From: Prevotella sp.
Lineage (GTDB): Bacteria > Bacteroidota > Bacteroidia > Bacteroidales > Bacteroidaceae
Length of the DNA: 50,841 bases
Direction: 5' to 3'
Assembly (NCBI GenBank): GCA_017415455.1
Contig: JAFQGS010000026.1
Coordinates: forward strand, 1 to 50,841
The notes under the pieces were generated by a model, which saw only the letters and a list, made by a program, of their open reading frames with translations, ran no database searches and was not told the origin of the DNA. Below are positions 1 to 50,841 of this stretch, piece after piece (the first letter of the stretch is position 1; each line of letters starts with the position of its first letter). The translations under genes were made by a program, and so were the position numbers.

Positions 1-32
1 CTATGGAAGAATTCAACGACTTGCTGAAGTAA
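1..32 (+). CDS. Possible 3' end of a plus-strand gene running in from the left
   Basis: The first bases read, in the frame starting at position 3, MEEFNDLLK followed by a TAA stop at 30-32. This is a plausible hydrophilic C-terminus, but only ten codons are visible, so the product cannot be identified. If real, it converges on the DUF5703 gene at 75-1895 with about 40 bases between the two stops. That gene looks cut short at this very side, so the fragment could belong to whatever replaced its 3' end. The alternative is chance open frame, which cannot be excluded at this length. Confidence 0.25.
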   Translation, partial: MEEFNDLLK

Positions 33-74
33 TCACATACAGACAGAGAAAGAGGCTTTCGACCTTGTATTTCT

Positions 75-1895
75 TTATGCAAAAGTATTTGGTAGTAATA
101 CTGCAGGATCTTTCATGTATGTGTTTCTTGCAATTTCAATGTCAGGTCGTCCCATGCCGTATATTCTCCATGGGAATACCGGGTAGAGCTGTGGTGATTC
201 CACGTTCTGTATTCGTTCCCAAACCACAGCAGGGGCAATACATGTTGTGCCGTCTATGGTGTGAAGCGGAATCTCCGGAATGAGTTTTATCATTGTTGTA
301 TCACCAGTAGCACTAAGCACAGTCCGCAGTGCGGCTATAACACTTGACGGATTGTAAGCCATCTTGTGAGTCTCGCAGCCTGATGACGGATAAAGAACAA
401 GTTTACCCTCGCCATTCAGCTCCTTCACGCCACGCTTTCTTGCAAGATAACGGTAGTGCTCCTCAAAGAATGTAAGGCATTGCTTGATGAGCGGCTGATA
501 TTCTGTTATGTCCATGCCTGCATATTTGTTGGCTTGTATTATCATCATACAGAACTCAAGAGCAGTATCCCATTGGTATTCAAGCCATGCGTTACGCTCC
601 ATTCCATAATCCATACCTTCCTTATGCTTGCCATATTCGGCAGGATTTGGCAAGCCGAAGTTCTCTATCTGCTCAGTAAATGAGGCTCCGTCGTGTCCCC
701 AATAGAACTTTGTGCGCTCAACGGCATTAGGCAGCATTCTGAGGTATGTGTCAAACTGTGCCTTCATCATGTCGGTGTCGCCGCTCTTCAGCATAGGCCA
801 ATATACCAGTCGCTGGTTCTGTGCAGTCATTGTTCCGCCGCCCCAACGTCTGTAGTCAGGTGTGAACGGACATTTGCTGTCAGCATATACAGGGTCGAAG
901 GTGAACAGTCCGCCGTTGAACTTTGTCGGCCATTTGCTATATGCGTTGCATCCAAGCATATATCTGAACAGCTCATAGTTGCGGACCATGCCTCTGGCCT
1001 CTTTGCTGTCGGTTGTGATATAGCTGCGCTGCCAGAACTCGTTCCACCATTTGGCGCTGCGCTTTCTTGACTCTTTTGCCTTGACAGGTGTTTGTTTGCT
1101 GTTGATGTCAAGGTCGATTGTTATTGTCGTCTTGCCGATATTGTTTGCAACGTAGTTCCATGCCTGATAGTCAGTAGATGCATAAAGACCATATTCGGTA
1201 CTGCTGTAAGAGAATGCTGGTGCGTTGATCTTACCACCGAACTTCAGGCCGCCAATAGGGTTGTACAGTTTGTCCTTTATCTCGTCAAGATGCTCGCGTG
1301 TCACGGTGAAGTCAAATACCGTCTGCTGTCTGTTCTGATGATAGAAAGTGAGTGAGCTCTTGCCAGGGATGACAGAATCTTTCAGAGTGTGGCAATCTTT
1401 TGGTATCACCCATTTGTATGAGCACTGCTGGCATTCAGCCTTGGTCACAGGGCGGTCCTTGTAGCGCCAGCTCTCATAGCTAAATGTGGCGTTTGTCTTC
1501 TTCTGTGCATTAATCTCCGCATAGATGACAGGCGAGAACACATCCGCCCAAAGTCTTACCTCGGTGTTTTTACCTTTGATGTATATGGCACCGTCGCTAA
1601 GTCTGAGAATCTGCTTGAAGTCTCCGTCGTTGAAAGGATTAGGTGAAAGCTTGATGCGGAAGCGTCCGGCTTTCAGCAGTGTGTTGTTCTCATCAAACCA
1701 TCCGCTGCGTGAGGCATAGATAAGAATATCTCCATTCTCCACCCATACGTTCATTCCGATGTCACCGCCACCGCATGGCATTGACTCCGATGAGTTCTTG
1801 CTTTGTGTTGTCCACACATAGTCTTCTGGTATATAGTCGGATGCGCCGGCAATCATCGGCAGCATAAGCAATAATGTTATAATCTGTATTCTCAT
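75..1895 (-). CDS. Secreted DUF5703-type glycoside-hydrolase-like protein, probably C-terminally truncated
   Basis: 606 aa with a signal peptide (MRIQIITLLLMLPMIAGA, then SDYIPEDYVW). The N-terminal ~260 residues form a beta-sandwich-like region (MPCGGGDIGMNVWVENGDI) of the DUF5703 type. Residues ~280-600 are helical with several Trp/His-rich stretches (FYWGHDGASFTEQ, LYPSSGCETH), resembling a six-hairpin (alpha/alpha)6 barrel as in GH95-like enzymes. Substrate is unknown; a periplasmic glycosidase role is inferred from its pectin-locus setting. The family members I remember continue for another 150-200 residues, whereas this protein stops right after NTYMKDPAV with an uncharacteristic LLPNTFA tail, so it may be a broken gene. 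It lies 148 bp downstream of the esterase gene with no terminator seen between, so the two are probably co-transcribed. Confidence 0.7.
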   Translation of the reverse strand: MRIQIITLLLMLPMIAGASDYIPEDYVWTTQSKNSSESMPCGGGDIGMNVWVENGDILIYASRSGWFDENNTLLKAGRFRIKLSPNPFNDGDFKQILRLSDGAIYIKGKNTEVRLWADVFSPVIYAEINAQKKTNATFSYESWRYKDRPVTKAECQQCSYKWVIPKDCHTLKDSVIPGKSSLTFYHQNRQQTVFDFTVTREHLDEIKDKLYNPIGGLKFGGKINAPAFSYSSTEYGLYASTDYQAWNYVANNIGKTTITIDLDINSKQTPVKAKESRKRSAKWWNEFWQRSYITTDSKEARGMVRNYELFRYMLGCNAYSKWPTKFNGGLFTFDPVYADSKCPFTPDYRRWGGGTMTAQNQRLVYWPMLKSGDTDMMKAQFDTYLRMLPNAVERTKFYWGHDGASFTEQIENFGLPNPAEYGKHKEGMDYGMERNAWLEYQWDTALEFCMMIIQANKYAGMDITEYQPLIKQCLTFFEEHYRYLARKRGVKELNGEGKLVLYPSSGCETHKMAYNPSSVIAALRTVLSATGDTTMIKLIPEIPLHTIDGTTCIAPAVVWERIQNVESPQLYPVFPWRIYGMGRPDIEIARNTYMKDPAVLLPNTFA

Positions 1896-2043
1896 GTTAT
1901 GAATAACGAAATGATAATGGTTTAATGTGAACGATGACTATGGTTAATTGGTTAATGTTTAAAGTTTAAAGTTTAATGTTGACGTTGACGTTGTCGTTCT
2001 CGTTAATCAAACAACTCACCAACTTCCCAACTCCTAATGCTGT

Positions 2044-3453
2044 TTATTTCTCCCAGTTGTCTGTTCTGAACGAGCTTACTGGCAGTCCGTCGCAATAGAG
2101 GTCGCCCTCAACCCAGTCCTTGAACGCATATCTCACGGCAACAGGCTTTTTCACCTTGTCGCTCTTAACCTTCACCTTGCTACGGCTTATCCATGCCTTT
2201 GCAGGATAGAATACGCGGTCCTCGCCGGCAATCTCAAAGCAATAGCTGCGATAAGTCTCCTTGCCGTACACCCACATGTCGGCACGCTCAAATGATACTG
2301 TTGCGGTGTCGTTGCTGAATGTAACGTCCTTGTAGTATGCGCTTTCAGACTTCAGTCCCTTCATGCCGTAAGTCTTATCCATGGCAAGCAGTGCCAGACG
2401 CTGTCCTGCCAGGTCCTTTCTTCTTGGATGAATACATGTCTCCATGCCCGCATCCATAAGTACGGCCATGCCGCAGTTGTTTATCATATGCTCCGCCTTT
2501 GCCTGTTGCTCACGCAGGAAAGCGCTGTTGTGATCCCATTTTATTATGCTGTAGTCATAAGGAGCAATCTGGCAGTAATAGAACGGAAACTCTCCGATGC
2601 CCCATTCTGAGCGCCATCCCTCAACCATAGCCTTCATCATGTCGGCGTATGTGTTATATCTTGGTACATTGTCCTCACCCTGATACCATATCACGCCGCG
2701 CATTGCCATACCAATGAGTGGGCGTAGCATACCATTATACAGTACAGTAGGAGTGCGGTTCTTAGACCATATATCCTCCGGCTTCTGTGGTATCTTTGTC
2801 TCCGGGAACGCCTTCAGCCATTCTGCTCTCATCCATGCCTCGCAAGCAGAGCCGCCCCATGCTGTCACCACCAGTCCTACTGGTACGTCAAGCAGTTGTC
2901 TTAACTCTTTGGCAAAGAAGTATGCTGTGGCACTGAACTTACGGATTGTCTCCGGATTTGCCTCATTCCATTTTCCGCTTACTGTGTCAACCGGAGTCAG
3001 CTGACTGTTACGCTTGAGTGTGAACATACGCAACTTGCTGTCCTTGCTGTGCATCATCTCCATGAGTCCGTTCTCCACAGGCTGGTTCTTGAAACCCTCC
3101 ATTGGCATCTCCATATTGCTCTGTCCTGAGCATACCCACACCTCACCGATGAGGATATCGTTTAGCTTTGTCTCCTCGCCGTCGTTAAGCGTGATGGAAT
3201 ATGGTCCGCCTGCCTCAGGAGTCTCTATTGCAATCTTCCATTTTCCTTGCTTGTCAGCTTTGGCAGAATACGTTTTGTTGTTCCATGACGTTGTGATTTT
3301 CACTGTTGCTTTCTCTTTTGCAGTACCCCATAGGTTTGCGTTTGTCTCACGCTGCATCACCATTCCGTCAGAGAAAATCTTAGGCAACGTAACCTTTGCG
3401 CTTATTCCGCTTGCCATAAGGGCAGCGCAAAGCAATAAAGTAAGTTTTTTCAT
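2044..3453 (-). CDS. Secreted sialate O-acetylesterase-like SGNH esterase
   Basis: 469 aa from the ATG at 3453. That start gives a clean signal peptide (MKKLTLLLCAALMASGISA) and sits ~55 nt downstream of a good promoter; the upstream in-frame ATG at 3507 would add 18 polar residues in front of the signal and is rejected. An N-terminal beta-sandwich (LPKIFSDGMVMQRE) precedes the esterase core. The nucleophile motif VCSGQSNMEMPM places the catalytic Ser near residue 112, and CIHPRRKD supplies the likely catalytic His near 342. The family (SASA/DUF303) removes acetyl groups from sugars. In a pectin locus the target is more likely acetylated pectic sugars than sialic acid; RG-II aceric acid and 2-O-methylfucose are acetylated, so that is a reasonable but unproven target. 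Confidence 0.85.
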   Translation of the reverse strand: MKKLTLLLCAALMASGISAKVTLPKIFSDGMVMQRETNANLWGTAKEKATVKITTSWNNKTYSAKADKQGKWKIAIETPEAGGPYSITLNDGEETKLNDILIGEVWVCSGQSNMEMPMEGFKNQPVENGLMEMMHSKDSKLRMFTLKRNSQLTPVDTVSGKWNEANPETIRKFSATAYFFAKELRQLLDVPVGLVVTAWGGSACEAWMRAEWLKAFPETKIPQKPEDIWSKNRTPTVLYNGMLRPLIGMAMRGVIWYQGEDNVPRYNTYADMMKAMVEGWRSEWGIGEFPFYYCQIAPYDYSIIKWDHNSAFLREQQAKAEHMINNCGMAVLMDAGMETCIHPRRKDLAGQRLALLAMDKTYGMKGLKSESAYYKDVTFSNDTATVSFERADMWVYGKETYRSYCFEIAGEDRVFYPAKAWISRSKVKVKSDKVKKPVAVRYAFKDWVEGDLYCDGLPVSSFRTDNWEK

Positions 3454-3515
3454 GATTGATATTTTTGTAGTTATAGATTCTTTTTTCTGTTTGTTGCGTA
3501 GAAACAACTATGATG

Positions 3516-3546
3516 CAAAAATAACCAAACTTATTGACTTTACAAA
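3516..3546 (-). promoter_or_regulatory. Bacteroidetes-type promoter for the esterase gene
   Basis: On the minus strand TTTG (complement of 3543-3546), 19 bp, then TATTTTTG (complement of 3516-3523). This matches the -33 TTTG / -7 TAnnTTTG consensus with ideal spacing. It predicts a transcription start near 3508 and a leader of about 55 nt before the ATG at 3453, which also supports that start. Confidence 0.7.
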
Positions 3547-3626
3547 GAGTTTTACTACTTTTTGCTTCTATCAGTCTATATTGTCGGCAAAAAAGATAAT
3601 GATACTTAAGCTTGCCGATGATATAC

Positions 3627-3672
3627 GAAATAACACGCCAGTTTCCTTTCAAGAAATCCAGCGTGTTATTTC
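3627..3672. terminator. Long hairpin between the GLUG operon and the esterase gene
   Basis: Perfect inverted repeat GAAATAACACGC (3627-3638) against GCGTGTTATTTC (3661-3672) with a ~22-nt spacer that can fold further. It sits 65 bp past the stop of the 3737-6550 gene and upstream of the esterase promoter. The U-tract expected of an intrinsic terminator is only partly present (AT-rich stem base), so terminator function for the GLUG operon is probable, not certain. Confidence 0.5.
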
Positions 3673-3736
3673 CATTTGTGATAATATAGGTACTTTAAGT
3701 TTGCATATTACTAAACAAACCTTAACACCAACTGCT

Positions 3737-6550
3737 CTAATTGTTAGAGAAATATACGTTTTGGAACGGACAACTTACCAATATAGGGTGTGTGTTGTTA
3801 TACATCATCCATGTGTTGTTGAAGTCAAATCCTTTGAATTTTGATTGGTCGCTTGGGGTTTCTACATAAGTATCGGCAATGTAGTCTCGTGCTTTGCCTT
3901 TGGTGTAATAGGTGTAGTCGTCGTGCATGTCCGGACCATACTTGTAATCTCCCACGATGGCATAATCGGTCTCTCCATAGTTTACAAGTGCCTGCAGATA
4001 GTTGTAGCGGTCGGAATATCCGATTATTCCACCTGCCTTGCCATTGCCCGACGATATATTGCCCTCGTTATAACAGTCGTGAATCCATGCGTCGTGGTCT
4101 TCCCAGTCAATAGTGCCTTCCTCTGCATATCCTACGATGCCTCCAACCCGTGCTTCCCCCGAGCTTGAAACCGTACCCTTGTTTGCACACCATCCTATTT
4201 CAAGATTGGTGGATACATATAGTCCGAGCGTTTCCGGCGGCGCATCACGTCCCATAAGTCCGATGATACCGCCAGTGCGACTATCTCCCGAACTATGTAC
4301 ATATCCATGGTTTGCGCATCTGTATATGCGCCCTTTTATTGAGGGTATCAAGCCGACGATGCCGCCAGTGGTACTCTTGTTGCCGTTTATATTCCCATAG
4401 TTCGCGCAACTTTCCACATGTATATAATAATCGCTGCCGTTGCTGCCATGCAGATATCCCACAACACCGCCCACGTCTGTTGTTCCTGATACGTTGCCAA
4501 TGTTAACGCAAGCATAGAAAAACGTCCTTGTCTGTGTGATGTCATGATAGTTTGCGGCTCCGGCAATGCCGCCCACATTCTCGTTTCCTTCTATTTTCCC
4601 GTAGTTGACACTTGAGTCAATTCTCCCGTCTTTAGTAAATTTTCCGCAAATGCCTCCAATGTCTTTATTCCCTTTCACTGTGCCGTCGAATGTACATTGC
4701 TCAATGAGGTGCGTTGTTGTTGTAAGTTCTGCTGCTCCAACAATTCCGCCAATGCTGTCTGTTCCGGCTACATTTGCTCGTACACTGATGTATTTTATAT
4801 TACTGTTTGTGGCAAATCCCACAGCACCGCCAATGCGGTTGCGCCCCGTTACATTGCCATTGAAGTCTGCGTCAAACTGGTCTTTTTTAGGAATAGCACG
4901 CTTGGCCCCCGATACATAGGTTAGATAGTTGTTGCTTAACAGAGTGCTGTTGGACAGGTAACCGACGATACCACCGGCGCAGAAGTCACTGCTGACAGTT
5001 AAAGCCTCATTATATTTCACAAACGAAACGTATATTTGCGTGTCATAAGCTTCTCCCGCCACTCCTCCGGCGTACATTTTGTTTGCTGTTATTCCGTTAT
5101 GCCCAAAGAGAATATTAGTAGGTCCGTTGATGTTCATCTTACAATCATCTATCTTTCCGACGATGCCTCCTACCGACGTGTTTCCTGCAATGTTCTTGTT
5201 TCTTATGTTATTGGTTCCTGTTAGTCTCAGTATGCCGATATTTTTGGCAATGCCGACAAATCCTCCTACATATTTGTCACCTCTTACATACGACTCCATG
5301 TTGCAGTCTGTTATGTTTAAGTCTTTGTCGATGTCTCCCCATCCGACAAATCCTCCAACGTAGTCGTTTTTCGCTTTTATTGATGTCTTTACGGTGCATG
5401 AGCTGATTGAACATTCGCCCGAAGGTGATGATATGGCGCCGATTAGTCCTCCTGCCGAATTGGAAGAAGAGTAAATTGGTGCCACATCGCTGTTCGCATC
5501 AGACACGTCGTGTGTGATATATATGTTTCGTAGTGTGAATTTTGAATTCAGCATACGTCCCACAAGTCCGCCCACGTCTGTGCTTCCGCTGATGGATATG
5601 AAGTCAGAACTGAAACCTTTGTTTCCCGAACCGTCAATATCAATACTTGCATCCTCAACTTCTCCGATAAGTCCGCCTACATATTTTGCGGCATTATATC
5701 CCGACTGCGAGTATATGGTAGTCTGATAATATACGTCTTTTATCGTCACATTCCCCTTTGCCTCTCCTGCCAGTGCTCCTGCGTTGTTTGAGATGTTGCC
5801 GATGTCTGCTACGATGTAAAGATTGGAAATATTCGCTCCATCCCGTAGACCGGAAAACAGTCCTATGTTTTTGTCTATGTCTTCACTGCCAGCCCCAATA
5901 TATTTGTATTCAATGGTATAGTTGCCACCGTCATAGTTTCCGGCAAACTCCTCTCCCGAATAACCTCTGTTTGTGTTGGCATAACTTGGCGCCAGTGCTT
6001 TAAAAGACTGTGTCTGCTTGAAATATTGCCCCTTACCCTTGTTCGTGTCGGTGGAAAGCTCGTATTTCAGCATGTCAAAATCCTCAGCACTACTGATGAT
6101 ATACGGATTGTCCTCCGTGCCGTCACCTTTTCTCAGTGAGTATGTCTTCATCACATAGTTGATGCATTGCAGCATATTATTCTGAAACCTCACATCCAAC
6201 CTGTTTCCGTAAAGCACCCCCTGCAAGGTTTTGCACGACATCTCATAGTCGCCGTCAGGTATCTGTTTGATATCTTTAATGGGTATGCTGAACATGTAGC
6301 TTTCTCCCAGGAGTTTCACGTCTGACACAATACTGAATACAGCATCGTCTTGTCTTGATTTCAGCAGCAGGACTATAGCGCCTGGCTCCTCTCCTAAATC
6401 CAGATGATTGCGGCTTATATGGCACACAGAAATGTCATCCTGCAGATACGAGCCGATTTCGTTACGATATAATTCATCATCGTCGCTGCATGCTGTCAGC
6501 ATTCCGCCGATAATGAGAGAGATGATAGCAATAGAGAATAATCTGTTCAT
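3737..6550 (-). CDS. Surface lipoprotein made of GLUG repeats
   Basis: 937 aa. The signal MNRLFSIAIISLIIGGMLTAC ends in a lipobox with Cys at 21, followed by SDDDE; acidic residues right after the Cys are the Bacteroidetes signal for export to the outer face of the outer membrane. Residues ~25-150 form a domain without repeats. From ~190 to ~900 the protein is a chain of about 18 GLUG units (VGGLIGEV, VGGFVGWG, AGGIVGYL, IGGICGKF and so on), each with a GNVSG-like turn, predicting a long beta-solenoid. GLUG proteins are associated with adhesion, and some are attached to glycan-processing systems; no catalytic motif is visible. It follows the other GLUG gene by 12 bp, so the two form an operon and may act as a pair. 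Confidence 0.85.
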   Translation of the reverse strand: MNRLFSIAIISLIIGGMLTACSDDDELYRNEIGSYLQDDISVCHISRNHLDLGEEPGAIVLLLKSRQDDAVFSIVSDVKLLGESYMFSIPIKDIKQIPDGDYEMSCKTLQGVLYGNRLDVRFQNNMLQCINYVMKTYSLRKGDGTEDNPYIISSAEDFDMLKYELSTDTNKGKGQYFKQTQSFKALAPSYANTNRGYSGEEFAGNYDGGNYTIEYKYIGAGSEDIDKNIGLFSGLRDGANISNLYIVADIGNISNNAGALAGEAKGNVTIKDVYYQTTIYSQSGYNAAKYVGGLIGEVEDASIDIDGSGNKGFSSDFISISGSTDVGGLVGRMLNSKFTLRNIYITHDVSDANSDVAPIYSSSNSAGGLIGAISSPSGECSISSCTVKTSIKAKNDYVGGFVGWGDIDKDLNITDCNMESYVRGDKYVGGFVGIAKNIGILRLTGTNNIRNKNIAGNTSVGGIVGKIDDCKMNINGPTNILFGHNGITANKMYAGGVAGEAYDTQIYVSFVKYNEALTVSSDFCAGGIVGYLSNSTLLSNNYLTYVSGAKRAIPKKDQFDADFNGNVTGRNRIGGAVGFATNSNIKYISVRANVAGTDSIGGIVGAAELTTTTHLIEQCTFDGTVKGNKDIGGICGKFTKDGRIDSSVNYGKIEGNENVGGIAGAANYHDITQTRTFFYACVNIGNVSGTTDVGGVVGYLHGSNGSDYYIHVESCANYGNINGNKSTTGGIVGLIPSIKGRIYRCANHGYVHSSGDSRTGGIIGLMGRDAPPETLGLYVSTNLEIGWCANKGTVSSSGEARVGGIVGYAEEGTIDWEDHDAWIHDCYNEGNISSGNGKAGGIIGYSDRYNYLQALVNYGETDYAIVGDYKYGPDMHDDYTYYTKGKARDYIADTYVETPSDQSKFKGFDFNNTWMMYNNTHPILVSCPFQNVYFSNN

Positions 6551-6562
6551 ATTAAATATGTT

Positions 6563-9487
6563 TTATTGGTTTCTCATTTCAGAAAAGTAAGGTATGGGGA
6601 AACTTGCGCCATTTGGAATGTGCCATGACTCTTTCTCTCCAATCTTCCATGGGTAGGCTTTTGCATTGTTCAAGTCTTCAAATGCTATTGTGTTGCAGTC
6701 ACTGCTTGCATAAGTGCGATTGTCGAAAATGGCAAGATCGCTATATCCTGCACCGTAGGTACGATAGAATAGGTTTGATGTTGAAGACACCGTACTGCTG
6801 TTCTTCCACACCGAGGCACATCGCCTTATTGATGATTTTGTCTCGGCTGTACCTACGAGATGCCCGCCCTGTACTCCTGCTGTGTTCAGACAGTCGTACA
6901 CCATGCCGTGATCTGCCAGATGTCCTACAATTCCTCCGATGCGGTACAGCTCACCGTTGTTGCATTTCACATTGCCCGCATTTACGCATTGAGACACGAT
7001 GACAGCATTGGCGGTGGATTCCTGCATGAGCTGTGACACCGACACTGCACCGCCCACTGCCGTCGACACCATACCTAACGTCTGGAATATCAGGCTTGCT
7101 CCGCCTGTGGCAAATGCCGATATCGTGCTGAAAGACACCGTTGCCAGTATTGCTATTCCACTGAATGCGGCATGCACTATGTTCTTTGTCTTTATCATGC
7201 TGCTCACATCATCTGCCAGTGCAATGCGCTTGTTGTTGATATTGGTGTTAATGATGGAGTCGTTGTTTGATGTTGTATAGTATTCCAACTGCTTGTCCAT
7301 GCCATTGCTGTAACATTCCGAGAGAGTAGAAGCCTCCAATCCTTCGTACAAGGCTAAATTATCGGTGGATGTTTTGCGCAGCTGGCTCAGCGTTGTTGAT
7401 ATGTCTTTCATATTCTTGTCTACAGTAGTGCTCACGTCTGTGCACAATGTCTCCCATTCCTTCTCGTCATAGTGCTGTGCAAAAGGATATATGAGAATGG
7501 CGTTGTCTATGCCTGCCAGGATAAATGATGTGCCCACAGATATGGCCTGAGCCACTCGTTTCACTGCTCCGGCAGCACTGCCTATCACAACACCCACGAT
7601 AGGACCTACAAAGAAAGCCGACGTTACGTCTACCACAACCATCACCGTCTGTGCGATGCTTACACCCGATGTCTCGTCAATATGACCGAGCTCGCCCACT
7701 ATTCCGCCCACGCTACCGTTGCCGGTAACTGTGCCGAAGTTGCCGCAATGATGGAAAACAGTGTTGTTTGTTGCAATGGCGCATAAGCCTCCTGTGTGGG
7801 TGCTTGCGTTCTTGCTTGTAATATTACCGTAGTTTTGCGAGAAGGCAACAGAGCCGAATTCTGTCTTCGATATAATTCCGGAAACGAAGTTGCGGCCAGA
7901 CACATTACCAGTGTTCACCATGTTGTGAGCCACTCCCAATGAAGTGTTGCCCACGCCGCCAGACACATAGTCGCCCTTACCGCTTATATTTCCCGTGTTG
8001 TATCCTCCGAAACATCCGAACTGAGCTTCTCCGCACAGTCCGCCAATGCTGTTGTCGCCGCTTACGTTGCCGGTATTGCCGCAATAGCGCAGATAGGTGG
8101 TGTTGTATGTCATTGGATCGGATGTTGACCCCGACCCGCCTATGCGTGTGCTTCCAATGATGCCGCCCACTCCGGCATATCCCGTAACCTCTCCGTGGTT
8201 CAATGATGCCGTGATGAACGAGATGCCAGAGCCTCCGCAGATGCCTCCTGTGCCAAATCCGGCAGTCTGTGAGTTGCCAGGTGTATAGCAGGCAGCACCC
8301 TTCACCGTTGCGTTGTTGGTACATCCGTTAACAATCAGCGTGTCGCAACTGCCCACGATGCCGCCGGCTCCGGAATAGTCTGATGTGATGTTGCAGTTTG
8401 CTGCAGTGCTGCAATTGTTTATCGTCAGACTGGAATATATGCCGGTACCTCCCACGATGCCGCCGGCATTGCAAGTGGCATTTATTGTAGTATCGTCTAT
8501 CTTGCACGACGAGATGATGGCGATGGCATTAAGGTCGAGACCTCCCAATATTCCTCCCATCATCATTGTACTGCGTATATTGTCTCCCTCATCATATCCG
8601 CAAACTGTGGCCGACGAAACGCTGCAGTTGCTTATTGAAGAGGCATATCGCTTTTCGCCAGCCTGCAATATGCCGCCGGCTATGACTCCGACGATGCCGT
8701 CGCCTTTCATTTCTGCATTTGTAATGTTCAGACTGTCTATCTTTGCGTCAAGCAGATAGCCGAACAATCCTATTCCCGTCATGTCCCTTGTCTTCGCCCA
8801 GAGGTATGATATTGTGTTAATGGTGCCGTCTGTCGATGCTCCTATGTACGCTCCTCTGAACGGGTTGCTTGCAGTGCCGATAGGCAGCCAGCCGAAGTTG
8901 TTGTCACAACGGAACGATGCGTAATCCATATCGATGTCGGCATCCTGTCGGTAAACGGCTGTTGCGGCATTCTTGTCACCGTCTTCTATGGCGAAGGTCA
9001 ATTCAAGAAGATGGTTGTACGATGTTATGATATACGGATCTTCCTTTGTGCCGCTGCCGAACATCCCGTATGCCGAGTTATAATTGTCAAGTAATGTCGT
9101 TCTTCCGTTCGATATGCTTATCTTGCATCCTAATCCATGCTGCGCTTTCGTATATTTGGAATCTTCATTTCCTGTCAGCTCATATTCCAGATAAAGCAAC
9201 TGATATGTTCCGTCTTTCAATCCGTGCCTAAGCTTCAGGGCTGGATGTTCCCCCGTTTGCACCACCGTTCCGCTGCGCCTTATCGTTGTTCCGTCGGGCG
9301 TCTTTATATAGCATGTGTAGGGCACTTTGGTATATTCCTCTAATCCCTGCGCCAACTCTATAATGTCGTGCGACCCTATAAAGGTGTCGTCAGGATAATC
9401 TGTATCAGGAATGGTAATCTCGTCTTCGCAGGCGGAGAGAGAAAACACAGCAAATAACACTAACAGTAGTTTGGATAGAGTGTTCAT
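6563..9487 (-). CDS. Surface GLUG-repeat lipoprotein with an inserted helical hydrophobic domain
   Basis: 974 aa. Lipobox LFAVFSLSAC with Cys at 20, followed by EDEI, predicting surface exposure. Residues ~21-150 match the non-repeat N-terminal domain of the neighbouring GLUG protein in layout, including a KEDPYIITSYNHL entry to the repeats. About ten GLUG units follow to residue ~602 (MMGGILGG, AGGIVGGT, IGGLCGEA, VGGIVGEL). The solenoid is then broken by ~230 residues of a different kind (603-832): a hydrophobic stretch ~609-665, a polar Thr/Ser/Asp-rich helical part ~670-765 and a second hydrophobic stretch ~770-820. A final GLUG unit (IGGIVGHL, ~850) and a closing domain complete it. Function unknown; the insert is discussed under findings. 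It is first of a two-gene operon. Confidence 0.85.
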   Translation of the reverse strand: MNTLSKLLLVLFAVFSLSACEDEITIPDTDYPDDTFIGSHDIIELAQGLEEYTKVPYTCYIKTPDGTTIRRSGTVVQTGEHPALKLRHGLKDGTYQLLYLEYELTGNEDSKYTKAQHGLGCKISISNGRTTLLDNYNSAYGMFGSGTKEDPYIITSYNHLLELTFAIEDGDKNAATAVYRQDADIDMDYASFRCDNNFGWLPIGTASNPFRGAYIGASTDGTINTISYLWAKTRDMTGIGLFGYLLDAKIDSLNITNAEMKGDGIVGVIAGGILQAGEKRYASSISNCSVSSATVCGYDEGDNIRSTMMMGGILGGLDLNAIAIISSCKIDDTTINATCNAGGIVGGTGIYSSLTINNCSTAANCNITSDYSGAGGIVGSCDTLIVNGCTNNATVKGAACYTPGNSQTAGFGTGGICGGSGISFITASLNHGEVTGYAGVGGIIGSTRIGGSGSTSDPMTYNTTYLRYCGNTGNVSGDNSIGGLCGEAQFGCFGGYNTGNISGKGDYVSGGVGNTSLGVAHNMVNTGNVSGRNFVSGIISKTEFGSVAFSQNYGNITSKNASTHTGGLCAIATNNTVFHHCGNFGTVTGNGSVGGIVGELGHIDETSGVSIAQTVMVVVDVTSAFFVGPIVGVVIGSAAGAVKRVAQAISVGTSFILAGIDNAILIYPFAQHYDEKEWETLCTDVSTTVDKNMKDISTTLSQLRKTSTDNLALYEGLEASTLSECYSNGMDKQLEYYTTSNNDSIINTNINNKRIALADDVSSMIKTKNIVHAAFSGIAILATVSFSTISAFATGGASLIFQTLGMVSTAVGGAVSVSQLMQESTANAVIVSQCVNAGNVKCNNGELYRIGGIVGHLADHGMVYDCLNTAGVQGGHLVGTAETKSSIRRCASVWKNSSTVSSTSNLFYRTYGAGYSDLAIFDNRTYASSDCNTIAFEDLNNAKAYPWKIGEKESWHIPNGASFPIPYFSEMRNQ
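6992..7681 (-). other. Sub-gene region encoding the non-GLUG helical insert (residues ~603-832)
   Basis: These bases encode the part of the GLUG protein without GGxxG units. Two Ala/Val/Gly/Ile-rich segments (e.g. FFVGPIVGVVIGSAAGAV and FSGIAILATVSF) flank a ~100-residue polar helical segment (NMKDISTTLSQLRKT). The insert begins directly after a GLUG unit and ends at SQCVNAGNVKCNN, which is the start of the next unit, so it sits exactly at a repeat boundary. That placement suggests an inserted domain and not a decayed repeat. Confidence 0.6.
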
Positions 9488-9668
9488 AGTCTCAATATTT
9501 TTTATTTGTTTCGCAATTTAATGATTTTTTCAGTTTCCTACAATATCTGATATGCTCTTTGCTCGTTTATTTAGTTTTTTTTGCATTTGTCCATTGCTTC
9601 ACCGTTATGCTATGGGGTGTAGACGAATGACTTTGAGTAATGGTTAATGGTTGCAGAACATTGTAGGG

Positions 9669-9803
9669 GCAGACGGGTTGTTGAGCGAAAGCGAGAAACG
9701 GCGTTTCTGCCCGTAAGTAGACACGTGCCTACTGTGGACAATTTTTACGTTTTGCTCAACAACTCGGGCGGATACGGGCTCGGGCGGATACGCTGATCCG
9801 CCC
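9669..9803. repeat. REP-like cluster of inverted repeats
   Basis: Three palindromic parts lie close together. GTTGTTGAGCGAAA (9677-9690) is complementary, with one bulge, to TTTGCTCAACAAC (9751-9763). AGAAACG/CGTTTCT around 9694-9708 is a tight hairpin. GGGCGGAT (9782-9789) pairs with ATCCGCCC (9796-9803), and the word TCGGGCGGATACG occurs twice in tandem just before. The GC-rich hairpins in an otherwise AT-rich spacer resemble extragenic palindromic elements. Confidence 0.55.
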
Positions 9804-9805
9804 CT

Positions 9806-9897
9806 CAAAACCTTATAACCTTATAACCTCACAACCTTATAACCTCACAACCTCATAACCTCACAACCTCAAAACCTTACAACCTCACAACCTTGTC
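9806..9897. repeat. Short degenerate tandem repeats (AACCTTAT / AACCTCAC)
   Basis: About ten units of a 9-10 bp word such as AACCTTAT, AACCTCAC, AACCTCAT follow one another, all purine-poor on the plus strand. They give open frames without coding character. Such strings look like simple-sequence expansion. Confidence 0.7.
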
Positions 9898-9938
9898 AAC
9901 TTCCAACAAAAGTATCGCACAATGTATCGCATTGTTTT

Positions 9939-9969
9939 TTGGCGGCAATGAAAAAAGTTGTTATTTTTG
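9939..9969 (+). promoter_or_regulatory. Orphan Bacteroidetes-type promoter-like site
   Basis: TTTTTTG ending at 9941, 20 bp, then TATTTTTG (9962-9969) fits the -33/-7 consensus. A transcript would start near 9976 and run into 400 bp with no open reading frame worth calling, followed by the nested stem element at 10387-10464. It either drives a small RNA or is a chance match in AT-rich DNA. Confidence 0.35.
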
Positions 9970-10386
9970 CGCCCACAAACCTTTCACAAACGCCTAACAA
10001 CACCGCCGCCTCGCCATAAAAACCTCGCTACACTAAAGGAATTCAGTAGTTCTTAAACAACGAAAAGTGATAAGTGATAAACGAAAAGTGATATGAGCAT
10101 TGTATCTTTCACTGTCCACTGTCAGTTGTTCACTTAATCAATTAACTCGTCTACTCGTTAACTTTATTAAAGTAGTTAAAATAGTTAAGTAGTCAGTAGT
10201 TAAGCCATTACTCTTGCTGCAATCAACTTGTCTACTCGTCTACTTGTCCACTCCTCAACTTACAGGTATAAAATTCGTTTAATTCGTGTAATTACTCGAG
10301 CAAAACTCTCATCAACACGTCGTAGTCGTTAATCAAATAACTCGTCAACTTGTCTACTCGTCAACTAAAAAAAGACCTCTTCATTT

Positions 10387-10464
10387 GCCGTTAACACCGC
10401 TTGGAAGGATTGAAGACAAACATGTTATCCACTTGTAATAACATGCTGATACTTCAGAAACGGC
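10387..10464. other. Nested three-stem structured element
   Basis: Three perfectly paired stems nest inside one another: GCCGTT (10387-10392) with AACGGC (10459-10464); TGAAG (10411-10415) with CTTCA (10452-10456); CATGTTAT (10421-10428) with ATAACATG (10438-10445) closing a 9-nt loop. This is more pairing than expected by chance in 78 bases. It could be a structured RNA on either strand or the folded end of a mobile element. The overlapping 66-codon minus-strand frame has no ATG start and is not called. Confidence 0.4.
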
Positions 10465-10617
10465 GGTCAGACAGACATACCAGGCGCATGGAAAAGCCGA
10501 ATGAAACGGGCGGAATTGTTTGGAAAAACCTATAAGACAGTCCAAACATATTGCCTGTTTCACCACACTTTTGATATACACTCACATCCCAAATCCCTAT
10601 CTGTCATACAATTATGC

Positions 10618-10644
10618 CATTGACTTTACCCGACAAAGTCAATG
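10618..10644. repeat. Perfect 10-bp hairpin
   Basis: CATTGACTTT (10618-10627) and AAAGTCAATG (10635-10644) around a 7-nt loop. No U-tract follows on either strand, so a terminator role is unsupported. It lies just before the first 22-bp array and may mark its border. Confidence 0.55.
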
Positions 10645-10668
10645 AGATTGCCCTGCGATAAAGCCTTT

Positions 10669-10800
10669 ATCATGATATGATGGCATAGTTATCGCAGCAT
10701 GATGACATATTAATCGTAGCATCATGGCATAGTAATCGCAGCACGATGACATATTAATCATGACACGAGGGCATAGTAATCACGACATTATGGCATAGCA
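10669..10800. repeat. 22-bp tandem array, locus A (six units)
   Basis: Six units of exactly 22 bp start at 10669, 10691, 10713, 10735, 10757 and 10779. The consensus is ATCGCAGCATGATG continuing with GCATAGTA. Units differ from each other at several positions but keep length and phase strictly; the CATA core at unit positions 16-19 is kept in all six. The same unit in the same phase occurs at 37091-37266 and 48724-49032. Confidence 0.85.
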
Positions 10801-10895
10801 ACAGCGGTTTTATGTACATGAAACAACAAAAACATCCCGTATTTTTGTTGTGCAAAACACTTAGACAGAACGGACGATAATGGGTTTTAAAAGTT

Positions 10896-10983
10896 GTATT
10901 TGACGCAAATACACTCTGTTTCTACGCCAGATACACTTTGTATCTACGGCAGATACAGATTGTGGATGCACCAAATGCAAAAT
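10896..10983. repeat. Second, unrelated 22-bp tandem array (four units)
   Basis: Four units of 22 bp start at 10896, 10918, 10940 and 10962. The first three share the pattern GTNTCTACGGCAGATACA followed by a T-rich four-base end; the fourth is more diverged (GTGGATGCACCAAATGCA). The unit contains a short dyad, GTATCTA...AGATAC. The period equals that of the neighbouring array although the sequence differs. Confidence 0.65.
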
Positions 10984-10999
10984 TAAAGTTCACCTTAAA

Positions 11000-11193
11000 A
11001 CTTCCTCATAACTTATTGTTCCAATACGAAAGAAGACATATTGGGGACGGAAATATTGGAACATGAGGAGAGTTGTAATCATGCAAAGGAAATATTTAAT
11101 AAGGAATGTAGGGGAACCGTTGATGGGTTATTGGATGAAACAATAAAAACATTTGGTACTGTTGAATATATTGATAATGATATAGTTCCTTAA
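11000..11193 (+). pseudogene. Protein-like open frame without a start codon; possible gene remnant
   Basis: Between a stop ending at 10999 and the TAA at 11191-11193, one plus-strand frame reads continuously, ending ...DGLLDETIKTFGTVEYIDNDIVP. The mix of charged and hydrophobic residues (KEDILGTEILEHEES) looks like real protein, unlike other frames in this spacer. There is no ATG in the frame, so if it was coding it has lost its 5' part. No family is recognised. Its first part overlaps the inverted repeat at 11004-11068. Confidence 0.25.
11004..11068. repeat. Long inverted repeat
   Basis: CCTCAT (11004-11009) plus GTTCCAATA (11018-11026) pair with TATTGGAAC (11054-11062) plus ATGAGG (11063-11068): 15 paired bases, with an 8-base bulge on the left arm and a 27-nt loop. 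No adjacent U-tract. Confidence 0.55.
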
Positions 11194-11213
11194 AAGTTTA
11201 AAGATAAAAGCAA

Positions 11214-11253
11214 CAAGAGAGTACACCGGAAATAGTGTTGGTGCACTCTCTTG
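11214..11253 (-). terminator. Intrinsic terminator of the beta-barrel gene
   Basis: CAAGAGAGTACACC (11214-11227) pairs with GGTGCACTCTCTTG (11240-11253) with one mismatch. Read on the minus strand the stem is followed by TTGCTTTTATCTTT. It lies 40 bp past the stop codon of the 11294-11839 gene. Confidence 0.8.
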
Positions 11254-11293
11254 TAATTAAAGAAATGACAATAATGTTTACCTAAGAAATGCT

Positions 11294-11839
11294 TCAGAAG
11301 TTGTAATATACTCCTAAAGAGATATTGTTAGAGTCGAAGTCCATGCCCCAGATATCTACCGACTTCTGGTTGCCGGAAGGATTATACTCCTGGAAACCGA
11401 TAAAACCAACATGGGCGACAACGCTGAACACACCGTTGAGGTTGAGCGACAGACCGGGTTTCAAGCCTATGCTCAACTGGTCGCCGTCGCCGTTGTAGTG
11501 ACGGTATCCCGCAGAGCAGTCGCAGAAAATGTCAACAGGACCGGCATTGAGGAATGTGTAACGTGCGTATGGGCTGATTTCAAATGTGCGCGTCAGACGG
11601 TCGTCGTCAACACGCAGATTGCCTTGAGATGACAGGTTGCCCTTCGACCACCCGACGACAACACCGGCAGCCCAGTTCTCGTTGAAGGTGTAGCCGACCT
11701 CCGGCAGCAAACTATATACAACCTTCTTGCTGTCACCATTGTCGTAGCTGGCAATGCCTACATTTCCGCCCACATACATCTGTGCCTTTGCGTTGGCGGC
11801 TAATAGCAATACTGCTATGAGAAATAAAAGCTTTTTCAT
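11294..11839 (-). CDS. Small outer-membrane beta-barrel protein
   Basis: 181 aa with signal peptide MKKLLFLIAVLLLAANAKA and mature start QMYVGGNVGIAS. The rest alternates polar and hydrophobic/aromatic residues in short strands (FEISPYARYTF, LSIGLKPGLSLNL, VVAHVGFIGF) and ends in an aromatic residue, ISLGVYYNF, the C-terminal signature of outer-membrane barrels. The size fits an eight-stranded barrel. Function is unknown; families of this type include structural proteins and small-molecule binders. It has its own promoter and terminator, so it is a single-gene unit not clearly tied to the glycan operons. Confidence 0.85.
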   Translation of the reverse strand: MKKLLFLIAVLLLAANAKAQMYVGGNVGIASYDNGDSKKVVYSLLPEVGYTFNENWAAGVVVGWSKGNLSSQGNLRVDDDRLTRTFEISPYARYTFLNAGPVDIFCDCSAGYRHYNGDGDQLSIGLKPGLSLNLNGVFSVVAHVGFIGFQEYNPSGNQKSVDIWGMDFDSNNISLGVYYNF

Positions 11840-11901
11840 TTTTCAGTCCTTTCTTTTTTTGTGTTGAACATAAGTTTTGTGGATATGATATTATCCTGAC
11901 G

Positions 11902-11931
11902 CAAAGGTGATGATTTTTTCCGGATAAGCAA
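11902..11931 (-). promoter_or_regulatory. Promoter of the beta-barrel gene
   Basis: Minus strand: TTG (complement of 11929-11931), 19 bp, CACCTTTG (complement of 11902-11909). The -33 and spacing fit the Bacteroidetes consensus; the -7 differs from TAnnTTTG only at its first base. Predicted leader is about 55 nt. Confidence 0.5.
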
Positions 11932-12085
11932 GACAAATCATACCTTTTTATGTTTGTTTAATTCCAGTTAAGATAAAGACTGTTAAGGCACCAATATAAT
12001 GACCTCTTTGGGTTAAGACACGTCATGGCGTCCTGACCAATGGAGCCAGAAAGATATTGTAGGATGAGTATGATTGGTATAAAAG

Positions 12086-12121
12086 AAAGAGCAGACGCCG
12101 TAGGCTGGGCATCTGCTCTTT
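12086..12121 (-). terminator. Intrinsic terminator of the ten-gene glycosidase operon
   Basis: AAAGAGCAGACGCC (from 12086) pairs with the complementary GGCATCTGCTCTTT arm ending at 12121, with minor mismatches near the loop. On the minus strand the stem is followed by CTTTTATACC. It lies 25 bp after the stop of the GH106 gene, marking the end of the transcript that begins near 36820. Confidence 0.8.
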
Positions 12122-12145
12122 ATGCGTGTGTAGTAATATTGCTGA

Positions 12146-15100
12146 TTACTCTATGGTGATAGGACCGATTAGTCCGGCGGGCAGTATGGTCTTCTCCGCA
12201 CGGCGGTACTTGCCATTGGTCCATATTCCCGGGAATGGCGGCGTGCCGTTGTCATTGCCGAGAAGTGCGTTTGCCCATGTGTTGACAACATCGATGCGCA
12301 GCGTATTCTTGCCTTTCTTCACAGCCTTGGATATGTCAACGCTGTGTGGCGCAAGCCATGAGGTGCCGCAGCATATGCCGTTGACGTAAACTGTAGCAAG
12401 ATTCTGTACGTTGCCAAGATTAAGAGTGATGTTATCTCCCGGCTTTCCTTTGTGTTTGAAGGTAGTCTCGTATATGGCACGGCCAGAGTAGTACTTCACG
12501 TCGTTGTCTGTCAAAGTGGTCCAGTCAAAGAGATTCTCTGTCTTGATAGTCCTGCCTGTCTTCTGGAATGTAACGGTCCATTGCTTGTTGCCGAGAGCCT
12601 GTGGCTCTTTCTTTGCAGGAATGTCAACTGCACTGCTCATGATGTTGTCGGACAGAATATAGAATACTGACGCGCAGGGCTGCAATGTGATGTCAGCGCC
12701 CGCATTGTATATCTTTCCTGTCATGGCATCTGCCAGATAAGCGTATGTGCGGCTGGCACGTGTCTTTGGTACGAAGGTGACAGTCTTGTCTGTGGTGTTG
12801 CATAAGAAGTAGATATCAGCATCAGGACCCTTACGATGAGTGTAATTCACTCCATCAGGCAACTGTATGTCCTGAGCAATGCCTATTGAAGACAGGGTGC
12901 TCTCGGTCCATACGTCCTTGATGACTGGTACACCAAGACGCGCGATGGAGTCGATGATGCTCCATGTGGTAACGATGCGGTCAGGATTCATTGGTCGTTG
13001 CTGTGGCACTACCAGTGCGCTGTACTCCATTCCGTACTTGGTTACAAGCTTGCCGTTGACGACAGACGCATCTTTTAACACGTCGTGGTTGAAGGAGTCA
13101 TAGTGATAGCCATGAAGCGGATTTGTCCATGTGTCAGCCTTTGTCATGTTGGCAGTGTGAGTGACACCGACAGGGCTGACCTCCAACGGCTGTCCCACGT
13201 TAGCCAGACGTATGCGCTCGCTCTCTACAGCCTTGCTGCCGAAGAGTCCAGGGAGTGTTGATACCAGACGCTCAGGTAGTATGGAGCGGCGTGGCACCTC
13301 ATTGCCGGTATATACAGCCAGATCAACCACCGGCTTGCCATATTGCAGAAGGGCCTGACAGCGTGCAATGTAAGCCGTGAATGCCGGCATCTCCTGCCAC
13401 CATGTGTTGTCTCTCTGGAAGAACGTGCCAATGCCGTCGAGAGTCATTCCAGGAGCACGGTCGAGCCATGGGTTATGGGTATAGACGTGGAATACGATGC
13501 TGTTGATGCCTGTGCAATAGTTTCGGTCGAGCAGTGATTTCAGCATGCCGGGATGCTCATCCCATGTGCCGCGTACCTCTGTGAAACCCTCCGCCTGAAT
13601 GATGTTCTTACCATAGATATGTGCGCCGCTGACAGCGTCGAGCATGTCATTAGGCTTGTCGTGTGTCGGGCTGTTCAGCCAGAACTCACCCATAGGATAG
13701 TCAACGTGGCGGTAGTGCATGAGTCCGTCGCTTACCATTGTAGGCGCTACGCTCTCGGCAGAGAAGGTGCAACCATACTTCTTGCTGAGTGCAGACACCT
13801 GGTCGAAGAAGATGTCGTTGATGAGCTCGGCTATTGTAAGGCGTATGTCGCGAAGCACAGCTTCTGATTTCTCAGATGACTCTACTGGCACTCCTGCATA
13901 CAGTGGGAGCCATGGCATGAGGTCATAGCCGCGGCGCTGCTTGAACTCATCTGCGAAATTTGAGCTCCAGTTCTGACATCCGCACTCCCAACTGTCAACA
14001 TGGAAACGCTTCAGCACACGCCCTACGATATCCTGTGGAGCATGGCGGTAGATGTTGGCAAACCAATTGTCGAACTGCTTGGTGATGGCTGTGCGTGAGA
14101 ACTTATCGCATTCAAGACCACGGCCGCCGCCACCAGTAGCATTGGTGTGCCCTGTGGATGTGTGCCCCATGCGCAGGATGTGCCACTTGCCTTTAGGAAG
14201 GAATGTAGTGAGTTTGCCATCCTTGAACATAGAGGTGATGTTCAGTATCTTCTTTGTGCACTCGTTGTCAGAGACAGGGAAGTATTTTGACACTCTCCAT
14301 ACGGCGCCAGACTTGCCCTCATAGCCGTCGATGACGGGCTCTGAGCCCATGACAATATTTGCGATTTTCAGTGTGGGGCGCCACTTGGCTGCATCCATGT
14401 CCTCTGAGCCTGGATCACTGCCCTCGGGTGTCCAGTGGAACTTAAAGTAGCGGGCTGTGGTCGCAGGAACAGCGTATGTGGCATAGGCGTCGGTGTTCTG
14501 CCATCCCTGACGTGCAGGGGATATCTCTCTGACAAACTTATAGTCTGTGCCATTGTCGGATGCATAGACCTTGAAACGATGAGCCTGATAGTTGTTTCCG
14601 CCAGTGACTATCTCAACGCTGCGCAATGTGAATGGTTTCTCGTATGACATCACAATGTCGCACTGCTCTGTAGAGCGGAAGGGGAATGTAACAGAAGGGG
14701 TAGGGGTGGCGGAATCGGCAAAGGATGCCGGATAGGCAAATACGGCAATGTCCTTGTAATATCCTTCGTGTGTCTTTGGCATTGCGAGGGCGCAACTGAT
14801 ATCGCCGCCATTGACGATGGTGTCGCTCCACACTATCTTCTGCATAGACTCCTCCGGTGTAATCCAGGGACCTCCACCTAATGCGAATCCGTCGGAGAAG
14901 TGTATTCCCATCTGCAGGTTAAGACTGTCGGACACACGGAATACCGTATCCATGCGTTTCCACCATTCAGGAGACAGCTGACGGGCTGTACCGTTATAAT
15001 CCTTGCCGTCGGTGACGTCCTTGATAGGCATCAGATAATAGCCGCTGATGCCTGCGTCATGCATGGCCTGAAGGTCGGCACGTATACCCTCGTCGGTGAC

Positions 15101-15238
15101 GCAGCCATACATCCAATACCAGAAGGTCCAAGGATGTTTGTCGGCCTGAGGGTTAAGGAACGATTTGTCCCATGTGTTATTGGCTTGCCCTGTGATGAGG
15201 CAAGCCAATAATATGATTGTGGAAAATAAATGTTTCAT
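12146..15238 (-). CDS. Secreted GH106 alpha-L-rhamnosidase
   Basis: 1030 aa, signal peptide MKHLFSTIILLACLITGQA. The start of the mature protein (FLNPQADKHPWTFWYWMYGCVTDEGIRADL) is the typical GH106 opening, leading into a TIM-barrel catalytic region. A discoidin-like beta-sandwich is embedded at ~185-275 (HRFKVYASDNGTDYKFVREI), the barrel continues (HVDSWECGCQNWSSNFADEF; FSAESVAPTMVSDG; EGFTEVRGTWDEHPGM), and a C-terminal galactose-binding-like domain covers ~890-1030. The family inverts alpha-L-rhamnosides. In the B. thetaiotaomicron RG-II locus a GH106 (BT0986) removes a rhamnose of side chain B, which would fit here. Last gene of the operon; its ATG overlaps the stop of the upstream GH2 gene by one base. 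Confidence 0.9.
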   Translation of the reverse strand: MKHLFSTIILLACLITGQANNTWDKSFLNPQADKHPWTFWYWMYGCVTDEGIRADLQAMHDAGISGYYLMPIKDVTDGKDYNGTARQLSPEWWKRMDTVFRVSDSLNLQMGIHFSDGFALGGGPWITPEESMQKIVWSDTIVNGGDISCALAMPKTHEGYYKDIAVFAYPASFADSATPTPSVTFPFRSTEQCDIVMSYEKPFTLRSVEIVTGGNNYQAHRFKVYASDNGTDYKFVREISPARQGWQNTDAYATYAVPATTARYFKFHWTPEGSDPGSEDMDAAKWRPTLKIANIVMGSEPVIDGYEGKSGAVWRVSKYFPVSDNECTKKILNITSMFKDGKLTTFLPKGKWHILRMGHTSTGHTNATGGGGRGLECDKFSRTAITKQFDNWFANIYRHAPQDIVGRVLKRFHVDSWECGCQNWSSNFADEFKQRRGYDLMPWLPLYAGVPVESSEKSEAVLRDIRLTIAELINDIFFDQVSALSKKYGCTFSAESVAPTMVSDGLMHYRHVDYPMGEFWLNSPTHDKPNDMLDAVSGAHIYGKNIIQAEGFTEVRGTWDEHPGMLKSLLDRNYCTGINSIVFHVYTHNPWLDRAPGMTLDGIGTFFQRDNTWWQEMPAFTAYIARCQALLQYGKPVVDLAVYTGNEVPRRSILPERLVSTLPGLFGSKAVESERIRLANVGQPLEVSPVGVTHTANMTKADTWTNPLHGYHYDSFNHDVLKDASVVNGKLVTKYGMEYSALVVPQQRPMNPDRIVTTWSIIDSIARLGVPVIKDVWTESTLSSIGIAQDIQLPDGVNYTHRKGPDADIYFLCNTTDKTVTFVPKTRASRTYAYLADAMTGKIYNAGADITLQPCASVFYILSDNIMSSAVDIPAKKEPQALGNKQWTVTFQKTGRTIKTENLFDWTTLTDNDVKYYSGRAIYETTFKHKGKPGDNITLNLGNVQNLATVYVNGICCGTSWLAPHSVDISKAVKKGKNTLRIDVVNTWANALLGNDNGTPPFPGIWTNGKYRRAEKTILPAGLIGPITIE

Positions 15239-18054
15239 TATTCAAAGTGGAATGTAACCTCACCGGTGTAATAACCGCGTGACCATACAGGAAGTGCGGA
15301 AGGACCGTTAAGGTCGGTTGTGTTAACTTTATTGCGCACAGCAGGTATAACTTGCATGAAGCTTATGCCGGTCTCAGGGAATGTGTATAGCAACTTGTCA
15401 CGGCCGTCTTGTGGTTGGAAGACACCAACGAAGTCGCTGTCTGTGCCTGGCTGCATGCTGATGACACCGGTCTTTGTCTTGAGCTTCATCCATTGCACTC
15501 CGGCAAAGTAACCTTTGAACTCAGGATAGGTGAAACTCTCACCAGGTATCGGGTCATTGTAGTCGTTCTCCCAGATTCCCAGTTGCGGACCATGCATTCT
15601 GTTCTTCCATACACGATATGGGCCCTTGCCAAGCCACTGCTTGCTGAGGACGTCTTTCTCTGGAAGGTCGAACTTGATACCCATAAGATCCACCACACCG
15701 TTGAAGATATATGTGTACACCAAGCGGCTGCCACCATCAGGAGCAATGAACCATTCTGCTTTGTCTAAAGAGCCTAACTTATATTGGGCTGTGACGATAA
15801 GTGTGTCGTTGGCTCCTTCTCTGTGGCTGAGGCTTACGAACTTGCCTTGGTCTGCATATTCTGTATAGGTAGTCTTTTTCTTCTCTGCCTCAGGGTCGTC
15901 GTGATTGTAGAACTGATCAAACGAACGGTCTGTGCGGCGATAAGCAAAGAACTTAGGACCGCAGCCAAAGTCATATACGCCTTTTGATGTCTCCACATTA
16001 GACAAAGTTCCATCTTCAGAAGAGAAGGTATATGTTACGGAACCAGCCTTTACAACATTGTCTGTCATAACAGGACGCTTGCCGATGGTGCTCTTAACAC
16101 TGAGGGCAGGAGAGTCTTTTAGCTTATAGACCCATGTGAACAACTCGTCACCATACTGATCTGTCGCTGTTACCTGAAGTGCCTCGGCATCAGCAGGAGC
16201 CGCTCCTATGTTGATTGTTCCAGACTGGCGTGCCATGATGTTGCAACCATTGATTTTGCCGCTCTTGACAATGCGTGTGTTTGCATCTGAATACTTCAAG
16301 TAAGAGTAATTGAATATACATTTGTCAAGTGAGAGGAAGTCGTAACGGTTCTCTACGTTGAGTGTTCCGTTGAAATTCTCCGGCATGGAAACCTGGACAG
16401 GTGACCAAATCTCTTTTACAGTATAGTAGCTGCCTTCCTTCTCATGATGTGGGCCTACAATACCATCGGCGCCATAATTGCCAACATTGTCAATCATGCC
16501 GTTGAGGTCTGTGCGGACAACGCCCTCGTCAGCATATGCCCAGATGAATCCACCTGCACAGCGAGGCCATGAACGCATAAGTTCCCAGTAATCATAGAGT
16601 CCGGCACCAGCTCCTCCGTCATAAAGAGCATGAAGGAACTCAGTTGGCATGAATATCTCAGGGCGGCGCATATGCTCCTCGCTCTCACCGTATGAACGAT
16701 AGTGCATTGTCTCATATCCTCCGAAGTTGCCTTGTGGATGAAGAACAGGGCGTTTCTGTATGTCCCATTTGTGGAACTCGCAATCAAGCTCGGTATTCCA
16801 GCCTTTCTCATTTCCGTTGCTCCACCATATAATAGAAGGGTGATTGACATCGCGTGTTACCATTTCCTTGATGAGCTTTTGGCCGTTTATTGTCTCGTGA
16901 TGTCCGTGCCAGCCGCTTAACTCGTCCATGACATAAAGTCCGAGACTGTCACAAGCATCATAAAACTCTGGATCTGCAGGATAGTGTGACAGACGAACGG
17001 AGTTCATATTCATGCTCTTTATGAGTTTTACATCCTCAATGTTAAGTTGCTTGCTAAGCGTACGTCCGGTCTCAGGCCAGAAGCTGTGTCTGTTGACACC
17101 TCTGATGTTTACTTTCTTACCGTTAATATACAAACCGTCACTCTCACGTGTTTCTATGGTGCGGAAACCAAACTTGTCTTTTTCAATATGCATCGTCTTA
17201 CCATTCTTGTCAATAAGTGCGAATGACACCTGATAACGATTAGGGGTTTCTGCTGTCCACAACTTAGGGCTCTTTACACTGAAGGAAACATCGGCATGGT
17301 CGCTGCCTGTTCTCACACTTGCTGTGTTTTCGGCTATCTTCTTGCCAGACATGTCTGATATCGTGGTACGCACCTTGGCTCCTTCAAGTGTGCGATTAAG
17401 TAATACGTAAGCATTGAATGTTCCGTCGGCTTTAGCGTCAATGGCTGTACGCTCAATGTTTATAGCAGGCTTGCATACAATGAACACAGGGCGGAAGATT
17501 CCTCCGAAATTCCAATAATCAGCACGACGCTCTGACAGGTTGACGCCAGCGTTAGTGCTCTCCTTGCTGACGGTTACCTCAAGAAGGTTTTTCTTGTCTC
17601 CAAAGAATACTCGGTCGCTGACATCATAAATGAAACGATAGAACGCTCCTTGATGCATGGAACCAGCCTTGCGCTTGTTTATCATAACCTCCGTATCTGT
17701 CATTGAGGCCTCGAAGACGAGATCAATGTGATGATTCTCCCAAGCCTTAGGAAGGGTGAACTCATACTTGTACTTACCTTTCTCGTTGGCAACTCCGTCT
17801 GGGAATGCCTTGCCATAGAACTTCATTCCATATTGGTATGTGCCAAATCCCTGAAGTTCCCAGCATGAGGGGACACCAATCTTTGTCCATTTGCCAGAGT
17901 TGTTACCATCTGTACAATAGAAATCCCATTCAACCATGTCATCACAACCAGTACCGCTAAGATACTGTCGTTGGGTATAGACACTGGTTTGTGCATATGT
18001 TCCGGCTAATGAACCGAGAAACAATAATGCTGATAATAAAATGTTTCTTTTCAT
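15238..18054 (-). CDS. Secreted GH2 beta-glycosidase (galacturonidase/galactosidase type)
   Basis: 938 aa, signal peptide MKRNILLSALLFLGSLAGTYA. GH2 layout: jelly-roll (SCWELQGFGTYQYG), Ig-like domain, TIM barrel, then C-terminal sandwich domains. Catalytic acid/base is E416 in WWSNGNEKGWN and the nucleophile E472 in FMPTEFLHA. The motif VNRHSFWPETGRTL replaces the VNRHEMDP seen in LacZ-type enzymes, so substrate preference probably differs from the next gene. RG-II breakdown in B. thetaiotaomicron uses several GH2 enzymes, including a beta-galacturonidase and a beta-galactosidase; which one this corresponds to cannot be settled by eye. It lies 12 bp downstream of the second GH2 gene in the operon. 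Confidence 0.88.
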   Translation of the reverse strand: MKRNILLSALLFLGSLAGTYAQTSVYTQRQYLSGTGCDDMVEWDFYCTDGNNSGKWTKIGVPSCWELQGFGTYQYGMKFYGKAFPDGVANEKGKYKYEFTLPKAWENHHIDLVFEASMTDTEVMINKRKAGSMHQGAFYRFIYDVSDRVFFGDKKNLLEVTVSKESTNAGVNLSERRADYWNFGGIFRPVFIVCKPAINIERTAIDAKADGTFNAYVLLNRTLEGAKVRTTISDMSGKKIAENTASVRTGSDHADVSFSVKSPKLWTAETPNRYQVSFALIDKNGKTMHIEKDKFGFRTIETRESDGLYINGKKVNIRGVNRHSFWPETGRTLSKQLNIEDVKLIKSMNMNSVRLSHYPADPEFYDACDSLGLYVMDELSGWHGHHETINGQKLIKEMVTRDVNHPSIIWWSNGNEKGWNTELDCEFHKWDIQKRPVLHPQGNFGGYETMHYRSYGESEEHMRRPEIFMPTEFLHALYDGGAGAGLYDYWELMRSWPRCAGGFIWAYADEGVVRTDLNGMIDNVGNYGADGIVGPHHEKEGSYYTVKEIWSPVQVSMPENFNGTLNVENRYDFLSLDKCIFNYSYLKYSDANTRIVKSGKINGCNIMARQSGTINIGAAPADAEALQVTATDQYGDELFTWVYKLKDSPALSVKSTIGKRPVMTDNVVKAGSVTYTFSSEDGTLSNVETSKGVYDFGCGPKFFAYRRTDRSFDQFYNHDDPEAEKKKTTYTEYADQGKFVSLSHREGANDTLIVTAQYKLGSLDKAEWFIAPDGGSRLVYTYIFNGVVDLMGIKFDLPEKDVLSKQWLGKGPYRVWKNRMHGPQLGIWENDYNDPIPGESFTYPEFKGYFAGVQWMKLKTKTGVISMQPGTDSDFVGVFQPQDGRDKLLYTFPETGISFMQVIPAVRNKVNTTDLNGPSALPVWSRGYYTGEVTFHFE

Positions 18055-18066
18055 ATATAATGTTTT

Positions 18067-25231
<7,165 letters not shown>

Positions 25232-25242
25232 ACTAGTGTTTT

Positions 25243-27882
25243 TTATCTAATAAATAGCCAGTCAACTTCATTTGTAGCTCCATTGAGTCCGGCGTCTCTT
25301 ACTTTGAGTTCTGTATTTGTAAATCCGGCCACCATAATAATTCCTTTAGGCAGATGAATAGCATGGCGTCCTGGTTTGAAGTGGTAGGCATGAATATTAA
25401 CCATTGGCATATTTGTCATGCTTATAGCATTAGAAATAAGAGCCTCTGCTTGTCCATATTCATTTCCAGTCGCATCAGTCTCAAGTCTTGGTGGACTCGC
25501 AAATTTTGTTTGGTCGTCTATGAAGAAACCAACAAGCATTTTAACAGGCTCTTTTGTTTCAAATTCAACAAAGCCTCCATTTATGCGTGTTGTGTCACGA
25601 TTCATTATTAGTGCTTTAAGACCTTCTAGCTCACATGCAATAGAGTCAACCGTCTCGTCACGACCTTCAAAGAGTCTTGCACCCTTTTCTAATGTCATCA
25701 TTTTGTAGTTGCTGATTAGTGTGACAGGTGAATTCTTTGCTTTAAGATTAACGTCCTCAGCTGATGTACTACCTGGATTCTCAAGTTTTACAATGTTGTT
25801 TTTGAGATTATTCAGTTCCTCATTATATATACTTCTCATTTCTTCCCAGGTCTTATATTTACCATTATCTCCACCAACAGGTATTCTCCTGAGCGAAGTT
25901 TGCATACTATTGGCATAATGGTACGTATCCTTTGTAAGTGAAATGAGTTTCTCGTAATACTCATTGCTCTTCTCAAGTAGAGGTACTGCCTTGTGTAAGA
26001 ATTTAATGTCTTGACTCCATTTGTAATTCAGAACTTGTTGTGCAGCAAGAACTTTATACTTGAATGAATATGCATATTCCTTATAGCATTTCATGTCGTT
26101 TATGAGTCTGTAATATTCATCTTTGTTTTTAGTGACTTTATCTGCAACCGATTCAATTGCGTTTACAGATTTGTCACCATGTACAGTACATTCATCAACA
26201 ATATCCAAAGGAAGTTCTCCGATATGCTTCTCTTTCTTCCATTCTTTTTCAACATATTCAATTAATTTTTCTCCAGTAGGTCCGCAACTTTCATAGAAGC
26301 CTGGATATACTGTGTATTTGTAAGGATTTGTTAATTGGCTGATTTTCATTCCCAGCAGAAGTGTTTGTCTGTTTCCTTCTGTTATGCCGAACCTGCGGAT
26401 CAACTTTGGAGCAATCTCTCCACTTTCATCATATGCCTCAAGGATTTTTGCAGACGCTATAGTGTCTGTCCCAAAATAATCAGCGAGTGTTTTCTTCCAA
26501 TAAGATTTATCATCACCTCTTTGGCTGTTCCATGCATATCGTCCCCAGGCAGAGTACCACATCCAATCTCTGTCTATCTGCAGAAGTCTCTTCCCGTCTT
26601 TTAATTTGTCTGCAGTATATGGCCAGTCCCAGTAACTTGCTTCTGGGTATAGATGCAAACCATTTGCGCCATGTACGTTGTGCATAGCATTTATAGCTTT
26701 GTTTATAAAAGCAGGTGAGCTCCATCTCCATGGTTCAAGGTTTGCGAGAATATGTACATTGCTGATATGTATTGGAGCAACACTACTTAGTTGTTTTTGC
26801 GTCTCAGCCCATGGACCTCCCGGTTGATAGGTAGTAAGTGATTCACCCGTATATTTTGTCATTGTATAAATATTTTTGTACAATGGAAGTGATTCTTTCA
26901 GTACGCGTGGACCATCAGTATCATGTGAGCGCAATATGATTGGCGGTTCATCTGTTCTGCCTGAAGCCTTAAGACCGTCTTTTATACCAGGGATGATAGT
27001 TCCTTTCATCCATTCTACATCATCATCATATGTTGCCATAGCTTCGCCAAGGCATACAAGGAAACCTACGTTAGGATATTTTTGGATAAATGCAGATATG
27101 CTTTTTCGTGTATAATCACTTATAAGTGGTGTTATAGGACGGTTTCTGTCTTGGGTCTTAATGCCATAATGTTCTGCAAAAGGTTTAGATACAATAATAT
27201 TGTAGAACATCTGTATGACTTTTATTCCCCTTTTTGCTGCTTCTTCAGTAAGGAATGAGAATATCTCCTGGTTCTTTGCCATTGTTGCGTCATCAACTTC
27301 TGTAGCAAAAGGATAATCCTCCAATTTTACTAAAGAAGCGAACGGGTGTCCGTTCCACAGGAAAACCGCATTCATGTTGTCTGCGGCAAGCATGTCAAGA
27401 TAGCGAACCCATAAGTCTTTATCGTAGAACCAAGGGAAGTTCTCAGGTGTATATGGATACTCATATACAGTATGTCCTGGTAGATATTCTGTTTTCTGAA
27501 GACCTACACATGCTCCTCTTAGTTTCATTTCTGGAACTTCAATAATATTCTCATTTATATTGAGATTTCCATTTTGTTTATAAAACTCAACCAGTTTGTT
27601 CGCTCCATATATTACACCAGAAGCATCATTGCCGATAATGCTGATTTTGTTACCTTTTCTGTTTATATGGAAACCTTCCTTCTCCATATTGTTGGAATTG
27701 TCTGCAATTCCTAATTTAATCTCATATCCTTTTGTGTTAGAAATATGTTTTCCCAATATTTCTGCGGCATATTGAGTTTGTGGTGTCTTTTCTCCTATAT
27801 TTTTAATAGTAGTAATCTTATCTCCGCAACTGGTAAGTATAGCAAAGATACTAATTGACAATAAACCGTTAGTTATTTTCAT
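25243..27882 (-). CDS. GH138-like alpha-D-galacturonidase lipoprotein
   Basis: 879 aa. A lipobox ends the signal (MKITNGLLSISIFAILTSC, Cys 19); the following GDKITT lacks the acidic surface signal, so a periplasmic anchor is likely. Residues ~25-110 resemble the GH67-type N-terminal domain (YAAEILGKHI, ISIIGNDASGVIYGANKL). A TIM-barrel follows (MKLRGACVGLQ, YLDMLAADNMNAVFLWNGHP, GFLVCLGEAMATYD, LANLEPWRW, ANGLHLYPEASYWDWPY) and then a helical C-terminal half. I recognise this as the group annotated alpha-d-galacturonidase, which in CAZy terms I believe is GH138 (BT0997), the enzyme removing alpha-galacturonic acid from RG-II side chain A. Position beside the GH137-GH2 gene supports this, as BT0996 and BT0997 are also neighbours. 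Overlaps the GH78-like gene by 4 bp. Confidence 0.75.
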   Translation of the reverse strand: MKITNGLLSISIFAILTSCGDKITTIKNIGEKTPQTQYAAEILGKHISNTKGYEIKLGIADNSNNMEKEGFHINRKGNKISIIGNDASGVIYGANKLVEFYKQNGNLNINENIIEVPEMKLRGACVGLQKTEYLPGHTVYEYPYTPENFPWFYDKDLWVRYLDMLAADNMNAVFLWNGHPFASLVKLEDYPFATEVDDATMAKNQEIFSFLTEEAAKRGIKVIQMFYNIIVSKPFAEHYGIKTQDRNRPITPLISDYTRKSISAFIQKYPNVGFLVCLGEAMATYDDDVEWMKGTIIPGIKDGLKASGRTDEPPIILRSHDTDGPRVLKESLPLYKNIYTMTKYTGESLTTYQPGGPWAETQKQLSSVAPIHISNVHILANLEPWRWSSPAFINKAINAMHNVHGANGLHLYPEASYWDWPYTADKLKDGKRLLQIDRDWMWYSAWGRYAWNSQRGDDKSYWKKTLADYFGTDTIASAKILEAYDESGEIAPKLIRRFGITEGNRQTLLLGMKISQLTNPYKYTVYPGFYESCGPTGEKLIEYVEKEWKKEKHIGELPLDIVDECTVHGDKSVNAIESVADKVTKNKDEYYRLINDMKCYKEYAYSFKYKVLAAQQVLNYKWSQDIKFLHKAVPLLEKSNEYYEKLISLTKDTYHYANSMQTSLRRIPVGGDNGKYKTWEEMRSIYNEELNNLKNNIVKLENPGSTSAEDVNLKAKNSPVTLISNYKMMTLEKGARLFEGRDETVDSIACELEGLKALIMNRDTTRINGGFVEFETKEPVKMLVGFFIDDQTKFASPPRLETDATGNEYGQAEALISNAISMTNMPMVNIHAYHFKPGRHAIHLPKGIIMVAGFTNTELKVRDAGLNGATNEVDWLFIR

Positions 27883-29990
27883 AGCTCAAAAGTTAATTCA
27901 TTATTAATAGGTATAGTTATCTCTTTTTTATTCACAATAAGTTTCCCATTTCCACCATTGCTATATATGCGTATTATCTTCTTGTCCATGTAGATGTGAA
28001 TTTTTCCATACGGAGTAGGAACATCACCCTCCATCCATTCAAGGTCTCCTAATGTAGGTTTCACAATATATTCCTCGTAACCCGCTTTAGTTGGTTGTAC
28101 TCCAAGGTAATATTTGCCGATAAGATATATTGGACTCGCTCCCCATGCGTGACAAAGACTCTTTCCATATGGCCTGCCATACATGGTAAGATGTTGTCTT
28201 CCTTTGTCATTTGGATTGTATTTCTCCCAGAAACTGGTGGCATTTTGTTTTATCATACCGCCCCAATAATCTCTGATTTCTTTTATGACTTGCTCCTGCA
28301 TACCCATCTGGCAAAGTGCTTCAAGCTCATAAAAACGCATATATGGAGTTGTGATGTCTTCTATCTCCGGGTTAAGCATTACCGATGTCATTACGTCTTT
28401 TTTCTCTTCTTCGGACAAGTAATCATAGATAATGGCAAACATATTTGGAAATTTTGTAATCTGTTCATTCATGATGTCATCTTCTATAGCATGCTTGAAT
28501 GCCTTCTTCTTGTCGTCCCAGAAAGTAGGCTTAAGTTTGTCTCTCAGTGAATTCGCAAGTTCTGAGTAGCGCTGTACATCTTTAGCATATTCCTTTGGTT
28601 TAATACTTCCTTGTGGAGGATTATCAAGAGGCTTGTCAAGTAGAACAGATGCGCACATTTGCATTGTTTCCAATGATTTGCAGAATAAAATCTGTTCAAA
28701 GCAAAGTGTTCCGCGTTTGTGCATAGGGAAGTCAACCCAGTCCACAAAAATCCAGTCGTCGTCTTTACCTTCTGCCATGCCGTTGTGGTTAGTCCTGTTG
28801 AGTACATACTCCATCATTGTTTGCATGCGAGGGTATATTTCTCTGACAAAGTCCACGTCACCGGTGTAAAGATAATAGTCATATACAGATTTGAACCAAT
28901 AGAATGTATAGTCCATAATAGTATTTATATGAGCCGTTACGGGATCTTTGCCTCTGAGTTGTCTGATAGTACGTTTTACGCATTCATTATCAAAACGTAG
29001 GTAATAATTCATCAGGTATGATTGAATCGCATCTCCAGACCATGTCCATCTGTCGCGTTTTATGCCATCAACAAAAAACTCACGAGTGGTAAGGTCCATC
29101 GTATATGCGCCAATTTCCCATATCTTGTTTATAAGTTCATCGTTGCATTTGAACATTCCGCTATTATCCTCCAGGAATGGAGCATATTCATAGTCCATAG
29201 AGACATTGTCATATTTCAGAGTGTCATCAGTCTCTATATAGACATATCTGAAAGCCTTGGAGCCATTGACGGTAAAATTACGATTGTCACAGGCTGATTC
29301 CTCAAACTGGATTCTGTCAAGTGTCTCGCAATATTCCTTGTCCAAGGCCTCTTCTCTACTTTCACCATAATATATATACAGGTTGCCAACCCCTCTGATA
29401 TCTGAGAATTTCAGATAGCCGAAAGTCTCCTTCCCGAAATCATATAATATTCCTTTGTTGTTGATGCTCTCAGAGTTTATGTGTTCGCAATGTTTTCTGC
29501 ATAATTGATATTTTGACGGTGGAGTGTCGGCACTATTAAACATCCATTGTGCCGCAGGTACATAAATACCAGAGCCATGTGCAATTCCGTTCTCATCAAT
29601 CCATATTTTGTCCTCATACGTGGCAAGCCATGTACTGTCTGTATTTATTGTCTCTCCTTCAATGAAAAGGGCTGGTGGAGTTGATGGGTTGTGTATCTTA
29701 ATGTTTATCTTGTGCTCGCCAGCCTCAATATCAAAATGCTCAGGCATTCCGAATTGAAGTTTACCGTCAATCATAAGATTAAACATACCCTCTGTCTTTA
29801 TGGATATAGTTTCTTTCCGTTCTAATATCACGGTTTTTGAGAACTCTACAGTAGTCCAATGACTGTCCTGTTTCCAGAAAGGAGGGAACATCGCACCGCG
29901 TTCGGTGCGACGATTGTTGAATTTGTTTCCCAGCCATACTTCAAAATCACCAGGATACCATATCCATGTTGCTTTATATGTTGTCTCCAT
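27879..29990 (-). CDS. GH78-like alpha-L-rhamnosidase, no signal peptide
   Basis: 703 aa. Beta-sandwich domains occupy ~1-275 (WIWYPGDFEVWLGNKF near the N-terminus; GILYDFGKETFGYLKF), then an (alpha/alpha)6 barrel ~280-640, then a small C-terminal sandwich (PTLGDLEWMEGDVPTPYGKI), the GH78 plan. The usual RDE-containing acid motif is replaced by DGIKRDRWTWSGD (308-320), a variant found in one GH78 branch. The ATG at 29990 lies inside the end of the MFS gene (17-bp overlap), and the first residues METTYKATWIWYPG form no signal peptide, unlike all other hydrolases here; the product should be cytoplasmic. B. thetaiotaomicron has a GH78 (BT1001) at the corresponding place beside GH141 and GH127. 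Confidence 0.8.
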   Translation of the reverse strand: METTYKATWIWYPGDFEVWLGNKFNNRRTERGAMFPPFWKQDSHWTTVEFSKTVILERKETISIKTEGMFNLMIDGKLQFGMPEHFDIEAGEHKINIKIHNPSTPPALFIEGETINTDSTWLATYEDKIWIDENGIAHGSGIYVPAAQWMFNSADTPPSKYQLCRKHCEHINSESINNKGILYDFGKETFGYLKFSDIRGVGNLYIYYGESREEALDKEYCETLDRIQFEESACDNRNFTVNGSKAFRYVYIETDDTLKYDNVSMDYEYAPFLEDNSGMFKCNDELINKIWEIGAYTMDLTTREFFVDGIKRDRWTWSGDAIQSYLMNYYLRFDNECVKRTIRQLRGKDPVTAHINTIMDYTFYWFKSVYDYYLYTGDVDFVREIYPRMQTMMEYVLNRTNHNGMAEGKDDDWIFVDWVDFPMHKRGTLCFEQILFCKSLETMQMCASVLLDKPLDNPPQGSIKPKEYAKDVQRYSELANSLRDKLKPTFWDDKKKAFKHAIEDDIMNEQITKFPNMFAIIYDYLSEEEKKDVMTSVMLNPEIEDITTPYMRFYELEALCQMGMQEQVIKEIRDYWGGMIKQNATSFWEKYNPNDKGRQHLTMYGRPYGKSLCHAWGASPIYLIGKYYLGVQPTKAGYEEYIVKPTLGDLEWMEGDVPTPYGKIHIYMDKKIIRIYSNGGNGKLIVNKKEITIPINNELTFEL

Positions 29991-31344
29991 ATCGTTCTTT
30001 TGTTATTTCCTCAAGGGTCTTTCCCTGTGTTTTAGGAGCCCATATAACACCAATGACCAGAGATATAATGAATAATGCAAGCATCATTGTTCCTGCAAGA
30101 GTGAATCCTTCTCCTTTTTCTCCGTAGATGTCTACGAAGTAAAGTCCCCATATGGCAGATACGCCTCTGACTGTAAAGAACATAATACCTTGAGCCGCAG
30201 CGCGATATTTGGCAGGGAACAATTCTGACGCCCAGAGCGCATAGAATGTCTGTACAGATATACCTGCCTGTATAGCCCATAGGGCAGTGAAGATAACGAG
30301 TCCTGTCATGCTGCTGATTCCTATCATTATCACAATAATCCATGCCATTACTCCCATGCTTACGCCAAAAGCATATAGTCCACGTTGATTTATCTTATCT
30401 ACAACAAGTGAGCAAACAAAAGTCATTGCGATGATAACAACCCATTGTCCTGCGGCAAACATGTTTGCCATTTCGTTAGACAGGCCACCTGCTGTTTCAT
30501 AGATATGTGGCTGGAAGAATCCCATTACAGAGCAAACCATATTCCATGTCAGATAAATACCAGCAAGAAATAACATGGAACGCACACAAGTCTTGTTTGC
30601 GAATAAAGCTCCAAACGAAGAGAATACGCTTTTCTGCTTAATCCCACTTTGTTTTTCTGCTTCTTTCGCAGCTTTCCATTCTGCGCTTTCGTCAAGGCGA
30701 CGTTGCAACAGCCAGGCGATGAAAGCCACAATGAACAAAGAACCGAATACAATTCTTGAACTGAAGATATTAAGACTGTCGCCATTTGCCTCACCATTGG
30801 TGACAAAATTAGCGAATGCTTCTACAACAGGGAACAGCAATCCGCCCGCTTCATTTGCTGTCGCTGGCGCGAGAAGCGTACCAAGTATAAGTATGATGAG
30901 TGGGCCGATACCCCATGCCATCTGAGATATGCAGATGTTTCTTCCTCTATTGCCAGTCTCGGAACTTTCTGATATATATGTCCAAGAAGCCGGGACTCCA
31001 ACGCCAACAGATATTCCTGTTATAAGGAATCCTGTCAGTAGGGTGGGGAAGTTCGTTGCAAGCATAATAACAAGCACTCCCACCATATAAACTAACATGT
31101 TATATGTGTAAATAGCCTTGCGTCCGTATTTATCTGCAAGTACGCCGCCTATAATAGCTCCTATGGCAGCGCCAAGGCAGTTCGCGCTGATGAAATTAAG
31201 CCATCCAAGATGAATCTCGCTTAGGTTTAAGTAATTTTGCCATAGTGTGAGTCCGCTGGCACCTGCTACGATAGCTCCTGCGTCAAGATAATTTGTTAAT
31301 GATACTGCGAGTGTGCTTTTTAGGCTGCTTTTCTTCTTTTCCAT
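29974..31344 (-). CDS. MFS sugar porter, inner membrane
   Basis: 456 aa with about 12 hydrophobic segments. Family signatures of sugar:proton symporters are clear: GGVLADKYGRK after TM2, a central loop with RRLDESAEWKAAKEAEKQ between the two halves, and the C-terminal PKTQGKTLEEITKER that corresponds to PETKGxxLEEI. A ~30-residue periplasmic loop (APATANEAGGLLFPVVEAFANFVTNGEANG) lies before TM6. It probably imports a monosaccharide or small oligosaccharide released by the periplasmic enzymes of the operon. Tight coupling to the signal-less GH78-like gene (17-bp overlap) suggests a rhamnoside could be imported and cut inside, which is inference. Confidence 0.88.
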   Translation of the reverse strand: MEKKKSSLKSTLAVSLTNYLDAGAIVAGASGLTLWQNYLNLSEIHLGWLNFISANCLGAAIGAIIGGVLADKYGRKAIYTYNMLVYMVGVLVIMLATNFPTLLTGFLITGISVGVGVPASWTYISESSETGNRGRNICISQMAWGIGPLIILILGTLLAPATANEAGGLLFPVVEAFANFVTNGEANGDSLNIFSSRIVFGSLFIVAFIAWLLQRRLDESAEWKAAKEAEKQSGIKQKSVFSSFGALFANKTCVRSMLFLAGIYLTWNMVCSVMGFFQPHIYETAGGLSNEMANMFAAGQWVVIIAMTFVCSLVVDKINQRGLYAFGVSMGVMAWIIVIMIGISSMTGLVIFTALWAIQAGISVQTFYALWASELFPAKYRAAAQGIMFFTVRGVSAIWGLYFVDIYGEKGEGFTLAGTMMLALFIISLVIGVIWAPKTQGKTLEEITKERYGDNI

Positions 31345-31375
31345 ATATGAGATGTCTTTTTGTCGTTTTATTATA

Positions 31376-33136
31376 TTATAATTTCTTTATACCAGCATTT
31401 ACTTTTATGCTGTCTGCTACGTTTGGACCATTGTTCTCCCAGGTATTACCCGGTCCATTTGCATTCTTCAGGAATTTCTCAGATGGTGTCCAGTTGTTCC
31501 TTACGGTAATGAAAGACGAGCCCTCGTCTGTGTATAGATAGAACCAGTGATGAGGGTCATGAGCATAACTTGGGGTGTATATATTGTCAATTACATTCTC
31601 TTCAATGTAAGACAATGGCTGTGCTCCCAAAGTGTAAATACCTGCGGTATCATACATGTGTTTAGCATAATGATGTATGAAATTTCCTCTTATCTTGTTG
31701 TTTGCCATGGCACATGGCTGTCTGTTCCATCCCCATCCCATGCTGATACCTGTATATGATACCTCACTTATCTCATTGTAGCTTATGTTGATGTCTCTTA
31801 CGAATCCCGCGGCAATTCCTATGCAGCCCCAGTCTTCATTGGTGACATCCGTTATAAGGTTATTGGTGATGTTCAGTCCTGTGCATATAATCCTCTCGTC
31901 TGTCGGATTGTATGGCAGATGTGCCTCATGACCTTCTGGCCCGAAGCTTCCGGCAACGATACCATTACCTCCACAGTCTTTTATTACACAGCGGTCAATG
32001 CTTCCGCCCTTTGTGTAGTTATGGAAATCGATGCCTGTAGAGGCGTTGTGTATAAATGTACATTCGCTGAAGTTAATGTTCTCGGCACAATTTACGCTCA
32101 CGGCCGCCGCAGGTCGTCCAACCCATCCTTGGTTATCCAGTTTGTGATCTCCATTAGGACGGATATGCTTAGGTCTCATCTTATATGCCTCTATCATATA
32201 CATACCTGCTTGCAGAGGTGCATGCCCGTTTATAGATGGGCGCATCCAGGTTGCATGACTGAACGTAACTCCTTTTATCAGAATGTTGCTTGCAAGATTA
32301 TCTGGAGTACCCTCAACCTTCAGGAGTGTTTCAAGGGCAGGCGCTTCAACCGTTGCCTTTCTAAGGTCCTCGCCTTTATGTGGCATGTAATAAATCTTAC
32401 CGGCTTTAGTGTCAAGATGCCATTCGCCGGGTGTGTCAAGTAATTCTTTTGCTCCGGTCAGATAGAATGCCGAGTTCCTTCCGTCTGTATTCACCATAGG
32501 AGAGGGCCATGGATGCATAAAATGTATGTGGCTCTCTGGCTCATGGAAAGTAACAGCGGCACTGTCGCCAAGCATTTTGATGCTCTTTATTCTGAGATTA
32601 GCAATGCACCACATTTCGTGCAATACCATTTCGCCTTTCTGGCTTTTGGCTATTTTGCTGACTGCTTTTGCGGGTACGTAAATTATTCCGTTAGGCTTGT
32701 CAAGGCTTAATATGCGGTGCATGTCGTTGAAATCTGCCACGTCTCTTGCCCTGACAGCTTTATTGCCGTTTATCCATAATTGTCTGAATTCCAATGGTCT
32801 GCCGTTATACTCTGGGACATCAGCGACAAATAGTTTCCCTTCTTTGCGCCAGCCTTCAATCTGCACGCCACCGCTCACAACAGCCTTGCCGTTGCCATCT
32901 ATTGTTATACCGCTGTCTTCTGGTCGGAGGATTACAGGTGCGTTCAGTCTGTATGTTCCTTCCGACAGAATCAGTCGGATGTCTGTTGTCCCATTAAGCC
33001 TTTTCTGCTCTCTGGCGTTTTGCAAGGCTTTCTCTATGGTATATGCTCCTGGCTCTACTGTTATGTCAACAGCATGGGCACTCACGCATGTGAGTGCCGC
33101 CATGAAAAGTGTGTTTATAATCCTGCAGGTATCCAT
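31376..33136 (-). CDS. Secreted right-handed beta-helix glycosidase, GH141-like
   Basis: 586 aa, signal peptide MDTCRIINTLFMAALTCVSAHA. Starts with a pectate-lyase-type coil (ILSEGTYRLNAPVILRPEDSGITIDG) and runs as a parallel beta-helix through the protein (INFSECTFIHNASTGIDFHNY, CVIKDCGGNGIVAGSFG, NISYNEISEVSYTGISMGWGW), ending WENNGPNVADSIKVNAGIKKL. This matches the GH141 group, whose RG-II member BT1002 is an alpha-L-fucosidase of side chain A; a xylanase is also known in the family. Its start overlaps the GH127 stop by 22 bp, so translation is likely coupled. Confidence 0.78.
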   Translation of the reverse strand: MDTCRIINTLFMAALTCVSAHAVDITVEPGAYTIEKALQNAREQKRLNGTTDIRLILSEGTYRLNAPVILRPEDSGITIDGNGKAVVSGGVQIEGWRKEGKLFVADVPEYNGRPLEFRQLWINGNKAVRARDVADFNDMHRILSLDKPNGIIYVPAKAVSKIAKSQKGEMVLHEMWCIANLRIKSIKMLGDSAAVTFHEPESHIHFMHPWPSPMVNTDGRNSAFYLTGAKELLDTPGEWHLDTKAGKIYYMPHKGEDLRKATVEAPALETLLKVEGTPDNLASNILIKGVTFSHATWMRPSINGHAPLQAGMYMIEAYKMRPKHIRPNGDHKLDNQGWVGRPAAAVSVNCAENINFSECTFIHNASTGIDFHNYTKGGSIDRCVIKDCGGNGIVAGSFGPEGHEAHLPYNPTDERIICTGLNITNNLITDVTNEDWGCIGIAAGFVRDINISYNEISEVSYTGISMGWGWNRQPCAMANNKIRGNFIHHYAKHMYDTAGIYTLGAQPLSYIEENVIDNIYTPSYAHDPHHWFYLYTDEGSSFITVRNNWTPSEKFLKNANGPGNTWENNGPNVADSIKVNAGIKKL

Positions 33137-35190
33137 ACTGTCATCTCGCTCTTTCCTCTGTTACCCCATGCATAATAAGGTATAAGGCGTATTTTCACTT
33201 TGTTCTTCTTGTTGCTTACCTCTCTGTAAAGCACATTCTTCCATGAAGCTTCTGTCCTGTTGTATGCCTCTGTGTCAAGAGCCATGATTCTGCTGCCGTC
33301 AATATTAATCTCTACAGGAGTGAACTTCGCGTCAAGCGGTATTGCTATGTTGTCAATGTCCAGCCCGTTAATGTCGTTGCTCTCAAGGCAATATACCACC
33401 GGACCTCTTTGTACGGCAATCTGTCCGCGGCTTTCCTCTACAAGCGGATTCGCCTCAATGAGCTTGGTCTTCATTGGCATGTTGAGTGTCAGGACATCTC
33501 CCTTCTTCCACTTTCTGCTCACGGCGATGTAACTTTCACTCTGGGTGTCTATGTTGCAAGCCTCACCATTTACACTTACTGTTGCTCCTTCGCACCATGC
33601 AGGGATTCGTAGTTTCAGCGTGAAGTCCTTCTTTCCCTTCAGCTTAGCCACGGTAATATCTATTTTTCCGTCCCAAGGATAGTTCGTCTTCTGCTCAATG
33701 GTTATGTCTCCTGCCGACTCTAACTTTGTGTTCAGAGTGTTTTCGCCGTATAGGTTCACGTATATCTCGTCTTTTCCTATGGAATAAGCATAGTCCTGTA
33801 CTTCGCATAATGTGCGTAAGGTGTTAGGAGGACAGCAGAAACAGCTGATGTATTCAGTACGCTCCTTAGGCCAGCGAAGAGTGTAAGGCAACTCGTCAGA
33901 CATTCTCATAGGGTTTGTATAGAAATATCTCTTGCCGTCAAGACTTATTCCTGACAGGATACTGTTGTAGAAGCAGTTCTCTACGATGTCCACATATTTT
34001 GCATCAGCAGTTGCGGCGAATAGTCGCCAGTTGAGCAGCATGTTACCAATGTTGGCACATGTCTCATTGTGTGCGGTAGAGTGTGGCAGCTGATATGGGC
34101 GTCCGTAGCTCTGGTGCACTTTCTGGATGTTGTCCGGTTTGTAGTCTGTGCCGTCGGGTGATGTGCCGTCATAGAGAGCACCGCATGCACCTGTGATATA
34201 CATCTTTCTTGTAACGATGTCGTTCCAGATAGAGTCAAGGTTCTTCTTCAGCTGCGCCTCTCCATCCTCAAGATAAAGGTCTGCAACACCAGCATAGAGA
34301 TAGTTTGCTCTTACAGAGTGTCCCATTGCTTCGTATTGGTCGCGGAAAGGGATGCGGTCTTGGTTGTCGTCTGTTCCGTTCTCCACCATGCCTCGGATGT
34401 CAATGAGTTTCTTGGAGAGGTCCAGATACTTAGGATCGCCAGTTGCGCGGTACATCTCTGTGATGCCCATGTAATGCGACGGACAGACAGCATTGCGTGC
34501 CAGCTCTGCTGACGATTTCTCATAGAAGTTGCATAAGAAATCCGCGGCTTTCACTGCTGCGTTGAAGAGTGTTGTCTTGCCTGTTGCTCTTTTGTGGATG
34601 ATTCCGGCTGTAATAAGGTGTCCGAGGTTGTAGGTCTCAAAGTTAAGACGATTGCCAAACGCTCCGTCCTTGCCTGTTCCAACCTTTGTTCCTACCACTG
34701 TGTTGTCCTTCTCCTCAGCCTGTTGCAGCTTCTTGTTCATCTCTGCAATGATAACAGGAGTGTGCAGATAACCATCTTCGCGCTGTGATTTCACCACGCA
34801 TCCGATGAAGCGGTCCATTATCTTGTCAAGCTCAGGGTCCTTGTTCACTGCGTATACCGCAGCCACAGCTTCTAACCATTTGTACATGTCACCGTCATGG
34901 AAAGGAGGTCCGTGTCGTCTGCCTTTTTTCTCTCCCGCTGCAACGAGGAAGTTGTGGAAACCGTGTGAGCGGTCAGACTGCCAAGTCTCCCACATGCTCT
35001 GCACGGAAGTGCCGCTGAAAACATTGAATCGCTCGCCCCAGAAACCGCCGGTCCATTTCACGGCGTCTATTGGCGTAGATGCCATTACGGCATACTTGCT
35101 CTTTCCGGTATCTGTTATTCCGTTTTGTTGTGCTGCGGCGGGTGCAGCTGTCATGAGTGCAATTATAGCACCGATGGTTGTTCTTTTCAT
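33115..35190 (-). CDS. Secreted GH127 (DUF1680) glycosidase
   Basis: 691 aa, signal peptide MKRTTIGAIIALMTAAPAAA. An (alpha/alpha)6 barrel occupies ~40-440 (HDGDMYKWLEAVAAVYA, YNLGHLITAGIIH) and beta-sandwich domains the rest. The zinc-thiolate active site of GH127 is intact: E376 and C378 in HNETCANIG, and C452/C453 in CFCCPPN, corresponding to Glu338/Cys340/Cys417/Cys418 of the Bifidobacterium enzyme HypBA1. Known activities are beta-L-arabinofuranosidase and, for BT1003 in the RG-II locus, aceric acid release. The operon context favours the latter, but sequence reading alone cannot separate them. Confidence 0.88.
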   Translation of the reverse strand: MKRTTIGAIIALMTAAPAAAQQNGITDTGKSKYAVMASTPIDAVKWTGGFWGERFNVFSGTSVQSMWETWQSDRSHGFHNFLVAAGEKKGRRHGPPFHDGDMYKWLEAVAAVYAVNKDPELDKIMDRFIGCVVKSQREDGYLHTPVIIAEMNKKLQQAEEKDNTVVGTKVGTGKDGAFGNRLNFETYNLGHLITAGIIHKRATGKTTLFNAAVKAADFLCNFYEKSSAELARNAVCPSHYMGITEMYRATGDPKYLDLSKKLIDIRGMVENGTDDNQDRIPFRDQYEAMGHSVRANYLYAGVADLYLEDGEAQLKKNLDSIWNDIVTRKMYITGACGALYDGTSPDGTDYKPDNIQKVHQSYGRPYQLPHSTAHNETCANIGNMLLNWRLFAATADAKYVDIVENCFYNSILSGISLDGKRYFYTNPMRMSDELPYTLRWPKERTEYISCFCCPPNTLRTLCEVQDYAYSIGKDEIYVNLYGENTLNTKLESAGDITIEQKTNYPWDGKIDITVAKLKGKKDFTLKLRIPAWCEGATVSVNGEACNIDTQSESYIAVSRKWKKGDVLTLNMPMKTKLIEANPLVEESRGQIAVQRGPVVYCLESNDINGLDIDNIAIPLDAKFTPVEINIDGSRIMALDTEAYNRTEASWKNVLYREVSNKKNKVKIRLIPYYAWGNRGKSEMTVWIPAGL

Positions 35191-35238
35191 AAGTTATGTT
35201 TTTTTATAGATTTTCTGTTATAAATGTAACAATACGTC

Positions 35239-36696
35239 TTAGAGCGTTCCTCCACGGGCCTTTACTCTCTTTGCCCATTCCTCGCGCTCTTTCTGCAGGT
35301 TGTAGCCGCGCTTGCTCAGGTAGTTGTTTATTCTACCTTTGTATTTGCCGAATACCTCATGCTTCTTCTTTGAGCTTTCCGCATCAATAGCCAGTTCGCG
35401 TGCTTCTATAAGCCATGCTAATATCTGTGCTTTCTCCTCTTCCTTTAATGTTGGAATCATGTCGCAGTGAGCATCGTATGTCACTTTCACAACGTTGAAA
35501 GTCATGACGTCTTTCACAGTTGTGATGTGGTGAGGCTTGAGATATTTTGACAGGTCTGCGTCAAAGGCGAAATGCGAGCGATACAGTTTTGAGTCGCACT
35601 GAGCCTCTGCCAGTTGCTTGTTTGTCTTTTTTACAGAGTCGCGCTCCTCATAAATGTCGTTGAGCTTGAAATAGCGGTTCGCTATTATGTTTCTCACGTT
35701 CTGTCCCATTGGGGTCCATGTTATTCCGAGCTGGTCTGTAGCCTTCTGAGAGCGTCCTATGATTGCGTTCACGTATGCCGCGTCGCGTCCTGCGCTGTCG
35801 AGTTTCACCTCTGCCTCAGGGTAGGAGTTGAATATTGTCTTCAGGTAATGAACATTGTTGCCATAGTTCATCTTTACGTTTCTCACCATCTTTACGTCTC
35901 TGCTGCGCTCAACGAACAGCCAGCCGCTCCAGTTCATCTTGTCGAGAGTGGCCTTTATGGCGTGCATGTCAATGGCGGAGTCGTTGCGGAGCCATACCCC
36001 GTCAGTGTTTGATGCGTGGATAGCACAGATGTTCTCCGCACCAAGTTTCTTCATGTCTTTCACAATGTCCCAGTTGTTCTCTATGATTGTCTGGAACTTG
36101 TAGAAAATCTTTATTCCGTCAGAGTTAATCTCTTTTAATAGCTTCTTGTTGCCCTTTGCGTCGAGAGGAGTGTCTATGCCAATCACTTTTCCGCGTTTCT
36201 TTGCCATTTCTCCCATTTCGTGCAGGCGTTTGACGATAATATTGCGTAGCGCAACGGAGTCGGTCCAGTTGTTCCCGCTGCCTCCTAAAGGAAGGAATGC
36301 CACGCTTGCTCCCATGATGTCCATGGTGTTGAGGCAGTCCTCTGTCAGCCATTTGTAGCTGTCTTTCTTTGCCAGGTTCTGTCCGTAGAATCCTGACATA
36401 GCCACTGCGCCAACCTTAATACCGAGGCTGTCTGCTGTGCGTGTGAATATCTCTGCCATCTTAGGGTCGCGCATCTTGTTGTCGAAAGAGTCGCGTCTGC
36501 CAAGTCCTCCCATGTCCATCTCCAAACCGTCGCAACCCAGTTCGTGTGCCAGCTTGAACTCTCCAAGTTTCTGGCGTTTGAGAACCATCCAGTCGCATAC
36601 TCCAATGTTATAACGGTTTTGGGCGATTGTCAACTCAGGGAGCAGCATACCCCCTATGAAAAGTGTAAAAAGTACGGTTTTACGTAAAAAACTCAT
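35239..36696 (-). CDS. Secreted sugar isomerase-like TIM barrel fused to DUF3826
   Basis: 485 aa, signal peptide ending LLPELTIAQ. Residues ~28-290 form a xylose-isomerase/AP-endonuclease-2 type TIM barrel (FKLAHELGCDGLEMDMGG, GAVAMSGFYGQN, GASVAFLPLGGSG, GKVIGIDTPL, ENICAIHASNTDG, WSGWLFVERSRD), with acidic and His residues at strand ends that could bind a metal. Residues ~300-485 match my memory of DUF3826, a domain found in Bacteroidetes pectin loci (SKKKHEVFGKYKGRINNYLS). First gene of the ten-gene operon, 48 bp before GH127. An isomerase-like fold outside the cytoplasm is unusual; it may act on free sugars or bind them. Enzymatic activity is not established. Confidence 0.75.
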   Translation of the reverse strand: MSFLRKTVLFTLFIGGMLLPELTIAQNRYNIGVCDWMVLKRQKLGEFKLAHELGCDGLEMDMGGLGRRDSFDNKMRDPKMAEIFTRTADSLGIKVGAVAMSGFYGQNLAKKDSYKWLTEDCLNTMDIMGASVAFLPLGGSGNNWTDSVALRNIIVKRLHEMGEMAKKRGKVIGIDTPLDAKGNKKLLKEINSDGIKIFYKFQTIIENNWDIVKDMKKLGAENICAIHASNTDGVWLRNDSAIDMHAIKATLDKMNWSGWLFVERSRDVKMVRNVKMNYGNNVHYLKTIFNSYPEAEVKLDSAGRDAAYVNAIIGRSQKATDQLGITWTPMGQNVRNIIANRYFKLNDIYEERDSVKKTNKQLAEAQCDSKLYRSHFAFDADLSKYLKPHHITTVKDVMTFNVVKVTYDAHCDMIPTLKEEEKAQILAWLIEARELAIDAESSKKKHEVFGKYKGRINNYLSKRGYNLQKEREEWAKRVKARGGTL

Positions 36697-36827
36697 AGTA
36701 TTTTGTCTCTTTATTAGTACGTCCTGCCTGAAAATGTCAGTCCCCTTCTGTACGTTTCATAATGTGATTGCAGTTGGTTCTGATACAAGTTAGCAGTACG
36801 TAGGTAGTTAATAGATTCTTATTTTTG

Positions 36828-36835
36828 CAAAGATA
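36828..36835 (-). promoter_or_regulatory. -7 element of the ten-gene operon promoter
   Basis: TATCTTTG on the minus strand matches TAnnTTTG exactly. Nineteen bases upstream is TTTCG in place of the TTTG -33 element. Transcription would start near 36820, about 125 nt before the ATG at 36696. The weak -33 would fit a promoter needing an activator, as expected for a glycan-induced operon. Confidence 0.55.
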
Positions 36836-37090
36836 GCAATAAACTTTAATAATACGAAATGCCAAACAGAAAAATATAATTATGTTATCTTTTTGTATTC
36901 AATAAATCGTGCGTTTTCTGTTGGGCAGGAGATTTTTCTGCTCAAAAAACTGGCAGGAGAATGGGCGAATCCTAAAATTTTTTTCGTTGACTCGGAATGT
37001 GGCTAATAATTTGACATGTATATGAGGAAAAATCCTTCGAACCGCGCAGAATGCTGGAAATATATCTGTGGAACTCGTCATTACACCTTT

Positions 37091-37266
37091 ATGGCGGTGC
37101 CATGGCATAGTAATCGCCGCATCATCGCTTTGTCAAGGCGGCAGGATGGCTTTGTCAAGGCGCTACGATTACATAGCCATCGTACTGCGATTACGTTGTA
37201 ATCATAGCACGATAAAAACGTAATCGCACCGCCCTGACGTTGTAATCGCACCGCCATCTCATATGA
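37091..37266. repeat. 22-bp tandem array, locus B (eight units)
   Basis: Eight units of exactly 22 bp start at 37091, 37113, 37135, 37157, 37179, 37201, 37223 and 37245. They use the same register as locus A: ATGGCGGTGCCATGGCATAGTA split at the same points, next ATCGCCGCATCATC followed by GCTTTGTC, and so on. Individual units are more diverged than at locus A, but no unit has gained or lost a base. Confidence 0.82.
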
Positions 37267-37566
37267 AACGGCGAGGTCATTTGATAGAAACGGCTGGCAT
37301 TTCTATATAAAATATAGGAACTATAGTGCCTATAGGGACTATAGAATTTATGGAAATCGTGCTAAAAAAATCGCTTCTCGGCTGCCTTCGGGCATCTTTT
37401 TGTTTTGTTAACACGAAAAAAGTGGCGCCGCGGTGCGGGCGAGAAAGCATGAAAGGGCATCAAACGCAGTGCGGAATTTTCTATTTTGAGAGTTGCGTTT
37501 GTCAAAAAAAAAGAATAAATCCGCATCTTTATTTGTGTGGTTTGCTTGTGATACAAAATAAATCAT

Positions 37567-37574
37567 TAACTTTG
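37567..37574 (+). promoter_or_regulatory. -7 element of a likely PL1 promoter
   Basis: TAACTTTG fits TAnnTTTG. A TTG lies 18 bp upstream. The predicted start near 37581 would leave a ~270-nt AT-rich leader before the PL1 ATG, long enough for post-transcriptional control, though a closer promoter in the AT-rich stretch cannot be excluded. Confidence 0.45.
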
Positions 37575-37853
37575 TGCATGTTGTATATGGCGGTTGCCAG
37601 TTCATGCTTGGACATATCGGCATATTCCCGCCATTATAATATTCAGTAGGCAAATGCATTTTTTTTATTGACCGATGAATGTTGTGATATTGGAATGAAT
37701 TTGTCTCTTATATATTATATAAATATGTATATGCTGATATTATAGATATCGGTATTAATTAATGTTAAATATGAAACATGCGTCTAAACGTTTCTATATA
37801 TATAAAGTCTAATAATAAATTCTAATAATAAATTAATATCAGTTTAATTAATC

Positions 37854-39536
37854 ATGAAAAGAAAATCAACTATTGTGTTACTTTCTTTGTGTCTTGGAAC
37901 ACTTACGGCAAGTGCTCAATATCCTCAAGAGCCAAAGGAAGTGAAAGAGAAAGTGGCAAAGATGATGGAGGCATGCCGTGCGCATTCAGACAGTGCTTGG
38001 GCTGTTGCGTTGCCAATCATTGAGAAAGAGGCAGCTGAGGGACGCCCGTATATTCCTTTCGCTGATCGTCCAACAGATTTACCTCAGGCGGATATTCCAT
38101 CATTCCCTGGTGCTGAAGGTGGTGGTATGTTCAGTTTTGGCGGACGCGGAGGAAAAGTTCTCACTGTGACAAACCTTAATGATGATGGTCCGGGCTCATT
38201 GCGCTGGGCATGTGAGCAGGGTGGTGCCCGTATCGTTGTGTTCAATGTGTCGGGAATGATTCGCTTGAAGTCACCTCTTATTATCCGTGCCCCTTATATA
38301 ACAATTGCAGGACAGACAGCTCCTGGTGATGGCGTTTGCGTAACAGGTGAGTCTGTTTGGGTAAACACACACGACGTGGTGGTTCGTCATATGCGCTTCC
38401 GTCGCGGTGAGACAGGTGTGGGACGCCGTGATGACTCTTTCGGAGGTAATCCGGTAGGAAACATCATGCTCGACCATTTGTCTTGCTCTTTCGGACTGGA
38501 CGAGAATATCTCTTTCTATCGTCACATGTTCCGTCCGGGAGAGACATATAAGGAACTGAAATTGCCTACAGTAAACGTTACTATACAGAACACTATATCT
38601 GCAAAGTGTCTTGACACATACAATCACTCTTTCGGCTCAACTCTCGGAGGAGAGAACTGTGCGTTCGTGCGTAACCTATGGGCGAGCAACACAGGACGTA
38701 ACCCGTCTATCGGATGGAACGGTATATTCAACTTCGTAAACAACGTGGTGTTCAACTGGGTTCATCGCTCTGTTGACGGTGGTGACTATACTGCGCTGTA
38801 TAACATTTACAACAACTACTTTAAGCCAGGTCCTGCAACACCGCTGAATACAACAGTGGGTCACAGATTCCTTAAACCGGAGGCTGGACTGAGCAGAAAC
38901 GCGAAGAAAAGATATGGACGTGTTTACTGCGAGGGTAACATCATGGAGGGTAACGACTCTGTGACTGCTGACAACTGGAAGGGTGTTCATATTGAGGATA
39001 TGGACGGAACAGGCGAATACGAGGCTCTCATGAAGTGGACAAAGCCACATCCACATCCTTATTATCAGGTTATGGAAGCTAAGGAGGCTTACTATTTTGT
39101 TCTTGACAACGTAGGAGCGACTCTTCCTGTACGCGACCAGCTTGACAAGGACATTATCATGGAGGTGAAAACTGGCAAGCCATTCTATTCAGAGGATGCA
39201 AAGCCGGATACAGCATTGTTTAAGTATCGTCGTTTGCCGAAGGACTCTTGGAAACTCGGTATTATCTCCGATCCTCAGCAGGTAGGCGGTCTGCCGGTAT
39301 ATAGCAACGACTGGAAACCTTATAAGGACTCAGACCTTGACGGTATGCCTGACGCATGGGAGAAGGCTAACGGTCTTGACCCCAAAGATCCGTCAGATGC
39401 CAACAAGGACTGCACTGGTGACGGCTATACAAATATTGAGAAATACATCAATGGTATAAGCACAAAAGAGAAGGTTGATTGGACAAATCTGAAGAACAAT
39501 CATGATACTCTTTATGGAAAGACAAGTTTGATGTAA
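37854..39536 (+). CDS. Secreted PL1 pectate lyase with C-terminal Ca-binding repeat
   Basis: 560 aa, signal peptide MKRKSTIVLLSLCLGTLTASA. A ~60-residue N-terminal segment (VAKMMEACRAHSDSAWAVAL) precedes the PL1 beta-helix, which opens with PSFPGAEGGGMFSFGGRGGKVLTVTNLNDDGPGSLRWA, written here only as a recognisable order of motifs: PGAEGGG, GGRGG, TNLNDDGPGSLR. RHMRFRRGE and NIMLDHLSCSFGLDE carry the expected Arg and Asp residues of the calcium/catalytic site. Residues ~490-535 hold Ca-binding turns (DSDLDGMPDAWEKANGLD, DCTGDGYTNIEKYI). Family members cleave homogalacturonan by beta-elimination; here the enzyme would free RG-II-bearing fragments. Monocistronic, divergent from the operon, followed by terminators. 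Confidence 0.9.
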   Translation: MKRKSTIVLLSLCLGTLTASAQYPQEPKEVKEKVAKMMEACRAHSDSAWAVALPIIEKEAAEGRPYIPFADRPTDLPQADIPSFPGAEGGGMFSFGGRGGKVLTVTNLNDDGPGSLRWACEQGGARIVVFNVSGMIRLKSPLIIRAPYITIAGQTAPGDGVCVTGESVWVNTHDVVVRHMRFRRGETGVGRRDDSFGGNPVGNIMLDHLSCSFGLDENISFYRHMFRPGETYKELKLPTVNVTIQNTISAKCLDTYNHSFGSTLGGENCAFVRNLWASNTGRNPSIGWNGIFNFVNNVVFNWVHRSVDGGDYTALYNIYNNYFKPGPATPLNTTVGHRFLKPEAGLSRNAKKRYGRVYCEGNIMEGNDSVTADNWKGVHIEDMDGTGEYEALMKWTKPHPHPYYQVMEAKEAYYFVLDNVGATLPVRDQLDKDIIMEVKTGKPFYSEDAKPDTALFKYRRLPKDSWKLGIISDPQQVGGLPVYSNDWKPYKDSDLDGMPDAWEKANGLDPKDPSDANKDCTGDGYTNIEKYINGISTKEKVDWTNLKNNHDTLYGKTSLM

Positions 39537-39543
39537 AAAATAT

Positions 39544-39582
39544 CCGCATGGAGGCTATGTAAGTAATATCCTCCAGATGCGG
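39544..39582 (-). terminator. Terminator facing the sstT gene
   Basis: CCGCATGGAGG (39544-39554) pairs with CCTCCAGATGCGG (39570-39582) with a two-base bulge. On the minus strand the stem is followed by ATATTTTTT, so it serves transcripts coming from sstT. Confidence 0.65.
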
Positions 39583-39592
39583 AAGCCTGAAG

Positions 39593-39630
39593 CGGGCATT
39601 GATGCAGCGGTATCGCAAGCCCGTTTTTTT
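39593..39630 (+). terminator. Terminator of the PL1 gene
   Basis: CGGGC (39593-39597) and GCCCG (39619-39623), with a partly self-complementary loop, followed by seven T residues on the plus strand. It lies ~57 bp after the PL1 stop. Confidence 0.7.
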
Positions 39631-39654
39631 ATAATAATTAAGATGTATCTTTTT

Positions 39655-39688
39655 AAGATGGTGGGCAGTGATGTTCGCCATCTTTTTT
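39655..39688 (+). terminator. Second plus-strand terminator after PL1
   Basis: AAGATGG (39655-39661) pairs with CCATCTT (39678-39684), continuing into a T run to 39688. It overlaps the sstT stop codon and would block read-through from PL1 into the antisense of sstT. Confidence 0.6.
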
Positions 39689-40919
39689 ATTTCCAGCCCT
39701 TCTTTGTGCGCTCATGCATCTCTGCCGTGATAGTGAAGAGTGCATCTGCGCTTGAGTTTAGTGCAGTCTCAACAGAGTCTTGCACAACTCCTATGATAAA
39801 ACCAACGGCAACAACTTGCATGGCAATGTCGTTGCTGATGCCAAACAGTGAGCAGGCCATGGGGATGAGAAGTAGGGAACCGCCTGCAACTCCGGAGGTT
39901 CCACAGGCTCCTAATGTGGCAATGATGCTTAGCAACAGCGCACTGCCAAGTGGTATGTTTAGCCCCAATGTCTCACAGGCAGCAAGGGTCATTACGGTAA
40001 TTGTAATGGCGGCACCGTTCATATTGATTATGCTGCCGAGCGGAATACTCACAGAATAGAAGTCCTCGTCAATGCCCATGCGTTTGCATAGGGCCATATT
40101 CACAGGGATATTGGCTGCTGACGAACGGGTGAAGAATGCGCTGACGGCACTCTCCTTTAGGCATTGCCACACCAATGGATAGGGATTGCGGCGTAGCAGG
40201 CAGCCGACGATGATGGGATTCAGCACGAGCGATACGGTCAGAATGCAACCGACGAGCAATAGCAATAGTTTTCCGTATGTGCTGAAGATGTCCAGTCCGC
40301 TTTGCGACACTGTTGTATATACCAAACCTAATATACCAAATGGGGCACATTGTATAATCCATGCTATTACCTTAGACACAGCATCGGCCCATTGGCGAAG
40401 GCTGCTGATAGTTTGTCCGTTTGCCATCTGTTTCAAAGCCAGACCTATTATCACTGCCCAGAAGAGTATGCTGAGGTAATTGGCATTGATAATGGCGGAT
40501 ATGGGATTGCTCATAATGTCTCTGATGATATTACTGAACACGTCTGCAAGTTGTCCTGGCGGCGGAGCGCATGACGCGCTTTCTATGTTTGCCAGTGCAA
40601 TACTTACGGGAAACAGACGGCTTCCTGATACAGCCAGAACGGCGGCTAATAGCGTGGAAAGCATATAGAGCGTTATTACTAAACGGAAACGGCTGCCCAG
40701 TCCGCCACGCGCCGTAGCCACGGATGATGTGACGAGCACGGCTACAAGTACGGGTGCCATAGCCTTCAATGCGCCTACAAACATGTCGCCCATTACGGAT
40801 ATGGCGCTATGTCCCGGGGCTATGAGGGCCAGTATGGAGCCGGTAATGATACCAATAGATATTCGTAGCATCAGGTTTGTTTGCTGCCAGGAGAGAAGGA
40901 TTGTTTTGATTTTATGCAT
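39687..40919 (-). CDS. sstT: Serine/threonine:sodium symporter SstT
   Basis: 410 aa, the usual SstT length. Dicarboxylate/amino-acid:cation symporter (DAACS) fold with about eight hydrophobic segments and two re-entrant hairpins. Signatures include SFFTRSSAANIPVN (here AFFTRSSAANIPVN), the SIPLGSIINMNGAAI stretch of the cation site, and GTSGVAGGSLLLIPMACSLFGI near the C-terminus. It imports serine and threonine with sodium across the inner membrane. It has no functional link to the glycan genes and appears to be a single-gene transcript lying between them. Confidence 0.9.
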   Translation of the reverse strand: MHKIKTILLSWQQTNLMLRISIGIITGSILALIAPGHSAISVMGDMFVGALKAMAPVLVAVLVTSSVATARGGLGSRFRLVITLYMLSTLLAAVLAVSGSRLFPVSIALANIESASCAPPPGQLADVFSNIIRDIMSNPISAIINANYLSILFWAVIIGLALKQMANGQTISSLRQWADAVSKVIAWIIQCAPFGILGLVYTTVSQSGLDIFSTYGKLLLLLVGCILTVSLVLNPIIVGCLLRRNPYPLVWQCLKESAVSAFFTRSSAANIPVNMALCKRMGIDEDFYSVSIPLGSIINMNGAAITITVMTLAACETLGLNIPLGSALLLSIIATLGACGTSGVAGGSLLLIPMACSLFGISNDIAMQVVAVGFIIGVVQDSVETALNSSADALFTITAEMHERTKKGWK

Positions 40920-40970
40920 ATTAAATTATTTTGTATTGTAATTGTAATAATCTGACGGAATTACCATTGT

Positions 40971-41073
40971 GATGTAAATCTATATCTTTCTGAAGCGTGC
41001 TCTGGGGCAAGGCCAGCTGCTTTCCTTATTGGCTTGGATGTAAATCAATGTCTTTTTTGAAGCGTATTCCGGG
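40971..41073. repeat. Imperfect ~37-bp direct repeat
   Basis: GATGTAAATCTATATC, then a TCTGAAGCGTGCTCTGGGG part (40971-41007), recurs as GATGTAAATCAATGTC, then TTTTGAAGCGTATTCCGGGG (41037-41073), a 66-bp period. Both copies lie just upstream of sstT. Confidence 0.6.
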
Positions 41074-41151
41074 GTGTGGGCTACGCAAAGGCATACATTA
41101 CTTAATGCAACATGTCAATGGCGTTTCATGGTATCAGGTGGTAACTTTGTA

Positions 41152-41159
41152 CAAAGATA
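41152..41159 (-). promoter_or_regulatory. Possible sstT promoter (-7 element)
   Basis: TATCTTTG on the minus strand fits TAnnTTTG; a second match, TAACTTTG (41142-41149), lies on the plus strand, and together they form the palindrome CTTTGTACAAAG. The -33 region for sstT is weak. The implied leader is ~225 nt. Confidence 0.35.
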
Positions 41160-41235
41160 GTAATTTTCCCACTATAAAACGTATGATGTGGATATTAAGT
41201 AACCGAAATATTTATAGTACAGCCTAAATGAAAAA

Positions 41236-41267
41236 AAGGATGCGTTTCCGCTTGGAGACGCATCCTT
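41236..41267 (-). terminator. Terminator of the SusC/SusD operon
   Basis: AAGGATGCGT (41236-41245) pairs with ACGCATCCTT (41258-41267), with further GGA/TCC pairing inside. On the minus strand a run of seven T follows. It lies 22 bp after the SusD stop. Confidence 0.85.
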
Positions 41268-41288
41268 CTTATTTGTTATTCCAATGTG

Positions 41289-43490
41289 TTATTCTGCAAC
41301 AACTTCCTCTGCAAGTGGGTCGAATGTACCATTTGCACCGCCGTTGTTATAGTCCTGCCATCCGATAGTCTGTGGCAGATCCTTGTTAGCGTTCTGTGCT
41401 CCATTGCTCAGACCGAAGAAATAGTACTTTGGACGGAAGTGCATGTAGAGCAAGTTGTGCTGTGAGTCCCAAGCGTCACCGCGCTTCTCGCTTACAACGA
41501 GGTTCTCCTGATACCATGCCTTCAGAGTCTGCAGCTGGCTGTCGATATCTTCCTTACGGAAGTCTACAGGCTCGCAACGTGCTGCTCCTGCCTTGAGTAT
41601 TGGGTCGCTGTCGTATGTTGTACCACCAACGCCATACTTGTCTGCTGTGCGGAACTCTATGTTCTCACGACGCTGACCGTTAAGTGGAGTGAAACCGAGC
41701 CATTCGCAAGTGTTACCGTTCCAACCTGTGAGTACCCATGTCTGTGGTGCACCCTCTGGGAGAACTGTACCGCCATCATAAAGCATCCAACGACGTACGT
41801 CGTCGAAACGCTTACCCTCATAAGCGAACTCAATCTGACGCTCATAGAGGATTGCGCTCATACAAGCATTCTGGTCGCCTTCAAGTCCTTGCTGCAGGCC
41901 GTAGTTGTTCTCTGCTGTATAACCAGCACGTGCGCGAACCTGCTGCAGGCACTTCACTGCCTCAGACATATCACCTGCCATACAGGCTGCCTCTGCGAGG
42001 TTGAGAAGAACTTCGGCAAAACGCAGTTCGATGAGCGGAGCGGCAGAGTAATAAGGAGCAGCTCCCTTTGTGTCGGTTGCCATATACTGATAGAGTGGGC
42101 TGCTGTTTACGTCAAGGTCGTCACTCTTCTTGCGAACATAAACACCCACCTTGCTGCCAAGAAGGTTATCTGCACCGTATGAGTTTCCGCTCTCAGGGTT
42201 GCCTTGGTCATCCTTGTCAGTATACCATACATAGTTCCATATAGCAAAGTTCTTGCCATCTGCAGGGTTGTATGGGTCTTTCAGACTTGCGTCACCGTTG
42301 TATGCCCAGCGGAAGCCAGGGAATGCGAATGTGCGATAGAAACGTGGATCGCGGTCCATGAAAGGATAGTCCTTGTCATAGTCGATGCTTGATGTCTCAA
42401 GCTTAGTGTATGTGCCTGTTCCTGCAGGAATCTTACCATCCTTCATTGGGAACATGTTAACGAGCATCATACCTGCGCCCTTGCCACCGCCACCGGTGTT
42501 CGCAGGACGGATGTCACGCTCCCAACGGTTGTTCTTCTGATTGTCAAGTCCGTCACCTTCGATGTTGTTGTGCAGTGTTACGAACACAGCCTCTGGGTTA
42601 ACACCGCTTGTGAGGAACTGTCCTGCAAAGTCAGAGCCGTTCACGTTGTTTGTTGTCTGATACAAGCCGTAGCCGCAAGCAGTGATTGAGTCAAGCTCCT
42701 GCTTCATCATAGCGTAAGCGCTTTCCCAACGTTTTGTGTCGTTAGCACGGTTGAAGAGAGGGCTGCACCACCAAACAAGAACACGGCCTTTCAAAGCAAG
42801 AGCAGTACCTGTAGTGACACGTCCGTAGTCAGAACCTGTCCAACCACCGTTCATTGTCTTCTCTGCAAGCATCTTAGCCGCATTGTCAAGGTCTTTGAGT
42901 ATGAAGTTAATACAATCCTTTGCTGAAGAGCGTGGAGTGAAAGATGACGCAGTTGGTTCAAGCACCTTGTCGAGAATTGGCACACCACCGTACCACTTAA
43001 CAAGATTGAAGTAGCACCATGCACGCAGGAAGTAAGCCTGACCGAGCAGAATGTTCTTCTCTTCTTCGCTCAGTGAGCCGCCCTGAATACCGGCGATACA
43101 ATCGTTGATGTTACGGATGCGTCCGTAAACAGATTCCTGAATATTGTTCTGCTGACCCATGAAGAAGTCTGGCACAGCGTTGTCATTGCTCATTGAGGTT
43201 AGTTCAATCTCAGGATTTACAAGATTGCTGAAGCCGGTATATTCCTCTGTTGCCTTAGCTGCGATGTCTGCATTACCCATTGATGGATATTTCCATGTCA
43301 AATCGTTTGTTGCAGGCAGCGACCACGCATACAGGTCGTTAAGACGGCCGTTGGCACCACTGTAATAGTTGTATATGTCTGTGTTTGCATTGTCGTAGTT
43401 CTTCTTGTCCTCAAGGAAGTCATCGCTACAAGACGCAAGGCTTAAAGTAGCCAACAGACCGAAGCCTAATAATTTTATTGTTGTTTTCAT
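41289..43490 (-). CDS. SusD-family surface glycan-binding lipoprotein
   Basis: 733 aa, longer than most SusD proteins. Lipobox LATLSLASC followed by SDDFLED, the standard SusD opening. Helical TPR-type scaffold: IRNINDCIAGIQGG, LLGQAYFLRAWCYFNLVKWYGGVPILD, CINFILKDLDNAAKML, LRFAEVLLNLAEAACMAGDMSEAV, LQQVRARAGY, ILYERQIEFAYEGKRFDDVRRW. It sits on the outer face of the outer membrane, caps the SusC transporter and binds the glycan; the ligand cannot be read from sequence, but PL1 and RG-II-type genes nearby suggest a pectic oligosaccharide. Starts 24 bp after the SusC stop; last gene of its operon. Confidence 0.93.
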   Translation of the reverse strand: MKTTIKLLGFGLLATLSLASCSDDFLEDKKNYDNANTDIYNYYSGANGRLNDLYAWSLPATNDLTWKYPSMGNADIAAKATEEYTGFSNLVNPEIELTSMSNDNAVPDFFMGQQNNIQESVYGRIRNINDCIAGIQGGSLSEEEKNILLGQAYFLRAWCYFNLVKWYGGVPILDKVLEPTASSFTPRSSAKDCINFILKDLDNAAKMLAEKTMNGGWTGSDYGRVTTGTALALKGRVLVWWCSPLFNRANDTKRWESAYAMMKQELDSITACGYGLYQTTNNVNGSDFAGQFLTSGVNPEAVFVTLHNNIEGDGLDNQKNNRWERDIRPANTGGGGKGAGMMLVNMFPMKDGKIPAGTGTYTKLETSSIDYDKDYPFMDRDPRFYRTFAFPGFRWAYNGDASLKDPYNPADGKNFAIWNYVWYTDKDDQGNPESGNSYGADNLLGSKVGVYVRKKSDDLDVNSSPLYQYMATDTKGAAPYYSAAPLIELRFAEVLLNLAEAACMAGDMSEAVKCLQQVRARAGYTAENNYGLQQGLEGDQNACMSAILYERQIEFAYEGKRFDDVRRWMLYDGGTVLPEGAPQTWVLTGWNGNTCEWLGFTPLNGQRRENIEFRTADKYGVGGTTYDSDPILKAGAARCEPVDFRKEDIDSQLQTLKAWYQENLVVSEKRGDAWDSQHNLLYMHFRPKYYFFGLSNGAQNANKDLPQTIGWQDYNNGGANGTFDPLAEEVVAE

Positions 43491-43514
43491 TTTTCTTTCT
43501 TTTTATGTTGTTGC

Positions 43515-46500
43515 TTAGAAAGTGAGATTTACACCGACAGTCCATGTTCTCAATGTAGGATAGTTGCCGTATGTTCCTGCCATTGGGTTCATGAAATCAT
43601 CTGGATAAGGATTGTAGAAGTTAAGCAGGTTCTGACCTGTAACGTTCACACGTGCACTCTGAATGCCGATCTTCTTCACCCACATGCTTGGAATTGTGTA
43701 AGCAAGTGTCAGACGGCTGAGCTGAACGCGTGCTGCGCTTATTCTCCAGAAGCTTGACGCTACACCGTTAACGCTTGTGTAGGCAAGGTTAGGATACTGT
43801 GCTGCCTGGTTTGCAGACATAATCAGATTGCCGCTGCCGTCGTAGATGTCCTGATATACATACATGTTGTCAGGATTCCAGAATGAAGGCATGTTGCAGT
43901 ATTCGAGGTTGCCCTGTGGCTTGAGTGCCTGGCCAGGTATTGTTGTATAACCGCCCCAGCTTGCGCCAATCTGGAAGTTGATAGAAAGGTCTTTCCAAGA
44001 AGCACCGGCGTTGATTGTAAATCCGTAAGGATTGTTGCGGTGTCCAAGTTCTACCTGGTCGTTCTCGTCGTCTACGATACCGTCCGGACCCTCATATTCG
44101 CCGGTCTCGGCATTGTAAGCTCCGCGTACATCCTTATATATAAGCATACCCGGGCGAACATCGTCCTTTGCAAGACCCATATATGTGCCGTATGTACCAT
44201 CTTCCTTCTTCATGTATCTGTCGAAGTATTCCTCGATGTCCTGGAAGTCGCGGAACATACCGATGCACTGCATACCCCAAAGACCATTGTCTGTACGGCT
44301 GCCGTGTGTAAGCTGACGATAGAGATACTCGTCTTCCCAGTCCATAAGCAGAACCTTGTTGTCAGAGTAACCGGTGTTGATGCCGATGTTATACTTGAAG
44401 TCCTTGCCAATCTTGTCGCGCCAAGAGAGAGAGAGCTCGTAACCCCAGCTGTCCATCTTACCAAGGTTGGTAGATGCAGTCTGAGTACCTACAGTTGAAG
44501 GAATGCTCTGTATGATGTTCATAAGCATTTCGCGGTTCCACTCACGGTAAGCCTCGAATGTTACAGCAAGACGCTGCTTCAGGAAGTGAGCGTCAACACC
44601 AAGGTTGAACTTGTAAGACTTATCCCAGTGTACGTCGCGGTTTACTGCTGAGTTGTTCTTGTTGATAGTGATACGGTTGCTTGAGTCGTTGCCCACGCCT
44701 GTGCCGAATACAACACCCTTGTTGGCATCCTGTGCGTAAACCTGCATCCACTGCCAAGCAGCGAGGTTGTCACGACCTGTAAGACCGAATGATGTGCGTA
44801 CCTTCAAGAAGTCAACCCACTTCACCTTGTCTCTGAACCAGTTCTCCTCAGAGATAACCCAACCTGCACTTACAGCAGGGAATGTTCCCCAGTAGTTCTC
44901 AGGAGCAAACTTTGTAGAAGCGTCAGAACGGAGCAGGAACTCAAACAGATATTTGTCTGCGTATGAGTAGTTGATACGTCCGATGTAAGACAATGTACCG
45001 CTTTCGCTGCGTGTGAAGACTGTTGTCATCTCACCTGTAGCAGAGTTGTACTGACCTGTAGTGAACTCGTATGGCTGCTCGCGCTGACCCTGCAAGTACT
45101 CGCTTTCTGCCTCAGACTTCTCAACAGAGAACAGAGCACTGATGTCGTGCTTGCCGAATGTGCGCGCATACTGAGCAGTGAAGTTCATCTGATAGTTGTC
45201 TGTACGGGTCATTGTACGGTAAAGCATGTTACCGTTGCTCTGTGTTATAGGCTTGAAGTTAGAAGGTGCCAGATAGTCAAACTCTGGGTCTTCCATGCCT
45301 GTAGGAGTGTAGAGGTGATTGCCGCTACCATAACGGTTAACCATCTGGTAAACAGTGTATTGTGTACCATACTGGTTTGTCTTGTCGTTGTTGATACTCT
45401 TAGAATATGTGAAGCGGAGGTTCAATCCCTTCAGTATCTTGCTCCAACCGAAGTCATAGCTGATATGACCCTGAATGTTCATGTTTGAAGTCATGCTCTT
45501 GCTATAGTCTCCGTTGTTCTGCAGAGTAGCGAAGTTGTAGTTCTGGTCCTGATTTCTCATGGTGTTACCCACACCGTATGAAACCATGTCATAGCCATTG
45601 ATGCTCTCTGGCATGTATCCCGGACGAGTGAGCAGCAGGTTGTAGTCTTTCTCCTTATTAGAACCACCAACCTTTACAAGAGGATTGTTCTTCTCTCCGT
45701 AGTCACCGCTAACGTTAAGTCCGGCGCTGAGCCACTTGCTTATCTTCACATCAACACCTGCACGGTAGTTCCAACGGTCGTAGTCAAGCTTGCCGAGGTT
45801 ACCGTCCTGGTTGAAGTAACTACCACCGGCAAAGTAACTTACGTTGTCTGTGGCACCGCTGATGTTAACGCTATGCTTGTGTGTCACACCTGTCTCCCAG
45901 TACTTGTCAAGCAGGTCGTTGTTAAGGCTCTTCATAGCCTCAAGCTCGTCTGCCTGGAACAATGCTGTTGTGAGGTTGGTAGATGTCTTGGTTGGGTCAG
46001 CCATTGTCACGGCGTTGTAGAGGCGTCCGTAGTCGTATGTGCTAAGCATCTTAGGACGTGCAACCTCGTCTGTGAAACCGAAAGAGCCGTTGTAAGAGAT
46101 GCGTGGAGCACCGAGCTTACCCTTCTTTGTGGTTACGAGGATAACACCGTTGGCAGCGCGTGCACCGTAAACGGCAGCACTTGCGTCCTTCAATACAGAG
46201 ATGCTCTCCACCTCGCTTGCGTCGAGGTTGTTGAATGCCTCAGCACCAAGGTTCTGATAAGAGTTGCCCACCTTTACGTCGTTAGGATAGATATATCCGT
46301 CGATAACGAAGAGAGGCTGCTGTGCTGTAGAACCTACATCACCGAGAGAGTTCACGTCGCGGATAGAAAGACGTGCGCTTTCGCCCGGACGAGCGTCACC
46401 GCCGCTAACACCAAGACCGTTTACAAGCCCGCTAAGTGCGCTTGCAAGGTTACCTGTTGCCAGGTCCTGGATGTCTTCCATTGGTACGTTTGCCACCGAA

Positions 46501-46847
46501 CCGGTGAGGTGTGCCTTTTTCTGTGTGCCGTAACCTACAACCACAACCTCGTCAAGGTCGTTATAGTCGGTATCAAGAGCCACGCGGCCACCCTTGGTAT
46601 TGGTGTCTTTGTAGCCGATGTATGAAATCACGATGTTTGCGTCGGCAGGAGCATCAACCTTATAGTTGCCGTCAAAGTCGGTAACGGTTGCTATCTTTGT
46701 GCCCTCAACGCGTACTGTAGCACCGATAACAGGCTCGCCGTTCTCGTCGACAACAGTACCTTGAACAACTTTGTTCTGTGCCAGGGCTGGCAGTGCGCAT
46801 GTCATTGCCAAGCCGAGGAATAGGGTTTTTATATACTTGTTATTCAT
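43515..46847 (-). CDS. SusC-family TonB-dependent outer-membrane transporter
   Basis: 1110 aa, signal peptide MNNKYIKTLFLGLAMTCALPALA. A carboxypeptidase-regulatory-like domain (~25-100: VQGTVVDENGEPVIGATVRVEG) is followed by the SusC box region DLDEVVVVGYGTQKKAHLTGSV, the TonB plug (SVLKDASAAVYGARAANGVILVTTKKG) and a 22-stranded barrel ending GVNLTF. It imports oligosaccharides bound by the partner SusD using TonB energy. Lies 24 bp after the DUF5123-type lipoprotein gene and 24 bp before SusD, so all three are co-transcribed. Confidence 0.95.
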   Translation of the reverse strand: MNNKYIKTLFLGLAMTCALPALAQNKVVQGTVVDENGEPVIGATVRVEGTKIATVTDFDGNYKVDAPADANIVISYIGYKDTNTKGGRVALDTDYNDLDEVVVVGYGTQKKAHLTGSVANVPMEDIQDLATGNLASALSGLVNGLGVSGGDARPGESARLSIRDVNSLGDVGSTAQQPLFVIDGYIYPNDVKVGNSYQNLGAEAFNNLDASEVESISVLKDASAAVYGARAANGVILVTTKKGKLGAPRISYNGSFGFTDEVARPKMLSTYDYGRLYNAVTMADPTKTSTNLTTALFQADELEAMKSLNNDLLDKYWETGVTHKHSVNISGATDNVSYFAGGSYFNQDGNLGKLDYDRWNYRAGVDVKISKWLSAGLNVSGDYGEKNNPLVKVGGSNKEKDYNLLLTRPGYMPESINGYDMVSYGVGNTMRNQDQNYNFATLQNNGDYSKSMTSNMNIQGHISYDFGWSKILKGLNLRFTYSKSINNDKTNQYGTQYTVYQMVNRYGSGNHLYTPTGMEDPEFDYLAPSNFKPITQSNGNMLYRTMTRTDNYQMNFTAQYARTFGKHDISALFSVEKSEAESEYLQGQREQPYEFTTGQYNSATGEMTTVFTRSESGTLSYIGRINYSYADKYLFEFLLRSDASTKFAPENYWGTFPAVSAGWVISEENWFRDKVKWVDFLKVRTSFGLTGRDNLAAWQWMQVYAQDANKGVVFGTGVGNDSSNRITINKNNSAVNRDVHWDKSYKFNLGVDAHFLKQRLAVTFEAYREWNREMLMNIIQSIPSTVGTQTASTNLGKMDSWGYELSLSWRDKIGKDFKYNIGINTGYSDNKVLLMDWEDEYLYRQLTHGSRTDNGLWGMQCIGMFRDFQDIEEYFDRYMKKEDGTYGTYMGLAKDDVRPGMLIYKDVRGAYNAETGEYEGPDGIVDDENDQVELGHRNNPYGFTINAGASWKDLSINFQIGASWGGYTTIPGQALKPQGNLEYCNMPSFWNPDNMYVYQDIYDGSGNLIMSANQAAQYPNLAYTSVNGVASSFWRISAARVQLSRLTLAYTIPSMWVKKIGIQSARVNVTGQNLLNFYNPYPDDFMNPMAGTYGNYPTLRTWTVGVNLTF

Positions 46848-46871
46848 GATTTATTCACTTTTTATAGTTAT

Positions 46872-48365
46872 TTATTCTGCTGAAGGGAACCAACGAGAGT
46901 CTCCTGTCTGGAGTGCCACCTGCTCAGCACCTGTAGGTGTGAAGTCGCCGTTCTCTGCATCAACGAATGCAGGGTCGCTCTGCAACTGATAACCAGTGTC
47001 ATACTGAGTGTTGTTGCCGGTGACTGCAGGATCGCAAATCTCTGCCTTGCCGTCGAACCAGTAAGTGTTGTTGTTGAAAATGGTCTTGTCTGCATTTCCT
47101 ACACGGCCTACGATACGGCGTGGCACCTGGTTGCTACCGCAGTCTACGAAGATGTTGTTGAGGATTTCATACTCTGATGTTGCTCGTCCGTCGAATCCGC
47201 CGTGATTACAGAGCTGACCAGTCTTCGCAATGTTGTAGAATGTACAGTTGTACATGTTGATAGAGTTCTTTGAGAAGTCAGCACGGTCGCAACGTCCTGC
47301 GTTGTTGTAACGCAAGAAGTACTTGGCATGCTTCAAAGCACCGAGTATAGTGTTTGTGGAGTTCCAGAATGTACAGTTGCGTGCAGTGAAGTCGTTGATG
47401 AAGCCGCCACCGTCGTAAATCTCGAAGTATGTGCCGCCGCTCATGCCTGCGTCTGTAGTGAAGTTGATTGTTGTGTTCTCAATCAGGAATGTTGCAATAC
47501 AGTATTTCTTCTTGTTGTCGTACAAGAACTTGCGCTGTACGTTGTATGCGTAGCAGTTCTGTATTGTTACAGGGTCGTTGATGATGTAGTGGCTGTTCAT
47601 ACCCTTGATAGCCTCGTTAGGATTGTCGCTGAGACCAAGGATCGGGTCTGTTGTGCCCAGACCGTCGATGTTCATGTAGCGAAGGATGAATCCACCGCCG
47701 AAACGTATAGATGCACCTGTGCCGTAAGCTATGGTTGCATAGTCAGTCTTGCTTGCTGTGCGCAGCAATACCTTGTTGTGACCGAAGTCAACAACTCCCG
47801 ACAATGTGTAAGAACCGCCCGGTTCAAGGTCGAAGATTACTGTTTTCTCTGTCGGAGTCTTGATAAGAGAGTCAATCTCCGGTGTCTGTGCCCACTCGTA
47901 AAGGTCTGTTCCGTTTGGAACTACTGCATCGGCAGGCATAAATGTGGTAAATCTGTATTCTGTTGCCACTTCCGCGTCACTGTTGTTTACGTCAGTGTTT
48001 CCCAATGTCTTGATAGAGAACACATAGTAAGTGTCTTCCATGCGAGGGAGAGTAACAGAACATCCGTCAACGATGCTGTCGGCAACAATCTTGTTCTCAG
48101 GGTCATCAACGTTCCAAAGAGAAACAAGATAGCCTCCGGCTCCGTGAACTACTGGCCATGAGATTGTCTGTGTCTTGCCGTCTGCACTTGATACGACAGT
48201 AAGAACAGAATCACCAGGCGATACCATGACGGAATTGTTGACTGAAGGTCCGAAGTCCTCGTCGTCATAACCGTCTACGGCGCAAGAAGTAAAGCACAAT
48301 GCACTCATGGCAAGAGCCATAAGACCATACGTCTTACCTCGTAGTGATAAATGATTTTTTTTCAT
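46872..48365 (-). CDS. DUF5123/DUF4957-type beta-helix surface lipoprotein
   Basis: 497 aa from the ATG at 48365, which gives a lipoprotein signal (MKKNHLSLRGKTYGLMALAMSALCFTSC) with acidic AVDGYDDEDF after the Cys; the in-frame ATG at 48446 would place 27 polar residues before it and is rejected. An Ig/fibronectin-like domain (~40-140: TISWPVVHGAGGYLVSLWNV) precedes a parallel beta-helix (~170-497) with PVTIQNCYAYNV, FTARNCTFWNS, MYNCTFYNIAKTG and a closing DPAFVDAENGDFTPTG. This matches the DUF4957/DUF5123 group common next to SusC/SusD in pectin loci. Likely a surface pectin-binding or lyase-like protein; catalytic residues were not identified. First gene of the SusC/SusD operon. Confidence 0.8.
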   Translation of the reverse strand: MKKNHLSLRGKTYGLMALAMSALCFTSCAVDGYDDEDFGPSVNNSVMVSPGDSVLTVVSSADGKTQTISWPVVHGAGGYLVSLWNVDDPENKIVADSIVDGCSVTLPRMEDTYYVFSIKTLGNTDVNNSDAEVATEYRFTTFMPADAVVPNGTDLYEWAQTPEIDSLIKTPTEKTVIFDLEPGGSYTLSGVVDFGHNKVLLRTASKTDYATIAYGTGASIRFGGGFILRYMNIDGLGTTDPILGLSDNPNEAIKGMNSHYIINDPVTIQNCYAYNVQRKFLYDNKKKYCIATFLIENTTINFTTDAGMSGGTYFEIYDGGGFINDFTARNCTFWNSTNTILGALKHAKYFLRYNNAGRCDRADFSKNSINMYNCTFYNIAKTGQLCNHGGFDGRATSEYEILNNIFVDCGSNQVPRRIVGRVGNADKTIFNNNTYWFDGKAEICDPAVTGNNTQYDTGYQLQSDPAFVDAENGDFTPTGAEQVALQTGDSRWFPSAE

Positions 48366-48463
48366 AAATCGATAGTTAAAGTTATACATAAATATATTTA
48401 TATAGATATTCTCAATGTTATTAGCATCCCCCTCGGGTTCTTTCATAGGTATATATTAATGTG

Positions 48464-48471
48464 CAAATATA
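48464..48471 (-). promoter_or_regulatory. -7 element of the SusC/SusD operon promoter
   Basis: TATATTTG on the minus strand matches TAnnTTTG; the -33 region is TTTA-like and weak, as is common for activator-dependent glycan operons. Transcription from ~48457 would give a ~90-nt leader to the ATG at 48365, supporting that start. Confidence 0.55.
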
Positions 48472-48723
48472 CACTTTTTTTCTAAATAAAGTATAATTAA
48501 TGCAGAAAAAGTGTTTAGGAATTGTAAATTGCATTGCTTTATGTTGTGAAAGGCATGCGGATAATCGTCAAGTGCGATACATTCCGCTCTGGTTTTTGCG
48601 GCAAAAGTATCGCATTGGGTAGCGGAAGGATAGGGATGGTTAATGCCTGAATGCGGTGCGCATTGTGGCTGCATAGGCATTGAACGCAAGGTCTTTAGGG
48701 CGTGGTCGCATCATTGCGCGGTG

Positions 48724-49032
48724 ATGATTTTATGATTGCATAGTGATGATGACGTGATTGCATAGTCGTGGCGGTGCGATAACGTTGAGATGCTGCTATG
48801 ATGGCATAGCGATGGCGGTATGATTACATTGCGATGGCTGCACCATGACATAGCCATCGTGTCATGATGGCAAAGCAACGGCAGTGCCATAAGATAGTAA
48901 TCATCACTATGATGAGATAGCGATGACGGGGTGGTGAAGATGTAATGCTGGTGCGATAGATATGCAATGATGAGATGATAAGTATGTAATGATGGAATGA
49001 TAAATATGTAATGACAAGGTGATGGCATATTT
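48724..49032. repeat. 22-bp tandem array, locus C (fourteen units)
   Basis: Fourteen units start at 48724, 48746, 48768, 48790, 48812, 48834, 48856, 48878, 48900, 48923, 48945, 48967, 48989 and 49011; all are 22 bp except the ninth (23). Typical units are ATGCTGCTATGATG followed by GCATAGCG, and ATCGTGTCATGATG followed by GCAAAGCA. The register and the GATGRCATAG core are those of loci A and B. The last four units drift toward ATGATGNGATGATAA-type sequence. Confidence 0.85.
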
Positions 49033-49070
49033 ATCACAACACAATAAAGGCTGGTGTGTGGAAACAAAAA

Positions 49071-49096
49071 GCCTCCACCCGTAAATGAGTGGAGGC
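49071..49096 (-). terminator. Terminator of the secreted Ca-loop protein gene
   Basis: GCCTCCAC (49071-49078) and GTGGAGGC (49089-49096) form a perfect 8-bp stem; on the minus strand TTTTTGTTT follows. It lies 45 bp past the stop at 49141. Confidence 0.85.
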
Positions 49097-49140
49097 CGAT
49101 ATTGTTTTTATTAAATATTCAGAGTTGCAGAATAGCTGTA

Positions 49141-50262
49141 TTATTTGTTCATGAACTTCTTGCCATTCTTTATAACAATACCCTTGTAGTTCTTGCTAAC
49201 TGCCTGACCTGCAAGGTTGTACATAGGAGCGTTTGCGTCCTCTGCCTTACCTGCCTCGATCTCCTCGATGCCAGCAGCTTCGTCTGGAGTGAACTCCCAA
49301 CCGTTGAAACCGAGCTGTGTATTGTCGTTGAATACATAGTATGTCTTGCCTGCTTCCATGTTGAATGTTACATAACCCCAGAATGCCTGATTACCAGCAC
49401 CAATGATGTAAGGAGCTGTATCCTCTCCTGTAGCAGCATCAATCTTTGCTGCGTCGTGGATAGCCTGAATTTCCTCGTGAGAGAGATACTTCTTGCCGTT
49501 GTTTGTCTCAAACTCGCCATCGCCGTCAAGGTCCTGCTTGTCGTCCTGGCCGTTGATGTAACCTTCGTATTTTGGCTTGATAGGAAGAGCTGTTGTACCG
49601 TCTACAACGTAGAACTTACGATTACCCTTGTTCACCCAAACACCAATTTTGATTGTACCAGCAACAGATGCTGTGAACTGATAATGGAGACCAACCTCTG
49701 GTACACCAAGGCTACCGTCTGGATTGTAAGTTGTTCCTAATGGACGATACTTTGTATATTCCTTATCGTTGTAGTAATATGTTGCAGGCATGCCATCTGT
49801 CATAACAACCTCAGCTGTCATTTCAGCAAAAGGATTTCCTGTACCCTGAATCCATGCCCAGTTGATGTCGCCTTGGTTCTTCTGCTGCCACTTGATGTCT
49901 TTCCAAGAGTTTACTGTACCGTCTTCGTTGATGTCGCAGTGTGTATCCTCTGTGTTGTCTGCAACGCCATCGCCGTCAGCATCTGTTGGATCATCTGGCA
50001 CGTCTGCAGGATCTGCACCACCGATAGCAACGCAAGTAACACTTGCAGTTTTCATTTCAACTACAGAACCTTTCTCGGTCTTGTTTGTTGCAACGTCGCC
50101 AAAAGTACCGTCACCGTTGTCTGGCAAAACAGCCTGGAACTCAGGAGACAATGTCATCACGCCTGTGTCTTTGTCGCGAGAGATAGCTGTGTATGTCTCT
50201 GTCTGCGCATTCGCACTCACTGCAAGCATTGCAACTGAAATAAGAGTAAAAATTTTCTTCAT
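49141..50262 (-). CDS. Secreted protein with Ca-binding loops and a Prevotella-type C-terminal tail
   Basis: 373 aa, signal peptide MKKIFTLISVAMLAVSANA. Two Asp-rich loops look like calcium-binding turns: ~91-115 (DADGDGVADNTED, DINEDGTVN) and ~240-250 (DLDGDGEFE). The middle is beta-rich (GLHYQFTASVAGTIKIGVWVN; AFWGYVTFNMEAGKTYYVF), like a carbohydrate-binding or adhesion sandwich. The C-terminus (MYNLAGQAVSKNYKGIVI then KNGKKFMNK) is a recurrent tail on secreted Prevotella proteins, thought to be related to sorting. No enzymatic motif. It lies upstream of the SusC operon but has its own promoter and terminator; a role in the same glycan response is possible only by position. Confidence 0.75.
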   Translation of the reverse strand: MKKIFTLISVAMLAVSANAQTETYTAISRDKDTGVMTLSPEFQAVLPDNGDGTFGDVATNKTEKGSVVEMKTASVTCVAIGGADPADVPDDPTDADGDGVADNTEDTHCDINEDGTVNSWKDIKWQQKNQGDINWAWIQGTGNPFAEMTAEVVMTDGMPATYYYNDKEYTKYRPLGTTYNPDGSLGVPEVGLHYQFTASVAGTIKIGVWVNKGNRKFYVVDGTTALPIKPKYEGYINGQDDKQDLDGDGEFETNNGKKYLSHEEIQAIHDAAKIDAATGEDTAPYIIGAGNQAFWGYVTFNMEAGKTYYVFNDNTQLGFNGWEFTPDEAAGIEEIEAGKAEDANAPMYNLAGQAVSKNYKGIVIKNGKKFMNK

Positions 50263-50473
50263 AGATTTAATGTTTTAATTAGTAATATTTATTAATTCTC
50301 TTCTCCTGACTTATAACAAATTCATAATTATATTTACGAATATGTTTAAAAATCGTTTGCTAAATTAATGCTTTTATTCCTAATTTATAGTCAAATTAAA
50401 GAACACTTAACACTTTTTAAGTATATCGCTGTGTTTTTATGGCGATTTTGTATTGTTTTTGCTGATTTTGTTA

Positions 50474-50503
50474 CAAATATTCAAGAAAAACCATCCATAA
50501 CAA
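50474..50503 (-). promoter_or_regulatory. Likely promoter of the Ca-loop protein gene
   Basis: Minus strand TTG (complement of 50501-50503), 19 bp, AATATTTG (complement of 50474-50481): correct spacing, one mismatch in the -7 element. Implies a ~205-nt leader. Confidence 0.4.
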
Positions 50504-50526
50504 TATTCTATTTATAAAAAGTTGAT

Positions 50527-50534
50527 TATTTTTG
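50527..50534 (+). promoter_or_regulatory. -7 element for the rightward beta-helix gene
   Basis: TATTTTTG matches TAnnTTTG; the -33 region (TTC at ~50506-50508) is imperfect. Start near 50541 leaves a ~80-nt leader. Confidence 0.45.
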
Positions 50535-50567
50535 CACCTAATAGCTATTGAACTATTTATTGTGCGT

Positions 50568-50591
50568 ATGAGCCAGGGAAATGCGGCTCAT
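50568..50591 (+). promoter_or_regulatory. Hairpin in the 5' leader of the beta-helix gene
   Basis: ATGAGCC (50568-50574) and GGCTCAT (50585-50591) pair perfectly around a 10-nt loop, 29 nt before the ATG at 50620. It may stabilise or control the leader; I do not recognise a riboswitch class. Confidence 0.4.
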
Positions 50592-50619
50592 GATGCTGGA
50601 AACCTATAATATATATAAT

Positions 50620-50841
50620 ATGAGAAAACTGTTTTTACTGAAATTGTTCATGGTGGCAGTTGCTTTGGGTGTATGTGCCCCGGCAGATGCACAGAAAAAG
50701 AAGAAAGAGCTGTATGTACCGATGGACTACTCCACATGTGGCTACCGGGCATCAGAAAAGGAAATACCCGATGTGCCTAACGTTGTTTATGTGACACCCG
50801 TTGGCGGTGACTGCTCTGAGCGAATACAGGCAGCCATAGAC
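50620..50841 (+). CDS. Start of a secreted beta-helix protein (DUF4955 / pectate-lyase-superfamily like), runs off the window
   Basis: 74 codons are visible. Signal peptide MRKLFLLKLFMVAVALGVCAPADA is followed by KKKKELYVPMDYSTCGYRASE, then VPNVVYVTPVGGDCSERIQAAID at the window edge. The VTPVGGDxSERIQAAID stretch is the usual first coil of pectate-lyase-superfamily beta-helices, and the MDYSTCGYRASE lead-in matches DUF4955-type proteins as I remember them. It would add another secreted pectin-active or pectin-binding protein to the locus. The 3' end is missing only because the window ends. Confidence 0.65.
   Translation, partial: MRKLFLLKLFMVAVALGVCAPADAQKKKKELYVPMDYSTCGYRASEKEIPDVPNVVYVTPVGGDCSERIQAAID

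Follow-up and report, generated by a model that had tools for sequence, protein, structure and literature searches.

A row of 22-bp units in one gap of a Prevotella sp. contig (GenBank assembly GCA_017415455.1, contig JAFQGS010000026.1, of which positions 1 to 50,841 of the forward strand form the window analyzed here) raises the question of what holds such a period constant and whether the row belongs to a wider family. The initial annotation had described six units of strictly 22 bp in this row (array A), had placed two further rows (arrays B and C) in the same intergenic family, and had proposed that length is kept while sequence drifts. The six 22-bp units of array A are confirmed, and the identity of each array with itself at a lag of 22 is 0.74 for A, 0.62 for B and 0.54 for C, against dinucleotide-shuffle means of 0.25–0.27 (z of about 10), with none of 2000 shuffles reaching the value of A, B or C at any lag from 10 to 40. 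When the profiles of the three arrays were scored against one another in register, z lay between 11.5 and 17.7 and none of 1000 shuffles did as well in each of the six directions; the arrays are thus related beyond composition and constitute one family, across whose three members the retention of length under sequence drift is supported. The word “strict” is not supported as it stands, since array C contains a single 23-bp step (Table 1).

By a simple longest-ORF rule for gene calls, array A lies between minus-strand ORFs, one ending at 11294 and the other starting at 9487, and array C likewise between minus-strand ORFs, one starting at 48446 and the other ending at 49141. The gap that holds array A also holds array D, which the initial annotation of 10669 to 10800 does not list. 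The 22-bp period of array D is clear (z 7.5, 0 of 2000 shuffles), and its profile scores at chance level against those of A and C (215 and 86 of 1000 shuffles) and marginally against that of B (9 of 1000). Tandem arrays of 8/16 bp also occur near array A, at 9803–9893 (CCTCACAA) and 10223–10261 (TCAACTTGTCCACTCC), and several copies of the dispersed element that contains array B have a tandem of the second type after their right end.

Table 1. Arrays and associated element in the window.
Feature	Position	Strand	Description
Array A	10669..10800	+	Six 22-bp units; core CATAG/CATAT; half-sites around GAT and ATC; linker variable
Array D	10894..10963	+	About three 22-bp units; GATACA..TGTATC arms, dyad; letters unlike those of A
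Array B	37081..37256	+	Some eight units of 22 bp, forming the left portion of the ~440-bp element
Array C	48716..49040	+	About 14–15 units; single 23-bp step near 48904 (by eye)
Dispersed non-coding element, ~440 bp, containing array B	37078..37519	+	Left and right ends unlike (by eye)
Conserved right end of element	37481..37508	+	29 own-genome matches at up to 3 mismatches

The initial annotation had staked its claim on such arrays being both more frequent and more strongly phased at 22 bp than shuffled DNA would allow. As to frequency, the unit pattern at up to two mismatches has 313 matches in the window's own genome and 68 for the reversed control. Array B, which had been taken for a free-standing array, belongs instead to a dispersed element of about 440 bp that sits between two divergent ORFs, the minus-strand one starting at 36696 and the plus-strand one at 37854. 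Fifteen copies of this element were aligned, some of them partial; long and short copies differ by about one 22-bp unit or more, and, by eye in the 15-copy alignment, the left and right ends are unlike and there are no terminal inverted repeats. Matches to the left end in the own genome may fall on internal units. The right end has no match near array A or C, none at up to two mismatches in 59 other genomes, and, as an exact pattern, 0 matches in named genomes. A search for an empty insertion site or a target-site duplication, made in six relatives upstream of the homologues, turned up no alignment in intergenic DNA, and for the genes beside arrays C and A the eight relatives searched gave distant matches only (at most 47% and 49% identity). 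Carriage by phage was rejected on 0 matches in IMG/VR, where the two-unit and right-end patterns were searched as exact matches.

Across the genus, unit matches are concentrated in a few genomes. Among 200 genus genomes (the own genome included), exact unit matches number 55 in G000 and 219 in G115, at most 7 in the others and at most 3 in controls. A two-unit pattern allowing up to two mismatches, surveyed in 398 genus genomes, was found 230 times in G115, 85 in G000, 49 in G261, 38 in G291, 34 in G327, 17 in G356 (which has an 11-bp unit), 14 in G184 and 9 in G199, with at most 5 matches in the rest and at most 2 in controls. The letters of the unit are species-specific, each species having its own variant, and a pattern fitted to the variants gave 165 matches in G261, 177 in G291, 157 in G327, 76 in G184 and 38 in G199, together with 1 in G331, 4 in G409 and 0 in G139 (controls 0–2). 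G115, one of the array-rich genus members, is the rumen MAG “uncultured Prevotella sp. RUG137”; in a named collection, from which the own genome may be excluded, 49 of 50 two-unit-pattern loci lie in RUG137 and one in Myroides albus, the latter (L176) being a lone match to the two-unit pattern in a distant Bacteroidota genome.

Several species show further arrangements of their own. In one species, G356, the unit of the arrays at L318–L321 is 11 bp long (CATAGGCATCT), half the 22-bp length, and at two loci of RUG137 (L117, L129) mosaics of other palindromic or repeated intergenic sequences adjoin 22-bp arrays. A second module stands by the arrays at five loci of G261 (L287, L289, L298, L299, L301), consisting of TTTGTCAA, then ATTACAAG or similar, then TTGATTATCAG or similar. 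At five loci of G291 (L303, L308, L309, L311, L246) the first unit is inverted and the end is its mirror image, which yields the inverted ends TTTGCGA...TCGCAAA.

Within each of five species the units of one array are more alike (identity 0.75–0.89) than units of different arrays (0.50–0.79), which argues that arrays grow locally; the between-array value is 0.72–0.79 in four of the five and 0.50 in the window's own genome. Arrays of two species also stand beside the same gene, each species keeping its own type of unit, at L283/L303, L296/L307 and L266/L297 (the last pair behind feoB), and less surely at L273/L285 and L267/L302, and the G251 homologue of the window gene at 37854–39536 has, by eye, a two-unit array upstream. 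Such cases are few, and they are no more than suggestive, since most of the loci in the comparison had been picked for carrying arrays.

A period shared by sequences this dissimilar invites a count made without any motif. Up to 20 kb was sampled from each of 60 genomes, 20 from the genus, 20 from other genera within the family and 20 from outside the family (some contigs being shorter), and a locus was scored for a lag wherever 29 or more of 44 comparisons in an intergenic stretch matched at that lag. In the genus set, lag 22 gave 10 loci in 9 of 20 genomes, against 0 at lag 20, 3 at lag 21 and 0 at lag 23; the other genera gave 4 loci at lag 22 in 3 of 20 genomes, and the other families, a small sample with 29 kb of intergenic DNA, had loci in 0 of 20. 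Base-shuffled genus sequence yielded no lag-22 loci, so that the phasing, too, is sharper than in shuffled DNA, as the initial annotation had anticipated. The genus regions were not wholly blind, having been chosen with contig coordinates from the pattern searches (14 of the 20 contain a unit-pattern match), and the sets from other genera and other families are unpicked contig starts. One of the ten genus loci (L362) is itself a unit-pattern match; with all such matches masked, lag 22 keeps 9 loci in 8 of 20 genus genomes, joint top with lag 7 (9 loci). Among intergenic arrays delimited by TRF, period 22 accounts for 11 of 50 in the genus set and for 0 of 17 in the other-family set, and the period-22 units are mostly unlike in sequence. 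The other strong series in the genus sample (L343–L362) is 7 bp with its multiples (14, 21, 28, 35, 42), and two arrays of 23-bp units, with a short palindrome at the core, occur in one genome from another family (L338, from 8223 and from 9623 onward).

Symmetry is the other property that many of these arrays share. When the column profile of each array was compared with permuted columns of the same profile, dyad symmetry was significant in window arrays B (p 0.0002), C (p 0.007) and D (p 0.0002), and not in array A alone (p 0.55). Dyad symmetry at p < 0.05 was found in 13 of 21 arrays of mostly unlike sequence, a set made up of the ten genus lag-22 loci (L362 included), two genus arrays found by TRF only, four arrays from other genera and five others (window D, L041, L103, L397 and L401, with L389 and L322 excluded). 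The combined p of about 1e-22 for these 21 arrays is overstated because the test is somewhat liberal and at the 0.05 level lets through 12.5% of intergenic segments drawn at random (25 of 200, folded at 22). With extents taken from TRF, symmetry is significant in 7 of 16 period-22 arrays (combined p 1e-6); among arrays with a period other than 22 it is so in 2 of 32 (combined p 0.30). A simpler and weaker test, applied to TRF consensus units, detects symmetry in 2 of the 11 period-22 arrays of the genus set.

Conservation differs along the unit. In five species the arms and core carry 1.0–1.6 bits per column and the linker 0.5–0.8; since picking units by motif (at up to 3 or 4 mismatches) raises the information of the arms, the measurement was repeated on TRF-delimited arrays, where the values are 0.95–1.67 and 0.31–0.98, respectively. 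Of the TRF-delimited arrays, 17/26, 47/60, 15/19, 8/9 and 6/7 were kept, those dropped being duplicates and arrays mismatching the species consensus. The arrays show an iteron-like arrangement, namely tandem sites at fixed spacing with a conserved site and a freer linker. A CRISPR array was rejected, as the units abut with only a 5-bp variable linker and no unique spacers of regular length. The initial annotation had further supposed that the repeated CATAG core would fall on one face of the helix, and here the arithmetic is unkind: at 10.5 bp per turn 22 bp makes 2.1 turns, 22 is not 21, and the sites would lie only roughly on one face.

Whether these units act as DNA or as RNA can be approached through their arms and their surroundings. 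Palindromic units can fold, and arrays of small hairpins might be transcribed as terminators or as processing or regulatory RNA; the median distance from array to gene 3′ ends (106–247 bp) is compatible with such a role, as is a mild over-representation of convergent gaps, which hold 27 of 92 arrays and make up 60 of 305 gaps in the background (p 0.06); the excess is greatest in G261 (9/18 versus 4/35) and G000 (5/13 versus 10/66). An RNA-level role is nevertheless very improbable, because the arms show almost no compensatory change: with nine pair positions tested per species in five species, 45 in all, only pair 6–10 of G115 exceeds all shuffles in covariation (0.90 versus at most 0.87), and pair 3–13 of the same species equals the shuffle maximum, a near absence that is expected of two half-sites read independently. 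Nor is there an overall strand preference, the core in tandem gaps running with the genes in 17 cases and against them in 20 (p 0.74, with 13 strand-ambiguous arrays set aside), even if G115 alone leans toward the opposite strand (5 same, 14 opposite). Rfam gave no match in the window at the gathering score and only tRNA at 12 array loci with E up to 0.1. Arrays occupy convergent, divergent and tandem gaps, and with every gap type in use and only a mild convergent excess, placement as promoters or terminators was rejected; a coding role was rejected as well, since 22 is not divisible by 3 and ORFs of at least 100 aa overlap 12 of 123 arrays. The ten neighboring genes examined belong to diverse, unrelated families. 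Scarce covariation, the lack of overall strand bias, the use of all gap types, the diversity of neighbors and the Rfam result together favor double-stranded, orientation-free sites.

Several known systems resemble these arrays in part. Plasmid iterons and the site clusters of partition or nucleoid proteins are tandem sites of about 20 bp at fixed spacing for a DNA-binding protein, and the tandem arrangement and fixed spacing are found here as well; the difference is that the present arrays occupy many chromosomal intergenic loci, that no replicon or cognate protein was seen, and that the letters are replaced between species. The STRR heptamers of cyanobacteria are likewise intergenic tandem repeats common in a clade, but their period is 7 and that of the present arrays 22 (the separate 7-bp series notwithstanding). 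With MITEs and other small non-autonomous elements the window's ~440-bp element shares being non-coding, repeated and bounded; its ends, however, are unlike, and other species carry the array without the element, while some arrays in G291 do have inverted ends.

REP/BIME sequences and their RAYT partners come close in being short, palindromic, intergenic and species-specific, with tens to hundreds of copies, but differ from the head-to-tail 22-bp spacing seen here, with its site and linker and its period kept across unlike sequences. The Y1/HUH transposase domain PF01797 was found in 8 of 12 genomes and in none of the array-rich G000 (91% complete), G261 (99%), G291 (75%) and G327 (86%), its absence from incomplete genomes being weaker evidence; a general partnership with RAYT was rejected on these four genomes, and a REP hairpin kept by arm pairing was rejected on the single pair position of 45 above all shuffles. 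Passages of PMC3733652 describe no such 22-bp phasing or fixed-period family, and no such fixed-period family is described in passages of PMC8040213 or PMC4060949. Searches of the open-access literature, from which most subscription papers are missing, brought up no paper on a 22-bp intergenic array in Prevotella or the Bacteroidales, and to that extent agree with the initial annotation, whose author knew of no Bacteroidales element of this form.

The explanation that we prefer, tentatively and as something short of probable, is that each array forms a chromosomal row of double-stranded, symmetric sites to which a putative fast-evolving protein would bind. The unit would comprise a site of about 17 bp, made of two half-sites and a short core, plus a 5-bp variable linker, an arrangement that would set neighboring sites 22 bp apart; an array would thereby offer a regular surface on which, we infer, several protein dimers may bind side by side and cooperatively. 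Fast change in the specificity of the putative protein would account for unit letters that are particular to each species, at many loci, alongside a spacing and, in most arrays, a symmetry that persist. Local copying would proceed by tandem duplication, with spread to new gaps taking place in the window's genome partly as passengers of the small non-coding repeated element, and chromosome organization or insulation may be among the roles. The initial annotation's idea of a protein-binding array is thus favored here also, on the strength of the dyad excess, the conserved arms and core, the near lack of covariation and the absence of overall strand bias, the binder itself being putative. There is a counterpoint in that 8 of the 21 arrays are individually non-symmetric, as is window array A, which is not one of the 21; a mobile repeat could likewise keep a palindrome, and a 22-bp period does not fit a whole number of B-DNA turns.

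The main rival to the protein-site model, which we regard as rather unlikely, is that the units and the ~440-bp element are selfish, non-autonomous mobile DNA, dispersed by a transposase or recombinase that recognizes palindromes and without any role for the host. It draws strength from the 29 right-end copies in the own genome, with at least 15 alignable copies, some partial, from the very high copy number in a few species, and from the many repeated flanks in G000 (9/17 left, 11/17 right) and G115 (36/47 left, 37/47 right). Several arrays in G291 and G261 also have recurring end sequences together with an inverted or distinct first unit, and TTGATWATCA (one mismatch) lies within 200 bp of 10/19 and 6/11 arrays in these two species, but of only 0/23 in G000, 7/56 in G115 and 1/7 in G327. 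The flanks are mostly unique in G261 (repeated in 0/18 left, 3/18 right), G291 (repeated in 1/9 on either side) and G327 (repeated in 1/7 on either side), which argues that bare arrays spread there without a chassis. Moreover, the ends of the window element are unlike, no target-site duplication emerged, the search of 12 genomes for Y1_Tnp (IS200/RAYT-type) gave no match in four array-rich ones, of which one is 99% complete, and transposition is not expected to give a fixed 22-bp spacing over unlike sequences.

Length that is fixed and sequence that is free between species could also be left behind by a replication or repair process that duplicates exactly 22 bp near palindromes, in which case the arrays would be a neutral by-product of mutation, and the greater likeness of units within than between arrays in all five species measured fits such local duplication. 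We consider this improbable, as it leaves unexplained both the consensus that unlinked arrays share (strong in four of the five species, weaker in the own genome) and the better conservation of arms and core than of the linker. The preferred model of symmetric protein sites may also be carried one step further: across the family, satellite-like arrays would be set by geometry, with the 22-bp spacing and the dyad kept and the letters replaced between species, as if a fast-evolving chromosome-organizing protein and its sites co-evolve, a bacterial counterpart of the fast-evolving satellites of centromeres. This extension is unlikely as it stands.

Overall, these arrays are a real, dispersed class of intergenic sequence in which geometry rather than sequence is constant, and the class is undescribed as far as searches of the open-access literature show, most subscription papers lying outside them. 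Bacterial repeat families are normally defined by their sequence; what is constant here is the length, often together with symmetry, and it is common to unlike sequences from many species of a genus that is large and lives in gut and rumen. Should a protein read the sites, it would represent a DNA-binding system not yet described, having numerous clusters of sites on the chromosome of each genome and a specificity that changes very fast; if none does, the arrays would point to a novel process that makes 22-bp duplications.
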